A stretch of 64,000 bases of DNA from Tamlana sp. I1 (GTDB lineage Bacteria > Bacteroidota > Bacteroidia > Flavobacteriales > Flavobacteriaceae), in the NCBI RefSeq assembly GCF_015355625.1, contig NZ_JACLAF010000003.1:1-64000 (forward strand). The letters are read 5' to 3'. Under the pieces are notes generated by a model. The model was not told the DNA's origin. It did not search any database and was given only the letters and a program-made list of their open reading frames with translations. A program made the translations under genes and the position numbers. The first letter of the stretch is position 1. Every line of letters starts with the position of its first letter. Of the stretch, positions 1 through 64,000 are shown in pieces.

Positions 1-140
1 ACTAAAGAATTCCAAGGAATGGCACTGTAAATTTTTCCTAAATCACTCTCTAAAAATCGGGAGTAATAAGTATTAAAGTTTTCTGTAGAAGATAAAAATG
101 AAAACTCATGCTGAAATTCACTAATTTTCTGTATTTTCAT
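1..140 (-). CDS. Possible transposase, N-terminal fragment cut by the window edge
   Basis: An ATG at 140-138 opens a minus-strand frame that stays open to the window edge (46 codons visible). The protein starts MKIQKISEFQHEF and contains SDLGKIYSAIPW around residues 32-43. I associate a short N-terminal segment ending in an LGK/R...IPW pattern with a group of Bacteroidota DDE transposases, but no catalytic residue is in view, so this is inference from family memory. The start codon lies just past the hairpin at 156-197. It could instead be an unrelated hypothetical protein; the sequence left of the window would settle it. Confidence 0.4.
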   Translation of the reverse strand, partial: MKIQKISEFQHEFSFLSSTENFNTYYSRFLESDLGKIYSAIPWNSL

Positions 141-155
141 AAACGTAAGAATAAG

Positions 156-197
156 AAAACCCCGTTTTTGGCTCTGATCAGCCTTTTTCGGGGTTTT
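156..197 (-). terminator. Rho-independent terminator of the downstream-facing secreted-protein gene
   Basis: AAAACCCCG (156-164) pairs with CGGGGTTTT (189-197), with an inner GGCT/AGCC stem. It lies 89 bases past the stop of the minus-strand gene ending at 286. A T-run flanks either side, so it could act in both directions. It also sits immediately before the start of the next minus-strand frame. Confidence 0.7.
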
Positions 198-285
198 TAT
201 GTACTTAAATTTACGTAAAAATACTTGTATTTACAAGGGATAACGCGTTTTCTGAATGTGCCTAAAAAAATAACTCAAACATTTA

Positions 286-1155
286 TTATTCACACATGGC
301 ATTTAAATAAAAGCTTAAATTCTGTCCGCTTTTATTCCAATTATCCATTGCCTTTTCTCTATAATAAGCAGTATGCGTTGGGGAGCTCGCAGTTGAAATC
401 GAAAAAAACTTACTGTTTTCAGTATCTTTCACACTTTCTATCCACTGGATTGTTACTGCCACATCTTCGGTTTCTTCGTTTAAATAAATTTCATAAGGTT
501 CTAAATCAACAGTAAACCAACCTAAAAAATTATCTTTTATTTCAAAAACAATGTTTTCTTGAACAATCAAATCGGAAGGTACTCCGTCTTTAATGTTATA
601 AAAATTAACTCTAAACTTTAACGATTTGAAATCATTTGAGCTTATATTAAAATTCAAATCTTTGATATTACAATTTCGTCTGATTTTAAATTTCATACCT
701 CTTTCTTTACTCAGCCGGTCGTCAACATCTTTTTCATAATATGAATAAAAATTAGAATGTAATAAGCCAAGGCCTTTTGAAGACCTTCCAATTTTTTTGG
801 CTTTTAATTTAACTTTATTTGAATTTACAATGATTTCAGCTAATTCTATATTCTTGGATTGAAGCAAAATAGAGGTAGACATCTTATCCAAATCCGAAAC
901 TATATATTTTTCGGTTTTAAATCCAACATGCGAAAAAACAACAGTGTCTTTTGGTGTCACTTTATTATTTAAAGCAAGATTGAATAAGCCATTTTTGTTA
1001 GAAACGGTTCCGACAGTTTTGTTCTTAATTCCGATATTAACATAAGCAAGTGGCGCTTTGTTTTCGAAATTCAGTATTCTTCCCGATAGTATTTTCTCTT
1101 GAGAATAAACAATTAAACTGAAAAACAGAGTTGTGGTTAACAAGAAAACTTTCAT
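286..1155 (-). CDS. Secreted protein with CarboxypepD_reg-like domain
   Basis: 289 aa. Residues 1-18 are a signal peptide (hydrophobic run ending IVYSQ). Residues about 22-105 match the carboxypeptidase regulatory-like (beta-sandwich) domain common in Bacteroidota: SGRIL, PLAYVNIGIKN, VGTVSNKNGLF and a VGFKTEKY strand, the same module that precedes TonB-dependent receptor plugs. No beta-barrel follows. The remaining 180 residues are of unknown fold with alternating polar and hydrophobic strands, so it is probably an exported or surface-associated protein, not a receptor. It is a lone minus-strand gene with its own terminator. The exact role is unknown. Confidence 0.75.
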   Translation of the reverse strand: MKVFLLTTTLFFSLIVYSQEKILSGRILNFENKAPLAYVNIGIKNKTVGTVSNKNGLFNLALNNKVTPKDTVVFSHVGFKTEKYIVSDLDKMSTSILLQSKNIELAEIIVNSNKVKLKAKKIGRSSKGLGLLHSNFYSYYEKDVDDRLSKERGMKFKIRRNCNIKDLNFNISSNDFKSLKFRVNFYNIKDGVPSDLIVQENIVFEIKDNFLGWFTVDLEPYEIYLNEETEDVAVTIQWIESVKDTENSKFFSISTASSPTHTAYYREKAMDNWNKSGQNLSFYLNAMCE

Positions 1156-1380
1156 AATAGTGATTGATTTTTGGTTTAGTGATCAATACTAAAAAATAAA
1201 AAAATCAATTTAAGTTAAGAATTTAACAATTAGGAAAACGTTAAGATTCAATCAATTGATATGATTTCTACACAATAATTATATTCCGTAAAATCTATGT
1301 GGAATTAATTATTTCTAATAATAATTCATCAAAATAAAGATTAAACATTTTATGACACCAAACACAAATCCTAAAAACCG

Positions 1381-1453
1381 TGAGCTATAAAATTGAAGTT
1401 TATAGCTCAAAATAACAAGATTTTTGAGCTATAAAACCCATCTCTATAGCTCA
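1381..1453. repeat. Two tandem inverted repeats of TGAGCTATA
   Basis: First palindrome: TGAGCTATAAA (1381-1391) and TTTATAGCTCA (1399-1409), arms of 11 bp with a 7-nt spacer. Second palindrome: TGAGCTATA (1425-1433) and TATAGCTCA (1445-1453), arms of 9 bp with an 11-nt spacer. The left arms start 44 bp apart, about four helical turns. The block ends about 105 bp before the TPR gene start. It may be a double operator or a remnant of a small mobile element; no regulator for it is visible nearby. Confidence 0.7.
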
Positions 1454-1546
1454 AAGCCCATCTTTTTAAAAATTTGGGTTGATTTAGAGATACCCATCGT
1501 TTACAGAATAATTCCAATTACTACAAGTTCAACACGGGACATTTAT

Positions 1547-1554
1547 TATCTTTA
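1547..1554 (+). promoter_or_regulatory. -7-like box of the TPR gene
   Basis: TATCTTTA matches the Bacteroidota -7 consensus TAnnTTTG except for the last base and ends four bases before the ATG at 1559. If used, the mRNA would be essentially leaderless. Confidence 0.4.
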
Positions 1555-1558
1555 CCCC

Positions 1559-3334
1559 ATGAAAGCTCTCCTTGTTATATTCCTATTTATTACGGCGTCT
1601 GTATACGCCCAAGAGGATTTGTTAGCCAAGGAATATTTTAATAACGGGGAGTATGAAAAAGCATTAGTAGAATACAAAAAACTCTACCAAAATGCGCCTT
1701 CAAACATCAATTACATCGAACAAATTATTAGTGCAGAACAGCAATTAGAACAGTATGCTGCTGTACAAACGTTTTTAGAAGGCATTTTAAAACGGGTGCA
1801 ATACCCTGCTTTCTTGGTTGAAATGGGCTATAATTACCAACTTAGTGGCCAACCAGAAATAGCGAAAGACTATTACCAACAAGCGCTTGCTGCAATAGAC
1901 GAGCGTCCAAATCATGTGTTTTCTATAGCACGCACGTTTCAAAGTCATTCACTTTTAAATGAAGCTGCACTAGCTTATGAAAAAGCTGCCACATTAAATT
2001 CAAATTTTAATTTCAGTATACAACTGGCGCAAATTTATGGCGAACAAGGACATATTGAAAAAATGTTTACAAGCTATTTGGAGTATGCCGAATCTAATCC
2101 TTCGGTTTTAAGTGATGTAAAACGAGCTATAAACGACTTTATAAGTGAAGACAGCAGCAATGAAAACAACATTGTATTCAGGAAAATACTGCTTAAAAAA
2201 ATGCAGCAAGATCCTAAAACACTTTGGAACTCCTTATTAAGTTGGTTATTTATTCAGCAAAAGGAATACCGAAAAGCATTTACTCAAGAAAAAGCTATTT
2301 ACAACAGGGAGCAACGCAGTTTACATCGCATTTTCGAGCTAGCCCAAATAGCAAATAAAGATGAGGATTACGAGGTTGCTAAAGACATTTACAACTACAT
2401 TATTGAAACCACACAAAGCGACAACACCAAATTAGAAGCACATTATTTCTTACTAGAAATAGAAGTTAAAACAAGCTCAAAAAGCGATTACGCCAACATA
2501 AAAGCTAAATATTTAGAGCTTTTAAAGCAGTATCCTAAAAAAGATAAAACACTAGATTTACAAATAGCTTATGCCGATTTTCTAGCGTTTTATATGAATG
2601 AAACCAGCGAAGCCATTAGCTTTTTAGAAAACACGCTTAACGAACCATTAAGCAAAATGGAAAATGCCCAAGTAAAACTGAAGCTAGGCGATATTTTAGT
2701 ATTACAAGAACAATTTAATAAGGCTTTAATTTATTATTCTCAAATCCAGAGGAATTTAAAAAACAGCACCATATCCCAAGAAGCCCGTTTTAAAGTTGCT
2801 AAAGCTAGTTATTACAAAGGAGATTTTAAATGGGCCGAATCGCAGCTTAAAATTTTAAAAGCTTCAACTTCGCAGCTTATTGCTAATGATGCCTTAGATT
2901 TAAAATTATTAATAAGCGACAATAAATATGAAGACTCATTGCAAACCGCTTTAAAAATTTATGCTAAAGCCGATTTGTTAGCCTTTCAAAACAGAAATGA
3001 AGAAGCCATTGTTTTATTAGATAAAATTTTAGACGAGCACAAAACCGAACCTATTATCGCGCAAGCCTTATTTAAACAAGCACAACTGTTTGTAAAAGAA
3101 TCGGAATTTAAAAAAGCAACGGCCAATTACGAATTCATTATCGCCAATTATAAAGATGGCATTTTAATAGACGACGCCTATTTCAATCTGGCTAAAATTT
3201 ATGAAAATCAATTAAACGAGCCGGAAAAAGCAAAAGCTTTATACGAGAAAATCATCTTTAATCATGCCGATAGCATTTACTTTGTTGAGGCAAGAAAACA
3301 CTTTAGAGCCTTACGCGGAGATGCTATAAATTAA
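1559..3334 (+). CDS. Exported tetratricopeptide repeat (TPR) protein
   Basis: 591 aa from the ATG at 1559. This start was chosen because it begins a clean signal peptide (MKALLVIFLFITASVYAQ); the in-frame ATG at 1424 would add 45 residues in front and run through palindromic DNA. The mature protein is almost entirely helical TPR units, for example YFNNGEYEKALVEYKKL near residue 24 and YFNLAKIYENQLNEPEKAKALYEKII near the C-terminus, where the spacing resembles BamD/YbgF-type outer-membrane-assembly TPRs. It is likely periplasmic and a protein-interaction scaffold; the partner is unknown. The DUF4286 gene follows after 39 bp, so the two may be co-transcribed. Confidence 0.85.
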   Translation: MKALLVIFLFITASVYAQEDLLAKEYFNNGEYEKALVEYKKLYQNAPSNINYIEQIISAEQQLEQYAAVQTFLEGILKRVQYPAFLVEMGYNYQLSGQPEIAKDYYQQALAAIDERPNHVFSIARTFQSHSLLNEAALAYEKAATLNSNFNFSIQLAQIYGEQGHIEKMFTSYLEYAESNPSVLSDVKRAINDFISEDSSNENNIVFRKILLKKMQQDPKTLWNSLLSWLFIQQKEYRKAFTQEKAIYNREQRSLHRIFELAQIANKDEDYEVAKDIYNYIIETTQSDNTKLEAHYFLLEIEVKTSSKSDYANIKAKYLELLKQYPKKDKTLDLQIAYADFLAFYMNETSEAISFLENTLNEPLSKMENAQVKLKLGDILVLQEQFNKALIYYSQIQRNLKNSTISQEARFKVAKASYYKGDFKWAESQLKILKASTSQLIANDALDLKLLISDNKYEDSLQTALKIYAKADLLAFQNRNEEAIVLLDKILDEHKTEPIIAQALFKQAQLFVKESEFKKATANYEFIIANYKDGILIDDAYFNLAKIYENQLNEPEKAKALYEKIIFNHADSIYFVEARKHFRALRGDAIN

Positions 3335-3373
3335 GTTTAGTAGCAGCGCATTAATTCAACAAAAAATAAAATC

Positions 3374-3697
3374 ATGTACATATACAACGTAACGGTAAAC
3401 ATAGACGAGTCGGTTCATGACGAATGGCTAATTTGGATAAAAGAACAAATTCCCAAAGTTTTAGGTACAGGAAAATTTGAAAAAGCCACCCTAACGCGCG
3501 TTTTAGTTGAAGAAGAAATGGGCGGCACCACCTACTCTATTCAATACAAATCGTATTCGCGAGAAGCCTTAGACGCCTATTTTAGAGAAGATGCTGAAAG
3601 AATTCAACAAGAAGGCTTGAAAAAATTTGCCGATAAAATGCTTTCGTTTAGAACCGAACTTCAAATTATAGACGAATACACCGTAAATTTCAAATAA
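3374..3697 (+). CDS. DUF4286 family protein
   Basis: 107 aa, the usual size for DUF4286. It begins MYIYNVTVNID and keeps the family's core: an alternating beta/alpha pattern resembling a dimeric ferredoxin-like barrel, with a W-x-x-W segment (DEWLIWIKEQIP) and a GTTYSIQY strand. It has no signal peptide or membrane segment and is probably cytoplasmic. The function of the family is not established. It lies between the TPR gene and rsmA. Confidence 0.8.
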   Translation: MYIYNVTVNIDESVHDEWLIWIKEQIPKVLGTGKFEKATLTRVLVEEEMGGTTYSIQYKSYSREALDAYFREDAERIQQEGLKKFADKMLSFRTELQIIDEYTVNFK

Positions 3698-3741
3698 CTT
3701 TTTTAGCTTTTTAAAAACCGCAGCATCTATTTATAAAAACT

Positions 3742-3749
3742 TACTTTTG
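3742..3749 (+). promoter_or_regulatory. Possible -7 box upstream of rsmA
   Basis: TACTTTTG matches TAnnTTTG exactly. It lies 114 bp before the rsmA start. No convincing -33 TTG at the usual distance was seen, so this is tentative. Confidence 0.35.
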
Positions 3750-3863
3750 TAAACTGTTATGCATGATGACTGAGATTTGTCGATTCGCTTGAATTTTACG
3801 AATGAAAATGAGTGGCATTAGTATCGATAATCAAATTTCATAACCTACTAAAACCTCTTACGA

Positions 3864-4640
3864 ATGACAGTAAAAGCAAAAAAACATTTAGGTCAGCATT
3901 TTTTAAATGACGAATCTGTAGCCGAAAGAATTGCCGATTCGCTTACTTTAAAAAACTACAAAAAGGTTTTAGAAATAGGTCCTGGTATGGGCGTGCTTAC
4001 CAAATATTTACTAAAAAAAGACATCACCACCTATGTGGTTGAAATAGACAGCGAATCGGTTGAATATTTACAAGCCAATTACCTCAATCTAGCACCGCGA
4101 ATTATTGAAAAAGATTTTTTAAAATACGATTTAAACGAGGTGTTTAAAGGTGAACCCTTTGCTATTATTGGCAATTTCCCTTATAATATTTCAACACAAA
4201 TTGTTTTTAAAACTTTGGAAATGCGCGATCAAATTCCCGAATTTTCAGGCATGTTTCAAAAGGAAGTCGCCGAACGTATTTGCTCCAAAGAAGGCAGTAA
4301 AATTTATGGCATCCTTTCGGTTTTAGCACAAGCATTTTACGACGCCGAATATTTATTTACAGTACCACCAAACGTTTTTAATCCGCCGCCAAAAGTAGAT
4401 TCAGGCGTTTTAAGACTCACTCGAAAAGCAGATTACAGTTTACCCTGTGATGAGAAATTGTTTTTCAAAACCGTAAAAACCGCCTTTCAGCAACGCCGAA
4501 AAACACTTCGTAACAGTTTAAAAACATTCAATTTATCCGATAATTTAAAAGCAAATAGTATATTTGGCCAACGACCAGAACAACTAAGCGTTCAAAAGTT
4601 TATCGAGCTTACTATACTTATCGAAAAAGACGAAAACTAA
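3864..4640 (+). CDS. rsmA: 16S rRNA (adenine1518-N6/adenine1519-N6)-dimethyltransferase RsmA (KsgA)
   Basis: 258 aa, typical for RsmA. It dimethylates two adjacent adenines in the 3' hairpin of 16S rRNA during small-subunit maturation. Visible motifs: GQHFLND at residues 10-16, the SAM-binding [10 protein letters not shown] at about 37-46, and the catalytic NFPYNIS at 104-110 (family NLPYNIS, here with F for L as is common in this group). A C-terminal helical domain carries [13 protein letters not shown]. The mgtE gene starts 24 bp downstream, so the two are probably one transcript. Confidence 0.97.
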
Positions 4641-4664
4641 TTAACTTCTAGCAATTTATTTTGA

Positions 4665-6038
4665 ATGAAAGAAGAAAAAGAAAACATACAATTTCAGCTT
4701 ACCGATGAACTCATTGAGCAGGTACAATTACTAGTCGAACAACAACAAGACAAAGAATTACGCAAGCTTTTAAATGATTTTCACTATGCTGATATCGCCG
4801 AAATTCTAGATGAAATAAATCTAGAAGAAGCCATGTATGTGATTAAACTTCTGGATTCTGAAACGACTTCCGACATCCTAATGGAGTTGGACGAAGACAA
4901 TCGTGAGAAAGTCTTAAAGAACCTTTCAGCCAAGGAAATTGCTGAAGAAGTAGAAGAATTAGACACCGATGATGCTGCCGATATTATTGCCGAATTACCT
5001 TTAGAGCGTCAGCAAGAAGTTATTTCGAATATTGAAGATGTAGAACACCAGGCCGAAATTCGAGAACTTTTAGCTTACGATGAAGATACCGCTGGGGGAC
5101 TTATGGCTAAAGAGCTGGTTAAAGTTTACGATACCTGGACCGTTGCGGGTTGCTTACGTAGAATTCGAGGTCAAGCCGAAGAAGTAAAGCGTGTGCACTC
5201 GGTTTACGTGGTAGACAAAAAAGATAAATTGGTGGGCAGACTGTCTTTAAAAGATCTTATTGTTGCCAAAAACGAACAAAAAATTGCAGAAATTTATATC
5301 TCTAGTGTCGATGCGGTAAATGTGCATGAAGATGCAGAGGAGGTTGTAAAAATCATGCAAAAATACGATTTGGAAGCCATTCCGGTGGTAGATGATAATT
5401 ACACCTTATTAGGCCGAATTACCATTGATGACATTGTAGATGTTATGAAGGAAGAAGCCGAAAAAGATTATCAATTAGCGGCTGGTATTACAAGCGAAGT
5501 CGATGCCGATGATAGCATTTGGGAACTCACCAAAGCACGATTACCCTGGCTATTAATTGGAATGTTTGGCGGTATTGGCGCCGCAAGTATTATAAACGGT
5601 TTTAGCGATGCCATGCTAAAATTCCCTGCTTTACTTATGTTTATTCCTTTAATTCAAGCCACTGCTGGGAATGTTGGTGTACAATCTTCTGCCATTGTCG
5701 TGCAAGGTCTTGCAAATAATACCATTGACGGTAAAATTCTTAGCCGATTATTAAAAGAATTTGTGCTTGGCTTAGTAAACGGATTGGCCATTGCAGCCAT
5801 AGTATTATTAATAAGTCATTTTATTTTTAAAACCACCTATTTAGAGTCCTTAACCATTTGTGTCGCTTTAATTACCGTCATCATTATGGCCGCATTAATA
5901 GGCACCTTCATCCCTATTTTTCTAGATAAACGCGGTATCGATGCCGCAGTGGCCACAGGACCATTCATCACCACAAGTAATGATGTTTTTGGAATTTTCA
6001 TCTATTTCCTAATCGCTAAATTAATTCTACATTTTTAA
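4665..6038 (+). CDS. mgtE: Magnesium transporter MgtE
   Basis: 457 aa, full length for MgtE. Domains in order: acidic superhelical MgtE_N (about 30-130, with many E/D residues and the TAGGLMA motif at its end), a CBS-domain pair (about 135-255), a connecting helix, then five membrane segments from about residue 290 to the end. The N-terminal and CBS domains sense intracellular Mg2+ and close the channel when it is high (known for the family). TM motifs include GNVGVQSSAIVVQGL and ATGPFITTSNDVFG, which line the pore. It follows rsmA closely. Confidence 0.96.
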   Translation: MKEEKENIQFQLTDELIEQVQLLVEQQQDKELRKLLNDFHYADIAEILDEINLEEAMYVIKLLDSETTSDILMELDEDNREKVLKNLSAKEIAEEVEELDTDDAADIIAELPLERQQEVISNIEDVEHQAEIRELLAYDEDTAGGLMAKELVKVYDTWTVAGCLRRIRGQAEEVKRVHSVYVVDKKDKLVGRLSLKDLIVAKNEQKIAEIYISSVDAVNVHEDAEEVVKIMQKYDLEAIPVVDDNYTLLGRITIDDIVDVMKEEAEKDYQLAAGITSEVDADDSIWELTKARLPWLLIGMFGGIGAASIINGFSDAMLKFPALLMFIPLIQATAGNVGVQSSAIVVQGLANNTIDGKILSRLLKEFVLGLVNGLAIAAIVLLISHFIFKTTYLESLTICVALITVIIMAALIGTFIPIFLDKRGIDAAVATGPFITTSNDVFGIFIYFLIAKLILHF

Positions 6039-6179
6039 TCATATTCTAAAAGCCTGATTAAAGTTTTAGCCTCCTTTTAATTGAAATAAAAAGCATTAGC
6101 ATCACTTTAATTTCAGTTTGTGTTAAGTCCTAATAAATATTAGTCCTAATTATCTGTTTTCTATACCTTAGGTTTTAAT

Positions 6180-6187
6180 TATCTTTG
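6180..6187 (+). promoter_or_regulatory. -7 box of the yicC gene
   Basis: TATCTTTG matches TAnnTTTG exactly and ends 21 bases before the chosen yicC ATG at 6209. It argues that the upstream TTG (6185-6187), which overlaps this box, is not the start codon. Confidence 0.55.
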
Positions 6188-6208
6188 CTTAACTTAATAC
6201 TTCAGTAT

Positions 6209-7066
6209 ATGATATATTCAATGACAGGTTACGGAAAATCTGTTTTGCAACTGCCCACTAAAAAAATAACAATCGAGCTTAAATCTTTAAACAGTAAAAA
6301 TTTAGATTTAAACGTTAGAATGCCTTCTATTTACAGAGAAAAAGAACTGGCTATTAGAAAGCTTCTTGCCGAAAAATTAGAGCGTGGCAAAGTTGATTTT
6401 TCAATTTATGTTGAAGCAACTGCTGAAGACACATCAACGCAAATTAACACCCCTGTTGTTAAACAATATATCGAGCAATTAAAAAATGTTGTAGACGGCG
6501 ATGCTATTGAATTACTAAAAATGGCCGTGCGTTTTCCCGATGCTTTAAATACCGTACGAGAGGAAATTGATGCTGAAGAATGGCAAACCATTAACACCGA
6601 AATCCTAACTGCTATTGATGACATTATCAATTACCGTTTAAACGAAGGCAAGGTTTTAGAGGCCGATTTTAATAACCGTATTGTAACGATTTCAAAAATT
6701 CTAGATGAAGTTATTGCTATGGATCCCGAGCGTGTCGAGGGTGTTCGCGAACGTTTATTAAAAGGTGTTGAAGAATTAAGAGAGAAATACGACGAAAACA
6801 GATTCGAACAAGAATTGGTGTATTACATTGAAAAATTCGATATTACTGAAGAAAAAGTACGTTTAAAAAACCATCTAAATTATTTCACCGAATCGATTAA
6901 TTCTGAAGATTCTAACGGAAAAAAACTAGGCTTTATCAGTCAAGAAATGGGCCGAGAAATTAATACCATTGGCTCTAAAAGTAATTATGCGCCCATGCAA
7001 CAATTGGTGGTGCAAATGAAAGACGAATTAGAAAAAATTAAGGAACAATTATTAAACGTACTTTAA
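6209..7066 (+). CDS. yicC: YicC/YloC family endoribonuclease
   Basis: 285 aa from the ATG at 6209. An earlier TTG in frame overlaps the promoter box, while the chosen start gives MIYSMTGYGKS, matching the family N-terminus (MI-SMTGFG). The C-terminal DUF1732 motif is present (GFISQEMGREINTIGSKS, then a KDELEKIKEQLLNV tail). Family members have been described as endoribonucleases acting on RNA; the targets here are unknown. It is followed by gmk, an order common in many bacteria, and then nadD. It is cytoplasmic. Confidence 0.93.
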   Translation: MIYSMTGYGKSVLQLPTKKITIELKSLNSKNLDLNVRMPSIYREKELAIRKLLAEKLERGKVDFSIYVEATAEDTSTQINTPVVKQYIEQLKNVVDGDAIELLKMAVRFPDALNTVREEIDAEEWQTINTEILTAIDDIINYRLNEGKVLEADFNNRIVTISKILDEVIAMDPERVEGVRERLLKGVEELREKYDENRFEQELVYYIEKFDITEEKVRLKNHLNYFTESINSEDSNGKKLGFISQEMGREINTIGSKSNYAPMQQLVVQMKDELEKIKEQLLNVL

Positions 7067-7133
7067 CTAGTTTTCAGTTACAGAGTTCAGTCGCGGTCGC
7101 AGTAATCAATAAATAGTAAAAATAAGTCTTAAA

Positions 7134-7721
7134 GTGGATCAAAAAAATAATAAAAAAGGCAAACTTATCGTGTTTTCTGCACCTTCAGGATCGGGAAAAA
7201 CAACCATAGTAAGACATTTATTAGGTGTTGAAGATTTGAATTTAGAATTTTCTATTTCGGCTACTTCCAGAGAAAAACGCGGTACCGAAGAGCATGGCAA
7301 AGACTATTACTTTTTATCGGCTGAAGACTTTAAAAACAAAATTAAAAACGACGAGTTTTTAGAGTGGGAAGAAGTGTATCGCGATAATTTTTACGGTACT
7401 TTAAAAACCGAAGTCGAACGCATTTGGGCAAAAGGCAAGAATGTTATTTTTGATATTGATGTTTCTGGCGGACTCCGAATTAAACGTAAATTTCCAGATG
7501 AAACTTTAGCTGTTTTTGTAAAACCACCAAGTGTCGACGAACTTAAAATTCGTTTAAAAAAGCGAAAAACAGAAACCGAAGATAAAATTAACATGCGTGT
7601 TGCTAAATCTTCAGCCGAATTAGCCACAGCACCTTTATTCGACACCATTGTTATTAACGATACTTTGGAACATGCCTTAGAGGAAGCCCACCAAAAAATT
7701 AGTGATTTTATAAACTCTTAG
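7134..7721 (+). CDS. gmk: Guanylate kinase
   Basis: 195 aa. It converts GMP plus ATP to GDP plus ADP. The P-loop APSGSGKTT lies at residues 16-24, followed by the GMP-binding segment (SATSREKRGTEEHGKDYYF) and the lid with KRKTETEDKINMRV. The start is a GTG at 7134; no ATG lies in frame upstream and the P-loop position fits the family. It sits between yicC and nadD with short gaps (67 and 10 bp), suggesting one operon. Confidence 0.96.
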   Translation: MDQKNNKKGKLIVFSAPSGSGKTTIVRHLLGVEDLNLEFSISATSREKRGTEEHGKDYYFLSAEDFKNKIKNDEFLEWEEVYRDNFYGTLKTEVERIWAKGKNVIFDIDVSGGLRIKRKFPDETLAVFVKPPSVDELKIRLKKRKTETEDKINMRVAKSSAELATAPLFDTIVINDTLEHALEEAHQKISDFINS

Positions 7722-7731
7722 TCGTTCTTCA

Positions 7732-8310
7732 ATGAAAATCGGATTGTATTTTGGTTCTTTCAACCCCATTCATATTGGACATATGGTTATTGGAAATCAT
7801 ATTGCAGAATATAGCAATTTAGACGAAATTTGGTTCGTGGTAACCCCTCACAATCCGTTTAAAGAAAAAAAGACCTTATTAGACAATCATCATCGGTTAG
7901 AAATGGTGTATCGCGCTACCGAACCTTACCAAAAGTTAAAACCCTGCGATATAGAATTTAAATTACCGCAACCCAATTACACCATCGATACCTTAGTTTA
8001 TTTACAAGAAAAATACCCCACAAAGGAGTTTTCTTTAATTATGGGCGAAGACAATTTAAAGAGCTTTCACAAGTGGAAAAACTACCAGCTTATTCTAGAA
8101 AACCACTTTGTTTACGTGTATCCGCGTATTTCAGAAAACAAAATAGAAACTCAATTTGATGGACACCCCAAAATTGTTCATATCGATGCGCCTATCATGC
8201 AACTCTCATCCTCTTTTATTCGAAAAGCGATAGCTGCAAAGAAAAATATTCAACCTATGCTTCCTGAATTTGTTTGGGAATATTTAGATGAAATGAATTT
8301 TTATAAGTAA
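7732..8310 (+). CDS. nadD: Nicotinate-nucleotide adenylyltransferase
   Basis: 192 aa. It joins nicotinate mononucleotide and ATP to form deamido-NAD in NAD synthesis. The N-terminal motif GLYFGSFNPIHIGH carries the nucleotidyltransferase HxGH signature at residues 14-17. The C-terminal SSSFIRKAI is the family's (S/T)xxxR motif. Length is normal. It starts 10 bp after gmk and is probably co-transcribed with yicC-gmk. Confidence 0.95.
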   Translation: MKIGLYFGSFNPIHIGHMVIGNHIAEYSNLDEIWFVVTPHNPFKEKKTLLDNHHRLEMVYRATEPYQKLKPCDIEFKLPQPNYTIDTLVYLQEKYPTKEFSLIMGEDNLKSFHKWKNYQLILENHFVYVYPRISENKIETQFDGHPKIVHIDAPIMQLSSSFIRKAIAAKKNIQPMLPEFVWEYLDEMNFYK

Positions 8311-8436
8311 CTTTATTACAATAACTTAACACTCCCGTAACATCTACCTCGATTTTAGCCTATACTTTTAATTTTCTTGTTTGGTTGGAACTTTTTTTAT
8401 AAAAAACCAACACGACAATTTAAAACTAAAGGCCAA

Positions 8437-8835
8437 ATGAATATTGAAAACACCGCAGATTTTTTAAAGCAGTTTGATTATAAATTCAAACGTAAGGGCG
8501 ACACAATAACCATTATCATGGATTATAGCCATCGTATTTTCATCGACTTTAAAAACCCCAACAAAATTGTAATAAAAGATCAGTTAGTTACCTGGAACTT
8601 TATTACAGGCATGTTAAAAATGAGCATTCGCAAAGCCATACTTCTAAATCTTTTATGCAATATGGGCTTCAGTGCTTTAATAGCGTTTTTCGATTTAAGT
8701 GCTGGCATAGCCGTATTTTGCGTTTTATTAATATGGACGCTTTTTTGGTCTATTGTACACATTTCAAAATACGATAAATTAAGAGACATGCTTACCAATT
8801 GGAGTCATCAAGGCGTGTATTCTATAGAATCTTAA
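8437..8835 (+). CDS. Membrane protein of unknown function
   Basis: 132 aa from the ATG at 8437 (a TTG at 8377 would add 20 basic residues; the ATG is preceded by AAAGG and gives a more normal N-terminus, MNIENTADFLKQF). Residues about 1-60 are soluble and polar, with beta-strand-like stretches (GDTITIIMDYSHRIFIDF). Two adjacent hydrophobic helices follow around residues 70-110, then a short charged tail. I do not recognise the family. It follows nadD on the same strand but 126 bp away, so operon membership is uncertain. Confidence 0.6.
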   Translation: MNIENTADFLKQFDYKFKRKGDTITIIMDYSHRIFIDFKNPNKIVIKDQLVTWNFITGMLKMSIRKAILLNLLCNMGFSALIAFFDLSAGIAVFCVLLIWTLFWSIVHISKYDKLRDMLTNWSHQGVYSIES

Positions 8836-9434
8836 TATTGTGTTTTTATCAGAAAATCTGCATTAAAACCATCACTCATCAACTAAATTTATTTTCTCAT
8901 TTAATTTGTCTTTAAACTCTTTTTGGCAAATGGCAAACCACCGCGCTATCCGTTACTAGTTTTGGCTCGATGCACGCCTCGCCAAAAGCTATCCACTACT
9001 ATCGCTTTTGCGCCTGTTTACAAAGGTTTATTTACAAGAGCTAAATTTTAGTGTGTTTATTTTGTGAAGCGTGCCTGAATATTTAAAATTATAGGTTCTC
9101 GTCTCCGCTAGAACACCCTAATATTGAAGCCTTAAGTTCAATTTCATAATCTAAATTCTAAAGGCAATGGTCTTCAAGTGCGGTCGAGAAGTTATTTTCA
9201 TGGATTCAGATAAATAAGGTGTTTGAGTGAAAAAATAACAGACATTTTAATGCAAATGTTCACAATTTCGCGTGGTTTTATTTCACATCTTAACTTTCTA
9301 ACCTTATAACCTTTTCAACTTTAAACATTACAATCCAAATCCCATTTAAAGCAAAAAACAATCATAAAAAGAAACCGTTTAAAGCTATGAAGATGCTCTA
9401 AACGGTTTCTAACTAAATAACCAACCAAAAAATT
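8836..9434. other. 599-bp intergenic stretch with repeat-like debris
   Basis: No convincing frame or RNA gene. The part at about 8938-9010 contains two related words, GCTATCCGTTACTA and GCTATCCACTACTA, which resemble degraded pieces of flavobacterial intergenic repeats. A weak palindrome (TTCT...AGAA) lies near 9095-9115. The right end carries the terminator of the next minus-strand gene. Confidence 0.5.
9370..9410 (-). terminator. Terminator of the 9435-10364 lipoprotein gene
   Basis: AGAAACCGTTTA (9370-9381) pairs with TAAACGGTTTCT (9399-9410), a perfect 12-bp stem with an inner AGC/GCT. On the minus strand it is followed by a T-run. It lies 25 bp after the gene's stop. Confidence 0.85.
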
Positions 9435-10364
9435 TTATAAAACCCTAGTACTTGTTCTCGGGTTTTCTTTTCTATCGTTTTTAAACTTACGTTTTTTATC
9501 TACTAAATTGTTTGTATCTGTTTTTCCATCAGCAGCTTTTAAATACTGAATATATCCGCGACCTTTAAACCTGTAAACGGTACCCGAAGATATATGATAC
9601 AATTCTATTGTTGCATCATCTAAAACGGTCAATTCGAAAGATTCATTGCCATACAAATCATAAATTAATGTTAAAGTCTTTAAGTAGAAATTATTAGAAA
9701 CATCGCCTACTCCATAATCGCCTATAAAATCCCAATAAATCTGATTCGGATTTAACCCCACAGGATCCTGTGAACTTTCGAATGTTTCATCGTTTCCGCC
9801 AGATAAAAAACGTAAGTAATTCTCCTTGTCAAAATCGTTTACCGTTCCTTCTGCGCTCGTATAAATCTTCGCCCAGGCTTCGTATTCTTGTAAGAAATAA
9901 TGAATATTATCGTAAAACACGAAGTCGTAATCAAAATCCTTACGCTGATACCCTTCTAAGAAATATGACGTTTTGTTTCTTGGGTTATAAAGTTCAATAC
10001 GATGACTATTCACTTGATAGACATCAAAACTTGAAAACCCATCGATATCATGATTAACATCTAAAATCATATCATAAGCATCATAAACGCCAACATCTAT
10101 TCCTAAACCACTTCCTGTACTACCAATGCCAACAAGGTTATTATTTGCATAAAGCAATCCATTTCTAAAAGACACCGTAAAGGCTTTTTGTAACCAAGGG
10201 GTTTCTCCATAGCCCAAAGTGGCGTTAATATCTACATACCACAAGTCGTAAGAACTTAGTAGTTGATTTACTGAAATAGGGCGCCCGCCCTCCAATGTGC
10301 TTTCACAGGAAGTAAAAAAAGTAGCGCTTAACGCCACTATTAAAAATAATTTTATCGCTTTCAT
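9435..10364 (-). CDS. Lipoprotein of unknown function
   Basis: 309 aa. A type II signal peptide ends in a lipobox (TFFTSC, Cys at about residue 20), so the protein is probably anchored to a membrane facing the periplasm or cell surface. The mature part is rich in aromatic and acidic residues with strand-like repeats (YDLWYVDINATLGYGETPW, FYDNIHYFLQEYEAW), suggesting an all-beta fold; the last 30 residues are basic and probably disordered. Similar flavobacterial proteins are sometimes annotated as nicotinic acid mononucleotide adenylyltransferases, but no HxGH motif is present, so that name should not be used. A single-gene unit with a strong terminator. Confidence 0.7.
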   Translation of the reverse strand: MKAIKLFLIVALSATFFTSCESTLEGGRPISVNQLLSSYDLWYVDINATLGYGETPWLQKAFTVSFRNGLLYANNNLVGIGSTGSGLGIDVGVYDAYDMILDVNHDIDGFSSFDVYQVNSHRIELYNPRNKTSYFLEGYQRKDFDYDFVFYDNIHYFLQEYEAWAKIYTSAEGTVNDFDKENYLRFLSGGNDETFESSQDPVGLNPNQIYWDFIGDYGVGDVSNNFYLKTLTLIYDLYGNESFELTVLDDATIELYHISSGTVYRFKGRGYIQYLKAADGKTDTNNLVDKKRKFKNDRKENPRTSTRVL

Positions 10365-10464
10365 AGGTATACAAGTTAATCATTTATGGCTATTAAGTTT
10401 CAAAACATGTGCCAAAAAATAAAGCTTGTCCCTCCAAAGCCCGCATATTGATTATTTTTTTATG

Positions 10465-10472
10465 TACTTTTG
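10465..10472 (+). promoter_or_regulatory. -7 box of gpsA
   Basis: TACTTTTG is an exact TAnnTTTG match 24 bases before the gpsA start. A TTG lies 14 bases upstream, closer than usual. Confidence 0.5.
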
Positions 10473-10496
10473 ACCTAAGAAATTGATTTAATTTTC

Positions 10497-11498
10497 ATGG
10501 ATAAACCATTAAAATACGCCGTTTTCGGAGCAGGAAGCTGGGCTACTGCCATTGTAAAAATGCTTTCTGAAAATTTAAATGAAATTGGCTGGTATATGCG
10601 CAGCGTATATACTAAAGAACATTTACTACGCGAACAGCACAATCCTAACTACCTGAGTTCGGTAGAGTTTCACTTAGAACAACTTATTTTAAGCAACGAT
10701 ATTAATGAAGTTGCAGACTATGCCGATGTGCTCATTTTCGTTATCCCTTCAGCCTTCATACATAGTGAATTAGAAAAACTCGAAATAGACATCTCTAATA
10801 AAATCATTGTTTCTGCCGTAAAGGGCATTATGCCCGAAACAGAACTATTGGTAGGCGAGCATTTCCATGATATTTACAAAGTACCTTACGATAATATTGC
10901 CGTAATAGCAGGGCCTTGTCATGCCGAAGAGGTTGCTCTAGAACGCTTATCCTATTTAACCATTTCCTGTTCCGACCAAAAGAAGGCAACAGCCATTGCA
11001 AACAGCTTTAGCAGCGATTATATAAAAACAAAAATTAGCGACGATGTAATTGGCATAGAATACGCTGTTATGCTTAAAAACATTTACGCCATTGCTGCAG
11101 GAATAGCACACGGTTTAGGCTATGGTGACAACTTCCAAAGTGTTTTAATGAGCAATGCCATTCGCGAAATGAAACGTTTTATTAAGAAAGTTCACAAAAT
11201 GAAACGTAACATTAATAATTCGGCTTATTTGGGCGATTTATTAGTAACAGGCTATTCTGTTTTTTCACGAAACCGCATGTTTGGAAACATGATTGGTAAA
11301 GGCTACACCGTAAAATCGGCACAAATGGAAATGAATATGGTTGCCGAAGGTTATTACGCCACAAAAAGTGCACACGAATTAAACCTTAAAAACGCCAAAA
11401 AAACGCAAATGCCTATTATAAATGCCGTTTACGAGATCTTATACGAAAATAAAGAACCTAAAAAGGTATTTAAAAAATTAACCGATAGGCTAGATTAA
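10497..11498 (+). CDS. gpsA: Glycerol-3-phosphate dehydrogenase [NAD(P)+]
   Basis: 333 aa. It reduces dihydroxyacetone phosphate to sn-glycerol 3-phosphate for phospholipid synthesis. The dinucleotide-binding motif GAGSWATA lies at residues 11-18. KGIMPET, AGPCHAEEVA and KNIYAIAAGIAHGLGYGDN follow in family order, the last holding the catalytic Lys. Length is normal. It is cytoplasmic, monocistronic, and next to a repeat-filled spacer. Confidence 0.96.
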   Translation: MDKPLKYAVFGAGSWATAIVKMLSENLNEIGWYMRSVYTKEHLLREQHNPNYLSSVEFHLEQLILSNDINEVADYADVLIFVIPSAFIHSELEKLEIDISNKIIVSAVKGIMPETELLVGEHFHDIYKVPYDNIAVIAGPCHAEEVALERLSYLTISCSDQKKATAIANSFSSDYIKTKISDDVIGIEYAVMLKNIYAIAAGIAHGLGYGDNFQSVLMSNAIREMKRFIKKVHKMKRNINNSAYLGDLLVTGYSVFSRNRMFGNMIGKGYTVKSAQMEMNMVAEGYYATKSAHELNLKNAKKTQMPIINAVYEILYENKEPKKVFKKLTDRLD

Positions 11499-11545
11499 CA
11501 TATGCCTTTAAAAAAAGGAATCTTCTAAATTAAATTTATCATTTT

Positions 11546-11593
11546 GGACGCCTGCCTTCCGGATGGCAGGTTACCCAAGGGTTGGGCTAGCAG
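11546..11593 (-). repeat. Partial copy of the GCGTTAGGGATT/GCGCCC intergenic repeat
   Basis: GGACGCCTGCC...TGGCAGGTTACCC...GGGTTGGGCTAGC resembles the GCGCCC-end half of the complete copies at 19722-19825 and 57609-57713, including the TGGCAGGTTACC core palindrome arm and the GGGCT box. The other half (GCGTTAGGGATT end) was not found. Confidence 0.55.
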
Positions 11594-11647
11594 CTTATCT
11601 GCCAAGGCCTTTGCTTAAGAATTTAGTTTTGGATTGCTTGCTAAGAG

Positions 11648-11667
11648 ATTCCTGCATTCGCAGGAAT
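11648..11667. repeat. Small palindrome ATTCCTGC/GCAGGAAT
   Basis: ATTCCTGC (11648-11655) and GCAGGAAT (11660-11667) form an 8-bp stem with a 4-nt loop. It touches the stop codon of the following minus-strand gene. The form is like short palindromic elements scattered in flavobacterial spacers; it has no T-run on the minus strand, so it is not a classical terminator for that gene. Confidence 0.5.
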
Positions 11668-12062
11668 TATTTTACTAAAACACCTTTTACAGACATTAAA
11701 GGCAAGGGCTGTAAAGCTTTTAAATTAATCGTGTTTTTTCTAAATAAGTAAGTTTTATCACACATCTTATTGCCTTCAAAAAACGACACTTTAAAAGTAT
11801 TATTTATCGCAAATAACTCTTCTTGCATGAGTTCAATTTTAGCATAGCTTTTTTTAGGAAGCACATCAATTTTTTTTCTGAAAATGGACGTCATTTTATC
11901 TTCAGAATAACCACTTGTAACGATTAGCACCATGTCTAAATCAACCTCCTTATCGTTAATAATGTAGGCGTTCCAATCTTGAGTTTTATAAACGTCGTTG
12001 TACTCGTTTACCACTGCAATGTAAACACCTTCAACTTTTGGTATGATAATATCTTCTTTCAT
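11667..12062 (-). CDS. Conserved hypothetical protein
   Basis: 131 aa, no signal peptide or membrane segment. It starts MKEDIIIPKVEGVYIAVVNEYND and has a strand-rich pattern (WNAYIINDKEVDLDMVLIVTSGY, KIDVLPKKSYAKIELM), suggesting a small beta-sandwich. Homologues in flavobacteria are sometimes labelled phenylalanyl-tRNA synthetase alpha subunit; no synthetase motif is present, so that label looks wrong. The stop codon overlaps a small palindrome. The function is unknown. Confidence 0.65.
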   Translation of the reverse strand: MKEDIIIPKVEGVYIAVVNEYNDVYKTQDWNAYIINDKEVDLDMVLIVTSGYSEDKMTSIFRKKIDVLPKKSYAKIELMQEELFAINNTFKVSFFEGNKMCDKTYLFRKNTINLKALQPLPLMSVKGVLVK

Positions 12063-12122
12063 GCATCAAAAATAATAAATTCATTTGAAGTCAAGACTTT
12101 CTATTCACATCTAAAAACATCA

Positions 12123-12153
12123 AAGCAAGCTGTTCTTACGAATCAGCTTGCTT
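12123..12153 (-). terminator. Candidate terminator after the first RND efflux operon
   Basis: AAGCAAGCTG (12123-12132) pairs with CAGCTTGCTT (12144-12153) with an 11-nt loop, 58 bp past the outer-membrane-factor stop. The T-run on the minus strand is interrupted (GATGTTTTT), so termination may be incomplete. Confidence 0.6.
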
Positions 12154-12211
12154 CAATTGAAATACAAATAAACAATCTAAAATTATCAGTAAAACTTTTA
12201 ATTAACAATTA

Positions 12212-13630
12212 TTATTTCCATCCGCCGCCAAGGGCTTTATAAAGATTTACAACAGCAATTAATCGGTCTAATTTATTCTCAATACTTGTTAATTCTGTTG
12301 TTAAAACAGTTTGTCTGGCCACTAATAGATCTAAATAGGTGGCATAACCACTATTTAATAATTCTTCGGAATTTGTTTCTGCACGACGCAAAGCTTCAAC
12401 TTGTTTTTCTAAATATTGGAGTTTTTCAGTTTCGGCATTATAGGTATAGAGTGCTTCCGAAACCTCGTTTCCTGCTACTAACAGTGTGCGTTTAAAATTC
12501 AACAGCGATTGCTCTTGTTGTGCTTTGGCAACTTCATGTTGGGTTCTTATTTTTCGTTGATTAAAGATAGGTTGTGTTATACCGCCAACTATATTTGCAA
12601 ATAGCGAGTTGGCATTAAACCAATTATCAAACTCTAAACTTTGAAAACCGCCTGAAGCACTTAAAGTAAACGACGGATAAAAGTTGGTTAAAGCCACATT
12701 GGTAAACTCGAACGATTGTCTAAAATCACTTTCGGCAGCGATAACATCCGGACGGTTACGCAGTAATAAATAAGGCACGCCAAGCTTTATTTGAGTCGTA
12801 ATTTGTTGGGCATCCAATGCATTTCTTTCAAAATGTTGTGGTGGTTTTGCCAATAAAATACTCAAAGTGTTTTCGGCTCTAAAAACAGCACGTTCAATAT
12901 CAACTTGTATGGTTTTCGCATTATTGTACTGCGCGATATCTTGGTCTACCGCCACTTGAGTCACTTCCCCCGCCTCTTTAAGGGCTTGAATAGTTGCTAC
13001 ACTTTTTTCGCGAGAAGCTACAGTTTCCTTTGTTACTTTTAGCTGAGCATCTAACGCAACTAAAGTGTAATAGGTGGTTGCAATGCTTTCAATCAATTTG
13101 GTTTTCACGGCTTGATGTGCAGCTACGCTTTTTAAATAACCCGCTTGAAAAGCACGTTTATTACTTCGTATTTTTCCCCAAACATCGGCTTCCCAAGAAA
13201 GATTTGCAACAGCTTCGTACTGACTTATCCCCCCGTTGAAAAAACTACCAAACTGACTGTTTTTAGAGAGTTCTTGATGGGTTGCAGAAGTCCCTACACT
13301 TAAGGTTGGCAAATAACCAGCATTGCCCTGTTTCATATAAGCTTCGCCCGCAATAATCTGCTGGATGGCAATACGAATATCAATGTTATTTTGTAAACCT
13401 TCTTCAATATATTGCTGCAAATAGGCATCTGTAAACACCGATTTCCAAGACACATCGGCCATCGATAAACTATCGGTTGGTAATTGGTCTGTGCGGTATA
13501 AGTTATCGGTTTCAGCATCTAGATTTGGACGCTCGTAATCTTTAGCCACAAAACAACTTTGTAGGGTATACATTAAAACAACCAAAAGTGCCGCTTTGCT
13601 AAAATATTTATGGTTCATTATAGATTTCAT
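12212..13630 (-). CDS. RND efflux system outer-membrane factor (NodT/OprM family)
   Basis: 472 aa. A lipoprotein signal peptide ends in LQSC (lipobox), then two TolC-type repeats of long helices and short barrel strands. Family marks: LPTLSVGTSATHQ, PYLLLRNRPDVIAAE and FYPSFTLSASGGFQS in the second half. It forms the outer-membrane exit duct for the RND pump encoded just upstream (4-bp gap). The start could also be the ATG 12 bases downstream. It is the last gene of the operon regulator-MFP-permease-OMF. Confidence 0.92.
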   Translation of the reverse strand: MKSIMNHKYFSKAALLVVLMYTLQSCFVAKDYERPNLDAETDNLYRTDQLPTDSLSMADVSWKSVFTDAYLQQYIEEGLQNNIDIRIAIQQIIAGEAYMKQGNAGYLPTLSVGTSATHQELSKNSQFGSFFNGGISQYEAVANLSWEADVWGKIRSNKRAFQAGYLKSVAAHQAVKTKLIESIATTYYTLVALDAQLKVTKETVASREKSVATIQALKEAGEVTQVAVDQDIAQYNNAKTIQVDIERAVFRAENTLSILLAKPPQHFERNALDAQQITTQIKLGVPYLLLRNRPDVIAAESDFRQSFEFTNVALTNFYPSFTLSASGGFQSLEFDNWFNANSLFANIVGGITQPIFNQRKIRTQHEVAKAQQEQSLLNFKRTLLVAGNEVSEALYTYNAETEKLQYLEKQVEALRRAETNSEELLNSGYATYLDLLVARQTVLTTELTSIENKLDRLIAVVNLYKALGGGWK

Positions 13631-13634
13631 AGTC

Positions 13635-16600
13635 TTAATCTTCTACAGTTTGAATTGCGGGTTTGCGAGATACTTTTTCTTGCAACCACTGAAATAATAT
13701 AAATAGAATAGGAATTACAAAAACACCTAAAAGGGTTCCTATAAGCATGCCTCCTGCGGCTCCTGTTCCAATAGAATTGTTCCCTTCGGCACCAACGCCT
13801 TTTGCTAACACCAATGGCATTAACCCTAAAATAAAAGCGAATGACGTCATTAAAATAGGACGCAAACGCGATTTGGCTCCATGAATTGCTGCATCGACAA
13901 TAGATTCACCAGATTTTCGTCGTTGAAGGGCAAACTCAACAATTAATATCGCATTTTTAGCGAGCAAGCCAACAAGCATAATTAAGGCAATTTGGAAGTA
14001 AATATTGTTTTCTAATCCGAAAAACTTCGTGCTTATATAAGCTCCAAAAACTCCAAATGGTAATGATAAAACAACTGCAAAAGGCAGTAAATAACTTTCG
14101 TATTGCGCACTTAAAAGGAAATACACAAACATGATACTTAAAATAAAAATGAAGGTTGTTTGGTTTCCTGCATTAACCTCTTCTCGTGTTAAACCAGAAT
14201 AAGCAACGGTATAATTATTTGGCAATTTTGCTGCTTCCTCTTCAATAACTCGAATGGCATCTCCTGTACTAAAACCAGCATTAGTTGCTCCTGTTATACT
14301 CGTAGAATTAAACAAGTTAAAACGGGTTACCGATTGCGGTCCATACACACGTTTTAATTCTACAAACTGTGTAATTGGAGCCATTTCGCCAGAATCTGTT
14401 CTTACATACATGCTATTTAAAGCATCTTCATTGGCTCGGTCTTCTGGAAGTGACTGAATGTAAACACGGTATTGCTTCCCAAAACGAGAGAAATCCGATG
14501 CATAAACACCGCCTATATAACCTTGAAGCGTTGAGAAAATGCTATTAATTGGCACGCCTTTTTCTTTGGCTAAAGGCACGTTGATTTCCATTTCGTATTG
14601 CGGATATTTTGTATTGAAAGCCGATTGTGCATACTGAATTTCTGGATGGCTCATAATGGCCGCTGCAAAATCTGTATTCACTTTATCCAATGCTGTAAAT
14701 TCGCCTCCAAATTTATCTAACAAATTAACCTCAAAACCTGCAGAGTTACCAAAACCTCTAATACTTGGTGGTGAGAAGAAAATAATTTTAGCTTCAGGAA
14801 TAGATGCTGCTATTCCGAATAATTTTACAGTTATGGCGTGCGCCGAAAGCGACTCGTCTTTACGTTCGCCCCAATCGTTTAACTTTATAATTCCGAAACC
14901 ATAGTTGGTTCCCGAACCACTAATTAAACTTCGACCTTTAATGAAGTTTACACCTGTTACACCTTCTAAATTATGAATCTTTTCATATAAATCTTTAGAA
15001 ACAGCATCGGTTCTGTCTAAAGAAGCACCTGCTGGTAATTCTATGTTTGCAAAAATAATTCCACGATCTTCGTTTGGCACAAATCCCGTAGGTGTTGTTT
15101 TTGATGCCCAAAATATACCAACGGCTGCGATTAACAATAAAACCGCCGATGTCCATTTTCTTTTATATAAAAACTGAAGTGATTTTCCGTAGCGCTCTAC
15201 AGTAGCATTAAAACCACGGTTGAAAAGCGCATAGAAACGCTGCAACGGATTTTTGGATTTTAATTCGTCGTCGTCTTTATGGCCTTTTAATAATAAAGCA
15301 CACAATGCCGGACTTAAGGTTAAGGCATTAACGGCCGAAATAAGAATGGCTATAATTAAAGTCACACCAAACTGCTCGTAAAACACCCCTGTAGGACCCG
15401 TAACAAAGGTTACAGGAATAAATACAGCTGCCATAACCAAAGTAATGGAAATAATGGCTCCCGAAATTTCATTCATGGCTTTTAAGGTTGCCGATTTCGG
15501 ATTTTTTTCACCATCGTCAATCTTGGCATGTACAGCTTCAACCACCACAATGGCATCATCGACCACAATACCAATGGCCAGAACTAAGGCAAAAAGCGTT
15601 AATAAGTTAATAGAATAACCAAATAAATTCAGGAAGAAAAAAGTTCCTATAATAGATACGGGTACTGCAATTGCAGGAATTAGTGTGGAACGAAAATCTT
15701 GTAAAAAGATAAATACCACCAAAAACACCAATAAAAAAGCTTCTAATAAAGTACTCACTACTTTTTCTATGGAAGCATTTAAAAATAAACTAGTATCGTA
15801 AGGTATAAAAATATTTAAGCCATCGGGTAAATCTTTTTCAACAGCATCAAAAGTGGTTTTAATGTTTTCGATAATTTCTTGGGCATTCGAACCTTTGGTT
15901 TGAAAAATCCCCATAAACACAGCAGGATGCCCCAAACTCATCGCGTTAGACGCATAAGACTGCGCATCTAATTCTATAGTAGCAACATCGTTTAAACGTA
16001 AAAATGCGCCGTTACCAAGCGCTTTAATAATAATGTCGCCATACTGTTTTGAATCTTTAAAACGACCGCTATAAGTTAAAACATACGAGAATGCTTCACC
16101 ATTATTTTCGCCTAATGCTCCCGCTGCAGCTTCTAAATTTTGTTCTTTTAATGCCGCTGTAACATCGGAGGGAATTAAATTATACGCTGCTAATTTCTCT
16201 GGTTTTAACCAAATACGCATCGCGTAATCTTGCTGTGAAAATACACTAACATCGCCCACACCATTAATACGTTTCATGGCGGGAATCACGTTAATTTTTA
16301 AATAATTTTGAATATAGGTGGCATCATAATCTTCGCTATCGGAATACATCGAAGCAAACATTAAGGCACTTGTTTCTTGTTTTTGTGTGGTAACCCCCGT
16401 TTGAATTACCTCTTGAGGCAGTAAGGGATTTGCTCTTGCTACACGGTTTTGAACGTTAACGGCAGCAATATCGGCATCCATTTCTTGATTAAAATATACT
16501 GTAATTTCAGCCGTACCATTATTGGATGCGGTCGACGTGATGTACGTCATCCCTTCTGCTCCATTAATTTGTTCTTCAATAGGAATAATAACACTTTCTA

Positions 16601-16772
16601 AAACAGTCTCGGCATTTGCCCCTGGATACGAAGCAACCACTTTAATGGTTGGTGGCGCGATATCTGGGTATTCTTCAATAGGCAAGGTTGAAATACTTAT
16701 AATTCCAAGCATGACTATTATCACCGAAATCACTGTTGAAAGTACGGGTCTTTCAATAAATGTTTTTAACAT
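13635..16772 (-). CDS. RND efflux permease, HAE1 (AcrB/MexB-like)
   Basis: 1045 aa from the ATG at 16772. This start was chosen because it gives the family N-terminus MLKTFIERPVLSTVISV and avoids overlap with the preceding gene; the earlier ATG (16808) lies inside it. It is an inner-membrane proton-driven drug or solute pump with twelve membrane helices and two large periplasmic loops. The proton-relay residues are intact: VVDDAIVVVEAV in TM4 (both Asp) and LLAKNAILIVEF in TM10 (Lys). Length is normal for HAE1. It is coded between the fusion protein and the outer-membrane factor. Confidence 0.95.
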   Translation of the reverse strand: MLKTFIERPVLSTVISVIIVMLGIISISTLPIEEYPDIAPPTIKVVASYPGANAETVLESVIIPIEEQINGAEGMTYITSTASNNGTAEITVYFNQEMDADIAAVNVQNRVARANPLLPQEVIQTGVTTQKQETSALMFASMYSDSEDYDATYIQNYLKINVIPAMKRINGVGDVSVFSQQDYAMRIWLKPEKLAAYNLIPSDVTAALKEQNLEAAAGALGENNGEAFSYVLTYSGRFKDSKQYGDIIIKALGNGAFLRLNDVATIELDAQSYASNAMSLGHPAVFMGIFQTKGSNAQEIIENIKTTFDAVEKDLPDGLNIFIPYDTSLFLNASIEKVVSTLLEAFLLVFLVVFIFLQDFRSTLIPAIAVPVSIIGTFFFLNLFGYSINLLTLFALVLAIGIVVDDAIVVVEAVHAKIDDGEKNPKSATLKAMNEISGAIISITLVMAAVFIPVTFVTGPTGVFYEQFGVTLIIAILISAVNALTLSPALCALLLKGHKDDDELKSKNPLQRFYALFNRGFNATVERYGKSLQFLYKRKWTSAVLLLIAAVGIFWASKTTPTGFVPNEDRGIIFANIELPAGASLDRTDAVSKDLYEKIHNLEGVTGVNFIKGRSLISGSGTNYGFGIIKLNDWGERKDESLSAHAITVKLFGIAASIPEAKIIFFSPPSIRGFGNSAGFEVNLLDKFGGEFTALDKVNTDFAAAIMSHPEIQYAQSAFNTKYPQYEMEINVPLAKEKGVPINSIFSTLQGYIGGVYASDFSRFGKQYRVYIQSLPEDRANEDALNSMYVRTDSGEMAPITQFVELKRVYGPQSVTRFNLFNSTSITGATNAGFSTGDAIRVIEEEAAKLPNNYTVAYSGLTREEVNAGNQTTFIFILSIMFVYFLLSAQYESYLLPFAVVLSLPFGVFGAYISTKFFGLENNIYFQIALIMLVGLLAKNAILIVEFALQRRKSGESIVDAAIHGAKSRLRPILMTSFAFILGLMPLVLAKGVGAEGNNSIGTGAAGGMLIGTLLGVFVIPILFILFQWLQEKVSRKPAIQTVED

Positions 16773-16785
16773 AGTTGTAAAATTT

Positions 16786-17913
16786 CTAGTTTTTAAATAA
16801 TGTTGCAATAGGTTTTAAAACCTCATTATAAGCTACTTCTTGCGGTGTAATAGACATACCTGTTCGTAGTTTCCCTACGCCAGTAACCACAATTTTATCG
16901 CCAGGTTTAAGCCCGGATTCTACAACATATAAGTTATTTACATCGGCCTTCACTTTTATCATGTGGGTTGCAATTTTATTATCGGCACCCACTTTAAAAA
17001 TCATAATATTTCCTTGTTGTTCGAAAGTGGCTTCCTGCGGAATTACAATCTCATTTTCATACTGTGTTGGAATTTGAAGCTTCCCACTATTTCCATTGGT
17101 TAACAACTGGTTTGGATTATTAAAAACAGCTCTAAAACTTACGGTTCCTGTTTTTTGATTGACTTGTCCGGAGCTGGTTTGAATCTTGCCTTTTTCAGAA
17201 TATGTAGTTCCATTGGCTAGGATTAAGTTCACTTCAGATAAATGCTCTAACTTTTCAGCAAGATTTTTTCCTTCCGAATTTTGTAAAAAATCAAAATACT
17301 CCGATTCATTCAAACTGAAAAAAGCATAAACATTTGAGATATCACTTACAGTGGTTAAAGGCGTGGCATCGTTTGGACTAATTAAAGCACCTTCTCTAAA
17401 ATTAATAGTGCCTACAAAACCATTAATTTGACTTTTAATAGTAGCATAACCAATGTTTGCAGAGATACTGCTATAGTTGGCCTGCGCTTGCGCTAAATTA
17501 GCTTTAGCCGTTTCCAATTGAACTGGGCTAATAATATTTTTTTCGACTAAAGGAATTAACTTATTCACTTCAACCTGTGCTACATTGACACGCGCTTTTG
17601 CAGCACCTGCATCTTCAGACAGGGCCTGAGTTTCTAGTTTAAATAGCATCTGACCTTTGCTTACTTTCTGTCCTTCATCAACCAATACTTTCTGAATATA
17701 CCCAGCAGTTTTTGCGCGAACATCGCTATTAATAATTCCTTCAATATTGGTTGGATACTCCTTAAAGCCTGTAACCGTAGTTGTATTTACGGCTGTTACA
17801 GGAATTGTAACTGGAGGAGCTTGTACGGCTTGTTGCTCTGCCTTTTTTCCGCAACTTGCCACGGTTAACGCCAAGCAAACTAGGAGGATATAATGTAATG
17901 TATAGGTTTTCAT
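16786..17913 (-). CDS. RND efflux membrane fusion protein (AcrA/MexA-like)
   Basis: 375 aa. A lipoprotein signal ends in VASC (lipobox Cys at about 21). Then comes the biotinyl-lipoyl-like half (RAKTAGYIQKVLVDEGQKVSKGQML), a helical hairpin (AGAAKARVNVAQVEVNKL), the second lipoyl half, a beta-barrel and a membrane-proximal domain ending GKLRTGMSITPQ. It bridges the permease and outer-membrane factor in the periplasm. It starts 10 bp after the regulator gene, with the permease 13 bp downstream; the whole is one operon. Confidence 0.93.
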   Translation of the reverse strand: MKTYTLHYILLVCLALTVASCGKKAEQQAVQAPPVTIPVTAVNTTTVTGFKEYPTNIEGIINSDVRAKTAGYIQKVLVDEGQKVSKGQMLFKLETQALSEDAGAAKARVNVAQVEVNKLIPLVEKNIISPVQLETAKANLAQAQANYSSISANIGYATIKSQINGFVGTINFREGALISPNDATPLTTVSDISNVYAFFSLNESEYFDFLQNSEGKNLAEKLEHLSEVNLILANGTTYSEKGKIQTSSGQVNQKTGTVSFRAVFNNPNQLLTNGNSGKLQIPTQYENEIVIPQEATFEQQGNIMIFKVGADNKIATHMIKVKADVNNLYVVESGLKPGDKIVVTGVGKLRTGMSITPQEVAYNEVLKPIATLFKN

Positions 17914-17923
17914 ATTTCTTGTT

Positions 17924-18427
17924 TTAAAGACTGAATTGACTGTTTTTTAAATTTGTTCTTAATTCTTCAATAGATTTCGTGGCACCATCAATAAATTTGA
18001 TATAATCGTTATGAAAATTTAAATCAAATTTTTCATCATCATTTTCAATAATGGCATTGTTTTTAAACTCCTTATAATTTTTAATTTCTAGGTGTAACTC
18101 GCGTAATTCTTGCCAATCGCTAATCATTTTATCAACATGCTGAACGACGGTATCTTTATTAATTACAAAATATTTTTTACGGTCGCCTGTTTTGGTGAAA
18201 TATTCAATCTTATTTAAATCTAGTAAATGATTTAAATGCGTTGAGATGGTACTTTTACTAGCACAAAGTATATGTACTAAATCTTCAAAGGTGGTTCCTG
18301 ATTTGCCCGTTAAAATGATATATGATAAAATACGAGCCGCAACAGGAGCTAATTGGTCTCTGCTCTCTAAATGAACGCCTAGCTTTTCAACCAATGCCAT
18401 TTTTTCTTTACAATTGCTATCTTCCAT
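17924..18427 (-). CDS. GbsR/MarR-type winged-helix repressor of the efflux operon
   Basis: 167 aa. A winged helix-turn-helix lies at about residues 25-95 (ARILSYIILTGKSGTTFEDLV, SKSTISTHLNHLLDLNKIEYF with the wing TKTGDRKKYFV), followed by a coiled helical tail that would dimerise. This is the GbsR branch of MarR proteins, often placed first in RND operons of Bacteroidota. A palindrome (18499-18516) directly behind the -7 box (18485-18492) is a likely autoregulatory operator. The ligand is unknown. Confidence 0.85.
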   Translation of the reverse strand: MEDSNCKEKMALVEKLGVHLESRDQLAPVAARILSYIILTGKSGTTFEDLVHILCASKSTISTHLNHLLDLNKIEYFTKTGDRKKYFVINKDTVVQHVDKMISDWQELRELHLEIKNYKEFKNNAIIENDDEKFDLNFHNDYIKFIDGATKSIEELRTNLKNSQFSL

Positions 18428-18484
18428 TATTGTGTATGATTATTTCACTGAAACTATAAATTCAAACAATTTCATAATTTCCGA

Positions 18485-18492
18485 CAAATATA
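18485..18492 (-). promoter_or_regulatory. -7 box of the GbsR-RND operon
   Basis: Read on the minus strand this is TATATTTG, an exact TAnnTTTG match, 57 bases before the regulator's start codon. Confidence 0.65.
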
Positions 18493-18498
18493 CACTTG

Positions 18499-18516
18499 GT
18501 TCGAAACAAACCGAAC
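18499..18516. promoter_or_regulatory. Candidate operator of the GbsR/MarR regulator
   Basis: GTTCG (18499-18503) and CGAAC (18512-18516) form an inverted repeat with an 8-nt spacer. It sits in the spacer between the -7 box and the -33 region, where a bound dimer would block RNA polymerase. Confidence 0.5.
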
Positions 18517-18607
18517 TAAACGAAGTTAAGAAAATGTTAAACAATTTAAATAGAAGCTAAATCAATAATTCACATTAATCACATCTCAAAATATAATGGA
18601 ATAAAAA

Positions 18608-18630
18608 AAGCCGATACAATGTATCGGCTT
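18608..18630 (-). terminator. Terminator of pheS
   Basis: AAGCCGATAC (18608-18617) and GTATCGGCTT (18621-18630) form a perfect 10-bp stem with an AAT loop, followed on the minus strand by a T-run. It is 25 bp after the pheS stop. Confidence 0.9.
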
Positions 18631-18654
18631 AGATTATTTTATGAAGTGTTTGTT

Positions 18655-19674
18655 TTACAAGGCGCTTTTAAACTGCTCTAAGAAACGCACATCGTTCTCG
18701 CTAAGTAATCGAATATCGCCTATTTGATGTAATAACATAGCGATACGATCGATACCCACACCAAAGGCAAAACCTGAATATTCGTTGGTATCTATGTTAC
18801 AATTTTCTAAAACGTTAGGATCTACCATACCGCAGCCTCCAATTTCTAACCAACCGGTACCTTTAGTAATTTTATAGTCGGTTTCGGTTTCTAAGCCCCA
18901 ATACACATCAATTTCTGCGCTTGGTTCTGTAAACGGAAAGTACGACGGACGTAATCGTATTTTGCTTTTTCCAAACATTTCGGTTGTGAAATGCTGAAGT
19001 GTTTGTTTTAAATCGGCAAAACTCACGTCTTTATCAATATACAAACCTTCTACTTGATGGAAAAAACAGTGTGAACGCGCCGAAATCGCTTCGTTTCTAT
19101 ACACGCGACCTGGCGAAATAGTACGAATTGGTGGTTTATTATTTTCCATATAACGCACCTGCACCGAACTGGTATGTGTACGCAATAAAATATCTGGGTT
19201 CGTTTGAATAAAGAAGGTATCCTGCATATCGCGTGCTGGATGGTATTCTGGCAAATTAAGCGCTGTAAAGTTGTGCCAATCATCTTCAATCTCCGGACCT
19301 TCACTAACGTTAAAACCAATACGTGAAAAGATATCGATAATTTGATTTTTAACTATAGAAATAGGATGACGTGCCCCAATGTGAATTGGCTCTCCCGGAC
19401 GCGATAAATCGCCGTAAACCCCTTTAACTTCATCCTTATTCTCTAAGGCTTCTTTTAAATGATTTACTTTATCTTCGGCGGTTTTTTTAAGCGCATTTAT
19501 GGTTTGTCCAAATTCCTTTTTCTGGTCGTTTGCAACATTTTTAAATTCGGCAAAAAAGTCGTTTAACAAACCTTTCTTTCCTAAGTATTTAATACGGAAT
19601 GCTTCAACCTCGTCTTTGGTTTTGGCTTCAAAAGCTTCTGCTTCAGCAATTAGGTCTTTTATCTTATCTATCAT
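18655..19674 (-). CDS. pheS: Phenylalanine--tRNA ligase alpha subunit
   Basis: 339 aa, normal length. It is the catalytic subunit of the alpha2beta2 enzyme that charges tRNA-Phe. A coiled-coil N-terminal arm (about 1-85) is followed by the class II core: HPISIVKNQI (motif 1 region), HPARDMQDTFF, motif 2 GRVYRNEAISARSHCFFHQVEG and motif 3 FAFGVGIDRIAML. pheT is not in the window, so the two subunits are encoded apart here. It has its own terminator. Confidence 0.97.
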   Translation of the reverse strand: MIDKIKDLIAEAEAFEAKTKDEVEAFRIKYLGKKGLLNDFFAEFKNVANDQKKEFGQTINALKKTAEDKVNHLKEALENKDEVKGVYGDLSRPGEPIHIGARHPISIVKNQIIDIFSRIGFNVSEGPEIEDDWHNFTALNLPEYHPARDMQDTFFIQTNPDILLRTHTSSVQVRYMENNKPPIRTISPGRVYRNEAISARSHCFFHQVEGLYIDKDVSFADLKQTLQHFTTEMFGKSKIRLRPSYFPFTEPSAEIDVYWGLETETDYKITKGTGWLEIGGCGMVDPNVLENCNIDTNEYSGFAFGVGIDRIAMLLHQIGDIRLLSENDVRFLEQFKSAL

Positions 19675-19721
19675 ATCGTCATTTCAAAAATGAACGCAAA
19701 TTTACTACTTTTTCGCGATTT

Positions 19722-19825
19722 GCGTTAGGGATTAAAGAGGAAATCCTTTTTGAGAGCTCCGAACAAAAAGATTGGAACGGAAAGCCCGACCTTTAGGTAA
19801 CCTGCCAGCCGGCAGGCTAGCGCCC
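19722..19825 (+). repeat. Complete copy of the GCGTTAGGGATT...GCGCCC intergenic repeat
   Basis: 104 bp starting GCGTTAGGGATT and ending GCGCCC. It contains GGAAATCCTTTTTGAGAG, GAACAAAAAGATTG, AAAGCCCGACCTTTAGG and the palindrome CCTGCCAGCCGGCAGG. The copy at 57609-57713 is nearly the same in reverse orientation. It fills most of the pheS/19835-gene spacer. Confidence 0.85.
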
Positions 19826-19834
19826 AAAATATTT

Positions 19835-20191
19835 TTAATTGATATATTCGGTTTCTAAAAAGTAATTTACAATGGCTTCCTTCATTAAAACGCTTTGCTC
19901 GCCTGCCTTTAAATGTGGCAAGTTTTCTAGGGTTTTATAGTGTGGCCAACCTTCATCATCGACAAAATCGAGTTCGTAATAGCCATAAGGCACCAAAAGT
20001 TTACAAATGGCAATGTGCATAAGGTCCAGCTTTTGGTCTTTTTTAAAAGTTCTATCTAACTGCCCAAGCTCTTGCACACCAATTAAATAGATGATCGCAT
20101 CGAGATCCATTGGGTCGCCATCGGCAAATTGACTAGATAATTTATTAACTACCAATTCCCAGCGTTCCTTTAATTGTTCGTCTCTAGACAT
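19835..20191 (-). CDS. Conserved hypothetical protein
   Basis: 118 aa, soluble, mostly helical. It starts MSRDEQLKERWELVVNKLSSQF and contains MDLDAIIYLIGVQELGQ and ELDFVDDEGWPHYKTLENLPHL. It is acidic, with no signal peptide or membrane segment. I have seen this type only as a conserved Bacteroidota protein without function. It lies upstream of pheS on the same strand, separated from it by the repeat, and diverges from the cvpA gene. Confidence 0.65.
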   Translation of the reverse strand: MSRDEQLKERWELVVNKLSSQFADGDPMDLDAIIYLIGVQELGQLDRTFKKDQKLDLMHIAICKLLVPYGYYELDFVDDEGWPHYKTLENLPHLKAGEQSVLMKEAIVNYFLETEYIN

Positions 20192-20365
20192 TTCTTTTTT
20201 AAGTTTAAAAGACTCAAAGTTTCACAGTTTCTGAGTTTCAGAATTTCTGCGTTTCTAAGCTCATTCTTTTTTCGGCAGTAAAGTTACGTAATGGCTAGGT
20301 AACTTGACAAGTGTTAGCTGAAAAAGGACAGAAATTATTATATATTTACAGAAATATTAACAATT

Positions 20366-20923
20366 ATGGGCGTTATTGATATCGTTTTAGGGGCATTGAT
20401 TTTATTCGGGTTGGTTCGCGGGTTTATGAAAGGGCTTTTTGTTGAAGTAGCTTCGTTGGTGGCTTTAATTGCCGGCGTTTATGGCGCGCTTCATTTTAGT
20501 AATTTTGCTGCCGATTTTTTACAAAGTAAAACCGATTGGGAAGAAAAAACAATTAGTATTGCTGCCTTCGCCATTACTTTTGTGGTTATTGTTTTAGCTA
20601 TTGGTTTAGCAGGCAAAGCGCTAACCAAGTTGGCTAATTTTGCTGCTTTAGGCATTCTTAACAAGCTTCTGGGAGGTGTTTTTGGGGCATTAAAAATTGC
20701 ACTTATTTTAAGTGTAATTTTAAATATTTTTGACCGTATGAATAATACGATTACATTTCTTGAAGACGACACAGTAAAAAATTCCATACTATACGAACCC
20801 GTAAAATCTATTGTGCCTCTTATTTACCCAAGTGTTTTAGAAGAAACTGAAAAACTGAATTCAGATGAAGATATCACCGATGAAATGGAAGATGAAACTC
20901 CAATTCTTAATCAAGAAGCTTAA
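20366..20923 (+). CDS. CvpA family membrane protein
   Basis: 185 aa. Four membrane helices span about residues 1-125, starting with the CvpA motif MGVIDIVLGALILFGLVRGFMKGLFVEVASL. A short acidic C-terminal tail follows. CvpA was named for colicin V production in E. coli; the general role is unclear and may concern envelope homeostasis. It is convergent with the SulP gene: the stop codons are only 9 bp apart with no terminator hairpin between them, so antisense read-through is possible. Confidence 0.88.
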   Translation: MGVIDIVLGALILFGLVRGFMKGLFVEVASLVALIAGVYGALHFSNFAADFLQSKTDWEEKTISIAAFAITFVVIVLAIGLAGKALTKLANFAALGILNKLLGGVFGALKIALILSVILNIFDRMNNTITFLEDDTVKNSILYEPVKSIVPLIYPSVLEETEKLNSDEDITDEMEDETPILNQEA

Positions 20924-20932
20924 ATTATTACG

Positions 20933-22807
20933 CTAATTTGTGCCGTTGTGTTTCGCTATTATATTTTGTTTGATCCACTGTAAACAGGTTTTAAAATCTT
21001 TAAAAATATGTGCCTTAGGAATTAACTGCGGAATAATTCCAATGCGCTCCATCATGTATTTAGGCTGTTTTAGAAGGTCGACAAACAAAACTTCAACGTT
21101 TTTTTTATTTAAATCCTGAAGCATATCCTCCATAGCATACAATCCCGATTGATCCATGTATTGCATACGCCCCAATCTTAGAATAACGGTTTTGGCTGAA
21201 TCTGGGATTTGAGCGGTAAGCTGCTGAAAATCGCTAGTGGTTCCAAAAAACAATGGCCCTTTAATGTGTTTTATAAAAACTTCTTCTTTTAAATTGGCAG
21301 GAAAATCGCCTTCATCGTCCCAGGCTTCTTCCTTGAGTGGTTTAACATCGGAACGTTCGGCCGTTAAATCGCCTATTTTCTTCATAAACATTAAGGAGGC
21401 GATAATCAGCCCAATGCCTACGGCGTAAACTAAATTCCAAAAGGTTGAAAGTATCAATACGATAACCATTATTAAAACTTCGGAACTGATTTTGAAAAGT
21501 CCGAAATTCATATCTTTTGGCAAACTAGGTATGGCTTTAATACCTTTAAAATCCATAACTCCAAAACCAACAGTTAATAAGATCCCTGCCAAAACAGCTG
21601 CTGGAATACGAGAAGCTACCGGACCTAAACCTAGCAAAATGGCTAACAGCATGATACTTGAAATCATTCCCGATAACTTCGTTTTTCCTCCAGAAGTAAT
21701 ATTCACAACGGTTCTAATGGTTGCGCCTGCTCCTGGAATACCTCCAAAAATGGCTGCGATACTATTTCCTATCCCTTGACCCACCAACTCTTTGTTCGGT
21801 TTGTGTTTGGTTTTGGTCATATTATCGGCAACTACACTGGTTAACAAAGAATCTATAGCCCCTAAAAGTGCTAAAGTAAGTGCCGTGAAAACATAGGGCG
21901 TCACGCTTGCAAGTTTAAATTCTGTAAAAATACCGAGATTGGGAATGGGCAATCCGCTAGGGATTTTGTCGATAGGACGATAATCTAAACCAAAAATAAC
22001 CGCAATTGCCGACATAACAGCTAAAGCCACCAATGTACTAGGAACGGCTTTAGTTATTCTTTTAAAACCGTAAATTATGATTATGGTTCCGAGGGCTAAT
22101 ATTAATTCTAGCCAATTAATATCTTTTAACGCGCGAGGAATGGCCTTAATAGCACCCAATGCTCCCGATGTTTTTTTAGCAGCCAGGGTTTGCGATTCAA
22201 CCAAAATATCTTCTTGTGAAATATGGTGTGAACGCTCAATAGTTTCTTTAAAATTTTCAAGAACAAGAATACCTTCGCCTGCTTCTTCTCTAAGAATGTT
22301 TTCTAATATGGCTTCTTCGGCTTGCGGTTTAAACTGTTCAACAAAAGGCATATCTTCTTTTGGATAATACCCTAAGGCTGGCAGTATTTGCGTCATAATA
22401 ATAATGAGACCAATGGCCGTCATAAAACCAGAAACTACAGGATAAGGAATGTAACGAATGTATTTCCCTAATCCTAAAACACCCAAACCTACTTGCATGA
22501 GTCCCGCTAATAAAAAAACGGTTAGTACGGTAGGTAAGGCTTTGGAAACATCGCCATCGTTTGCTGCAACAATACCTGCTATAACCACCATGCTTACGGC
22601 GGTCATGGGTGCTGTAGGCCCTGAAATTTGCGTGTTAGTACCACCAAAAAGCGCAGCAAAAAAACTTATAAAGATAGCCCCGTAAAGGCCTGCGGTTGGT
22701 CCAAGACCAGAAGACACACCAAAAGCTAAAGCTAGAGGAAGGGCAACTATACCAGCTGTAATTCCTCCAAAGGCATCGCCTCTTATATTCGAAAACAACT
22801 TCTCCAT
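20933..22807 (-). CDS. SulP family anion transporter with STAS domain (probable bicarbonate or sulfate permease)
   Basis: 624 aa. SulP transmembrane domain (about 1-480) with ISGPTAPMTAV in the substrate region and GIPGAGATIRTVVNI, then a cytoplasmic STAS domain (about 500-610) with the DQSG motif. An acidic insert of about 65 residues (about 150-215) lies in a loop where the sister protein at 23689-25281 has a shorter one. Together with the carbonic anhydrase encoded upstream, bicarbonate uptake is a reasonable inference; sulfate cannot be excluded. Confidence 0.88.
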   Translation of the reverse strand: MEKLFSNIRGDAFGGITAGIVALPLALAFGVSSGLGPTAGLYGAIFISFFAALFGGTNTQISGPTAPMTAVSMVVIAGIVAANDGDVSKALPTVLTVFLLAGLMQVGLGVLGLGKYIRYIPYPVVSGFMTAIGLIIIMTQILPALGYYPKEDMPFVEQFKPQAEEAILENILREEAGEGILVLENFKETIERSHHISQEDILVESQTLAAKKTSGALGAIKAIPRALKDINWLELILALGTIIIIYGFKRITKAVPSTLVALAVMSAIAVIFGLDYRPIDKIPSGLPIPNLGIFTEFKLASVTPYVFTALTLALLGAIDSLLTSVVADNMTKTKHKPNKELVGQGIGNSIAAIFGGIPGAGATIRTVVNITSGGKTKLSGMISSIMLLAILLGLGPVASRIPAAVLAGILLTVGFGVMDFKGIKAIPSLPKDMNFGLFKISSEVLIMVIVLILSTFWNLVYAVGIGLIIASLMFMKKIGDLTAERSDVKPLKEEAWDDEGDFPANLKEEVFIKHIKGPLFFGTTSDFQQLTAQIPDSAKTVILRLGRMQYMDQSGLYAMEDMLQDLNKKNVEVLFVDLLKQPKYMMERIGIIPQLIPKAHIFKDFKTCLQWIKQNIIAKHNGTN

Positions 22808-22850
22808 ACACTTACTTGTAAATCATTAAGTTAGCGTATTTTTTTGTAAA

Positions 22851-22883
22851 AAAAAAGTCAATACTTGAAGTATTGACTTTTTT
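22851..22883 (-). terminator. Bidirectional-looking terminator after the carbonic anhydrase gene
   Basis: GTCAATACTT (22857-22866) and AAGTATTGAC (22868-22877) form a 10-bp stem with a single-base centre, flanked by six A and six T. It lies between the carbonic anhydrase gene and the downstream SulP gene, so the latter probably has its own promoter. Confidence 0.85.
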
Positions 22884-22983
22884 GTTTTGCTATTTATTAA
22901 TCATAGTCATAACATAAAGCTATTGAAAAATCAGAGTTTATCTAGCTTTATATGGTATACCCATCCGTTTTCACGGATATTTT

Positions 22984-23610
22984 TTAATAGAATTCTACAG
23001 CACCTGTACTGATATCGTACATCGCTCCTACTATTTTAATTTCACCATTTTTTTCCATTTCTGATAGAATCGGACTTTCAGCATGAATTCTATCAATGGT
23101 TAATTCTACATTCTTTTTAGCTACTTCATCAACAAAATCTAAATTTTTAGATGTTCTTAATGCTTCATCTTTAGGTGCTTCAACAGCATTAACCGCCGGC
23201 GTAATTTTTTCGATTAGCTTAGTTAAATTTCCTAACTCGGCATGATCGCAAGCGCCTTTTATTGCTCCACAGCTAGTATGTCCTAAAACAACAATAACTT
23301 TAGTCCCCGCTAATTTACAGGCAAATTCCATACTACCTAAAATATCTTCGTTTACAAAATTACCTGCTATTCGAACGCTGAAAATGTCTCCTAAACCTTG
23401 GTCGAACACCAATTCTGCAGAAACTCTAGAATCGATACAGCTTAAAATTGTTGCAAATGGAAATTGTCCTTCACTAGTATCATTTACTTGCTCTAGTAAA
23501 TTTCTGTTTGCTTTTAAGTTATTTTGAAATCTTTGATTTCCTTCTTTTAAAAATTGAATTGACTTCTCAGGTGTAATTGTAGCCTGTGTTTCTTGAGTAT
23601 GTGCTTTCAT
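22984..23610 (-). CDS. Beta-class carbonic anhydrase
   Basis: 208 aa. It interconverts CO2 and bicarbonate. Zinc ligands and the catalytic dyad are visible: Cys58-x-Asp60-x-Arg62 (SCIDSR) and His111-x2-Cys114 (GHTSCGA). The N-terminal helix region and RIAGNFVNEDILGSMEFA fit the family. It has no signal peptide and is cytoplasmic. It sits between two SulP transporter genes on the same strand, 78 bp after one of them. SulP proteins fused to carbonic anhydrase are known elsewhere, which supports coupled bicarbonate handling here. Confidence 0.95.
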   Translation of the reverse strand: MKAHTQETQATITPEKSIQFLKEGNQRFQNNLKANRNLLEQVNDTSEGQFPFATILSCIDSRVSAELVFDQGLGDIFSVRIAGNFVNEDILGSMEFACKLAGTKVIVVLGHTSCGAIKGACDHAELGNLTKLIEKITPAVNAVEAPKDEALRTSKNLDFVDEVAKKNVELTIDRIHAESPILSEMEKNGEIKIVGAMYDISTGAVEFY

Positions 23611-23688
23611 AATATGCTTTTATTTATAATGATTGTTTTCAAGTTTGAGTCATTCATCAAGGAATAACTCAAACCTTCATACTTATTT

Positions 23689-25281
23689 TTAGCTTAAACT
23701 TATTTTTGATTTAGGACGGTTACGGAAAAACTCGAAATAACTATCTGGATTTTCTACTACACCACGTTTTGAAATCAGTTTAATATCAATATTGCGTTCT
23801 TTTGCCTTGTGTGAAAAATCGTCTAAAATTTCAATAATATCATTATCCAAATACCTTGTTTTCATAAGATCTAATTCTAGATATGTTTCATTTGGCAAGT
23901 TATCCAATTCTTTCAAAATCGCACCTTTATTGAAAAACGTAACTTCTTCAGCTAAAGTCATGCTAATTTTATGTTTACCATTACTTTTATCTTCAATGTG
24001 TAAGAAGTGAGAGTTTTGGTAACTTTTTAATAAAATTACGATGACACCAACTAAAAGCCCTAAACTGATTCCTACCAATAAATCGGTGAATACAATACCT
24101 AAAATAGTCACCATAAACGGTACAAATTGTTTCCAACCTAAACTGTACATTTTCTTGAATAAAGCTGGTTTTGCTAATTTGTAACCAACAACTAATAAAA
24201 TAGCTGCAAGTACAGATAATGGAATTTGATTAAGTAGTCTAGGAATTAAAATTACCGAAACCAATAATAATAAACCATGTATAATGGTTGATAATTTAGT
24301 TTTTCCACCAGATTGCACGTTTGCTGAACTTCTTACAATAACCTGAGTAATAGGCAAACCACCTACCAAACCAGAAACAATGTTTCCTGCACCTTGAGCT
24401 AATAACTCACGGTTTGTTGGTGTTACATTTTTATCTGGATCTAATTTATCACAAGCCTCCACACTTAATAAAGTTTCTAAGCTTGCTACCAATGCAATGG
24501 TAAAAGCAACTACCCACACTTCAGGATTTGTGATAGCTCCAAAATTTGGAAAACTAAACTGCCCTAAAAAGGAATTAATATCATCTGGAATTGGCACACT
24601 AACTAAGTGTGATTCTGCAATTGCCAACGTATCATTTGATCCCGTAAGCACGTAAAAAATAATACCCAAAACCACAGCAATTAATGGCCCTTGTATTATC
24701 GTAAAAAATTTAGCTTTCTTAGCTAAAACATTATCCCAAAATAATATAACAGCTAACCCTATTAAACCAATAACTAATGATCCTAAGATAAGATTATCAA
24801 ATACATTAAATATTGCTGAAAATGTATTTTCTCCAGAAGCTTCAATAAAGCTATCTGCGCCTTCTGGCTCGGCATCATATCCAAAAAAGTGAGGGATTTG
24901 CTTTAAGATAATGATGATACCAATACCTGTTAACATCCCTTTAATTACTGAAGATGGAAAATAATAACCAATAACTCCGGCTTTTAAAACACCGAAAATT
25001 AATTGCATAATACCAGCTAAAACTACAGCTACTAAAAAGTTCTGATAACCACCTAAAGTACCAATGGCAGTTAATACAATAGCAGCTAATCCTGCTGCAG
25101 GACCACTAACACCAAGTTTTGAGCCACTAAGCCCACCAACAACTACACCACCAATAATACCAGCAATAACGCCCGAAAATAATGGCGCGCCACTGGCTAA
25201 CGCGATTCCTAAACATAATGGTAAGGCAACGAAAAATACGACTATACTCGCTGGTAAGTCATTCTTAATATATTTAAACAT
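23689..25281 (-). CDS. SulP family anion transporter (probable bicarbonate permease)
   Basis: 530 aa. N-terminal SulP domain starting MFKYIKNDLPASIVVFFVALPLCLGIALASG, with GVSGPAAGLAAIV and LVGGLPITQVIVRSSANV, followed by a STAS-like C-terminus (about 430-520, TYLELDLMKTRYLDNDIIEIL) in which the usual DxSG is DNDI. It is distinct from the second SulP in loop length and STAS motif. It is first in the SulP-carbonic anhydrase pair (78-bp gap). By context it probably moves bicarbonate; Na+ dependence cannot be read from the sequence. Confidence 0.86.
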   Translation of the reverse strand: MFKYIKNDLPASIVVFFVALPLCLGIALASGAPLFSGVIAGIIGGVVVGGLSGSKLGVSGPAAGLAAIVLTAIGTLGGYQNFLVAVVLAGIMQLIFGVLKAGVIGYYFPSSVIKGMLTGIGIIIILKQIPHFFGYDAEPEGADSFIEASGENTFSAIFNVFDNLILGSLVIGLIGLAVILFWDNVLAKKAKFFTIIQGPLIAVVLGIIFYVLTGSNDTLAIAESHLVSVPIPDDINSFLGQFSFPNFGAITNPEVWVVAFTIALVASLETLLSVEACDKLDPDKNVTPTNRELLAQGAGNIVSGLVGGLPITQVIVRSSANVQSGGKTKLSTIIHGLLLLVSVILIPRLLNQIPLSVLAAILLVVGYKLAKPALFKKMYSLGWKQFVPFMVTILGIVFTDLLVGISLGLLVGVIVILLKSYQNSHFLHIEDKSNGKHKISMTLAEEVTFFNKGAILKELDNLPNETYLELDLMKTRYLDNDIIEILDDFSHKAKERNIDIKLISKRGVVENPDSYFEFFRNRPKSKISLS

Positions 25282-25374
25282 ACATAATAAAATTTTGCTT
25301 TTTGATGAAAATCACACCATTAGCGGTTAAAGATAAATAGACAAAATTAAATTGTCTGAGACAAAACAATAATA

Positions 25375-25671
25375 TTATGTAAAATCGGGAGGAGGAGAAA
25401 CTAAATTAAAATACGGGTTGGAGTACGTTTTAAACACATAAGGCATCGTGTTTTCTTGAGTACTTAACAGAAAAAGTGACTCACTATTCAGTTCTTCAAG
25501 AACTATAACTTCTTTAGTTACATTTTTTGTAGCGCCTTTTTCTTCTTCTTCTGCGTATGAATAATAAAATGAAACATCAATCGAATCATCAACCATCTTG
25601 ATAATTGTTGGTGCTGCAATGAACGCCAAAAAAATCATAGATAATATAGTAGAAATGAATTGTCTTGACAT
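25375..25671 (-). CDS. Small membrane-anchored protein of unknown function
   Basis: 98 aa. One hydrophobic segment (about 6-26, FISTILSMIFLAFIAAPTII) is followed by an outside-facing tail that is acidic (YAEEEEKGATK) and ends in NPYFNLVSPPPDFT. It resembles short flavobacterial proteins with a proline-rich SPPP terminus, but I know of no function. It lies 93 bp upstream of the SulP gene and 57 bp downstream of batE on the same strand, so it could belong to either unit. Confidence 0.6.
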   Translation of the reverse strand: MSRQFISTILSMIFLAFIAAPTIIKMVDDSIDVSFYYSYAEEEEKGATKNVTKEVIVLEELNSESLFLLSTQENTMPYVFKTYSNPYFNLVSPPPDFT

Positions 25672-25728
25672 TAACTTTAGTTATTTGGGTAACAAATATA
25701 TAACTTATAAGAAAATATCCTATAGAAT

Positions 25729-26487
25729 TTAAAGTTCATTTAACATTTTAATATCATCTGAAATAACCCAACCTGTTTTACCATCGGTGAGTTTTATTTT
25801 TTGCCAATCGTTGTAAGTTTCCAACACTTGAACCTTAGTGCCTTCATGCAATCTAAAGGCCTCTTCACTTTTTGGGTTTGGTGTACTTCGCACTTTACTT
25901 TCTTGCACAAAAACAATAGCGGGATTGTCTTTTTTATCTAAATTAAATTTATGAAATGCTAGAGATAAGGTGATACAAACGAGTGCTAAAACAACAAAAC
26001 TACCAACAAAGGTTAAACGTTTTATACCTGTTGAATATGAAAAATAATACACCAAAAATAAAATCACAAAACAAAACACAAAAACGACTGAAGTAATTGC
26101 CCAACCATCAAAGGTCATTTTATCGGTAAAATTATGAATTAATTTAGCTAGTCCGGTTTCAGGAATCACATCAATAGCATCGATGGTCATGTTTTTAGCA
26201 TAGGCTAAATTATTTTTAATATCGTTGTCATTAGGCTCCAATTGCAATGCCTTTTCATAATAATAAATACTTGGCGCGATATTATTCAGCTTATAATTGG
26301 CATTGGCTAAATTGAAATACAAGTCGGCAGACTGCTGCCCTGTTTCTAAAATAGCTTGGTAATTGTCTATAGCTTCGGCGTATTTTCCATCGTTGTAAAA
26401 CGCATTGCCTTTTTCAAATAAATCTTGATTTTGAGCAAAAACGCCAAAACTTAATAAAAACGATATGGTGTATAATAGAGTTTTCAT
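25729..26487 (-). CDS. batE: BatE-like TPR protein with SH3-type domain
   Basis: 252 aa from the ATG at 26487, which directly follows the batD stop with a 1-bp gap and begins a signal peptide (MKTLLYTISFLLSFGVFAQ). Two to three TPRs (about 25-100), one or two membrane helices (about 125-180), then an SH3b-like domain (KVRSTPNPKSEEAFRLHEGTKVQVLE, WQKIKLTDGKTGWV) at the C-terminus. It is the last gene of the Bat cluster, whose products form an envelope complex linked in other Bacteroidota to aerotolerance and stress. Confidence 0.88.
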   Translation of the reverse strand: MKTLLYTISFLLSFGVFAQNQDLFEKGNAFYNDGKYAEAIDNYQAILETGQQSADLYFNLANANYKLNNIAPSIYYYEKALQLEPNDNDIKNNLAYAKNMTIDAIDVIPETGLAKLIHNFTDKMTFDGWAITSVVFVFCFVILFLVYYFSYSTGIKRLTFVGSFVVLALVCITLSLAFHKFNLDKKDNPAIVFVQESKVRSTPNPKSEEAFRLHEGTKVQVLETYNDWQKIKLTDGKTGWVISDDIKMLNEL

Positions 26488-26488
26488 T

Positions 26489-28267
26489 TTAACGTGCTTG
26501 TTTATCAATTAAAGAAATTGTTTGTCCAGCCTTTTCAAAATCTTCTTGCATGGTAACCACATCGATAGGCGTGTAACGCGCTAATTCGCAACGTTCAATA
26601 AGGCTAATAAAATCGTTTACAACCTGAGTATCTACCTGTTTTGTAGTTAAGATTTCAGTGATTTTATCTTTACTCATATCACTAGTCTCAATATGCAATT
26701 TGGCTTTAAGATAGTTATGCAATGCTTTTTCTAAAGCAATGTAAAACGCTTCTTTTTGTCCTAAAGATTTCTTGGCATTACTCAAATATTTTTTAACCAA
26801 TTTATTGGCTCTTCTTACTTTATTTCCTGAAACATCGGCAGCTCTGGTCGCTCTTTTATTTCGAATAAGAATAGCGATAGGAATGGCTAAAAATGGCAAC
26901 AACAGTAAACTCCAAAACAACTTAGTTTTAAAGAAAAAGTCTTGCTTAATGGCCGAAAATGTTGTGGCTGTTTTTATAAACGCAAAATGATCGCTATTTA
27001 AAACCACAGCTTGCTTATTTGAATTTGAAGCATTCTGGTTGTTAGCATCTGTTGAATGACTTGCAGGCCCGTTTAAAACGTTAATTAGAATTTCATCGGA
27101 AGACAAACGCTTATACGAATTAGATTTTAAATCGAAATACGAAAATGAAATACTAGGTATTGGATACTTCCCTTTAAACTGAGGAACTATCGTATAACTA
27201 TCGGTAATGCTTCCTTGCATACCAGCTAAATTCGTTTTTACATTTTCATTATGCTCTGGCTCGTAAACCTCTAAAGAACTCGGCAACGATACTTTGGGCA
27301 ACTTAAACAATTTTAAATTACCACTACCTTTTACTGCAATTTTAAGCTGCAACGATTCGGTAGCATCAAGCTCAGTTTTTGAGGCATTTACATCGAATGT
27401 AAAATCGCCAACTGCACCAGTAAAATCTAATGGTTTTCCAGCTTCGGGCAATGCTTTTACATTTATCGTTTTTCGTCCTGCCGAAATGGTTCTATTAACA
27501 CGAGACATTAAAGTACTACCAAAAATATCACGACGGTTTGTTGGTACGCGAAGTGCAATATCTAAACTTAAAGGCTCAATCTCTAATTTTCCTGTTTTTT
27601 GCGGATATAACACCGCTTTTTTATACACTAAGAAACGATAATCTTCTCCATTATATTTACCATTCTGAACTTGTTCGTTCTGAGTATTAATAATCTGACT
27701 CCAAAAATCGCTGTACTTTGGCGAGTCGATTTCATTCATATGATCCACCCCAATAGTTGGCGAGATATACAATTTATAAACCACCGTAATGGCTTCATTT
27801 AAATATGGATTTGCTTTTGAAACCTCAGCAACAAGATGCACTCCTTCCGAAGCTAAATACGAAGGATCGTTCGGGTCTTTAGGAATGTCTACCGCAGCAG
27901 TAACCTCAATTTTTTGAGCTATGGTTTTATAGGTTTTCCCCTGAATAACAATAGCGGCCTGCCCAATAGTAAACACCCCTCTTTTTTGAGGAGACAAAAA
28001 GTAACTATAGGTTTTTTTATAGGTTCGAACGCCGTTTATCCACGAATTACTAACCGATTGGTTTGGCCCTCCAACCACCGAGAAATTTGAAAAATCTGGC
28101 GGATTAAAATTATCACCATCCTGATTCATTACAAAATCAACACGCAAACGCTCGTTAATTCCTAATTTCTGTTTACTTGTTTTCATAACAAATTCCACCT
28201 CTTGAGCAGAAGCGAAACTTGTAGAAAGTATGATTAAAAATATTGATATGTACTTTATAAAACTCAT
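26489..28267 (-). CDS. batD: BatD protein
   Basis: 592 aa from the ATG at 28267 (a second ATG at 28285 is equally possible). Signal peptide ending SFASAQ, several beta-sandwich repeats typical of BatD (VEFVMKTSKQKLGINERLRVDF, AVVLYPQ-like segments, PSISFSYFDLKSNSYKRLSS), one membrane helix near residue 440 (LFWSLLLLPFLAIPIAILI), and a cytoplasmic helical tail (about 470-590). It is thought to be a periplasmic partner of BatA and BatB. It sits between batC (about 48 bp) and batE (1 bp). Confidence 0.9.
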   Translation of the reverse strand: MSFIKYISIFLIILSTSFASAQEVEFVMKTSKQKLGINERLRVDFVMNQDGDNFNPPDFSNFSVVGGPNQSVSNSWINGVRTYKKTYSYFLSPQKRGVFTIGQAAIVIQGKTYKTIAQKIEVTAAVDIPKDPNDPSYLASEGVHLVAEVSKANPYLNEAITVVYKLYISPTIGVDHMNEIDSPKYSDFWSQIINTQNEQVQNGKYNGEDYRFLVYKKAVLYPQKTGKLEIEPLSLDIALRVPTNRRDIFGSTLMSRVNRTISAGRKTINVKALPEAGKPLDFTGAVGDFTFDVNASKTELDATESLQLKIAVKGSGNLKLFKLPKVSLPSSLEVYEPEHNENVKTNLAGMQGSITDSYTIVPQFKGKYPIPSISFSYFDLKSNSYKRLSSDEILINVLNGPASHSTDANNQNASNSNKQAVVLNSDHFAFIKTATTFSAIKQDFFFKTKLFWSLLLLPFLAIPIAILIRNKRATRAADVSGNKVRRANKLVKKYLSNAKKSLGQKEAFYIALEKALHNYLKAKLHIETSDMSKDKITEILTTKQVDTQVVNDFISLIERCELARYTPIDVVTMQEDFEKAGQTISLIDKQAR

Positions 28268-28315
28268 AAATTTACGAATCGACATTAACGATTAACGAAC
28301 AGGTTTTAATCTGCT

Positions 28316-29167
28316 CTACCAATCCTTTTCTGTTTTAATTTTTACACCTTTTTGTTTTTCGGCGTTTATTTTATCTTGAACTTCCTGTTCTTGGTTGTTC
28401 ATGGCTTCTAACAAATTCTTTATTTGCTGAGGCGATAATTGTCCAGGCTTAGGCTGTGGCTGGCTTTTTTCCTTTTCATCTTTATTCTTATCGCTTTTGC
28501 CCTCATCTTTTTTATCGTCCTTTTCATCTTCTTTAGGCTTACCTTCATCATCCTTTTTATCGTCGCCTTCTTCTTTATCTTGGTCGCCTTGATCTTTGTT
28601 TTCGTCCTTGTTATCGCCTTCTTTATCTTTATTATCTTTATTATCTTGGTTTTCTTTATTGTCTTTGTTTTCGTCGTTCTTATCCTGATCTTGGTTTTGG
28701 TTATCCTGTTGTTGCTCTGCACAAACCTTTGCTACCCCTAGATTATAACGGGTTTCATCATCGGAAGGATCGTTTCTTAAGGCGTTTTTATAAGCTTCAA
28801 CAGCTTCTTTACATTTTTTATTCTGCATTAAAACATTACCAATATTATGGAATGCTTTATGCTTTTCGTCTTTTGAAGTTGCTGCCTTTGCCGCCTGTTC
28901 CAAACGGAATAAAGCTTCTTCAAAATTACCGCTTTTAATATAAGTATTGGCTAAATTATATGCCGCAGCTACCGATGATGATTGCTTCGAAATGGCTTTG
29001 CGGTAGTCCATTTCGGCAGTTGAAAAATCTTCTTTCTCTGCCAGTTTATTGCCTTCAAACACAAAATCGTTAGCTTTTTTAGCAGCCAACGCTTGTGCTT
29101 TATCTTCGTCTTGCGAAAAAGAAAAAAGCGATATAAAAAGTACTAAACCTGTTATTATTTGTTTCAT
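28316..29167 (-). CDS. batC: BatC TPR protein with long charged tail
   Basis: 283 aa from the ATG at 29167, which starts a signal peptide (MKQIITGLVLFISLFSFSQ); an upstream ATG at 29218 would overlap batB. Three TPRs (about 40-145) bind partner proteins. Residues about 150-245 are low-complexity D/E/K/N/Q repeats (NKDNKENQDNKDNKDKEG and similar), probably disordered. The end has an amphipathic helix (PQQIKNLLEAMNNQEQEVQDK). The antisense of the tail gives a false hydrophobic frame. Confidence 0.88.
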   Translation of the reverse strand: MKQIITGLVLFISLFSFSQDEDKAQALAAKKANDFVFEGNKLAEKEDFSTAEMDYRKAISKQSSSVAAAYNLANTYIKSGNFEEALFRLEQAAKAATSKDEKHKAFHNIGNVLMQNKKCKEAVEAYKNALRNDPSDDETRYNLGVAKVCAEQQQDNQNQDQDKNDENKDNKENQDNKDNKDKEGDNKDENKDQGDQDKEEGDDKKDDEGKPKEDEKDDKKDEGKSDKNKDEKEKSQPQPKPGQLSPQQIKNLLEAMNNQEQEVQDKINAEKQKGVKIKTEKDW

Positions 29168-29204
29168 TGTTATTCTGCTTTTTAGAATCACGCTTTCGCG
29201 GAAA

Positions 29205-30245
29205 CTAAAGATTTTCATTAAATAAATTCAACTTTTTTAACCACCCCGTTTTGCGTTCCAGAAGGAAAATATCGAGGAGCAAAAAGAAAATTCCGAAACC
29301 TAAAAACCATTGAAACTGATCTTTAAAATCTGCAAATTCCTTGGCTTCAAATTCGGTTTTATCCATGGCATTTAAAATATCACGAATTTCATCAACCACA
29401 GATTTTGTGTTTTTCCCATTAATATAAACCCCATTTCCTGCCGAAGCAATACTTTTTAAGGTCTCTTCGTTTAACTTGGTGATAACCGTTTCGCCTTGGT
29501 TGTCTTTTTTATAATTTAAAACAACACCATTGCGTTTTTCAGGAATGGGACCACCTTTCACATCGCCAACACCAATGGTAAAAATACGAATACCTTCATC
29601 GGTACTAGCAGATTCTGCAATAGCTGTAGAAGCTTCACTATGATCTTCGCCATCGGAAATTATAATAAGCACACGATTGGTTTGTTCGGCGTTATCAAAA
29701 TAGGTAGTCGCCAATTTAATAGCTTCGTTAATTGCTGTTCCTTGCGAGGATAACATATCGGTATTCATGCCTTGTAAAAACATTTTTGCCGAAGCATAAT
29801 CTGTTGTTATAGGTAACTGGGGAAAGGCTTTTCCAGCGTAAGCGATAATCCCAACACGGTCGCTAGCTAAATTATTTATAATTTGAGTTACCAATTGTTT
29901 TGACTTCTCTAATCGGTTTGGCGCAATATCTTCAGCCAACATACTTTTAGAAACATCGACGGCAAAAACAATATCTACACCCTCGCGTTTTACCGTTTCT
30001 AGCTTGGTACCCACTTTAGGATTTACTAAGGCAATGGCCAAACACAAAAAAGCCAAACTTAAAACAACAACTTTTAAAACGCCTTTAAAAACTGAGCGGT
30101 TAGGACTTAATCGTTTTAATGAATTTTTATCGGCAAACTTATTTTGCGCTCTATATCTCCAAAATTGAAGCACCAAAAAGAGTAGGATTATTACAGGAAT
30201 AATACCTAACGCCCAAAACCATATTTTTTCTTCTAATTGATACAT
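29205..30245 (-). CDS. batB: BatB, von Willebrand factor A membrane protein
   Basis: 346 aa. Two N-terminal membrane helices (about 8-28 and 56-76), a VWA domain with an intact MIDAS motif DVSKS at residues 97-101 plus the later T and D positions (PITTDYASAK, IIISDGEDHSE), and a C-terminal membrane helix (about 315-335). VWA domains bind metal and partner proteins. It is the paralogue of BatA from the gene just upstream. A 145-bp spacer before it carries a degenerate 7-bp repeat array. Confidence 0.92.
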   Translation of the reverse strand: MYQLEEKIWFWALGIIPVIILLFLVLQFWRYRAQNKFADKNSLKRLSPNRSVFKGVLKVVVLSLAFLCLAIALVNPKVGTKLETVKREGVDIVFAVDVSKSMLAEDIAPNRLEKSKQLVTQIINNLASDRVGIIAYAGKAFPQLPITTDYASAKMFLQGMNTDMLSSQGTAINEAIKLATTYFDNAEQTNRVLIIISDGEDHSEASTAIAESASTDEGIRIFTIGVGDVKGGPIPEKRNGVVLNYKKDNQGETVITKLNEETLKSIASAGNGVYINGKNTKSVVDEIRDILNAMDKTEFEAKEFADFKDQFQWFLGFGIFFLLLDIFLLERKTGWLKKLNLFNENL

Positions 30246-30324
30246 TAATTGTTTATTTGTTTTTCGTTGATACGTTTAACTGTTTAACCACGAATACGAA
30301 TATCTCATTTATCTTTTTCATGCC

Positions 30325-30386
30325 CTCCGTCTTCAGTCTTCAGTCTCCCGTCTCAAAATCTTGTCTCTTGACTCCTGTCTCTAAAC
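30325..30386. repeat. Degenerate 7-bp tandem repeat between batA and batB
   Basis: Reading the plus strand in 7-base steps gives CTCCGTC, TTCAGTC, TTCAGTC, TCCCGTC, TCAAAAT, then after a one-base slip TCTTGAC, TCCTGTC, TCTAAAC. Most units end in GTC. It is the same word type as the array at 33000-33090. Confidence 0.75.
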
Positions 30387-30390
30387 CCAA

Positions 30391-31395
30391 CTAAACAAAA
30401 CTCCTAAATACCGTAAAACGCAATAGCAATTCGATTAGCAGTAATAAGCCAGCTAAAAGCACTAACGGACGGTACATTTCTTGGTAATTATAGTACTTAA
30501 ACTCTTCAACTTCGGTTTTTTCAAGTTTATTAATTTCCCCGTAAATTTCTTCAAGCTTTTCGTTATTGGTCGCTCTAAAATATTTTCCGCCGGTAACCTG
30601 TGCAATTTCTTTTAATAAATCTTCGTCAATTTCAACTTGAACGCGTCCGTATTGAAAATTACCATTTGGCAAAACAGCTACGGGAGACAAGGCCATACCG
30701 TTAGTTCCTAAACCAATGGTATATGTTTTTATGCCGTATTCCACCGCTAATTCGCTGGCTATTTTAGGATCGATAAAACCTGAATTATTAACCCCATCGG
30801 TTAATAAAATAATCACTTTGCTTTTGGCTTTACTGTCTTTTAATCGGTTTACAGCCGTTGCTAACCCCATACCAATAGCGGTACCGCCTTCAATGATATT
30901 ATTGTATTTTATACTTTTTAACGAGCGCAACACTATAGCTTTATCGCTGGTTATAGGTGTTTTTGTATAACTTTCGCCAGCATATTCCACCAACCCAATT
31001 CGGTCGTTCGGTCTGCCTTTTATAAAGTCGGCTGCCACGTCTTTTAAGGCTTCCAAGCGGTTTGGCTTTAAATCTTTTGCCAACATCGACCCCGAAACAT
31101 CAATAGCCATAACAATATCGATACCACGAGTGGTTTTTGTTCTTGAAGATACATCTACAGAACGTGGTCTTGCCAAAGCCGTAATTAATAAAGCTAAAGC
31201 TATTAGCCTTAAACCAAACATAAGGTGTCTTAATTTGGGCAACCAAGAATTGGTAACTTTAAAACCTTTTAAACTTGATATTTTTAATTCTGCGGTTTGC
31301 TTTTGATGTTTAAACACATACCATAATATGGCTAACGGAAGCGCCAACAGTAACCAGAAAAACCCTTTATTTAAAAATTCTACGCCTTCAAACAT
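30391..31395 (-). CDS. batA: BatA, von Willebrand factor A membrane protein
   Basis: 334 aa. Two N-terminal membrane helices (about 12-28 and 57-76), a VWA domain with MIDAS motif DVSGS at residues 99-103 and IILLTDGVNNSG, and a C-terminal membrane helix (VLLAGLLLLIELLLRF). ALARPRSVDVSSRTKTTRG before the VWA domain is typical of the family. The start codon overlaps the stop of the preceding DUF4381 gene by one base (TAATG type), so translation is probably coupled. Confidence 0.93.
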   Translation of the reverse strand: MFEGVEFLNKGFFWLLLALPLAILWYVFKHQKQTAELKISSLKGFKVTNSWLPKLRHLMFGLRLIALALLITALARPRSVDVSSRTKTTRGIDIVMAIDVSGSMLAKDLKPNRLEALKDVAADFIKGRPNDRIGLVEYAGESYTKTPITSDKAIVLRSLKSIKYNNIIEGGTAIGMGLATAVNRLKDSKAKSKVIILLTDGVNNSGFIDPKIASELAVEYGIKTYTIGLGTNGMALSPVAVLPNGNFQYGRVQVEIDEDLLKEIAQVTGGKYFRATNNEKLEEIYGEINKLEKTEVEEFKYYNYQEMYRPLVLLAGLLLLIELLLRFTVFRSFV

Positions 31396-33134
31396 TATTT
31401 TTCTGCTTCTTTAAGTTCAACTGAATTTAAAATGCGTTCTACCATTTGCTCTGCGTAAACATCGTCATCATCATGAAAAATTATAATTTGCTGCACCACA
31501 TTTTCAGAAGCAAAACCTAGCATAACATATTTACCTTTTTCAAAATGTTCTGTATTTGGAATAGGCAGATCCATGCTACCAAAAACCTTCATGCCTTCAG
31601 CTCCATTTGGCGTTACAAACTTTTCCTTTTTTGTGATGATGTTTTGTGCGCCAGTAGATTCGAAATTTTTCAAACTAGAATCTAAAACTTGCTGAATATC
31701 AATTTTATGTTCACTTTGTTCTTGACCCTGGCCTTGCCCTTGATTAATTAGTTTTGTAGTTGCTACGGTAATTTGAAACTTTTGAAGCAAACTGCCATAA
31801 CTAAATTGGGTGATTTTCATATTCTGAGCCATCTCGGCAGGCAACTCGGGCGTTGTACGCTTTAAAACCTGCGGTGTTGAAATGGTAATGGGCGGAATAC
31901 CGTATTGGCTTGTTACCCATTCGCCTTCTAAAAGTTCCTTGCTATCATGCCCAAAAATGGTGTCTTTTACATAACCAAAACCATATTTTAACGAAAATCC
32001 TGTTAAGGTTGCTAATAACAAAAAGACACTAATACCAACGGTAAGCCAAACTTTTTTACGTTGCTTTTTACGCTCTTGTTCTAATCTGTATTTTTCGTCT
32101 AACAGCTTTTCTTCTTCGGTAGGTTCTGGCAAGGCTTCTTTAACCTGATCGATTTCAACATCAATGGTGTTTCTATCTAATTTTGCCAACTCAATATCTG
32201 GTGCAGATTTTGCGAATTTCACCAAATCGGCACGCTTTAAAATGCTTTCTATTTTTTTGATATCGTCCAGACTTAAATCAACTTGATTGCCTTCTTTTAA
32301 TAAGTTTAAATGATTAATAAGTTCGTCGGTGGTACTCTCTAAAGCACGGTCGTAAACTTTTTCATCTAAATATTTTCGGATGATAAAGGTTAAATCGGAA
32401 TAATAATCTTTTAAATTTTCATGTTCTAAATATTGGCTCTCATCTAAGGCTTTCAAGGCCAATTTCGCACGATCGTAAGGTGGTAATAAAGCTATTTTCT
32501 CTTCTTCGGTTAATGGTTTTTGTCGCCAAATAAACCAATACAACAAAAAACCAACCAGGCCTAATATTAAAAGAGTGATTAAAACATATTGCCACCAATT
32601 GCTGCTACTTTTTTCAACAGCAATTATAGGTTTTATGTCGTAAAGTCCTTTAGTGGTATCGACCACGACGTTATGCACTTCAACTTGCACAGAATCGGTA
32701 AAAAAGGTTTTATCGCCAATTAAAATTTTCTGTCTTGGAATGGTGTATTTTCCCGAATCGAATTGTGTTAATCCGTATTTCTTAATTAAGTTGAATTTAT
32801 CTTTATTCTTAAGAGTATCAACATCATAAGAATCAATCATCTCCAATGGTGAAAATGTTTGCCCTTCTGGAAACACCACCAAATTAGTTGAATCTGTTTC
32901 AACCTGAATATGATACGTAATTTGAGCCCCAATTTTTATAGACGTTGAATCTACAGTCGATTTTACCTGTGCAAACGAGAAAAAAGCGTGTAGAAAAAAG
33001 ACTAATGACAGGAGACGGAAGACCGGTGACGGAAAACCAGTGACGGAAGACCGATGACTGATGACCGAAGACGGAAGACCGGAGACTGACTTCTTTTTAT
33101 TTAATTGTATATTTTGAAACGTATCTCTTTTCAC
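31395..33134 (-). CDS. DUF4381-type Bat-cluster membrane protein with repeat-encoded N-terminus
   Basis: 579 aa from a GTG at 33134; no other start codon lies between it and the signal peptide. Residues 15-45 are encoded by 13 tandem 7-bp units and read as heptapeptides SVSGLPS, SVISHRS, SVTGFPS, PVFRLLS, running into the signal peptide core (LVFFLHAFFSFAQ). Then a beta-sandwich (to about 185), a membrane helix (WWQYVLITLLILGLVGFLLYW), a helical cytoplasmic domain, a second membrane helix (about 370-390) and a C-terminal alpha/beta domain ending in a DDDDVYAEQMVERIL helix. It is probably part of the MoxR/VWA envelope system. Confidence 0.85.
   Translation of the reverse strand: MKRDTFQNIQLNKKKSVSGLPSSVISHRSSVTGFPSPVFRLLSLVFFLHAFFSFAQVKSTVDSTSIKIGAQITYHIQVETDSTNLVVFPEGQTFSPLEMIDSYDVDTLKNKDKFNLIKKYGLTQFDSGKYTIPRQKILIGDKTFFTDSVQVEVHNVVVDTTKGLYDIKPIIAVEKSSSNWWQYVLITLLILGLVGFLLYWFIWRQKPLTEEEKIALLPPYDRAKLALKALDESQYLEHENLKDYYSDLTFIIRKYLDEKVYDRALESTTDELINHLNLLKEGNQVDLSLDDIKKIESILKRADLVKFAKSAPDIELAKLDRNTIDVEIDQVKEALPEPTEEEKLLDEKYRLEQERKKQRKKVWLTVGISVFLLLATLTGFSLKYGFGYVKDTIFGHDSKELLEGEWVTSQYGIPPITISTPQVLKRTTPELPAEMAQNMKITQFSYGSLLQKFQITVATTKLINQGQGQGQEQSEHKIDIQQVLDSSLKNFESTGAQNIITKKEKFVTPNGAEGMKVFGSMDLPIPNTEHFEKGKYVMLGFASENVVQQIIIFHDDDDVYAEQMVERILNSVELKEAEK
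33000..33090. repeat. Thirteen tandem 7-bp units inside a coding region
   Basis: On the plus strand each unit begins GAC or, once, AAC: GACTAAT, GACAGGA, GACGGAA, GACCGGT, GACGGAA, AACCAGT, GACGGAA, GACCGAT, GACTGAT, GACCGAA, GACGGAA, GACCGGA, GACTGAC. That is 91 bp with a strict period of 7 and no gap. It codes residues 15-45 of the DUF4381-type protein on the minus strand. Confidence 0.95.
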
Positions 33135-33159
33135 TTTTAAATTTTAATTTTAACTAAGA

Positions 33160-34026
33160 TTAACCTCTTTGTTTAAAATATCCCAGCAGCTTTTTAACAT
33201 AACTTTCATCAACACGACAATCAATACTGCCTGCACCAGATTTGTTAAAGCTTTCTTTGTAGTAGTTTACCTTGTCATGATAAAATTTAGCGTAGTTGCG
33301 ACGTACGGTTTTAGACGATGTGTTAACCAACATAAGTTCGCCTGTTTCTTCATCTTGCATTTGCACCATGCCTAAATTCGGGATGTCTTCCTCGCGTTTA
33401 TCGTAAATTCTTATGCCTGTAACATCGTGTTTTCCTGAAACAATTTTCATGGTTTGATGATAATCGTCGGCAATAAAATCGCTTAGTACAAACACAATCG
33501 CTTTTTTCTTCATTACATTTTGCAAGAATTTTAAAGCTTCGGCGAAATTGGTTTTTTTACTTTCTGGTTTAAACTCGATTAATTCGCGAATAATACGAAG
33601 TACATGCGAACGTCCTTTTTTAGGCGGAATGTAAAGTTCAATGTTATCTGAAAACAAAATGAGCCCAATCTTATCGTTGTTTTGGGTTGCCGAAAATGCT
33701 AAAGTTGCTGCTATTTCGGTAATCACTTCATTTTTAAACTGCTCGGCGGTACCAAATAATTCAGAACCCGAAACATCAACCATAAGCATCATGGTGAGCT
33801 CGCGTTCTTCTTCAAAAACCTTCACATAAGGTTCGCTGTATCTTGCAGTAACATTCCAATCAATATTTCTAACATCGTCGCCAAATTGATACTGACGCAC
33901 TTCACTAAAAGTCATACCACGCCCCTTGAAGGTAGAATGATATTCCCCTCCAAAAATATGATCAGACAATCGGCGTGTCTTAATCTCTATTTTTCGTACT
34001 TTTTTTAGTAATTCTTTAGTATCCAT
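33160..34026 (-). CDS. DUF58 domain protein of the Bat cluster
   Basis: 288 aa. DUF58 signature FGDDVRNIDWNVTARYSEPYVKVFEEERE (about 49-77) followed by a VWA-like fold with MVDVSGSE and FVLSDFIADD. It has no signal peptide and no membrane helix, so it is cytoplasmic, which fits a soluble DUF58 partner of the MoxR ATPase encoded upstream (77-bp AT-rich gap). Known context: MoxR-DUF58-VWA operons are thought to be chaperone-like systems for metal or complex maturation. Confidence 0.9.
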   Translation of the reverse strand: MDTKELLKKVRKIEIKTRRLSDHIFGGEYHSTFKGRGMTFSEVRQYQFGDDVRNIDWNVTARYSEPYVKVFEEERELTMMLMVDVSGSELFGTAEQFKNEVITEIAATLAFSATQNNDKIGLILFSDNIELYIPPKKGRSHVLRIIRELIEFKPESKKTNFAEALKFLQNVMKKKAIVFVLSDFIADDYHQTMKIVSGKHDVTGIRIYDKREEDIPNLGMVQMQDEETGELMLVNTSSKTVRRNYAKFYHDKVNYYKESFNKSGAGSIDCRVDESYVKKLLGYFKQRG

Positions 34027-34103
34027 TTTTCAATTGTCTATTGAATATTTATTATTGATTAATTAAGTATTAATAATCAATTGTTATTTATCAATTGTCA
34101 ATT

Positions 34104-35108
34104 TTAAGGAACTTCTATCTCGTTTACAATTTTATTGATAATATCTACCGAGGTTATATTTTCAGCTTCAGCTTCGTAAGTAATCCCGATTCTGTGTCTT
34201 AACACATCGTAAACTACGGCGCGAACATCTTCAGGAATCACATATCCTCGACGTTTAATAAAAGCGTAACATTTTGCAGCCGTTGCTAAATTGATACTAC
34301 CACGTGGTGATGCTCCAAATGAAATTAATGGTTTTAAATCGCCCAATTTATATTTCTCTGGATAACGGGTTGCGAAGATGATATCCAAAATATATTTTTC
34401 AATTTTTTCGTCCATGTAAACCTCACGAACTACTTCTTGTGCTCTTAAAATTTGAGACACAGAAACCACAGGATTTACTTTTTCCCAAGCGCCTTTTAAA
34501 TTGGCTCTCATAATAAGTTGCTCGTCGGCAATTTTAGGATAATCAATCACTGTTTTTAACATAAAACGATCGACTTGCGCTTCAGGTAAGGGATAAGTTC
34601 CTTCTTGCTCAACCGGGTTCATGGTTGCCATAACTAAAAATGGTTTATCCAATTTAAAAGTTTCATCACCAATAGTCACCTGCTTTTCTTGCATGGCTTC
34701 TAATAAAGCCGATTGCACTTTTGCTGGCGCTCTGTTAATCTCATCTGCCAATACAAAATTTGCAAAAATGGGTCCTTTTTTAATTGAGAAATCATTCAGC
34801 TTCATGTTATAGATTAATGTTCCTGTAACATCGGCAGGTAATAAATCTGGAGTAAACTGAATACGACTAAAACTACCATCTACCGCTTGAGACAATGTAT
34901 TAATAGCAAGTGTTTTTGCCAAACCAGGCACCCCTTCTAATAAAATATGCCCTTGCCCTAACAAACCAATAAGTAAACGCTCGACCATGTGTTTTTGACC
35001 TACTATTACTTTATTAATTTCTAGCATTAGTAAATCTACAAAAGCACTTTCCTTTTCAATTTTTTCGTTAATTGACTTAATATCAATTGAACCTGTTTCT
35101 TCCATCAT
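34104..35108 (-). CDS. MoxR family AAA+ ATPase
   Basis: 334 aa. The start at 35108 (or the next ATG at 35105) was chosen over 35159 because the extra 17 residues are not family-like. Walker A GVPGLAKT at residues 59-66, Walker B VLADEINRAP with Asp122-Glu123, sensor 1 in ATMNPVEQEGTYPLPEAQ, arginine-finger region DRFMLK, and a lid domain (SFGASPRGSINLA). It is cytoplasmic and the first gene of the Bat operon, likely the ATP-driven chaperone for the VWA proteins encoded downstream. Confidence 0.95.
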   Translation of the reverse strand: MMEETGSIDIKSINEKIEKESAFVDLLMLEINKVIVGQKHMVERLLIGLLGQGHILLEGVPGLAKTLAINTLSQAVDGSFSRIQFTPDLLPADVTGTLIYNMKLNDFSIKKGPIFANFVLADEINRAPAKVQSALLEAMQEKQVTIGDETFKLDKPFLVMATMNPVEQEGTYPLPEAQVDRFMLKTVIDYPKIADEQLIMRANLKGAWEKVNPVVSVSQILRAQEVVREVYMDEKIEKYILDIIFATRYPEKYKLGDLKPLISFGASPRGSINLATAAKCYAFIKRRGYVIPEDVRAVVYDVLRHRIGITYEAEAENITSVDIINKIVNEIEVP

Positions 35109-35231
35109 TTTTTGTTTAATTAAAAGCCCGAATATACTTTCCTTTTTTGAGCTATGCAAAGTGTTAAAAAAAATCTTTAAACCTTGTTAACAATTGGTTA
35201 AAATATAAGGCTTTAATGAGTTAATAATAAC

Positions 35232-35269
35232 TTAAAAAGAGCAATACCATATGATATTGCTCTTTTTAA
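35232..35269 (-). terminator. Terminator of the DUF4382 lipoprotein gene
   Basis: TTAAAAAGAGCAATA (35232-35246) pairs perfectly with TATTGCTCTTTTTAA (35255-35269), loop of 8 nt. On the minus strand it follows the lipoprotein stop by 20 bp; it also separates that gene from the moxR promoter region. Confidence 0.9.
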
Positions 35270-35289
35270 AACAGGTTATAAAATCTAAA

Positions 35290-36393
35290 TTACGGAACTA
35301 AACTCATCGTAGCATTTACAATTTCATTTTCTCCAGACTCTACTGTAATTTCTATATTTTGAGTAACATATCCCGTTGCGCTAATTGTTAACGTATATGC
35401 TCCTGAGGCCACACCTTCTATAATGTATTGATTTTCATTATCAGTTTCAACGGCAGTTAAAGCTTCGTCATTTATTGCTACTGTTGCAACTACACCTTCT
35501 GCTAAGCCACTAATGGTTCCGCTAATTGTTCCTTTTTTAAGCATTAACTCAATTGGACTTGCAATAACGGTTTTTTCTCCATTAACTACAACAACACCTT
35601 CTGCAATACCATAATCATATTCTGATGCGTCATCAATTGGAGTAACTATAACATCATATGTACCAGCTGGCACGCCCCATAATGCGAAACTTCCATTTTC
35701 ATCTGTTAATGCAGTAATAACAAAATCATCCTCGGTATCTTCAGTCCCCATATCATCAACTAAAACATGCGCCATAGCAGGCATGGTAGATGGTGAAACA
35801 GTACCTTCAATAATTCCTGAATTTGTTTCTAAACTCGCATAAAGAACAGGCTTTAATATAATATTATCCGAATTTCCAGCATGCACAATAGATTTAGCAA
35901 CATCAAAATCTAAAATAAAATCATAAGCATAACCTGCTTCAATGTCTTCATTTATTTTAAGCTTCAATCCAGATTGCTGGGCACTAGGTGTTTTCAAATC
36001 ATAAGTTTCATCTTGATCATTATCATTTTTAATAACAATGGTATTCCCGTCACCTAGAACCAATCTCATCTGACTTAAAGTCCCTTCTGGAATTGGAAAT
36101 CTTTCCACAAGCACTTTACTCATCCCGCCTGTAAAGTCTAAAAGGTTTACAATTCCTGAATCAACCTCTAATGACATCCAACCTTCTTCGTCTTCAGCAT
36201 TGTTATCCATTTTAATCATCACGTCAACAATTTCAACATTGACGGCTTCATAATCTCCAGGCGCATCCACAAGCCTAATAGAAATAGTTGGATCACCTTT
36301 TTTAATCGAATCTGACTCTGAATCATTACAAGCCACTAAAAAGCTTAAAAAAAGTAAGGGTAGAATTAATGCAAATCTTTTGATACTAATCAT
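35290..36393 (-). CDS. DUF4382 lipoprotein with carboxypeptidase-regulatory-like repeats
   Basis: 367 aa. The lipoprotein signal ends FLVAC (Cys at about 22). DUF4382 domain at about 35-185 (ISIRLVDAPGDYEAVNVEIVDVMI, ILDFDVAKSIVHAGNSDNIILKPVL), then two CarboxypepD_reg-like or SpaA-like beta-sandwich modules (about 192-285 and 286-367), each with a G-x-V-x-PSTMPA or GTISG start and GAYTLTISATGY-type end. It is strongly acidic and probably exposed on the cell surface or periplasmic face. The function is unknown; a binding role is only a guess. Confidence 0.85.
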   Translation of the reverse strand: MISIKRFALILPLLFLSFLVACNDSESDSIKKGDPTISIRLVDAPGDYEAVNVEIVDVMIKMDNNAEDEEGWMSLEVDSGIVNLLDFTGGMSKVLVERFPIPEGTLSQMRLVLGDGNTIVIKNDNDQDETYDLKTPSAQQSGLKLKINEDIEAGYAYDFILDFDVAKSIVHAGNSDNIILKPVLYASLETNSGIIEGTVSPSTMPAMAHVLVDDMGTEDTEDDFVITALTDENGSFALWGVPAGTYDVIVTPIDDASEYDYGIAEGVVVVNGEKTVIASPIELMLKKGTISGTISGLAEGVVATVAINDEALTAVETDNENQYIIEGVASGAYTLTISATGYVTQNIEITVESGENEIVNATMSLVP

Positions 36394-36619
36394 AATGTTT
36401 TCTTTTTATGTTTAAAATTGTTATACAAAATTATATACGAGCCATATCTTGTTTTAGGATGTTTTTATTTTAGAAACTATAGATTTCAAACAATTAAATA
36501 AGCCTTAAAATTTAATTCACGCTCAAGACTACTATATTAAAATCAGTTTATTTATTTTTATGTACGAAATGCTAATAAATTAATTAACAGCTATTAAGTT
36601 AGTGTAAATACTTTAATAA

Positions 36620-37372
36620 ATGAGTAAAATTGCCCTAATAACAGGAGCAACTAGCGGAATTGGTGAAGCTACCGCTTACGAATTTGCAAAACAAGGCATT
36701 CATTTAATTCTTTGCGGAAGGCGTGTAGAACGTCTAAACACCATTAAAACGGCTTTAGAAAAGCTTACTTTAGTACATATTTTAAATTTTGATGTGCGCG
36801 ATAAAGCCGAAACCCTTAAAGCAATTGCTTCGATTCCAGAACCTTTTAAAAACATTGACATTTTAGTGAATAACGCAGGAAACGCCCATGGTTTAGACCC
36901 CATTCACGATGGCAATCTGGACGATTGGGATGCCATGATGGATATCAACGTAAAAGGCTTGCTTTATGTGAGTAAGGCCATTATCCCTCAAATGACTGCG
37001 CGTCAATCTGGACATATAATTAACATTGGCTCTTCGGCAGGCAAAGAAGTTTACGCCAAAGGTAATGTGTATTGCGCCAGTAAACATGCGGTTTTAGCTA
37101 TTACTGAAGGCATGCGTATTGACTTAAACCCTTACGGAATAAAAGTAAGTGCTATAAATCCAGGTTTGGTGCAAACCGAATTTTCGCAAGTGCGTTTTAA
37201 AGGCGGCGAAGAAGCTAATTCGGTTTACAAAGGATTTAAGGCGCTTGAAGCCAAAGACATTGCTGATATTATTTATTTTACCGTTTCCAGACCCGCTCAT
37301 GTAAATATTGCCGATTTATTAGTATTTCCAACGGCGCAAGCCAATAGCTCGATAGTGAATAAGAAGTTTTAA
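36620..37372 (+). CDS. Short-chain dehydrogenase/reductase (YdfG-like)
   Basis: 250 aa. Classical SDR: cofactor motif TGATSGIGEA at residues 8-17, NNAG at 84-87, catalytic Ser138 or Ser139 (INIGSSAG), Tyr151 and Lys155 (YCASK), and PGLVQTEF after the active site. R34-R35 after strand 2 suggests NADP(H). The overall sequence is closest to the YdfG group, whose E. coli member oxidises L-allo-threonine and reduces malonic semialdehyde; the substrate here is not provable. It is monocistronic or paired with the following gene (42 bp). Confidence 0.9.
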   Translation: MSKIALITGATSGIGEATAYEFAKQGIHLILCGRRVERLNTIKTALEKLTLVHILNFDVRDKAETLKAIASIPEPFKNIDILVNNAGNAHGLDPIHDGNLDDWDAMMDINVKGLLYVSKAIIPQMTARQSGHIINIGSSAGKEVYAKGNVYCASKHAVLAITEGMRIDLNPYGIKVSAINPGLVQTEFSQVRFKGGEEANSVYKGFKALEAKDIADIIYFTVSRPAHVNIADLLVFPTAQANSSIVNKKF

Positions 37373-37414
37373 ATGCATTAATTATTATTTATTTTCATTA
37401 TTTATTCAAGGTAT

Positions 37415-37804
37415 ATGGCACATTATAGTTCGTTTGAAAGTTTAGAAGTTTATAAAGAAGCCACCAGCTTTTGTGACGATATTTGGAATACTATAACACA
37501 TACAACACTTAGCAAAGATTATAAATTAAGAGAACAAATAAATGGTTCATCAGGCTCTGTAATGGATAATATTGCAGAAGGTTTTGGAAGAGGAGGTAAT
37601 AAAGAATTTATTATGTTTTTATCATTTTCAAAAGGTTCTTGTTGTGAAACAAAAGCGCAATTATTAAGATGTTATAACAGAAATCATATTGATAAAATAA
37701 CTTATCAAAAACTAAATAACAAAGCTGATGATCTTATTAATCAACTTTCAAAATTCATGAATTATTTAAAACACTCAAATCGCAAGGGCGCAAAATTTGA
37801 TTAA
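37415..37804 (+). CDS. Four-helix-bundle protein (23S rRNA intervening-sequence type)
   Basis: 129 aa. It matches the small four-helix-bundle family first noted inside 23S rRNA intervening sequences: FESLEVYKEATSFCDDIW, LREQINGSSGSVMDNIAEGFGRGGNKEFIMFLSFSKGSCCETKAQL. Here it is a stand-alone chromosomal gene with no rRNA near. The family forms pentamers, and stand-alone copies are common in Bacteroidota; the role is unknown. The AlbA_2 gene begins 35 bp downstream on the same strand, so the two may be one transcript. Confidence 0.88.
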   Translation: MAHYSSFESLEVYKEATSFCDDIWNTITHTTLSKDYKLREQINGSSGSVMDNIAEGFGRGGNKEFIMFLSFSKGSCCETKAQLLRCYNRNHIDKITYQKLNNKADDLINQLSKFMNYLKHSNRKGAKFD

Positions 37805-37839
37805 ACTTGAATAAATAATAAAAAATAGACAATCGTCAA

Positions 37840-38973
37840 ATGATTAACAAACGCCTACTCATAAAACACCTTTTGGCTCATAATGATGAGAATAGTTTTT
37901 ACGACAAAAAACGTAAAATTGATATTGGACAAAAAGAAGGGAAGGCAAAATTTTTAAAACATGTTTGCGCGCTTTCTAATAGCAATCCTAAAAACAATTC
38001 CTTTATCGTTATTGGGGTTGAAGACGATGATAACGCGATTATTGGTGTCGATTTTTTTGATGATAGCAAAATTCAAAACCTCATCAATGCCTATTTAACC
38101 AATCCGCCTATAGTACAATACGAGAACATTCCGTTTCCACATTTGCCCAACAATAAATTTGTTGGCTTGGTTACAATAAGACCTAATGATAAAATTACCT
38201 CGCTTAGAAAAAACATTTGGAAATATTTTGGAGGTTCGGTCTTTTTTAGAGATGGCAGTATAAGCATGCCTAAAGTTTTCGATATTGAAATTAAGGATGT
38301 GAATTCTAAAATTGTACAATCTATAGAAAACAATTCACAAAACAATATTGAGCATACCCTTGATGGCGTTTTCGATTTTATGAATAGTCGTGTAGATTAC
38401 AACGCGCAGTACAAAGTTTTTAAAGAATATTTTGTGGTTTGTTGGGCTGGGCAAAAAAAGCTTGTGAAAAATGACATATTCTACTCTAGAGTAGATTTAG
38501 AACTGATAAATGAACAAGTACGTTTGTTTTTTTCGGCTTTAGATGAAGTTTCCATAACCATAACCGACAACCAGTTTAAAATTATTGAATATGTGAATTT
38601 AGGCCTTCAAAACACTACCAGATATTACCCTTTAGAAGAAACTGTTATTAATTTTGAAGACAATGCCCAATACAATATTGAAACCACTTTATTGTTTGTT
38701 CCTCCTAAATTCGACAAAAAAGCATTACACCACATCTATAATGCTAACAATGCCATTTTAGAAAAACTTAAAAAAGGAATAGCCCTTACTGCTGCAGAAG
38801 AAATCGATTTAAATAACCTGCCTGCAACTTATTTAATTTGCTACCTCAATCAGTTTGAAAATGCCATCAATAAACTTACAGAAGCAAAACCCTACCTAAA
38901 AAACTACAACGGAGAGGTTTATAGACTTTATAAAGAAACCTTGCGTATTTTAAGGAAGGTGAAGTACAATTAA
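37840..38973 (+). CDS. AlbA_2 (Schlafen-like) domain protein
   Basis: 377 aa, cytoplasmic. Residues about 20-150 match the AlbA_2 domain seen in many proteins annotated as putative DNA-binding or ATP-binding: IGQKEGKAKFLKHVCALSNSN, SFIVIGVEDDDNAIIGVDFFDD, NLINAYLTNPP and a GLVTIRPNDKITSL strand. The remaining 220 residues have no recognised domain and are predicted mixed alpha/beta. No HATPase or HTH that often follows AlbA_2 was seen. It follows the four-helix-bundle gene; function is unknown. Confidence 0.8.
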   Translation: MINKRLLIKHLLAHNDENSFYDKKRKIDIGQKEGKAKFLKHVCALSNSNPKNNSFIVIGVEDDDNAIIGVDFFDDSKIQNLINAYLTNPPIVQYENIPFPHLPNNKFVGLVTIRPNDKITSLRKNIWKYFGGSVFFRDGSISMPKVFDIEIKDVNSKIVQSIENNSQNNIEHTLDGVFDFMNSRVDYNAQYKVFKEYFVVCWAGQKKLVKNDIFYSRVDLELINEQVRLFFSALDEVSITITDNQFKIIEYVNLGLQNTTRYYPLEETVINFEDNAQYNIETTLLFVPPKFDKKALHHIYNANNAILEKLKKGIALTAAEEIDLNNLPATYLICYLNQFENAINKLTEAKPYLKNYNGEVYRLYKETLRILRKVKYN

Positions 38974-39013
38974 CATTTGTTAATAAGTTTTACATTAACT
39001 TCACATTAAATAT

Positions 39014-39043
39014 TTTGATTTGTGAGAAAAAACATTAGTTTTG
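39014..39043 (+). promoter_or_regulatory. Promoter TTTG-N18-TAGTTTTG before a candidate small RNA
   Basis: TTTG at 39014-39017 is followed after 18 bases by TAGTTTTG (39036-39043), an exact TAnnTTTG match. This is one of the better complete promoters seen in the window. Only a terminator follows within 75 bases, before any gene. Confidence 0.6.
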
Positions 39044-39047
39044 CCTT

Positions 39048-39117
39048 GCTATTAATCTTTTTAAGATATGACCTTGCTTCTCTCAATGAATTTTGAAATT
39101 GAAGCGAGGTCTTTTTA
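39048..39117 (+). ncRNA. Candidate small RNA of about 70 nt
   Basis: It would start a few bases after the -7 box at 39036-39043 and end in a terminator hairpin: GACCTTGCTTC (39070-39080) with GAAGCGAGGTC (39101-39111), one G-T wobble, followed by TTTTTAATTT. No frame of useful size lies between. It may instead be just the terminator of the AlbA_2 gene or a leader attenuator for the DUF3995 gene at 39154. The start position is inferred. Confidence 0.4.
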
Positions 39118-39153
39118 ATTTAAATAAGTTGTAAGTAACAAATTTCTTTACTC

Positions 39154-39570
39154 ATGATTTTATCCCTCTTTTTAAGCATTGTATTTATTGGACTTGGCCT
39201 AATTCACTTCAATTGGTTTTTTGGTGGTAAATTTGGGTTTGCAGAAGCTTTACCAACCAAAGAAACTGGAGAACGCGTTTTAAATCCGAAAAAAATAGAT
39301 AGCGCTATCGTCGCTATAGGACTAACACTTTTTGGGATGTTTTACATTCTTAAATCTGGACTTGTACCCTGGCAGCTTCCGCAAGGAATTATTAAATATG
39401 CTAGCTGGATTATTCCCTTAATATTTATTTTACGCGCTTTAGGCGAATTTAAATATGTTGGATTTTTTAAAACTGTAAAAAACACCACCTTCGCCAAATA
39501 CGACACCAAATTTTACTCCCCACTTTGTGCCATTATTGGGCTAACAGGAATAGTTATTGCGCTTTTGTAA
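39154..39570 (+). CDS. DUF3995 membrane protein
   Basis: 138 aa with four membrane helices. It matches DUF3995: a first helix with GLIHFNWFFGGKFGFAEALPT, the conserved polar stretch TGERVLNPKKIDSAIVAIGLTL, and an RALGEFKYVGFFKTVKNTTFAKYDTKFYSPLC segment between helices 3 and 4. It is an inner-membrane protein of unknown role. The candidate small RNA or terminator ends about 37 bp before it. Confidence 0.85.
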   Translation: MILSLFLSIVFIGLGLIHFNWFFGGKFGFAEALPTKETGERVLNPKKIDSAIVAIGLTLFGMFYILKSGLVPWQLPQGIIKYASWIIPLIFILRALGEFKYVGFFKTVKNTTFAKYDTKFYSPLCAIIGLTGIVIALL

Positions 39571-39609
39571 TTAGTAAAATTCCTTATCTTTTGTTACAAA
39601 TAAATTTTC

Positions 39610-39628
39610 GTACGTTAAAAAAGCGTAC
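39610..39628. promoter_or_regulatory. Operator 1 of the toxin-antitoxin pair, GTACG-N9-CGTAC
   Basis: GTACG (39610-39614) and CGTAC (39624-39628), inverted, with a 9-nt spacer. Its centre is 33 bp upstream of the centre of the second site of the same form. Confidence 0.7.
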
Positions 39629-39642
39629 AACAAAATTAATTA

Positions 39643-39661
39643 GTACGTAAATAAAACGTAC
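39643..39661. promoter_or_regulatory. Operator 2 of the toxin-antitoxin pair, overlapping the -7 box
   Basis: GTACG (39643-39647) and CGTAC (39657-39661), same arms and same 9-nt spacer as operator 1. Its right arm overlaps the first bases of the -7 box at 39659-39666, so binding should block the promoter. Confidence 0.75.
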
Positions 39662-39666
39662 ATTTG
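39659..39666 (+). promoter_or_regulatory. -7 box of the toxin-antitoxin pair
   Basis: TACATTTG is an exact TAnnTTTG match, 15 bases before the antitoxin ATG. Confidence 0.7.
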
Positions 39667-39681
39667 TAAAAAAGGTTTATT

Positions 39682-39969
39682 ATGGCAACAAAAGATTTAA
39701 ATACTAAAAACGCAAGGTTTGATACGCGACTTACCAAAGAACAAAAAGTTCTTTTTGAAAGAGCAGCGCAATTAGGTGGTTATAGAAGTTTAACCGACTT
39801 TGTTGTGGTGGCTGTTCAAGAAAAAGCTAAAGAAATTATATCGGAAAGCGAACGTGTTTTGGCTTCTCAAAAAGATAGCGAGATATTTTTTGATGCTGTG
39901 TTAAATCCAAAAGCACCAAACCAAGAACTTTCTAAAGCTGCCGATGAATTTAAAGCGCTTTTTACTTAA
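39682..39969 (+). CDS. DUF1778 ribbon-helix-helix antitoxin (TacA-like)
   Basis: 95 aa. The N-terminal ribbon-helix-helix (NARFDTRLTKEQKVLFERAAQLGGYRSLTDFVVVAV, about 8-44) is the DNA-binding part. The C-terminal acidic tail (KDSEIFFDAVLNPKAP onward) is the segment that in this family wraps the toxin. It precedes a GNAT toxin gene and overlaps it by one base. Two matching palindromes at its promoter fit autoregulation by an RHH antitoxin or its complex. Confidence 0.9.
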   Translation: MATKDLNTKNARFDTRLTKEQKVLFERAAQLGGYRSLTDFVVVAVQEKAKEIISESERVLASQKDSEIFFDAVLNPKAPNQELSKAADEFKALFT

Positions 39970-40472
39970 TGAGTCAATTATCAGAACCTTTAAATTCTTC
40001 ACATAAAAAATCAGCCTTTTCTTGTGGAAAAGAACTTTTAGACACCTACATACACAAACAAGCAAATCAGGATATTAAAAGAAAACTTTCGGCTTGTTTT
40101 GTAATTAATGATGCCAATACCAATCTAATAAAAGGATATTATACGCTATCAAACAATAGTATTCCTTTAGAATTTATTCCAGCTCGAATCCAAAAAAAAC
40201 TACCAAGAACTTATCATTCTATCCCTACTACTTTACTTGGAAGGTTAGCAATAGACGATAAATTTCAAGGACAAGGAATCGGAAAGTTACTATTAATAGA
40301 TGCGTTAAAAAGAAGCTACGACATATCTAAAACCATAGGTTCATTTGCCGTAGTTGCAGATCCAATAGACAAAGAAGCAGAAAGCTTTTATCTAAAATAT
40401 GGCTTTATAAAACTTCCAGATAGTGGTAAAATGTTTTTACCAATGAAAACAATTAGCCAATTATTTGAATAA
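39969..40472 (+). CDS. GNAT family acetyltransferase toxin (TacT-like)
   Basis: 167 aa. GNAT fold with the acetyl-CoA loop KFQGQGIGKLLLIDALKR (about 98-115), preceded by LGRLAID and followed by FAVVADPIDKEAESFYLKYGFIKLPDS, which is typical of TacT. Known members acetylate the amino group of aminoacyl-tRNA and stop translation; the tRNA target here is unknown. The ATG overlaps the antitoxin stop (TAATG). It is followed by a strong convergent terminator. Confidence 0.9.
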   Translation: MSQLSEPLNSSHKKSAFSCGKELLDTYIHKQANQDIKRKLSACFVINDANTNLIKGYYTLSNNSIPLEFIPARIQKKLPRTYHSIPTTLLGRLAIDDKFQGQGIGKLLLIDALKRSYDISKTIGSFAVVADPIDKEAESFYLKYGFIKLPDSGKMFLPMKTISQLFE

Positions 40473-40506
40473 AAAAATCCAGAAAGTTCACCCTTCTGGA
40501 TTTTTT
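40472..40506. terminator. Convergent terminator between the toxin and ric genes
   Basis: AAAAAATCCAGAA (40472-40484) pairs with TTCTGGATTTTTT (40494-40506), 13-bp stem. It overlaps the toxin stop codon and lies 26 bp past the stop of the minus-strand ric gene, so it serves both. Confidence 0.9.
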
Positions 40507-40532
40507 AAGTGGTTAATATTCTATTCAAACAA

Positions 40533-41264
40533 TTAATGAAATTGTTTTTCCAACTTAATAGCTTGTGGGAATAAAATATTGTTTTCTAAATGTATGTGCT
40601 TATGTAAATCCTGCTCAAATTCTTCAAGCATGGCATAAGTAACTCTAAACGTATTACAAGCGTCTGCTGGCGGATTGTAATTATTGGTTAACTCGGCAAT
40701 TTTTCTAAAACGCACACCTTCATTATCGTGTTCTTCCATCATCATGGCAATAGGGTTTTCTACCGTTCCAAATTGAGGCGATTCAATAGCGCCTTGACTT
40801 AAAGTTGCAGCCACCATTTTTTTCACAAAAGGAAAAAGAATTAATTCTTCTTTCTTTAAATGCGATGCTAATTCGCCTGCCGATGCGGTAAAAAGTGCGT
40901 TAATTTCAAATAATTCGGGATGTCTTTCGCCGTGTACTTTACAAAGCTTTGTTAAAAACTGTAATAGCACTGGTATTTTTTCCTCCACATATCTGTGGTG
41001 TTTTTTCTCGATATAATCAGCCAATAAATCTAAAGGCCACGATTTATAATCGGTAGTTTCTCCTGTTTTCGTACTTAAAACAGCTTCTAATTTATCTAAT
41101 AAATCATTCGGGTCAATGTTGTTTTTTTCGCAAACTTCCTCAACCGTTCTATGTCCCCTACAACAAAAATCGATTCCGTAATTACTAAATACAGCTGCTG
41201 TTCTAAAATCTTCTGCCACAAATTGCCCAATTTGTTTTTGAGCGTTATTACTTAATACTTCCAT
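40533..41264 (-). CDS. RIC family iron-sulfur cluster repair di-iron protein (ScdA/YtfE)
   Basis: 243 aa from the ATG at 41264. The longer frame from 41306 would run through a perfect palindrome (41280-41293) that looks like an operator, so the later start is preferred. An N-terminal ScdA_N domain carries the CC motif (Cys34-Cys35, FCCRGHRTVEEVC), and the hemerythrin-like domain supplies His and Glu ligands for the di-iron centre (KKHHRYVEEK, HGERHPELFE, EEHDNEGVRFRKI, HIHLENNILFP). It repairs clusters damaged by nitric oxide or oxidants. It is next to an Rrf2 regulator gene. Confidence 0.93.
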   Translation of the reverse strand: MEVLSNNAQKQIGQFVAEDFRTAAVFSNYGIDFCCRGHRTVEEVCEKNNIDPNDLLDKLEAVLSTKTGETTDYKSWPLDLLADYIEKKHHRYVEEKIPVLLQFLTKLCKVHGERHPELFEINALFTASAGELASHLKKEELILFPFVKKMVAATLSQGAIESPQFGTVENPIAMMMEEHDNEGVRFRKIAELTNNYNPPADACNTFRVTYAMLEEFEQDLHKHIHLENNILFPQAIKLEKQFH

Positions 41265-41279
41265 AATATTGCTTATTTC

Positions 41280-41293
41280 GGATAAATTTATCC
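41280..41293. promoter_or_regulatory. Rrf2-type operator before ric
   Basis: GGATAAATTTATCC is a perfect 14-bp palindrome 15 bp before the ric start at 41264. It contains TAAATTTA on the minus strand, close to a -7 box, so binding would cover the promoter. A related site lies before rrf2 at 41815-41828. Confidence 0.7.
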
Positions 41294-41335
41294 TATTTAT
41301 ATTCAAATTTTTTTTGAGTGAAACTCAACTATTTT

Positions 41336-41770
41336 CTAAACCTTTAAAAATGATACGCCAGACTTAATGTTTAATGCTAATTCTTCCAAACTCGTATTTT
41401 CCAACATGAGTTTTAAATCGTTTCGTATGGCTTTAAATTTGTCGTGAACCGGACAAGGGTGCGCTTCATCACAAGTATGAAGCCCAAGGCCACAACCGTT
41501 ATAAATACTATCGCCATCAATAGCATTTACAATTTGCGATAACTTAATGCTCGATATCTGGCTTTTATCAATTTCAAAACCACCATAAGCGCCTTTTACA
41601 GATGATACCACATCGTTTTTTACTAAAGCTTGTAGAATTTTTGCTGTAAAAGCTTGAGGCGAATCTATTTCCTGTGCAATCTCTTTCGGACTTACACGCT
41701 CACCTTCATAGGATTTAGTGGCAATAAAAATTGCGGCTTTAATACCATATTCGCAAGCTTTTGAAAACAT
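41336..41770 (-). CDS. Rrf2 family regulator with three Cys (NsrR/IscR-like)
   Basis: 144 aa. N-terminal winged helix (MFSKACEYGIKAAIFIA, SPKEIAQEIDSPQAFTAKILQALVKNDVVSSVKGAYGGF) and a dimerisation helix. Cys93, Cys100 and Cys106 lie where NsrR and IscR bind an Fe-S cluster, with C-x6-C-x5-C spacing close to theirs. It probably senses NO, oxygen or cluster status and controls ric, which it precedes on the same strand. Related palindromes lie before both genes. Whether it is NsrR or IscR-type cannot be told. Confidence 0.88.
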   Translation of the reverse strand: MFSKACEYGIKAAIFIATKSYEGERVSPKEIAQEIDSPQAFTAKILQALVKNDVVSSVKGAYGGFEIDKSQISSIKLSQIVNAIDGDSIYNGCGLGLHTCDEAHPCPVHDKFKAIRNDLKLMLENTSLEELALNIKSGVSFLKV

Positions 41771-41789
41771 ATTCTAGTTAATTTCTACA

Positions 41790-41797
41790 CAAAGATA
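41790..41797 (-). promoter_or_regulatory. -7 box of rrf2
   Basis: Minus-strand TATCTTTG, an exact TAnnTTTG match, 19 bases before the rrf2 start. Confidence 0.6.
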
Positions 41798-41814
41798 AGC
41801 AATATTTTTAATTC

Positions 41815-41828
41815 GGACAAACTTATCC
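41815..41828. promoter_or_regulatory. Rrf2-type operator before rrf2
   Basis: GGACAAACTTATCC, an imperfect version of the palindrome before ric (one mismatch pair in the arms). It lies 17 bases upstream of the -7 box of rrf2, at the -33 region, consistent with autorepression. Confidence 0.6.
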
Positions 41829-41838
41829 TAATTAAAAT

Positions 41839-42186
41839 TTAATATTTGTTTTTAAACCAAACCTTCTGCCATTCACGACGAAGAATTAAAAAAGCAACAT
41901 CTTCCGAAAGTTTTAAAACATCATCACCATCCAATGCTTTAACCTGATTTTCAGAAACATCAATAATATATAATAGGTTTAGATATTCTGTGAATTTTTC
42001 CTGAATCAATCTAAAAACAGTTTCATGCAGCAAGAGTTTTAAACTTGAAGGCAGTATATCTTCATGAAAATCTAAGTCCACATTAGCTAAAAGGAAATCC
42101 TTATTTAACTGTTGAATCAATTTTTTATACAAATCCAATTGGTTGGCTTCTTCAATTAAATTTTCAAAAGTAGTTGGTAACTTCAT
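41839..42186 (-). CDS. Conserved hypothetical protein
   Basis: 115 aa, soluble and helical. It starts MKLPTTFENLIEEANQLDLYKKLIQQLNKDF and contains LPSSLKLLLHETVFRLIQEKFTEYLNLLYIIDVSENQVKALD and ILRREWQKVWFKN. I recognise it only as a conserved flavobacterial protein found beside the polyprenyl synthase gene. It is 41 bp downstream of that gene on the same strand, so the two probably form an operon. Function unknown. Confidence 0.65.
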   Translation of the reverse strand: MKLPTTFENLIEEANQLDLYKKLIQQLNKDFLLANVDLDFHEDILPSSLKLLLHETVFRLIQEKFTEYLNLLYIIDVSENQVKALDGDDVLKLSEDVAFLILRREWQKVWFKNKY

Positions 42187-42227
42187 AAGGTGGATTTCCG
42201 CTTCCGCTGAAATAAAAATTTAAATAT

Positions 42228-43202
42228 TTATACCGTTCTGTTCATTAAATTACTTCCAAAATCTTTAAGCAATTCCTTTTTATCTTCCGAAATATTCAAG
42301 GCATCTAAAACATCGAAAGCTTTATTGGTATATTCTAAAATGGCATTTTTTGTCGCTTCCGCGGAACCAGACGATTGAAAAATAACCTTAGATCTTTCAA
42401 TTTTAGCTGAAACATCTTCAACTGTTGAAGCAAATAAATTTTGTAATTCTGCACGTTCTGAAACTTCAGAAAACTCGACTGCTTTTAAATACAAATAGGT
42501 TTTTTTGTTTTCAATAATATCACCTCCAACCTGCTTTCCAAAGGTTTTCGGATCGCCAAAAGCATCTAAATAATCGTCTTGCAATTGAAATGCAATTCCT
42601 AAATAGCGACCAAAATCGTAAATATTTTGTTGGTCTTCTTCTGATGCTTGAGCAACAATTGCACCCATTTTCATAGCCGCGCCTACTAAAACCGCGGTTT
42701 TGTATTCAATCATTTTTAAATACTCTGGAATGGTTACATCGTTTCTAGTTTCAAAATCGATATCGTATTGCTGACCTTCACAAACCTCTAAAGCGGTTTT
42801 GCTAAACAATTTGGCCAAGTCTTGAAAAATATGCGCTTCATAACGTTCAAAAAGCTGATATGCCATAATTAGCATAGCATCACCAGAGAGAATCCCGGTG
42901 TTAATATTCCACTTTTCATGCACGGTTTGAAACCCTCTACGCAGTGGCGCATCGTCCATAATATCGTCATGAACTAAGGAAAAATTATGAAACACTTCAA
43001 TACTTAAAGCTGCGTTAAAGGCTTTTTTATAATCGCTGCTAAAAATATGTGCAGTCATTATGGTAAGCACTGGCCTTAAGCGTTTTCCGCCTAAATTTAA
43101 AATATATTCAACAGGTTGATACAGTCCCTCGGGCGCTTTAACTATCGAATAATTTTCTAAAAACTCTATAAATTCTTCTTGGTATTTTTCTATTGAAAGC
43201 AT
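42228..43202 (-). CDS. Polyprenyl synthase (trans-isoprenyl diphosphate synthase)
   Basis: 324 aa from the ATG at 43202; the earlier TTG-type start at 43220 overlaps the -7 box. First Asp-rich motif DDIMDD at residues 79-84 with RRG following, second motif QLQDDYLDAFGD, plus LGGKRLRP near 38-45. It condenses isopentenyl diphosphate with allylic diphosphates; the chain length (geranylgeranyl or longer) cannot be read with confidence. It diverges from the tetR-RND operon. The -7 box ends four bases before the ATG. Confidence 0.93.
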   Translation of the reverse strand: MLSIEKYQEEFIEFLENYSIVKAPEGLYQPVEYILNLGGKRLRPVLTIMTAHIFSSDYKKAFNAALSIEVFHNFSLVHDDIMDDAPLRRGFQTVHEKWNINTGILSGDAMLIMAYQLFERYEAHIFQDLAKLFSKTALEVCEGQQYDIDFETRNDVTIPEYLKMIEYKTAVLVGAAMKMGAIVAQASEEDQQNIYDFGRYLGIAFQLQDDYLDAFGDPKTFGKQVGGDIIENKKTYLYLKAVEFSEVSERAELQNLFASTVEDVSAKIERSKVIFQSSGSAEATKNAILEYTNKAFDVLDALNISEDKKELLKDFGSNLMNRTV

Positions 43203-43206
43203 CGCA

Positions 43207-43214
43207 CAAAAATA
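43207..43214 (-). promoter_or_regulatory. -7 box of the polyprenyl synthase gene, four bases from the start codon
   Basis: Minus-strand TATTTTTG, exact TAnnTTTG match; then GTGC lies between it and the ATG. The expected mRNA is leaderless or nearly so. dxs has almost the same layout. Confidence 0.6.
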
Positions 43215-43277
43215 AACCAATTCGGCTTATTAAAAAGTTTCTGTGTGAAATTACTATTAAATAAATGTTAAAACTAC

Positions 43278-43305
43278 GGAAACTTTTTTGGTTTTTAAAG
43301 TTTCC
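43278..43305. promoter_or_regulatory. Candidate TetR operator
   Basis: GGAAACTTT (43278-43286) and AAAGTTTCC (43297-43305), a perfect 9-bp inverted repeat with a 10-nt spacer. It covers the -33 box (TTTG at 43287-43290) of the tetR promoter. A single arm, AAAGTTTC, recurs at 43234-43241, near the polyprenyl synthase promoter. Confidence 0.65.
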
Positions 43306-43318
43306 ATGAGTACATTTG
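43287..43318 (+). promoter_or_regulatory. Promoter of the tetR-RND operon
   Basis: TTTG (43287-43290), 20 bases, then TACATTTG (43311-43318), an exact match to the Bacteroidota primary-sigma consensus. It ends nine bases before the tetR ATG at 43328. The palindrome at 43278-43305 overlaps the -33 element. Confidence 0.75.
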
Positions 43319-43327
43319 CAGCTTCTT

Positions 43328-43933
43328 ATGAAGGATAAAATAATAACAGCATCGAAAGAACTATTTTTAAACTACGGGTTTAAAAGTATTACTATGGACG
43401 ATATCGCCAATCATATTGGCATATCTAAAAAAACCATTTATGTGCATTTCGCAAATAAAACTAAACTAGTGGAGGCGGTTGCTTTTAACGTTTTTGAAAA
43501 CATTTCCGAAGGCATAGACACCATTTGCAATTGTTCTAAAAACCCCATTGAAGAATTATATGCGATTAAAGTATTTGTTTTAAATTATTTAAAAAACGAA
43601 AAATCGTCTTCGCAATTTCAACTGCAAAAATACTATCCTCGAATTGCCGAACGCCTACATTTAAAACAGTTTGAAAAAATGCAAGTCTGTGTTAAAGAAA
43701 GCATTCAAAAAGGCGTAGACATGAACTTATTTAGAAAAGAAATTGATGTCGATTTTATTTCTAGAATGTATTTTAATGGCATGTCTGGTTTGAAAAATCA
43801 AACGGTTTTTCCTTTAGAATTATTTACCATGGATTACCTTATGGAAAACTATTTAGAATACCACTTAAGAGCCATTGTTGCCGACGAAGGCCTACAAATA
43901 TTAAATAAATATATAACATCTAATCAATCATAA
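43328..43933 (+). CDS. TetR family repressor of the second RND operon
   Basis: 201 aa from the ATG at 43328; the TTG at 43316 overlaps the -7 box and is rejected. The N-terminal HTH is clear (MKDKIITASKELFLNYGFKSITMDDIANHIGISKKTIYVHFANKTKLVEAV). The C-terminal ligand-binding half is not similar to any group I can name. It is followed two bases later by the outer-membrane factor gene, so it heads the operon. A perfect palindrome at its promoter supports autoregulation. Confidence 0.9.
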   Translation: MKDKIITASKELFLNYGFKSITMDDIANHIGISKKTIYVHFANKTKLVEAVAFNVFENISEGIDTICNCSKNPIEELYAIKVFVLNYLKNEKSSSQFQLQKYYPRIAERLHLKQFEKMQVCVKESIQKGVDMNLFRKEIDVDFISRMYFNGMSGLKNQTVFPLELFTMDYLMENYLEYHLRAIVADEGLQILNKYITSNQS

Positions 43934-43935
43934 AA

Positions 43936-45276
43936 ATGAAGAATAAACTAATTGTATTTTTTAGTTTACTATTTGCTATTTCAGGGTTTTCGCAAGACAA
44001 CACCATGCCTTTTAGCCTGCAAGAAGCTATAGACTATGCGTTAATAAATAACCGTAGTGTAAAAAATGCCTCGAGAGATATAGACATGGCTAAAGAAGAA
44101 AAATGGCAAGCTACCGCTACAGGTTTACCTCAAATTAACGGAGCTGTAGATTACCAAAACTGGTTAAAACAGCAAGTATCGCTACTGCCCGCAGAAATAA
44201 CTGGAGGAAATCCTGGCGAGTTTGTTCCGGTAGAGTTTAGTCCAAAACAAAATATTAACGCCACAGCGACTTTAAGTCAATTAATTTTCGACGGTTCTTA
44301 TTTGGTTGCTTTAAAAGCTTCAAAAGTCTATTTAGAAATTTCTGAAAACGCTAAAACTAAAACCGATCTGGAAGTTAGAAAAGCAGTCATTAACGCCTAC
44401 GGAAATGTTTTACTAACTGAAGAAAGTATAAAAATTCTTGAGAGCAATAAAGCTATTCTAGAATCGAACTTAGAAGAAATTCAAAAAACTTTTGAAAACG
44501 GTTTGGAAGAAGAAGAAAGTGTGGAACAAATGCAAATTACACTTTCAAGTTTAATGAGTGATTACAACAATGTAAAACGCCTTAAACTTTTAGCATACCA
44601 AATGTTTAATATTACATTGGGTATCGATTTAAACGCGCCTACCGTATTAACAGACAATCTTGAAATTCTAAGTTTACAATACACCTCGCTTGAAGCTTTA
44701 GCAGCCGACGATAGTGTAGAAAATAACATTGATTACCTAATTGCCGAAAACGAAGTTGAAAGCAAAGATTTACTTGTAAAACTAGCCATGAGTAAAGGCA
44801 TGCCAACACTTAGCGCCTTTGTAAATGGAGGCTACAGTGCCTTTGGTGAAGACTTTGCTTTTTTTAGAAGCAACCAAAAATGGTATGCTTCATCCATGTT
44901 TGGGGTGAGTTTAAACATTCCAATATTTAGCTCTTTAGGTCGCTCTTCTGCAACTCAAGAAGCTCGAATTGATTTAGAAAAAGCAAACGAATCTTTTGTT
45001 GAAGTTGAACAACAAATCAAATTAGAAATTGCTCGCGCTAAAAGTGAATACCAATATGCTATTGAAGATTATGCCAATAAAAAACAAAATTTAGACTTAG
45101 CAGAACGTATAGAACGTAAAAATGAAACCAAGTTTTTTGAAGGTATTTCATCAAGTTTCGATTTACGTCAAGCGCAAACACAATTGTACGCTGCACAGCA
45201 GGAATACTTACAAGCTATGATTGACATTATCAACAAAAAAGCAGAATTAGACGCCGTTTTAAACACCATAAATTAG
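43936..45276 (+). CDS. TolC family outer-membrane factor of the second RND system
   Basis: 446 aa. Signal peptide (MKNKLIVFFSLLFAISGFSQ), no lipobox, so unlike the first system's factor it is not a lipoprotein. Two TolC repeats: LQEAIDYALINNRSVKNASRDIDMAKEEKW, SQLIFDGSYLVALKASKVYLEIS, and the second half with SLNIPIFSSLGRSSATQEARIDLEKA. It serves as the outer-membrane duct for the RND pump. It begins 2 bp after tetR; the fusion protein follows after 6 bp. Confidence 0.92.
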   Translation: MKNKLIVFFSLLFAISGFSQDNTMPFSLQEAIDYALINNRSVKNASRDIDMAKEEKWQATATGLPQINGAVDYQNWLKQQVSLLPAEITGGNPGEFVPVEFSPKQNINATATLSQLIFDGSYLVALKASKVYLEISENAKTKTDLEVRKAVINAYGNVLLTEESIKILESNKAILESNLEEIQKTFENGLEEEESVEQMQITLSSLMSDYNNVKRLKLLAYQMFNITLGIDLNAPTVLTDNLEILSLQYTSLEALAADDSVENNIDYLIAENEVESKDLLVKLAMSKGMPTLSAFVNGGYSAFGEDFAFFRSNQKWYASSMFGVSLNIPIFSSLGRSSATQEARIDLEKANESFVEVEQQIKLEIARAKSEYQYAIEDYANKKQNLDLAERIERKNETKFFEGISSSFDLRQAQTQLYAAQQEYLQAMIDIINKKAELDAVLNTIN

Positions 45277-45282
45277 TAAAAA

Positions 45283-46458
45283 ATGACCATGAAAAACATA
45301 TACGCAGTACTCCTTGTTACAATGATATTAAGCTCCTGTGGCTCAAAAAGTCAAAAATCTGTTGACGACATTATTGCCACCAACGATTTGGAACAAATAC
45401 GCCAAAAGAAAACAGAATTAGATGCTGCTGCGCACGAAATCGCTTCAGAATTAAAAGAAATTGAAGCAGCCATTAAAGAACTAAATCCGCAGTCAAAAAT
45501 TCCTTTAATTACAACTTTTAAAGCCAAAGAAGAAGTTTTTAATCATTTTGTAGAGCTTCAAGGAAACGTAAGCACCAACCAAAACATTGTTATTTATCCT
45601 GAATTTTCTGGAGTACTAACGCGTGTTTATGTAAAAGAAGGACAACAGGTTAAAAAAGGTCAAATTTTAGCAAAAATTGACGATGGTGGTTTAAGTCAGC
45701 AATTATCTCAATTAAAAATTCAAGCGAATTTAGCACAAACAACCTACGAGCGCCAAAACCGTTTATGGGAACAAAAAATAGGTAGTGAAATTCAGTATTT
45801 ACAAGCCAAAGCCAATTACGAAGCGCAATCGCAAGCCGTAAACCAATTGGAGCAACAAATCTCTAAAACCGAAGTACGTGCTCCGTTTACTGGAACTATA
45901 GACGATGTGATTACAGACCAAGGAAGCGTTGTAGCTCCAGGTCAATCGCAATTATTCAGAATTGTAAATCTAGACGACATGTACATTGAAACCGATGTAC
46001 CAGAGCGTTACATTTCTAACATTACCAAAGGAAAAGATGTTACCGTAAATTTTCCTGTTTTAGGAAAAGAATTAAACGCCAAAGTACGTCAAGCAGGAAG
46101 CTACATCAATCCTGCTAACCGCACTTTTAAAGTTGAAATCGCGCTGCCTAATAAGGATAAATCTATTATTCCAAACTTAACAGCACGATTAAAAATTAAC
46201 GATTATACCAGCGATAAAGCGATTTTAATTCCGCAAAGTATCATTTCTGAAAATGCTGAAGGACAACAATATGTATATGCCATAGCTGATAAAAACGGAA
46301 AAAGTGCCAAAGCAAAACGCCTAATTATTGAAACAGGAAAAACCCAAGGTGATTATATTGAAATTTTATCAGGAATTGAGCATGACCAAGAAATTATCGA
46401 TGAAGGCGCACGTAGTGTAAAAGAAGGACAGGAAGTTAAAATTTTGGTTAGTGAGTAG
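45283..46458 (+). CDS. Membrane fusion protein of the second RND system
   Basis: 391 aa. The lipoprotein signal ends in LSSC; the ATG two codons later is an equal start. A helical segment (about 28-70, rich in K and E) precedes the barrel-sandwich hybrid (LTRVYVKEGQQVKKGQILAKIDDGGL), a coiled-coil hairpin (YERQNRLWEQKIGSEIQYLQAKANYEAQ), the second lipoyl half (TEVRAPFTGTIDDV) and a beta-barrel. It spans the periplasm between the permease and the outer-membrane factor. The permease gene follows 101 bp later. Confidence 0.92.
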   Translation: MTMKNIYAVLLVTMILSSCGSKSQKSVDDIIATNDLEQIRQKKTELDAAAHEIASELKEIEAAIKELNPQSKIPLITTFKAKEEVFNHFVELQGNVSTNQNIVIYPEFSGVLTRVYVKEGQQVKKGQILAKIDDGGLSQQLSQLKIQANLAQTTYERQNRLWEQKIGSEIQYLQAKANYEAQSQAVNQLEQQISKTEVRAPFTGTIDDVITDQGSVVAPGQSQLFRIVNLDDMYIETDVPERYISNITKGKDVTVNFPVLGKELNAKVRQAGSYINPANRTFKVEIALPNKDKSIIPNLTARLKINDYTSDKAILIPQSIISENAEGQQYVYAIADKNGKSAKAKRLIIETGKTQGDYIEILSGIEHDQEIIDEGARSVKEGQEVKILVSE

Positions 46459-46521
46459 ACTTTCCATTGCTGTAAAAGCAGGAAACCATAGTATAATTAA
46501 TCCGTTTCATAGTATAAAAAG

Positions 46522-46541
46522 ATTCCCTTTTTCAAGGGAAT
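46522..46541. repeat. Small palindrome between the fusion protein and permease genes
   Basis: ATTCCCTT (46522-46529) and AAGGGAAT (46534-46541), 8-bp stem, 4-nt loop, 18 bp before the permease ATG. A weaker hairpin TTTCC...GGAAA lies just after the fusion-protein stop. The T-run is absent, so it is not a clear terminator. It resembles short dispersed palindromes. Confidence 0.6.
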
Positions 46542-46559
46542 GAAAAAAACTAACGACTA

Positions 46560-49500
46560 ATGACTACAAAGAAAAACAAAGTAAATAAAGAATTTAGTTG
46601 GTCTTCTTGGGCGATCAACAACCAAACAACCATGTATGTGTTGATTGCTATGATTCTATTTCTAGGTGCAGGCGCCTATTTTAGCATGCCCCGAGAAAGC
46701 TTCCCAGAAATTAAGGAAACTAAAATTTACATCAGTTCGATATATCCTGGAAATACTGCCGAAGATATCGAAAAACTAATCACCGATCCTTTAGAAGATA
46801 AGCTTAAAACCGTAAGCAATGTAACCGAAGTAACCTCAACTTCTCAAGAAGATTACTCGATTATTATCATCGAATTTGATGAAAATATTACTGTTGAAGC
46901 GGCGAAACAAAAAGTAAAAGACGAAGTCGATTCAGAAACATCTGGAGAAGACTGGCCAATTTTTAATGGTGCAAAAGTAGAACCAAACGTGTTCGATTTA
47001 AGCCTTTCGGAAGAAATGCCCATTCTAAACATTAATATTTCTGGCGATTATCCTGTAGATAAACTTAAAGAATATGGCGAATACCTTCAAGATGAAATTG
47101 AAGGACTGCAAGAAATTAAGCAAGTTGATATTAGAGGGGCTCAAGAAAAAGAAGTTGAAGTTGCTGTAGATGTTTACAAAATGATGGCTGCTGCCGTTAA
47201 TTTTGACGATGTTATTAATACCATAAAAAAAGAAAACTTAACCATGTCTGCTGGTAATTTAATTACAAGCGGCCAAAGACGTACTATAAGAATATTAGGA
47301 GAAATTACCGATCCGCACGAGCTTGAAAACTTCGTTGTAAAATCGGAACATAACAATCCTATCTATTTAAGAGATATTGCAAAAGTTACTTTTAAAGACG
47401 AAGACAGAACCACTTACGCCAGAGAATTTGGCGACCCTGTGGTTATGCTCGATGTAAAAAAACGCGCTGGAAAAAACATGGTAGCTGCTGCCGAACAAAT
47501 TCGTGTAATTGTAGACGACGCCACCGAAAACGTATTTCCTCCAGACTTAAAAGTAACCATCGCCAACGATCAGTCACCAAAAACCATTGGTCAAGTAGAC
47601 GATTTAGTAAACAATATTATTTTTGGTATCCTACTGGTTGTTACCGTATTAATGTTCTTCTTAGGTTTTAAAAACGCATTATTTGTTGGGTTTGCTATCC
47701 CTATGTCGATGTTTATGTCGTTAATGATTTTAAACTATTTAGGCTACACCATGAATACCATGATTCTCTTCGGATTAATTATGGGCTTAGGAATGCTTGT
47801 AGATAACGGGATTGTTGTGGTAGAGAACGTATACCGACTCATGACAGAAGAAGGCATGGGCCGTGTTGAAGCAGCCAAAAAAGGTATTGGAGAAATTGCA
47901 TTTCCTATTATTATTTCTACAGCAACTACTGTTGCAGCCTTTATCCCTTTAGGGTTATGGCCAGGGGTTATGGGAGAATTCATGAAATATTTCCCAATAA
48001 CATTGTCGGTTGTTTTAGGTTCATCATTATTTGTGGCTATCTTTTTCAACTCGGTGATGGTTTCTCAATTTATGACCACGGAAGATAAAAATATGCCGTT
48101 AAAGCAAATTATTAAGATTTCAGTCATTTTTGGAATCATTGGGTTGCTTATTTTAATCATTGGCGGCGAGTATAGAGGTTTAGGCTCTTTAATGATTTTT
48201 ACGGTTATTTTATTATGGGTTTATAGATTATTCCTAAGAAAATGGGCTAACAAATTCCAAAACAACGCCTTACCACGTTGGGAACGTTTATACGAACGCG
48301 TGCTTCGTTTTTCAATTAGTGGTAAAAAACCAGCTATTATTTCCATTACAACCTTTGTATTATTAATTGTTGCATTTATTGGTTTTGGAGCTTCTGTAGC
48401 AAGCCAACGTACCAAAGTTGAGTTTTTCCCAGAAAACAAACCCAATCAAATTATAGCTTATATTGAATACCCTGAAGGTACCGATATTGAAAAAACTAAT
48501 GCCATTACAAAAGAAATTGAGGAGCGTGTTTATAAAATTATAAACGACCCGATATACATGCATGATGGTTATAATTTCTTAACAGAAAGTGCGGTTTCTC
48601 AAGTTGGTGAAGGTGCCGGAAATCCACAAACCGATGGTGGTTCGGCAGCCGAAATGCCACACCGCGGAAAAATAACCGCAACCATGCGCGAATACAAATT
48701 CCGTGAAGGTGCCGACAGTCAGGAATTACTTAAAAAAGTACAGGAAGAATTAAAAGATATTTATCCTGGTGTTACTATTTCGGTTGAAAAAGATGCCAAT
48801 GGCCCGCCAGCAGGGTATCCTATTAATATAGAAATTGAAGGTGAAGATTATGGCGAACTTATTAATCTAGCCGAAAAAATGCGCGAATTCATTAATACCA
48901 AAAACATTCAAGGTATCGATGAATTAAAAATTGATGTCAACAAATCGAAACCTTCCATGCAAGTGGTGGTCGACCGAAAAAAAGCTGGAGAATTAGGTGT
49001 GTCTTCCAGCCAAGTAGGCCAGCAATTACGTAATTCCATTTTTGGAGCTAAAGCGGGCATTTACAAAAAAGACGGCGATGATTACGATATTTATGTGCGT
49101 TTTAATAAGGAAGATCGCTATAACACGAGTGCTATTTTCAATCAGAAAATGACCTTTAGAGATATGGCCTCGGGCCAAGTGAAAGAAATCCCAGTTTCAG
49201 CCGTAGCAAAACACAGTAATTCTTCTGGATTTAGCGCTATAAAACACAAAGATGTAAAACGTGTTGTAACCTTGTATTCTGCCTTAGCCCCTGGATTTAC
49301 AGATGCTGGAGCTATTGTTTCTAAAATTCAATATGAAATGCAAAGTTTCACCGAAAAACCAGATAACGTAAGCATTGATTATACAGGACAAATTGAAGAA
49401 CAGAATAAACAAATGAAATTCCTTATGGGCGCCTTTTTTACAGGATTGGGCTTAATTTTCTTCATTTTAATATTCCAATTCAACTCGGTATCAAAACCAG

Positions 49501-50051
49501 GCATCATTATGTTGGCTATATTTTTAAGTTTAATTGGTGTATTTGGCGGTATTGTAGCAACAGGAAGTGCCTTTGTTATTATGATGACCATGATGGGAAT
49601 TATTTCCCTGGCCGGAATTGTAGTAAACAACGGGGTGGTTCTCCTAGATTACACGCAACTTTTAATAGATAGAAAGAAAGTTGAATACGACATGGAAGAC
49701 AATCAATATTTAAATGATGGCGATTTAATTGAAGCCATTGTAAAAGGTGGAAAAGCACGTTTACGTCCTGTATTATTAACCGCAATCACTACGATTTTAG
49801 GGTTAATTCCGTTAGCAACAGGTTTAAACATTAACTTCTTCTCTTTATTTAGTGAATTTAACCCACATATTTATGTAGGTGGTGATAACGTGATATTCTG
49901 GGGACCATTAGCATGGACCGTAATTTACGGTTTATTCGTGGCTACCTTCCTAACTTTAATTGTGGTGCCAATACTGTTTTATTTAGTAACTAAATTTAAA
50001 ATGTGGTTATATAAAGACCGTGTAGTAACTAAGAATGAAGTGGTTTCTTAA
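46560..50051 (+). CDS. RND efflux permease with divergent proton-relay residues
   Basis: 1163 aa, about 120 longer than AcrB. It shows the RND plan: TM1, large periplasmic loop, TM2-6, TM7, second loop, TM8-12. TM4 reads GLGMLVDNGIVVVENV, with the first Asp kept and the second replaced by Asn. TM10 reads GIVVNNGVVLLDY, with Asn where AcrB has its relay Lys. Between TM6 and TM7 two extra hydrophobic stretches occur (IIKISVIFGIIGLLILIIGG, LGSLMIFTVILLWVY). It therefore belongs to a different RND branch from the first permease. Substrate unknown. It is the last gene of the tetR operon. Confidence 0.92.
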   Translation: MTTKKNKVNKEFSWSSWAINNQTTMYVLIAMILFLGAGAYFSMPRESFPEIKETKIYISSIYPGNTAEDIEKLITDPLEDKLKTVSNVTEVTSTSQEDYSIIIIEFDENITVEAAKQKVKDEVDSETSGEDWPIFNGAKVEPNVFDLSLSEEMPILNINISGDYPVDKLKEYGEYLQDEIEGLQEIKQVDIRGAQEKEVEVAVDVYKMMAAAVNFDDVINTIKKENLTMSAGNLITSGQRRTIRILGEITDPHELENFVVKSEHNNPIYLRDIAKVTFKDEDRTTYAREFGDPVVMLDVKKRAGKNMVAAAEQIRVIVDDATENVFPPDLKVTIANDQSPKTIGQVDDLVNNIIFGILLVVTVLMFFLGFKNALFVGFAIPMSMFMSLMILNYLGYTMNTMILFGLIMGLGMLVDNGIVVVENVYRLMTEEGMGRVEAAKKGIGEIAFPIIISTATTVAAFIPLGLWPGVMGEFMKYFPITLSVVLGSSLFVAIFFNSVMVSQFMTTEDKNMPLKQIIKISVIFGIIGLLILIIGGEYRGLGSLMIFTVILLWVYRLFLRKWANKFQNNALPRWERLYERVLRFSISGKKPAIISITTFVLLIVAFIGFGASVASQRTKVEFFPENKPNQIIAYIEYPEGTDIEKTNAITKEIEERVYKIINDPIYMHDGYNFLTESAVSQVGEGAGNPQTDGGSAAEMPHRGKITATMREYKFREGADSQELLKKVQEELKDIYPGVTISVEKDANGPPAGYPINIEIEGEDYGELINLAEKMREFINTKNIQGIDELKIDVNKSKPSMQVVVDRKKAGELGVSSSQVGQQLRNSIFGAKAGIYKKDGDDYDIYVRFNKEDRYNTSAIFNQKMTFRDMASGQVKEIPVSAVAKHSNSSGFSAIKHKDVKRVVTLYSALAPGFTDAGAIVSKIQYEMQSFTEKPDNVSIDYTGQIEEQNKQMKFLMGAFFTGLGLIFFILIFQFNSVSKPGIIMLAIFLSLIGVFGGIVATGSAFVIMMTMMGIISLAGIVVNNGVVLLDYTQLLIDRKKVEYDMEDNQYLNDGDLIEAIVKGGKARLRPVLLTAITTILGLIPLATGLNINFFSLFSEFNPHIYVGGDNVIFWGPLAWTVIYGLFVATFLTLIVVPILFYLVTKFKMWLYKDRVVTKNEVVS

Positions 50052-50101
50052 GCCATTTAAAACATATTTTTTAATTATGTATAGAACATGATTAATAGCT
50101 G

Positions 50102-50133
50102 AAAAGCTTCAATTTAATTATTGAAGCTTTTTT
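50102..50133 (+). terminator. Terminator of the tetR-RND operon
   Basis: AAAAGCTTCAAT (50102-50113) pairs with ATTGAAGCTTTT (50120-50131), 6-nt loop, then T-run. It is 50 bp past the permease stop. Confidence 0.9.
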
Positions 50134-50157
50134 CATTTATAGACTCGTTAAATTCAC

Positions 50158-50165
50158 TAAATTTG
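50158..50165 (+). promoter_or_regulatory. -7 box of aspS
   Basis: TAAATTTG, exact TAnnTTTG match, 17 bases before the aspS ATG. Confidence 0.65.
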
Positions 50166-50182
50166 CACCTCAATTTTTCACT

Positions 50183-51937
50183 ATGTACAGAAGTCATAAC
50201 TGCGGCGAATTAAGAGCCGCACATATAAATACAGAAGTAACACTTGCAGGCTGGGTTCAAAAATCTAGAGACAAAGGTTTTATTGTTTGGGTAGATTTAC
50301 GCGACCGTTACGGTATTACCCAATTGGTTTTTGATGAAGAAAGAACTTCAAAAGCACTTATCGAACAAGCTCAAAACTTAGGACGCGAGTTTGTTATTCA
50401 AGTAAAAGGAACCGTTATCGAGCGTGCATCAAAAAACCCAAATATTCAAACGGGTGATGTTGAAATATTAGTTTCAGAATTAACTATTTTAAACGAATCG
50501 ATGCTTCCTCCCTTCACTATTGAAGACAAAACCGATGGTGGAGAAGACATTAGAATGAAATATCGTTATTTAGATATTCGAAGAAATCCTGTTAAAAACA
50601 GCTTGATTTTTAGACATAAAGTTACTCAAGAAGTTAGAAATTATTTATCTAATGAAGGCTTTATTGAAGTTGAAACACCTTACTTAATCAAATCGACTCC
50701 AGAAGGGGCTCGCGATTTTGTAGTGCCTTCTCGCATGAATGAAGGTCAATTTTACGCTTTGCCACAATCACCACAAACTTTTAAGCAATTGCTTATGGTT
50801 GGCGGTATGGATAAATATTTCCAGATTGTAAAATGTTTTAGAGACGAAGATTTACGTGCCGACAGACAACCAGAATTCACACAAATAGATTGTGAAATGG
50901 CGTTTATCGAGCAAGAAGATATTTTAAATGCTTTTGAAGGTTTAACGCGTCACTTACTTAAAGAAGTAAATGGCGTTGAAGTTGAAAAATTCCCAAGAAT
51001 GCTTTACGACGATGCCATGCGTTTATACGGAAACGATAAACCAGACATCCGTTTTGGTATGGAGTTTGGCGAATTAAACGCCGTTGCTCAACATAAAGAT
51101 TTTGGCGTTTTTAATAGTGCTGAACTAGTTGTTGGAATCGCTGTTCCTGGCGGAAATAACTTTACAAGAAAAGAAATAGATAAATTAATTTCTTGGGTTA
51201 AGCGTCCGCAAATTGGTGCTTTAGGTATGGTTTACGCACGTTGTAATGACGATGGTACTTATAAATCTTCAGTAGATAAATTCTACGATCAAGACGATTT
51301 AGCCAAATGGGCAGAAGCAACTAACGCAAAACCTGGCGATTTAATTTGTGTGCTTTCAGGAGATAAAAATAAAGTACGAGCACAACTTAGTGCCTTACGT
51401 ATGGAATTAGCCGAACAATTAGGTTTACGTAAACCAAATGAATTCGCACCACTATGGGTAATGGACTTCCCGTTATTAGAATGGGATGAAGAAACCGAGC
51501 GTTACCACGCCATGCACCATCCGTTTACCTCACCAAAACCAGGACAATTAGAATTATTAAAAACAGATCCAGGCGCTGTAAAAGCCAACGCTTACGATTT
51601 AGTCCTTAACGGAAACGAAATTGGTGGTGGTTCGATTAGAATTCACGATAAAGAAACCCAATCGTTAATGTTCGATTATTTAGGATTTACGCCTGAAGAA
51701 GCGAAAGCTCAATTTGGATTCTTAATGGATGCCTTCCAATATGGCGCGCCACCACACGGCGGTTTAGCTTTTGGTTTAGATAGATTGGTAGCCATTTTAG
51801 GCGGACAAGAAACCATTAGAGATTTTATTGCTTTCCCAAAAAACAACTCGGGACGCGACGTCATGATTGATGCCCCTGCGCCTATTGACGATGCACAACT
51901 CACAGAATTAAGTTTAAAACTCAATTTAAAATCATAA
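50183..51937 (+). CDS. aspS: Aspartate--tRNA ligase
   Basis: 584 aa, bacterial type with the extra GAD insertion domain. Order: N-terminal OB-fold (about 1-105, [31 protein letters not shown]), class II core with motif 2 ([45 protein letters not shown]), insertion domain (about 275-410) and motif 3 ([16 protein letters not shown]). It charges tRNA-Asp. It is flanked by terminators on both sides, so it is monocistronic. Confidence 0.97.
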
Positions 51938-51941
51938 CTTT

Positions 51942-51970
51942 AAAAAATCCTGCAACTTGCAGGATTTTTT
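51942..51970 (+). terminator. Terminator of aspS
   Basis: AAAAAATCCTGCA (51942-51954) pairs with TGCAGGATTTTTT (51958-51970), 3-nt loop. It lies 4 bp after the aspS stop. Confidence 0.93.
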
Positions 51971-51982
51971 GTAGATTTAATC

Positions 51983-53776
51983 ATGCCTAGAAGAACCCTT
52001 TTAAAGCGATTTCTTATTTGGAGAGCTAAACACATCTCCCATAAACAGTTTATTTCCATATTAAGTATTATTATAGGTTTTGCCGCAGGAGTAGGCGCTG
52101 TGATATTAAAAAACTTAACACACTTTATACAAAGTTTATTAGAAGGCAATTTTATAGAGCAATACCACCATGCTTTTTATTTCTTGTTTCCTATTTTAGG
52201 TTTTACTATGGTTTATCTCATCATGAAATATGTGATAAGACATAAGGTAAGTCACGGTATTCCTTCTACGCTTTATGCCATTTCAAAACGAAAAGGCATT
52301 ATGAAACGCTTTCAAATGTTTGGTTCTATTTTAACGGCACCAATTACAGTTGGTTTTGGTGGTTCGGTTGGACTAGAAGGTCCTACGGTTGCAACGGGTG
52401 CGGCGCTTGGGTCTAACATTTCTAGAATGTTTCATATGAATCAATCTTCTAGAACCTTACTTATTGGTTGCGCGGCAGCTGGTGCTATGAGTTCCATTTT
52501 TAAAGCGCCTATTGCGGCCATTATTTTTGCTATTGAAGTTTTTAGTTTAGACCTTACTATCGCTTCCATGTTACCGTTATTATTAGCATCACTTTCAGCC
52601 ATCTTAACCTCTTACTTTTTCTTTGGCGACGATGTTTTACTACCGTTTAGGATTGAAGATAAGTTTTATATTTCCGATGCCCCTTTTTACATGCTTCTAG
52701 GCGTTGTTGCTGCATTTGTGTCTATTTATTTCACCGAAGTTTACGATCGTATTCAAAAACTTTTTGACAAACTAGATTCTCCAATAAAAAAGCTAGCGGT
52801 TGGTGGTATAGGCATAGGCGTGCTTATCTTTTTAATTCCGCCTTTATACGGTGAAGGTTTCGATGTAATTAATAATTTAATTGTTGGAAACCCCGAAAAA
52901 GCCTTAGAAACCAATTTATTCCATTTAGATTTAGAAAACATTTGGATTGTTGTTTTACTTCTAATTGGTCTTCTCCTTTTTAAAATTATAGCGAGTGCCT
53001 TAACTTTTGGCGCTGGAGGTGTTGGTGGTATTTTTGCTCCTGTTCTTTTTATGGGCAGTATTATGGGTTATTGCATGTCTAAAATTTTAAACCATTGCGG
53101 ACTACTTAACGAACCTATTTCCGAAAGTAATTTTACGCTTGTAGGCATGGCTGGTTTACTCGCTGGTGTTTTGCATGCGCCTTTAACCGCTATTTTCTTA
53201 ATTGCAGAACTTACTGGAGGTTACGAACTGTTTATTCCGCTAATGCTTACGTCTACGATTTCATTTGGAATCACTAAATATTTTAGACCACATTCGGTTT
53301 ACACCATGGAATTAGGTCGGAAAGGCGAGCTAATTACCCACGATAAAGATCATGCCGTTTTAACGTTAATGGATATTAATAAAGTTATTGAAACCAATTT
53401 CATTTCTATTTATCCAGAAATGAATTTAGAAGAAATGGTTAATCAAGCCATTATAAAATCAAAACGAAATATTTTCCCTGTGGTAGATAAAGAAACCCGA
53501 AAGCTACAAGGTATTATTTTGTTAGATGATTTACGTCCTATCATGTTCGACCGCAGCTTGTATAAGGAAGTTATTGCCAATCACATCATGCAAAAACCGC
53601 CTGCTATCATTCATCTAGACAAAGATAAAATGACCGATATTATGCAGAAATTCCAGGACAGTAGCGCGTGGAATTTACCTGTAACTCAAAATGGCGTGTA
53701 TTACGGTTTTATATCGAAATCGAAATTATTAACGGCCTATCGTCGTCAATTAATAACCCTACAAGTCGATTCATAA
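51983..53776 (+). CDS. ClC family chloride channel or transporter with CBS domains
   Basis: 597 aa: ClC membrane domain (about 20-440) and a pair of CBS domains (about 455-590). Signature segments: GGSVGLEGPTV with the gating Glu132, SSIFKAPIAAIIFAIEVFSLDL, GAGGVGGIFAPVLFMG and the AGVLHAPLTAIFLIAELTGG half. In the IEVF segment, Val186 stands where exchanger-type ClCs have the internal proton Glu. This residue pattern is shared with ClC channels and some bacterial ClCs. It is an inner-membrane protein; direction of transport not provable. Confidence 0.93.
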   Translation: MPRRTLLKRFLIWRAKHISHKQFISILSIIIGFAAGVGAVILKNLTHFIQSLLEGNFIEQYHHAFYFLFPILGFTMVYLIMKYVIRHKVSHGIPSTLYAISKRKGIMKRFQMFGSILTAPITVGFGGSVGLEGPTVATGAALGSNISRMFHMNQSSRTLLIGCAAAGAMSSIFKAPIAAIIFAIEVFSLDLTIASMLPLLLASLSAILTSYFFFGDDVLLPFRIEDKFYISDAPFYMLLGVVAAFVSIYFTEVYDRIQKLFDKLDSPIKKLAVGGIGIGVLIFLIPPLYGEGFDVINNLIVGNPEKALETNLFHLDLENIWIVVLLLIGLLLFKIIASALTFGAGGVGGIFAPVLFMGSIMGYCMSKILNHCGLLNEPISESNFTLVGMAGLLAGVLHAPLTAIFLIAELTGGYELFIPLMLTSTISFGITKYFRPHSVYTMELGRKGELITHDKDHAVLTLMDINKVIETNFISIYPEMNLEEMVNQAIIKSKRNIFPVVDKETRKLQGIILLDDLRPIMFDRSLYKEVIANHIMQKPPAIIHLDKDKMTDIMQKFQDSSAWNLPVTQNGVYYGFISKSKLLTAYRRQLITLQVDS

Positions 53777-53789
53777 AACCTCAGGTTTT
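53775..53789 (+). terminator. Weak terminator after the ClC gene
   Basis: AAAACCT (53775-53781) and AGGTTTT (53783-53789) around a single C, then T and A bases. Short stem; the next gene follows 30 bp later. Confidence 0.4.
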
Positions 53790-53818
53790 TAAATTTACTT
53801 GTTAGCATTAAAAACATC

Positions 53819-54049
53819 ATGAAATACTTTCTTCTTATACTAACTATCGCTGCTTTTGCAAGCATTATTTTAGGTTTTACTTTAAATGTAGACTACTCTG
53901 AAAAACTTATTGGCTTTGGTGTTTCAGGGCTTTTTTTAATCGTTTTTCCTCTATTCGCTTACCGTCAATGGAAAAATAAAGACCCTAAAGATTATATGCT
54001 GACTAAAGAGAATTTAGACAAAATGCGAGAGAATCAGAAGCGGGAATAA
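53819..54049 (+). CDS. Small membrane protein (donor of the duplicated tail)
   Basis: 76 aa with two membrane helices (about 3-22 and 32-50), then a charged cytoplasmic tail (RQWKNKDPKDYMLTKENLDKMRENQKRE). It starts 42 bp after the ClC gene. I recognise it only as a conserved flavobacterial hypothetical. The last 16 codons, from GACTAAAGAG at 54001, recur at 54946-54994 fused to a dxs fragment, with 2 differences in about 85 bp including the 3' flank. Confidence 0.7.
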   Translation: MKYFLLILTIAAFASIILGFTLNVDYSEKLIGFGVSGLFLIVFPLFAYRQWKNKDPKDYMLTKENLDKMRENQKRE

Positions 54050-54162
54050 TAGTTTTCAGTGATCTGTTTTCAGTCACAGGAGCTGAAATAAAAATACTTT
54101 GACACGAATTGTTTACGAACAAATTTTCATCAGTGAAAATCCGTGTCCAAAAAAATCAAGAT

Positions 54163-54286
54163 TTAATTCAAGTTAGGGCGTTCAATAAAAAAACGTTTCA
54201 TTAAATGACTGGCTTCATCAGCCAAAACACCACCTTCAATAATGGTTTTAGGATGCAGTTTGGTGTTCAAATTAATACAACCACGA
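54163..54286 (-). pseudogene. tadA 3' fragment (duplicate)
   Basis: About 41 codons matching the C-terminus of TadA on the minus strand, ending ERPNLN-stop where the intact gene ends ERRNLN-stop. From 54181 to 54286 only 3 of 106 bases differ from 55198-55303. Similarity ends abruptly after CCACGA at 54286; the bases that follow (CCAAT) match a later point of tadA (CGACCAAT near 55343-55350), suggesting an internal deletion at a CGA microhomology. Confidence 0.85.
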
Positions 54287-54300
54287 CCAATGAAGCAACA

Positions 54301-54335
54301 AAAAAGGCCTGTAAAATACATTTACAGACCTTTTT
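54301..54335 (-). terminator. Terminator of the 54353-54721 lipoprotein gene
   Basis: AAAAAGGCCTGTAAA pairs with TTTACAGACCTTTTT, with one mismatch position and a 5-nt loop, 18 bp after the lipoprotein stop on the minus strand. Confidence 0.8.
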
Positions 54336-54352
54336 ACTAAATTTAAGATAGC

Positions 54353-54721
54353 TTATTTTTTAACATAAGTCCTTACTTCAGAATGCGTTTCTCCAGCATT
54401 CTCATAAAAGACTTTAATTTTTAAAGTTTTAGCTGTTAATTCAAGTATTTCAACTGAACTGTTGTTAACCTTAATATAATTCCCCTCAACACTATAACTA
54501 AATACATCACTTTCATCATTCAATTCACAATCTGTTCCATAGTACAATATTAAACTCACTGTGGTTTCCGTATACACCTCTTCTCGTGGACATCCACCCT
54601 CTACATCTGAAACAAGCGTCCAGGTACCTACTAAATCTGATGCAGAATATTTTGGATCATCGTCTTTACTACAAGAAACCGATAAACTAACAAGACACAA
54701 TACTAATAATAATTTTTTCAT
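54353..54721 (-). CDS. Lipocalin-like lipoprotein
   Basis: 122 aa. The lipoprotein signal ends SVSC (Cys at about 17), followed by SKDDDPKYSASDLVGTWTLVSDVEGGCP, where the GTW motif is typical of the lipocalin-like domain found in many short Bacteroidota lipoproteins. A run of beta strands follows to the end. Three further Cys residues are possible disulfide partners. It occupies the place where unit 1 of the tandem duplication should have the body of tadA, so it arrived after or with that event. Ligand unknown. Confidence 0.8.
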   Translation of the reverse strand: MKKLLLVLCLVSLSVSCSKDDDPKYSASDLVGTWTLVSDVEGGCPREEVYTETTVSLILYYGTDCELNDESDVFSYSVEGNYIKVNNSSVEILELTAKTLKIKVFYENAGETHSEVRTYVKK

Positions 54722-54829
54722 AATGTTTTTGGATTTTATTCTTGGAGCGAAAATATGTTAGAGGTTTGAGAGAAAAAACACATTTAACAAATAAATATGT
54801 TTTTAGTATTAATTTTGCTGTAATACATT

Positions 54830-54994
54830 TTGAATAAAAACCTGTTAGATACCATACATTGTCCTAGCGACCTTCGTCTATTAAACCAAAAAGACTTACC
54901 GCTTTTTGCCAAAGAATTACGCGAGTTTATTATTAACATTTTAGCGACTAAAGAGAATTTAGATAAAATGCGAGAGAATCAGAAACGGGAATAA
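54830..54994 (+). pseudogene. Chimeric frame: dxs 5' stub fused in frame to the tail of the small membrane protein gene
   Basis: From a TTG at 54830 the frame reads 54 codons without a stop. Residues 1-41 (MNKNLLDTIHCPSDLRLL..., FIINILATKE) correspond to the DXS N-terminus, and residues 41-54 (KENLDKMRENQKRE) are the C-terminus of the protein at 53819-54049. The switch lies in GACTAAAGA. The 54-aa product would have neither membrane helices nor an active site. It may be a silent fragment or a newly formed small gene. The start codon is inferred by alignment with dxs. Confidence 0.7.
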
Positions 54995-55179
54995 TAGTTT
55001 TCAGTGATCTGTTTTCAGTCACAGGAGCTTTAAGAAAATATTTCTTATTTGATATAAGTTGTTTCACTGAGACACGCAGAGAGTCACAGAGCTGAAATAA
55101 AATACTTTGACACGAATTGTTTACGAGCAAATTTTCATCAGTGAAAATCAGTGAAATCCGTGTCCAAAAAAATCGAGAT

Positions 55180-55629
55180 TCAATTCAAATTACGGCGTTC
55201 AATAAAAAAACGTTTCATTAAATGGCTGGCTTCTTCAGCCAAAACACCACCTTCAATAATGGTTTTAGGGTGCAGTTTGGTGTTCAAATTAATACAACCA
55301 CGATCTAAGTCTCTGGCGCCATAAACAATTTTAGAAATTTGCGACCAATACAAAGCACCGGCACACATTTGGCAAGGCTCTAAAGTGACATACAAGGTGC
55401 ATTTTTGAAGGTACTTACCACCTAAAAAATTAGCCGCCGCCGTTATGGCTTGCATTTCGGCATGAGCCGTCACATCATTGAGCATTTCGGTTAGATTATG
55501 ACCACGAGCAATCACTTTATTATCGATAACAATCACTGCTCCCACAGGAATCTCCCCCTTTTCAAAAGCAGTTTCTGCCTCCTGAAGGGCTTTTTTCATA
55601 AAATAAGTATCGTCGAATGGCTGAATCAT
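55180..55629 (-). CDS. tadA: tRNA adenosine(34) deaminase TadA
   Basis: 149 aa. It deaminates A34 to inosine in tRNA-Arg(ACG). The zinc site and catalytic Glu are clear: His56-Ala-Glu58 (AHAEMQ) and PCQMC with Cys86 and Cys89. PVGAVIV and LYVTLEPC match the family. It diverges from dxs. A 3' fragment of the same gene occurs at 54163-54286 in the upstream duplicate unit. Confidence 0.95.
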   Translation of the reverse strand: MIQPFDDTYFMKKALQEAETAFEKGEIPVGAVIVIDNKVIARGHNLTEMLNDVTAHAEMQAITAAANFLGGKYLQKCTLYVTLEPCQMCAGALYWSQISKIVYGARDLDRGCINLNTKLHPKTIIEGGVLAEEASHLMKRFFIERRNLN

Positions 55630-55735
55630 AATGAAAAGATTAGATTTTCAAAATTACAATTTCAAAAATAATTTGAATTATAATTTTAAGATTAAGCCCT
55701 ATTTATATTTTCAATAGTAAGAATAATAAAAACAG

Positions 55736-55743
55736 TATTTTTG
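55736..55743 (+). promoter_or_regulatory. -7 box of dxs, four bases from the start codon
   Basis: TATTTTTG, exact TAnnTTTG match, then TGTC, then the GTG start at 55748. This nearly repeats the layout before the polyprenyl synthase gene. Confidence 0.6.
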
Positions 55744-55747
55744 TGTC

Positions 55748-57505
55748 GTGCAAAAAACTCTATTAAACCATATTCACTCCCCTAAGGACTTGCGTCTTTT
55801 AAAACAAAAAGACTTACCACTTCTTGCCAAAGAACTACGCGAATTCATTATAAATATCGTAGCGACTAAAGAAGGGCATTTAGGGGCGAGTTTGGGTGTT
55901 GTAGAACTTACTATCGCCTTACATTATGTGTTTAACACACCGGAAGACCAATTGGTTTGGGATGTAGGACATCAGGCCTACGGACATAAAATTTTAACAG
56001 GCAGAAAAGACAACTTTGAAACCAACAGACAACTAGGAGGACTAAGCGGATTCCCAAAACGCGACGAAAGTATCTTTGATACTTTTGGCGTTGGGCATGC
56101 CTCCACCTCTATTTCGGCAGCTTTGGGTATGGCCATTGCATCACGACTTAAAGGAGATTTAGAAAAACAACACATTGCCGTAATAGGCGATGCTAGTATT
56201 GCGGGCGGTATGGCTTTTGAAGGCTTAAACCATGCCGGCGTTACCAAGGCCAATTTATTAGTGATTTTAAATGATAATGCCATTGGTATCGACCCCAGCG
56301 TTGGGGCCTTAAAAATGTACCTCACCAACGTAAAAAAGGGCACCCAAAAACAAGATAATATTTTTGAAGCTTTAAATTTTGATTATTCGGGTCCGATTGA
56401 TGGGCATGATCTAGATGCAGTCATATCGGAATTACAACGCTTAAAAACCGTTCAAGGTCCAAAGTTTTTACACATTATAACCACGAAAGGCAAGGGTTTA
56501 AAGCAAGCTGAAAAAGACCAAGTTAAATACCATGCTCCTGGAAAATTTAATGCCCAAACGGGGGATATTCCTGTGCAAGCAACCACCATTCAACCCCCTA
56601 AATATCAAGATGTTTTTGGGCATACCATTGTGGAATTGGCCAAAGAAAACAAAAATATAGTTGGCATTACGCCAGCCATGCCAACGGGAAGTTCCCTAAA
56701 ATTTATGATGGACACCCTCCCCGATCGTGCTTTCGATGTTGGGATTGCCGAGCAGCATGCGGTGACTTTAGCTGCCGGTATGGCCACCCAAGGTTTAATT
56801 CCATTTTGCAATATTTACTCCACATTTTTACAACGGGCTTACGATCAAATTATTCACGATGTGGCCTTGCAAAATCTACCTGTTATTTTTTGTTTAGACC
56901 GCGCTGGTCTGGTTGGCGAAGATGGCGCCACGCACCACGGCGTTTACGATTTAAGCTATTTACGCTGCATACCAAACCTTATTATTTTTGCCCCTAGAAA
57001 CGAAGTGGAATTGCGCAACATCATGTACACCGCACAATTAGGACTGGAACAACCCATCGCTATTCGTTACCCTCGAGGTCGTGGGGTGATTATCAATTGG
57101 AAACAAGGATTCACTAAAATTAATATCGCCGAAGCAGTCACCCTTCAAGAAGGTCAAAACATAGCCGTTTTAAGCATCGGAACCATGGCTAAAAACGTTT
57201 CGGAAGCTATTACAAATTTAAATGTATCGCATTACGACATGCGCTTTGTAAAGCCTCTAGACGAAACCTTATTACACCATATTTGTAAAACACATCACAC
57301 CATAATTACCGTTGAAGACAACAGTGTTCGCGGTGGTTTCGGATCGGCGATTCTAGAATTTATGGCTGAACATAAGTACACCAACACCATAAAATTATTA
57401 GGCATTCCAGATACTTTCATCGAACACGGAAAAGTTACTGAACTCCAACAATCTATTGGCTTAGATCCTGAAAGTTTAAAGAAAACCATTAGTAATTTCG
57501 TATAA
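55748..57505 (+). CDS. dxs: 1-deoxy-D-xylulose-5-phosphate synthase
   Basis: 585 aa, slightly shorter than the roughly 620 of many DXS. First step of the MEP isoprenoid pathway: pyruvate plus glyceraldehyde 3-phosphate, using thiamine diphosphate. WDVGHQAYGHKILTGR (catalytic His region), GDASIAGGMAFEGLNHAG (ThDP motif, GDA in place of GDG as in other flavobacteria), VGIAEQHAVTLAAGMA, and a transketolase C-terminal domain. GTG start fixed by the promoter and by alignment with the stub at 54830. The 5' end differs from the stub mainly at silent sites. Confidence 0.96.
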   Translation: MQKTLLNHIHSPKDLRLLKQKDLPLLAKELREFIINIVATKEGHLGASLGVVELTIALHYVFNTPEDQLVWDVGHQAYGHKILTGRKDNFETNRQLGGLSGFPKRDESIFDTFGVGHASTSISAALGMAIASRLKGDLEKQHIAVIGDASIAGGMAFEGLNHAGVTKANLLVILNDNAIGIDPSVGALKMYLTNVKKGTQKQDNIFEALNFDYSGPIDGHDLDAVISELQRLKTVQGPKFLHIITTKGKGLKQAEKDQVKYHAPGKFNAQTGDIPVQATTIQPPKYQDVFGHTIVELAKENKNIVGITPAMPTGSSLKFMMDTLPDRAFDVGIAEQHAVTLAAGMATQGLIPFCNIYSTFLQRAYDQIIHDVALQNLPVIFCLDRAGLVGEDGATHHGVYDLSYLRCIPNLIIFAPRNEVELRNIMYTAQLGLEQPIAIRYPRGRGVIINWKQGFTKINIAEAVTLQEGQNIAVLSIGTMAKNVSEAITNLNVSHYDMRFVKPLDETLLHHICKTHHTIITVEDNSVRGGFGSAILEFMAEHKYTNTIKLLGIPDTFIEHGKVTELQQSIGLDPESLKKTISNFV

Positions 57506-57608
57506 ACGCATTTATTTTTAGCCTAAAAAATCTACTTACTACCTAACAATTCACTTTTAAGAGGGCATATTATTAGTTTAAGAATCGAAGATTATATTTT
57601 ACTTTTTT

Positions 57609-57713
57609 GGGCGCCAGCCTGCCGGCTGGCAGGTTACCTAAAGGTCGGGCTTTCCAATACAATCTTTTTGTTCGCAAACTCTCAAAAAGGATTTCCTTTG
57701 CAATCCCTAACGC
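57609..57713 (-). repeat. Complete copy of the GCGTTAGGGATT...GCGCCC intergenic repeat, reverse orientation
   Basis: 105 bp from GGGCGC to AATCCCTAACGC. Reverse-complemented it matches 19722-19825 nearly base for base (about nine in ten bases by eye), including GGAAATCCTTTTTGAGAG and AAAGCCCGACCTTTAGG. Confidence 0.85.
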
Positions 57714-57966
57714 ATTCACGATTTCCATAAAACAAAAATTAAAAACAATGAGAAATCCCTAACGCAACAGTCTATCAATTGATAATTTTAAGCTGTATAC
57801 TAAAAGCGACAACTGCACACGCTTCGAATTAATAGCACAAACACATTCCTGCCAATTAGTGTCTTTATAGTTTTTAACATAAGTACTCTAGAAAAGTTCT
57901 TCGAAGGAATACTAATAAAAACAGCAAAAATACCCCTGTGATCCCCTCTAGGGGATATTTTAAAAA

Positions 57967-58000
57967 AAACCCGAATTTGATTGGTATCAAATTCGGGTTT
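57967..58000 (-). terminator. Terminator of bioB
   Basis: AAACCCGAATTTGAT (57967-57981) pairs perfectly with ATCAAATTCGGGTTT (57986-58000), TGGT loop, T-run on the minus strand. It is 25 bp after the bioB stop. Confidence 0.93.
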
Positions 58001-58025
58001 TATATTTTTTATGCGAAGCACTTAC

Positions 58026-59126
58026 TTAATCTTGTGACGCCTCTTTTCTTAAAGCTCTAGCCGCTTCATTACGTTCAATTTTATGTTCTGGGCGTGTCCA
58101 TTTTGGTTTTTCACCTAAAGCTTCAATTTTAGAATCTTGAGCTTCAACCGTTTTTGGTTGTACTTTTTTAGTGAATGGTTTTTGAGGTTTTAATCCTAAT
58201 AATTCAAACATTTTCATGTCTTCGTTCACATCTGGATTTGGAGTAGTTAATAACTTATCACCTGCAAAAATAGAATTTGCTCCTGCAAAGAAACACATCG
58301 CCTGACCTTCTCTAGTCATTTGCGTACGTCCTGCACTTAAACGCACTTGAGTTTCTGGCATCACAATTCTTGTGGTGGCTACCATACGTACCATATCCCA
58401 AATAGAAACTGGCTCTTGGTCTTCTAAAGGTGTTCCTTCAACAGCTACTAAAGCGTTTATTGGTGTCGATTCTGGTTGCGGATTTAAAGTAGAAAGTGCT
58501 ACTAACATACCTGCACGATCTTCAATATTTTCACCCATGCCTATAATACCACCGCTACAAACCGTAACATTGGTTTTACGCACGTTATCAATAGTATCTA
58601 AACGATCTTGATAACCACGGGTTGAAATCACTTCTTTATAATATTCTTCCGAAGAATCTAAATTATGATTGTAAGCATACAAACCAGCTTCAGCCAAACG
58701 CTTCGCTTGGTTTTCGGTTACCATACCAAGGGTACAACACACTTCCATATCCAGTTTATTAATGGTTCTTACCATTTCTAAAACTTGATCGAACTCCTCG
58801 CCATCTTTTACATTTCGCCATGCAGCTCCCATACAAACACGTGAACTTCCGCCTGATTTAGCGCGTAAAGCTTGTGCTTTAACTTGTTGCACAGACATTA
58901 AATCGTTTCCTTCAATATCGGTGTGGTATCTGGCTGCTTGTGGGCAATAGCCACAATCTTCAGAACATCCGCCTGTTTTTATCGACAATAAAGTAGAAAC
59001 CTGTACGGTGTTTGGGTCATGATGCAAACGATGAACCGTTGCAGCATCATAAAGCAACTCCATAAAAGGTTTGTTATATATCTCTAGAATTTCTTCTTTA
59101 GTCCAGTTGTGTCTAGTCTCGCTCAT
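58026..59126 (-). CDS. bioB: Biotin synthase
   Basis: 366 aa from the ATG at 59126 (an upstream ATG at 59147 overlaps the promoter box). A radical-SAM enzyme that inserts sulfur into dethiobiotin. Cys54, Cys58 and Cys61 (CSEDCGYCPQ) bind the 4Fe-4S cluster; Cys residues for the auxiliary 2Fe-2S cluster follow (CMGAAWRN, CCTLGM, TVCSGGI). A basic tail of about 40 residues (KPFTKKVQPKTVEAQD...) extends past the usual C-terminus. It has its own promoter and terminator. Confidence 0.96.
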   Translation of the reverse strand: MSETRHNWTKEEILEIYNKPFMELLYDAATVHRLHHDPNTVQVSTLLSIKTGGCSEDCGYCPQAARYHTDIEGNDLMSVQQVKAQALRAKSGGSSRVCMGAAWRNVKDGEEFDQVLEMVRTINKLDMEVCCTLGMVTENQAKRLAEAGLYAYNHNLDSSEEYYKEVISTRGYQDRLDTIDNVRKTNVTVCSGGIIGMGENIEDRAGMLVALSTLNPQPESTPINALVAVEGTPLEDQEPVSIWDMVRMVATTRIVMPETQVRLSAGRTQMTREGQAMCFFAGANSIFAGDKLLTTPNPDVNEDMKMFELLGLKPQKPFTKKVQPKTVEAQDSKIEALGEKPKWTRPEHKIERNEAARALRKEASQD

Positions 59127-59144
59127 TTGAAGATTAATTTTTAG

Positions 59145-59152
59145 CAAAAATA
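59145..59152 (-). promoter_or_regulatory. -7 box of bioB
   Basis: Minus-strand TATTTTTG, exact TAnnTTTG match, 18 bases before the bioB ATG and directly next to the stop of the upstream gene. Confidence 0.55.
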
Positions 59153-59153
59153 G

Positions 59154-59636
59154 TTATAACCATTTAGAATTTCTTTCAGTTGCATCTAAAATATCAATAT
59201 TTAATACCTGAGAAAGATATTTAGCATTTTCAAAGGCATCATTAAGGTCATCTGTAATGTAGGCTTCAATTTTCTCGTTTCCATTATAAAAAAGATTTAA
59301 TTTATAAACTTGGTTAGAAAAATTAGCCGAAGCTCCCATGCCCTGTACTCTCTTGTTTTCGTTAGTTTTAAAAACTGAAACATATTCGATATCAGGTAAA
59401 TCTTTCCACTTTCCAATATTAACACCTATTACTGAATAAATTTCTCGATATTTCTTTGAAGCAAAATCTATTTCAGACCCCTCTCTTAGCATTAAAAAAA
59501 CACCAATTCCTGAAAGGATTAAATTGAAAACATTATTTGTGATTGCTCCAATAAGACCTAAAATAAAGAGGGTAACTCCAAATACCATTTTCATAGTTGG
59601 TACGGGTCTTAAGTGTTGTAAAGTTGTTTTGTTCAA
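59154..59636 (-). CDS. Membrane protein of unknown function in the biotin cluster
   Basis: 160 aa from a TTG at 59636; an ATG at 59594 is a possible alternative. Two adjacent membrane helices (about 17-50, MVFGVTLFILGLIGAITNNVFNLILSGIGVFLML), then a soluble domain of strands and one helix (EIDFASKKYREIYSVIGVNIGKWKDLPDIEYVSVFKTNENK, ...AYITDDLNDAFENAKYLSQVL), a layout resembling PH-like bacterial membrane proteins. It lies between the ketoacyl synthase and bioB. No link to biotin is provable. Confidence 0.65.
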   Translation of the reverse strand: MNKTTLQHLRPVPTMKMVFGVTLFILGLIGAITNNVFNLILSGIGVFLMLREGSEIDFASKKYREIYSVIGVNIGKWKDLPDIEYVSVFKTNENKRVQGMGASANFSNQVYKLNLFYNGNEKIEAYITDDLNDAFENAKYLSQVLNIDILDATERNSKWL

Positions 59637-59775
59637 TGTAATAAATTTATGTTAGTATTATCAAAATCTGTTTTTAAGATTCGCCTTTTACGGTGTTCTT
59701 TCAACCGGTTTTATCCTATATTTTACCTCTTAAATAATCAGAAAATTACTATATTCTCTCAAAAATTACAGCGGC

Positions 59776-60978
59776 TTAATCGCCTGCCTTAGTTAACAAT
59801 ATAGAAACCGCATTCCCACCAAATCCAACAGCGTTTACTAGTATATTTTTAATTCTTTTTGGTTGTTTTTGATCCTTTAAATAAGGAACACTTATAAAGT
59901 GTTGCTTTTGAAGTATCAAAACCGCCAACTCAATACTTAACGACCCCGAAGCCCCAAAAGTATGTCCGATTTTCCACTTATTAGTGGTTAGCGCCGGTGG
60001 GTTAGGGAATACTTTTTCAATGGCTTTTACTTCTGATAAATCGCCTTTTATAGTCCCTGGCGCATGCATGACAATAACATCGACCTCATCGGGATTTAAA
60101 TCGCCTAAGGCCATTTTCATCGATTTCTGGAAACATTTTGCATCACTAGAAATGGAAATATTATGTTTTAATATTTCGGTAGCATAGCCATAGCCGCTAA
60201 TAATTGCAAGGGCGTCCTCCTGAATGCCAGCTTCCAAACAAGCTACGGAAGCACCTTCGCCTAACACCATCGTGTTTTTGGTTTTTTCGAGATCTAAGGC
60301 GCGACATGGGAATGTTGCTTCCAGCGCTTCTCCAGGCTCAGCGTGACAATCATCTTGAATTTTGACTTGCGAATATATTTTTAGTGCTTGCATCTGCGCT
60401 AAGGTAAATGGCGTTAATGGCGCCTCACTTCCTCCAACTAAAAATTTATTGCACATGCCAGAATTAATCCACGCGATACCATTTAACATGGCATGCAAAG
60501 CTGTAGAACAGGTTATGGAATGACTTATTTCTGGGCCTTCGGTTTGTAAATCGTGAGCCACCCAAGAGGCAATATTGCCTAAGGTTGTGGTTGGCGAACT
60601 TAAGGTTTCTGCCTTATTAGATTGTAAAAAGGAATCGTAATAAGTTTCGAAAAGTTCGGTAGCGCCGCGGGAAGACCCTAAGTTGATGCCGAAATTATCG
60701 CTAGCATCCCATTTTGCTTGTTTTACAGCAGCTCTAGAAGCATAAATGGCATATAAAACGGAATTATCTAAAGACTTGTACTTTTGATCGGATTGCTTTA
60801 AAGCCTCAATATCAGCTTTAGCATGCTCAGGAATTTGAGCCACCGGTAGCTCTTGATTCAAAACGGATTTTGAAGTCAGACAATGGTTGTTGCTTAAATA
60901 ACTTTGCCATACTTCGTCGGATGTTTTTCCTAAGGAAGAAATAGATGACATGGCGGTAATGGAAATGGGTTGTTGCAT
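59776..60978 (-). CDS. Beta-ketoacyl synthase of the biotin cluster
   Basis: 400 aa from the ATG at 60978; a start at 61032 would encode a hairpin repeat as 18 extra residues. Thiolase fold with the Cys157-His305-His339 triad (ITCSTALHA, MHAPGTIKGD, KIGHTFGASG), so it should be an active condensing enzyme. Residues about 205-222 (VKIQDDCHAEPGEALEAT) are encoded by DNA resembling a dispersed repeat and look like an insert. Because it lies beside biotin genes, a role in making or handling the pimeloyl precursor is inferred. Confidence 0.85.
   Translation of the reverse strand: MQQPISITAMSSISSLGKTSDEVWQSYLSNNHCLTSKSVLNQELPVAQIPEHAKADIEALKQSDQKYKSLDNSVLYAIYASRAAVKQAKWDASDNFGINLGSSRGATELFETYYDSFLQSNKAETLSSPTTTLGNIASWVAHDLQTEGPEISHSITCSTALHAMLNGIAWINSGMCNKFLVGGSEAPLTPFTLAQMQALKIYSQVKIQDDCHAEPGEALEATFPCRALDLEKTKNTMVLGEGASVACLEAGIQEDALAIISGYGYATEILKHNISISSDAKCFQKSMKMALGDLNPDEVDVIVMHAPGTIKGDLSEVKAIEKVFPNPPALTTNKWKIGHTFGASGSLSIELAVLILQKQHFISVPYLKDQKQPKRIKNILVNAVGFGGNAVSILLTKAGD
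60324..60349. repeat. Dispersed-repeat-like word inside the ketoacyl synthase gene
   Basis: CTTCTCCAGGCTCAGCGTGA lies here, very close to the CTTCGACAGGCTCAGCGTGA word that recurs in intergenic DNA of many bacteria. It is in frame and codes CHAEPGEAL. Confidence 0.55.
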
Positions 60979-60990
60979 AAATATTTCGTC

Positions 60991-61032
60991 ATGCTGAACT
61001 CCTGCCTGCCGACAGGCAAGGTGTTTCAGCAT
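60991..61032. repeat. 42-bp nested palindrome
   Basis: Outer arms ATGCTGAA (60991-60998) and TTCAGCAT (61025-61032); inner arms TGCCTG (61003-61008) and CAGGCA (61013-61018). It lies 12 bp upstream of the ketoacyl synthase start and creates a false ATG-initiated extension. Confidence 0.75.
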
Positions 61033-61101
61033 CTCATAATATGGTGATGTGAATCTAAAAAGTTAATCTGATTAACGTTAGTTGACAAAAATACTATTTA
61101 T

Positions 61102-61253
61102 GCGTTAGGGATTACTCATAGTTTACATTTTTATTGAAATCGTGAATCACAGCATTTGAAGCGGCATCCTTTTTAATTTCATAAAAAATTAAAAAGATAA
61201 AGCGGATAGCCCGACCGCCTGTCCTGAGCGTAGTCGATGGATGGGTAACGCCC
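61102..61253 (+). repeat. Diverged, longer copy of the GCGTTAGGGATT...GCGCCC repeat
   Basis: It starts GCGTTAGGGATT, has CATCCTTTTTAA, AAAAAGAT and AGCGGATAGCCCGACC in the same order as the other copies, then a CCTGTCCTGAGCGTAGTCGA word and the end GGGTAACGCCC. The last base is the first base of the bioA stop codon (complement). It fills the gap between the ketoacyl synthase and bioA. Confidence 0.7.
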
Positions 61254-62533
61254 TAAACAATATCCAAAGCCTCTTCAATAACCTGATAGATTTTTTCTAA
61301 CTGAGTTTCCGTAACCACATAAGGCGCTTGAATGTAAATGGTGTTCCCAAGCGGTCGTAAAAACACGCCGTGATTCATGAAAAACTTGAATAGTTTATCA
61401 CGCAGATTTCCGTAGCGTTGCATTTCTACATCTAAATCTAAGGCAAAAATAACGCCTGATTGTCTGATGTCTTTTACTTTAGGATGCTTTTTAATGTGTT
61501 CGCCAAAAGTTTGATGTGAAGCTATAATGCGCAGTATATTGCTTTGAATGGCTTCGGTTTGTAGCAATTCTATACTCGCCAAAGCAGCTGTACAGGCTAG
61601 TGGATTTGCCGAATAGGTATGTCCGTGAAAAAGGCCTTTTCCGATATCGTCGCTATAAAAAGCATCGTAAATATCTTGTGAGCAGGTGGTTAATGCCATG
61701 GGTAGCAATCCGCCCGTAAGCGCCTTGCTTAAACACATAACATCTGGTTTGGTTTCCATGTGTAGCGATGCGAAATGTTTTCCGGTTTTACCAAAACCTG
61801 TCATGACCTCGTCGGCAACGGTTATAATTTGATTGTTTTTACAAAATTGTAAAATGGTATTTAAGTCATTAACATCATGCATTTTCATGGCTGCTGCACC
61901 TTGAACCAAAGGTTCGTAAACAAATCCAGCGACTTTATTGTCTTTAGAAATTTTTTCTAATTGCTCTAAAATAGCATCTAAATTTTCACCATTTGGAACT
62001 GGAATACGTTTCACATCGAGGAAAAATTCTTCAAACGGACCGTTATAAACCGAGAGTCCAGAAACACTCATGGCGCCAAAGGTATCGCCGTGAAAACCAT
62101 CCTCGAAAGCGATTAGGGTATTGCGTTTTTCCCCATTGTTAAAATGATATTGTAGGGCCATTTTAATACCAATTTCAACCGAAGTGGAGCCGTTATCACT
62201 AAAAAATATTTTTTGTTGATTATCGGGAAGAATATTGATCAAAGCTTCGGAAAGTTTCACGGCAGGTTCGTGTGTAAATCCGCTAAAAACCACTTGATCC
62301 AGCTGTTTCATTTGTTCTGAAACCCGACTGGTTATATAATCGTTGCAGTGCCCGTACATACAGGTGTACCATGAGGCGATAGCATCGATATATTCGTTAC
62401 CATTTTCGTCGGTTAACACACAGCCTTTTGCTTTTGTAATGGCAATAGATTCTGGGTGCAATTTATGTTGGGTAAGCGGGTGCCAGAGGTGTTTTTTGTC
62501 GCGTTGTTGTAGTGTCATAAGTGCTCTCGTCAT
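61253..62533 (-). CDS. bioA: Adenosylmethionine-8-amino-7-oxononanoate aminotransferase
   Basis: 426 aa (an ATG 15 bases inside is an alternative start). Fold-type I PLP enzyme that makes 7,8-diaminopelargonate. Family marks: HLWHPLTQH, ASWYTCMYGH, SDNGSTSVEIGIKMALQYHF, DGFHGDTFGAMSVSG, ADEVMTGFGKTG, and the PLP-lysine segment CLSKALTGGLLP. Length is normal. bioD lies upstream with a 43-bp gap; the next gene downstream is the ketoacyl synthase, with no bioF between. Confidence 0.96.
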   Translation of the reverse strand: MTRALMTLQQRDKKHLWHPLTQHKLHPESIAITKAKGCVLTDENGNEYIDAIASWYTCMYGHCNDYITSRVSEQMKQLDQVVFSGFTHEPAVKLSEALINILPDNQQKIFFSDNGSTSVEIGIKMALQYHFNNGEKRNTLIAFEDGFHGDTFGAMSVSGLSVYNGPFEEFFLDVKRIPVPNGENLDAILEQLEKISKDNKVAGFVYEPLVQGAAAMKMHDVNDLNTILQFCKNNQIITVADEVMTGFGKTGKHFASLHMETKPDVMCLSKALTGGLLPMALTTCSQDIYDAFYSDDIGKGLFHGHTYSANPLACTAALASIELLQTEAIQSNILRIIASHQTFGEHIKKHPKVKDIRQSGVIFALDLDVEMQRYGNLRDKLFKFFMNHGVFLRPLGNTIYIQAPYVVTETQLEKIYQVIEEALDIV

Positions 62534-62576
62534 TCTTGTTGTACTGATGTTCTAAAGTAATTATAGTAGGGTGACG

Positions 62577-63197
62577 TTACAAATTAGCTTTAAACTTATC
62601 AGCATATTCCCGAATCACATTTTTATCGAAATAAGGTTCTTCATCAATCCTTCCAATAACGGAAGCTTTTGTCATTTTTTTAATGATGTCTTCTGTCGTT
62701 TTATGTTCGTTTCCACTGAAAATTAGTGAGACATCAAATCCTTTTTCTTGCAGTAATTTTACTGTTAGAAGCGTGTGATTGATACTTCCTAAATAGTGTC
62801 TAGATACCACAATAACCTTATAATTTGGTTTGATAATATCTAAAATCGTCTTTTCATCATTCAAAGGAACTAACAAACCACCAGCACCTTCAATAACCAA
62901 ATGATTGTTGGTTTTGGGAGGGTTTATCTGCTTTAAATCGATTGTAACGCCATCTATTTCCGCGGAAGCGTGCGGACTCATAGGCGTGTTTAATGCATAG
63001 GCGTTAGGATGAAATTTTGTATTGGTATTGGAGATTAGGTTTTGTACTTTTTTGGTATCGCAATGGTCTAATTCTCCGGCCTGAATGGGTTTCCAGTAAT
63101 CGGCTTCTAAGGCTTCTGTTACAATGGCCGAGGCCACGGTTTTACCAACTTCGGTAGAAATACCTGTTATGAAATAAGTGTTTGTTTTTTTCGTCAT
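62577..63197 (-). CDS. bioD: Dethiobiotin synthetase
   Basis: 206 aa from the second in-frame ATG (63197; the first is two codons earlier). It closes the ureido ring of biotin using CO2 and ATP. P-loop TGISTEVGKTVASA at the N-terminus, KPIQAGELDHCD (substrate Lys and Asp), and VIEGAGGLLVPLNDEKT. It is followed by bioA on the same strand. Confidence 0.95.
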   Translation of the reverse strand: MTKKTNTYFITGISTEVGKTVASAIVTEALEADYWKPIQAGELDHCDTKKVQNLISNTNTKFHPNAYALNTPMSPHASAEIDGVTIDLKQINPPKTNNHLVIEGAGGLLVPLNDEKTILDIIKPNYKVIVVSRHYLGSINHTLLTVKLLQEKGFDVSLIFSGNEHKTTEDIIKKMTKASVIGRIDEEPYFDKNVIREYADKFKANL

Positions 63198-63269
63198 GCG
63201 CAAGTCATTCTATTGATGCTTTTCTGTTTTAGAAAATGACATCAAATTAATAAGTGTAGAACTTAAAAA

Positions 63270-64000
63270 TCAGTCTTTTAGCGTTAAAATTTTAATTAAT
63301 TCCACGTTAATATAATAATTTCCTGTTCCTAATTTTTCTTTTTTGAGGATGTTATCTTTTGCTAATAAATTAAGATATTTTGAAGCTGTAATTCTTGAAA
63401 CACCTAAGTCATTTTCAATAAATTCAATCTTCGTATAAGGGTGCATAAATAAATTATTTAATAAATCTTGGCTATAAAACTTATAGTTGGTTCTAAGCAG
63501 GTGCTTATATTTAAGCATTAGATCATTAATTTTTGCAATTAATACAATGGTTTCTTTTGAAATTTGCTCAACACTGTCTAGCATGTATAAAATCCAATTC
63601 TCCCAATGATTCGTTTCTCTAACTTCTTGTAAAAGTTTATAATAATCTGCTTTATGCGTTATAATATAACGACTTAAATACAAGACGGGAAGATTTAATA
63701 AATCGTTCATTACTAAAAACAACACGTTTATAATTCGCCCTGTTCTTCCGTTTCCGTCATAAAAAGGATGTATACTTTCAAACTGAAAATGAATAATAGC
63801 CATTTTAACCAAATCGTCGTAATCCGAAACGCTAGGATCATTTATAAATCGTTCTAGATTTTGCATTAAATCTAATATGGCATCGTAATCTTGGGGAGGG
63901 GTGTAAACGGTTTCTCCCGTTGTTGCATTTTTAAGTGTGGTTCCTGGAACTCTTCTAAACCCAGCGTTATTTTTTTCTAATTCCGACTGGATGGCGATAA
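63270..64000 (-). CDS. Fic family protein (N-terminus outside the window)
   Basis: 242 residues are visible; the frame is open to the window edge, so an internal ATG at 63866 is not the start. The visible N-terminal part (GTTLKNATTGETVYTPPQ, LMQNLERFIND) matches the SoFic-like group. The catalytic motif HPFYDGNGRTGR is intact, and a winged-helix domain ends the protein (TKIEFIENDLGVSRITASKYL). Fic enzymes transfer AMP to protein hydroxyls. The auto-inhibitory helix would lie in the missing N-terminus. The gene is 72 bp upstream of bioD. Confidence 0.9.
   Translation of the reverse strand, partial: IAIQSELEKNNAGFRRVPGTTLKNATTGETVYTPPQDYDAILDLMQNLERFINDPSVSDYDDLVKMAIIHFQFESIHPFYDGNGRTGRIINVLFLVMNDLLNLPVLYLSRYIITHKADYYKLLQEVRETNHWENWILYMLDSVEQISKETIVLIAKINDLMLKYKHLLRTNYKFYSQDLLNNLFMHPYTKIEFIENDLGVSRITASKYLNLLAKDNILKKEKLGTGNYYINVELIKILTLKD

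Follow-up and report, generated by a model that had tools for sequence, protein, structure and literature searches.

The dxs locus of Tamlana sp. I1 carries two repeat copies, unit 1 and unit 2, joined at the 9-bp sequence GACTAAAGA. We consider it quite likely that a native haplotype and DNA imported from a relative resembling the same-genus genomes G001 and G004 merged at this locus, with the 9-bp match as the join and a relic of the native dxs left beside its replacement. The locus lies in the window, by which we mean the whole stretch of 64,000 nucleotides that was analysed (positions 1 to 64,000 of contig NZ_JACLAF010000003.1); the host genome is designated G000, and mem stands for a small membrane gene. 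When one bacterium's gene gives way to that of a relative, the replacement is mostly recognised from trees, the old gene being erased. A probable piece of the old allele beside the new one makes the direction of transfer, the crossover point and the ancestral gene order readable from one locus. This is one case, and it concerns a housekeeping gene.

The junction is directly visible. GACTAAAGA occurs on the + strand at 54001–54009, 54946–54954 and 55864–55872, with spacings of 945 and 918 between successive sites as the earlier note had claimed, and one further copy lies on the − strand at 59095–59103. The window thus has four copies; 100 shuffles averaged 0.42, and four was reached in 0/100. 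The similarity between the units goes beyond short chance words, with alignment blocks of 55–150 nt at 77–96% identity. These blocks cover the mem tail and spacer (54001–54093/54946–55038, 93 nt, 95%), spacer (54091–54145/55099–55153, 55 nt, 96%), spacer and tadA 3′ end (54137–54286/55154–55303, 150 nt, 95%) and the dxs 5′ end (54831–54954/55749–55872, 124 nt, 77%). The spacers differ by gaps of ~63 and ~9 bp in the alignment, unit 1 being the shorter, and either loss or gain would account for them. The locus is a tandem duplication whose internal junction (54946–54954, + strand) lies in a short sequence common to both parental ends, a 9-bp microhomology between dxs and mem, and the proposal that a dxs was joined to mem at GACTAAAGA is borne out. 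It is very likely that the microhomology guided this join, since only 31 of the 358,938 position pairs between the present dxs and mem share at least 9 bases, a count in which the imported dxs takes the place of the native one and the positions of the real junction are included. None of the other same-genus genomes has the junction (0/5, G001–G005), and no mobile element was evident by eye at the junction in the inspected stretch.

The array opens with the intact native mem ORF (53819–54049, + strand, 76 aa), which shares 74–78% amino acid identity with the five same-genus copies and matched no Pfam family above cut-off. Unit 1 then holds a native tadA relic (54163–54286, − strand) consisting of the stop and approximately the last 40 codons, with 118 of 124 nt identical to 55180–55303; this unit no longer has a tadA 5′ part, as had been noticed before. 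It is followed by an intact lipoprotein-like gene of 122 aa (54353–54721, − strand), an open ORF inside unit 1 that is absent from unit 2. Judged by eye, the start of this gene has a lipobox-like LSVSC, and its match to Lipocalin_4 (PF13648) is weak (20.6 bits, below the cut-off of 22.4). A probable native dxs relic closes the unit (54830–54954, + strand), comprising the first 42 codons with TTG as the start and 77% identical in nucleotides to the 5′ end of the intact dxs. Unit 2 starts with a native-type part (54946–55517) made up of the mem tail, the spacer and the tadA 3′ part, 95% identical to unit 1 where aligned. Its tadA is an intact ORF of 149 aa (55180–55629, − strand) that we read, from a change in affinity described below, as a mosaic of a native 3′ part and an imported 5′ part; it matches Pfam deaminase families above cut-off, and its best NCBIfam model, TadA NF008113, scores 131 bits, below the cut-off of 150. 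The intact dxs (55748–57505, + strand, 585 aa), probably an imported allele, matches NCBIfam TIGR00204 above cut-off. The locus contains one intact copy each of mem, the lipoprotein gene, tadA and dxs. The earlier note had missed the lipoprotein gene of unit 1, the stronger divergence of the dxs pieces and the gaps between the spacers.

The gene order in relatives was determined directly. Sixty genomes including our own were searched with DXS, five of them from the same genus (G001–G005), and a genus-wide search returned six genomes including our own, that is, none beyond these. A single mem-tadA-dxs array is present in 5/5 same-genus relatives, with one match per gene in the 6.5 kb fetched. 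Among 110 fetched loci, which form two sets that overlap in genera and differ in their flanks, 35 match all three genes at E 1e-3, a threshold that misses very short relics; the window's own locus, one of these 35, has two dxs starts, and the other 34 have one match per gene. The single arrangement that the earlier note expected in relatives was thereby found both in the genus and in these 34 complete loci. By this comparison the two-unit layout is derived, because all five same-genus relatives carry one array.

The lipoprotein gene bears on the ancestral order. In G001 the order is mem-tadA-lipoprotein-dxs, and the lipoprotein is 48% identical in amino acids to that of the window. A lipoprotein match was obtained in 41 of the 397 family genomes in the draw, our own included, and 30 of these loci were compared, each with ~1.5 kb per side. 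Besides our own, two of the 30 sit at this place. One, L160 in G267, has the order mem-tadA-lipoprotein-dxs, with 42% amino acid identity over residues 1–103 of the lipoprotein; the other, L161 in G234, has mem-tadA-lipoprotein with no dxs match within the stretch compared. As judged from these alignments, unit 1 is a carrier of a gene order known from other genomes, since G001 and G267 both show mem-tadA-lipoprotein-dxs.

Even divergence along the whole repeat, as expected of an untouched duplication, was not observed. The units differ at 11 of 280 sites in the mem tail, spacer and tadA tail as opposed to 29 of 115 in the dxs 5′ piece (Fisher p = 2.3e-9; counted in ungapped blocks, with the common 9 bp omitted from the dxs block). 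This disparity suggests that the two dxs pieces separated much earlier than the other parts of the repeat did. The 4% divergence in the remainder could have arisen after the join or could reflect two strains. Over the first 126 nt, the fragment and unit 2 show 31 differences, distributed 8/4/19 over codon positions 1/2/3; third positions thus hold 61% of them (one-sided binomial p = 0.0013), and the frame is open. The 23 changed codons comprise 13 synonymous and 10 non-synonymous ones. We read the fragment as having diverged mainly as a working gene, with room for some decay, which is possible because 10 of the 23 changed codons alter the amino acid.

Over 127 nt the fragment shares 74.8% identity with unit 2, and its identity to the dxs starts of G001–G005 ranges from 66.9 to 74.8%; in the same table, the dxs starts of the genus members themselves are 63.8–79.5% identical to one another. 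A search for its nearest allele among ten relatives gave no close match (62.1–74.8%). The fragment and the intact dxs have the appearance of alleles from two lineages, not of duplicate copies. What survives in unit 1, 42 codons long, is most likely the remainder of the native dxs, an assignment made on 115 informative sites by its unlikeness to the sampled alleles and without a positive match.

The intact dxs belongs to a segment with a marked affinity to G001 and G004. Within the window this putative import (55518–64000) includes the tadA 5′ end, dxs, bioB and further bio-like genes, and it extends beyond the window to ~66,250 on the contig. From 55,518 to ~66,250 the identity to G001/G004 is 93.8/92.6% over 7,905 aligned sites, with G001 and G004 92.1% identical to each other. 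The corresponding values are 81.9/81.4% over 12,826 sites for a control on another contig (G001–G004 91.3%) and 81.9/84.4% over 12,326 sites for 42.0–55.5 kb (G001–G004 86.2%). Across 55,500–66,250, identity is at least 89% in 31 of the 34 250-bp windows with data to G001 and likewise in 31/34 to G004; beyond ~66,250 it drops to 76/72% (G001/G004). BLAST matches of four further stretches to G001/G004 reached 89% in the last 2.1 kb of the segment and 67–87% outside it. The ratio of the divergence of our genome from G001/G004 to the divergence between these two is 0.86 in 55.5–66.25 kb and 2.11 in the 15-kb control on another contig. This ratio is noisy, being 1.22 overall in 42.0–55.5 kb and 0.74–1.01 in the windows located at 44.5–50 kb, where it is low because G001 and G004 differ strongly there.

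Gene trees point the same way for dxs, which groups with G001 and G004 (support 100/100, paths 0.084–0.088). In the tree of clc, just upstream, our genome has no supported place and the paths to G001/G004 are 0.36–0.37. Standing at its ancestral place, dxs clusters with the donor lineage, unlike its flanking genes. The present dxs very probably derives from a G001/G004-like relative, given the 93.8/92.6% identity from 55,518 against 81.9/81.4% in the control. The segment is not uniform: identity is only 86–87% near 59.0–59.2 kb, and parts of 57.5–58.0, 59.2–59.75 and 63.2–64.5 kb have no alignment to G001/G004. Owing to this patchiness of identity and alignment, several tracts or later inserts are possible within the import. 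In the bioB part, G002, G003 and G005 likewise reach 85–92%. Among the bio genes, bioB matches its NCBIfam model above cut-off and a bioF-like gene falls below it; bioA and bioD were named by eye only. The dxs and bio genes are adjacent in G002, G003, G005 and the window, but in G004 a distance of ~430 kb separates them, and in G001 they sit on two contigs. The donor was therefore probably neither G001 nor G004 as now arranged, or there were several imports.

The change in affinity within tadA locates the left crossover (55517–55525) at the level of sites. In 75-base windows up to 55,480, the unit-2 tadA is 80–89% identical to G001 and 81–93% to G004, and its last two windows are 99–100% identical to both; windows before 55,505 show 77–93% to G001–G005. 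In 55181–55517 there are 39 sites at which unit 2 departs from G001 and G004 alike, and in 55518–55680 there are none. At sites where G001 and G004 agree with each other against G002, G003 and G005, unit 2 sides with G001/G004 at 14/14 from 55525 on and at 13/35 on the left; that some sites left of the crossover already match is a point against the proposed merger. The left end of the segment is fixed at site level in tadA at ~55,518, and the right end only to ~66,250.

We propose that the native haplotype had the order mem-tadA-lipoprotein-dxs, with its own dxs. DNA of a G001/G004-like relative would have recombined homologously inside tadA, at 55,518–55,525, and the import would have run through dxs and the bio genes to ~66,250, replacing the native versions. 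GACTAAAGA would have linked the native dxs, at its codon 42, with the end of a mem gene, the native DNA being partly duplicated, giving a product in which the native mem-tadA-lipoprotein-dxs′ precedes a second mem tail and a tadA that continues into the import. Loss of the 5′ part of the unit-1 tadA and of the native dxs after codon 42 would leave one intact copy of each gene, along with codons 1–42 of the displaced dxs. The native DNA may have been duplicated first and its second copy overwritten by the import; alternatively, native and recombinant chromosomes may have crossed unequally. We take the fragment for the recipient's former dxs and infer a link between join and import, either of which may have come first. 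It is possible, if somewhat doubtful, that a single event produced both import and duplication, namely an interspecies recombination gone wrong on its left side in which recipient and recombinant haplotypes merged across the 9-bp match, making the locus a natural fossil of merodiploid formation later resolved to one intact copy per gene. If this is true, exchange between species can also create duplications. Entry of the DNA by natural transformation is our guess. A DprA homologue is present in the genome, and the DprA family also matches in 11 of 14 control genomes; natural competence has been reported for some Flavobacteriaceae (PMC7965970).

The simpler account in the earlier note, a single plain tandem duplication of mem-tadA-dxs at GACTAAAGA followed by decay of unit 1 (tadA lost, the lipoprotein gene gained, the dxs fragment drifting), agrees with the junction, the order, the single arrays in relatives and the 10 non-synonymous codons among the 23 changed in the fragment. 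We nevertheless regard it as improbable. Divergence in the dxs fragment is about six times that in the remaining repeat and falls mostly at third codon positions, the lipoprotein gene occupies the same place in G001 and G267, and unit 2 switches affinity at ~55,518. Like these two genomes, the ancestor of unit 1 appears to have carried the lipoprotein gene in the interval from tadA to dxs, and plain duplication of the three genes is not supported. Nor do the dxs ends look like copies made by one duplication, given their uneven divergence and the G001/G004-like character of the tadA 5′ end and dxs of unit 2. An old duplication followed by gene conversion between the units, which homogenised the mem tail, spacer and tadA tail but not dxs′ and dxs, would likewise yield 4% as opposed to 25% divergence; it leaves the 93% identity of the next 10.7 kb to G001/G004 unexplained and still needs an import, and we rate it no higher than plain duplication. 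Slightly less probable again is an artefact of assembly or of mixed strains, in which two haplotypes were spliced together. In its favor, the assembly is a draft of 32 contigs with contamination estimated at 1.32%, and the locus does resemble two haplotypes; against it, the units differ by ~4% and by gaps, and usual assemblers do not join sequences on an overlap as short as 9 bp.

The merger of native and imported haplotypes that we favor combines known kinds of event in a readable way, the duplication scar bordering a gene replacement. As in xenologous gene displacement in situ, the orthologue of a relative appears to have taken over the place of an existing gene. Such cases usually show no trace of the displaced gene, whereas here the probable first 42 codons of the old gene remain beside the new one. 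A literature search for a relic of a displaced allele gave nothing evident among the matches listed, and printed cases may exist. Microhomology-mediated duplication and homology-facilitated illegitimate recombination are characterized by a short shared sequence at the join and homologous exchange nearby. The present locus likewise has a short match at the join and homologous exchange nearby, which fits one event or two. In Streptococcus pneumoniae, a published model describes incoming DNA in transformation as provoking unequal sister-chromatid crossing-over and tandem duplication, which gives merodiploids; the paired repeats there are incomplete IS861 copies and the duplications span ~100–900 kb (PMC3784515). 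In contrast, the shared sequence here is 9 bp, the repeat is under 1 kb and entry by transformation is only putative.

The join also creates an in-frame ORF of 54 aa (54830–54994, + strand) that fuses dxs′ to the mem tail. In NCBIfam, only its residues 1–41 match, to the DXS model and far below cut-off, and the junction is absent from the five other genomes of the genus; we rejected it as a gene, and it is probably a chance product. At the intact dxs, the first 100 bases of the G001 gene are 68% identical to the window's dxs and 70% to that of G004, and the rest is 93% identical to the window's. G001 itself looks like a hybrid at dxs.

The dxs-bioB neighbourhood of the window is shared with three of the five same-genus relatives (G002, G003 and G005) and is disrupted in both of the others, being split in G004 between positions 1302762 and 1730773 of contig C1 and in G001 between contigs C22 and C1. 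Across window positions 45,000-50,000, G001 and G004 are just 68-81% identical to each other in ten 500-bp windows; identity between the two is 87-98% in most of the adjacent windows. The Tamlana sp. I1 genome is nearer to G004 than to G001 in this interval, which is probably a further recombined block.

The tadA-lipoprotein-dxs order is also present in G267, a genome of another genus. At this locus (L160:1389-1420 and 1956-1987), a second, partial tadA start (31 nt at 87%) sits in the gap that separates the lipoprotein gene from dxs. Because of this extra partial tadA start, we propose that this gap may be a recurrent site of insertions that leave scars.

Within the spacer, some 40 bases at 55131-55178 were found again elsewhere, with copies in the window's own genome, G002, G003 and G005 among the matches listed, most commonly in G005; they form a dispersed intergenic repeat. 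Another dispersed repeat lies 3' of dxs (57610-57775) and has 17 matches in its own genome, itself counted.

The stretch of the bio cluster (L141) containing a Fic-type gene did not align to the fetched pieces of the five relatives. This gene, situated within the cluster at 63,270-64,343 of contig C26 of the window's own genome (L141:6270-7343), matches NCBIfam NF046030 with an E-value of 6e-109, yet falls under the family cut-off.
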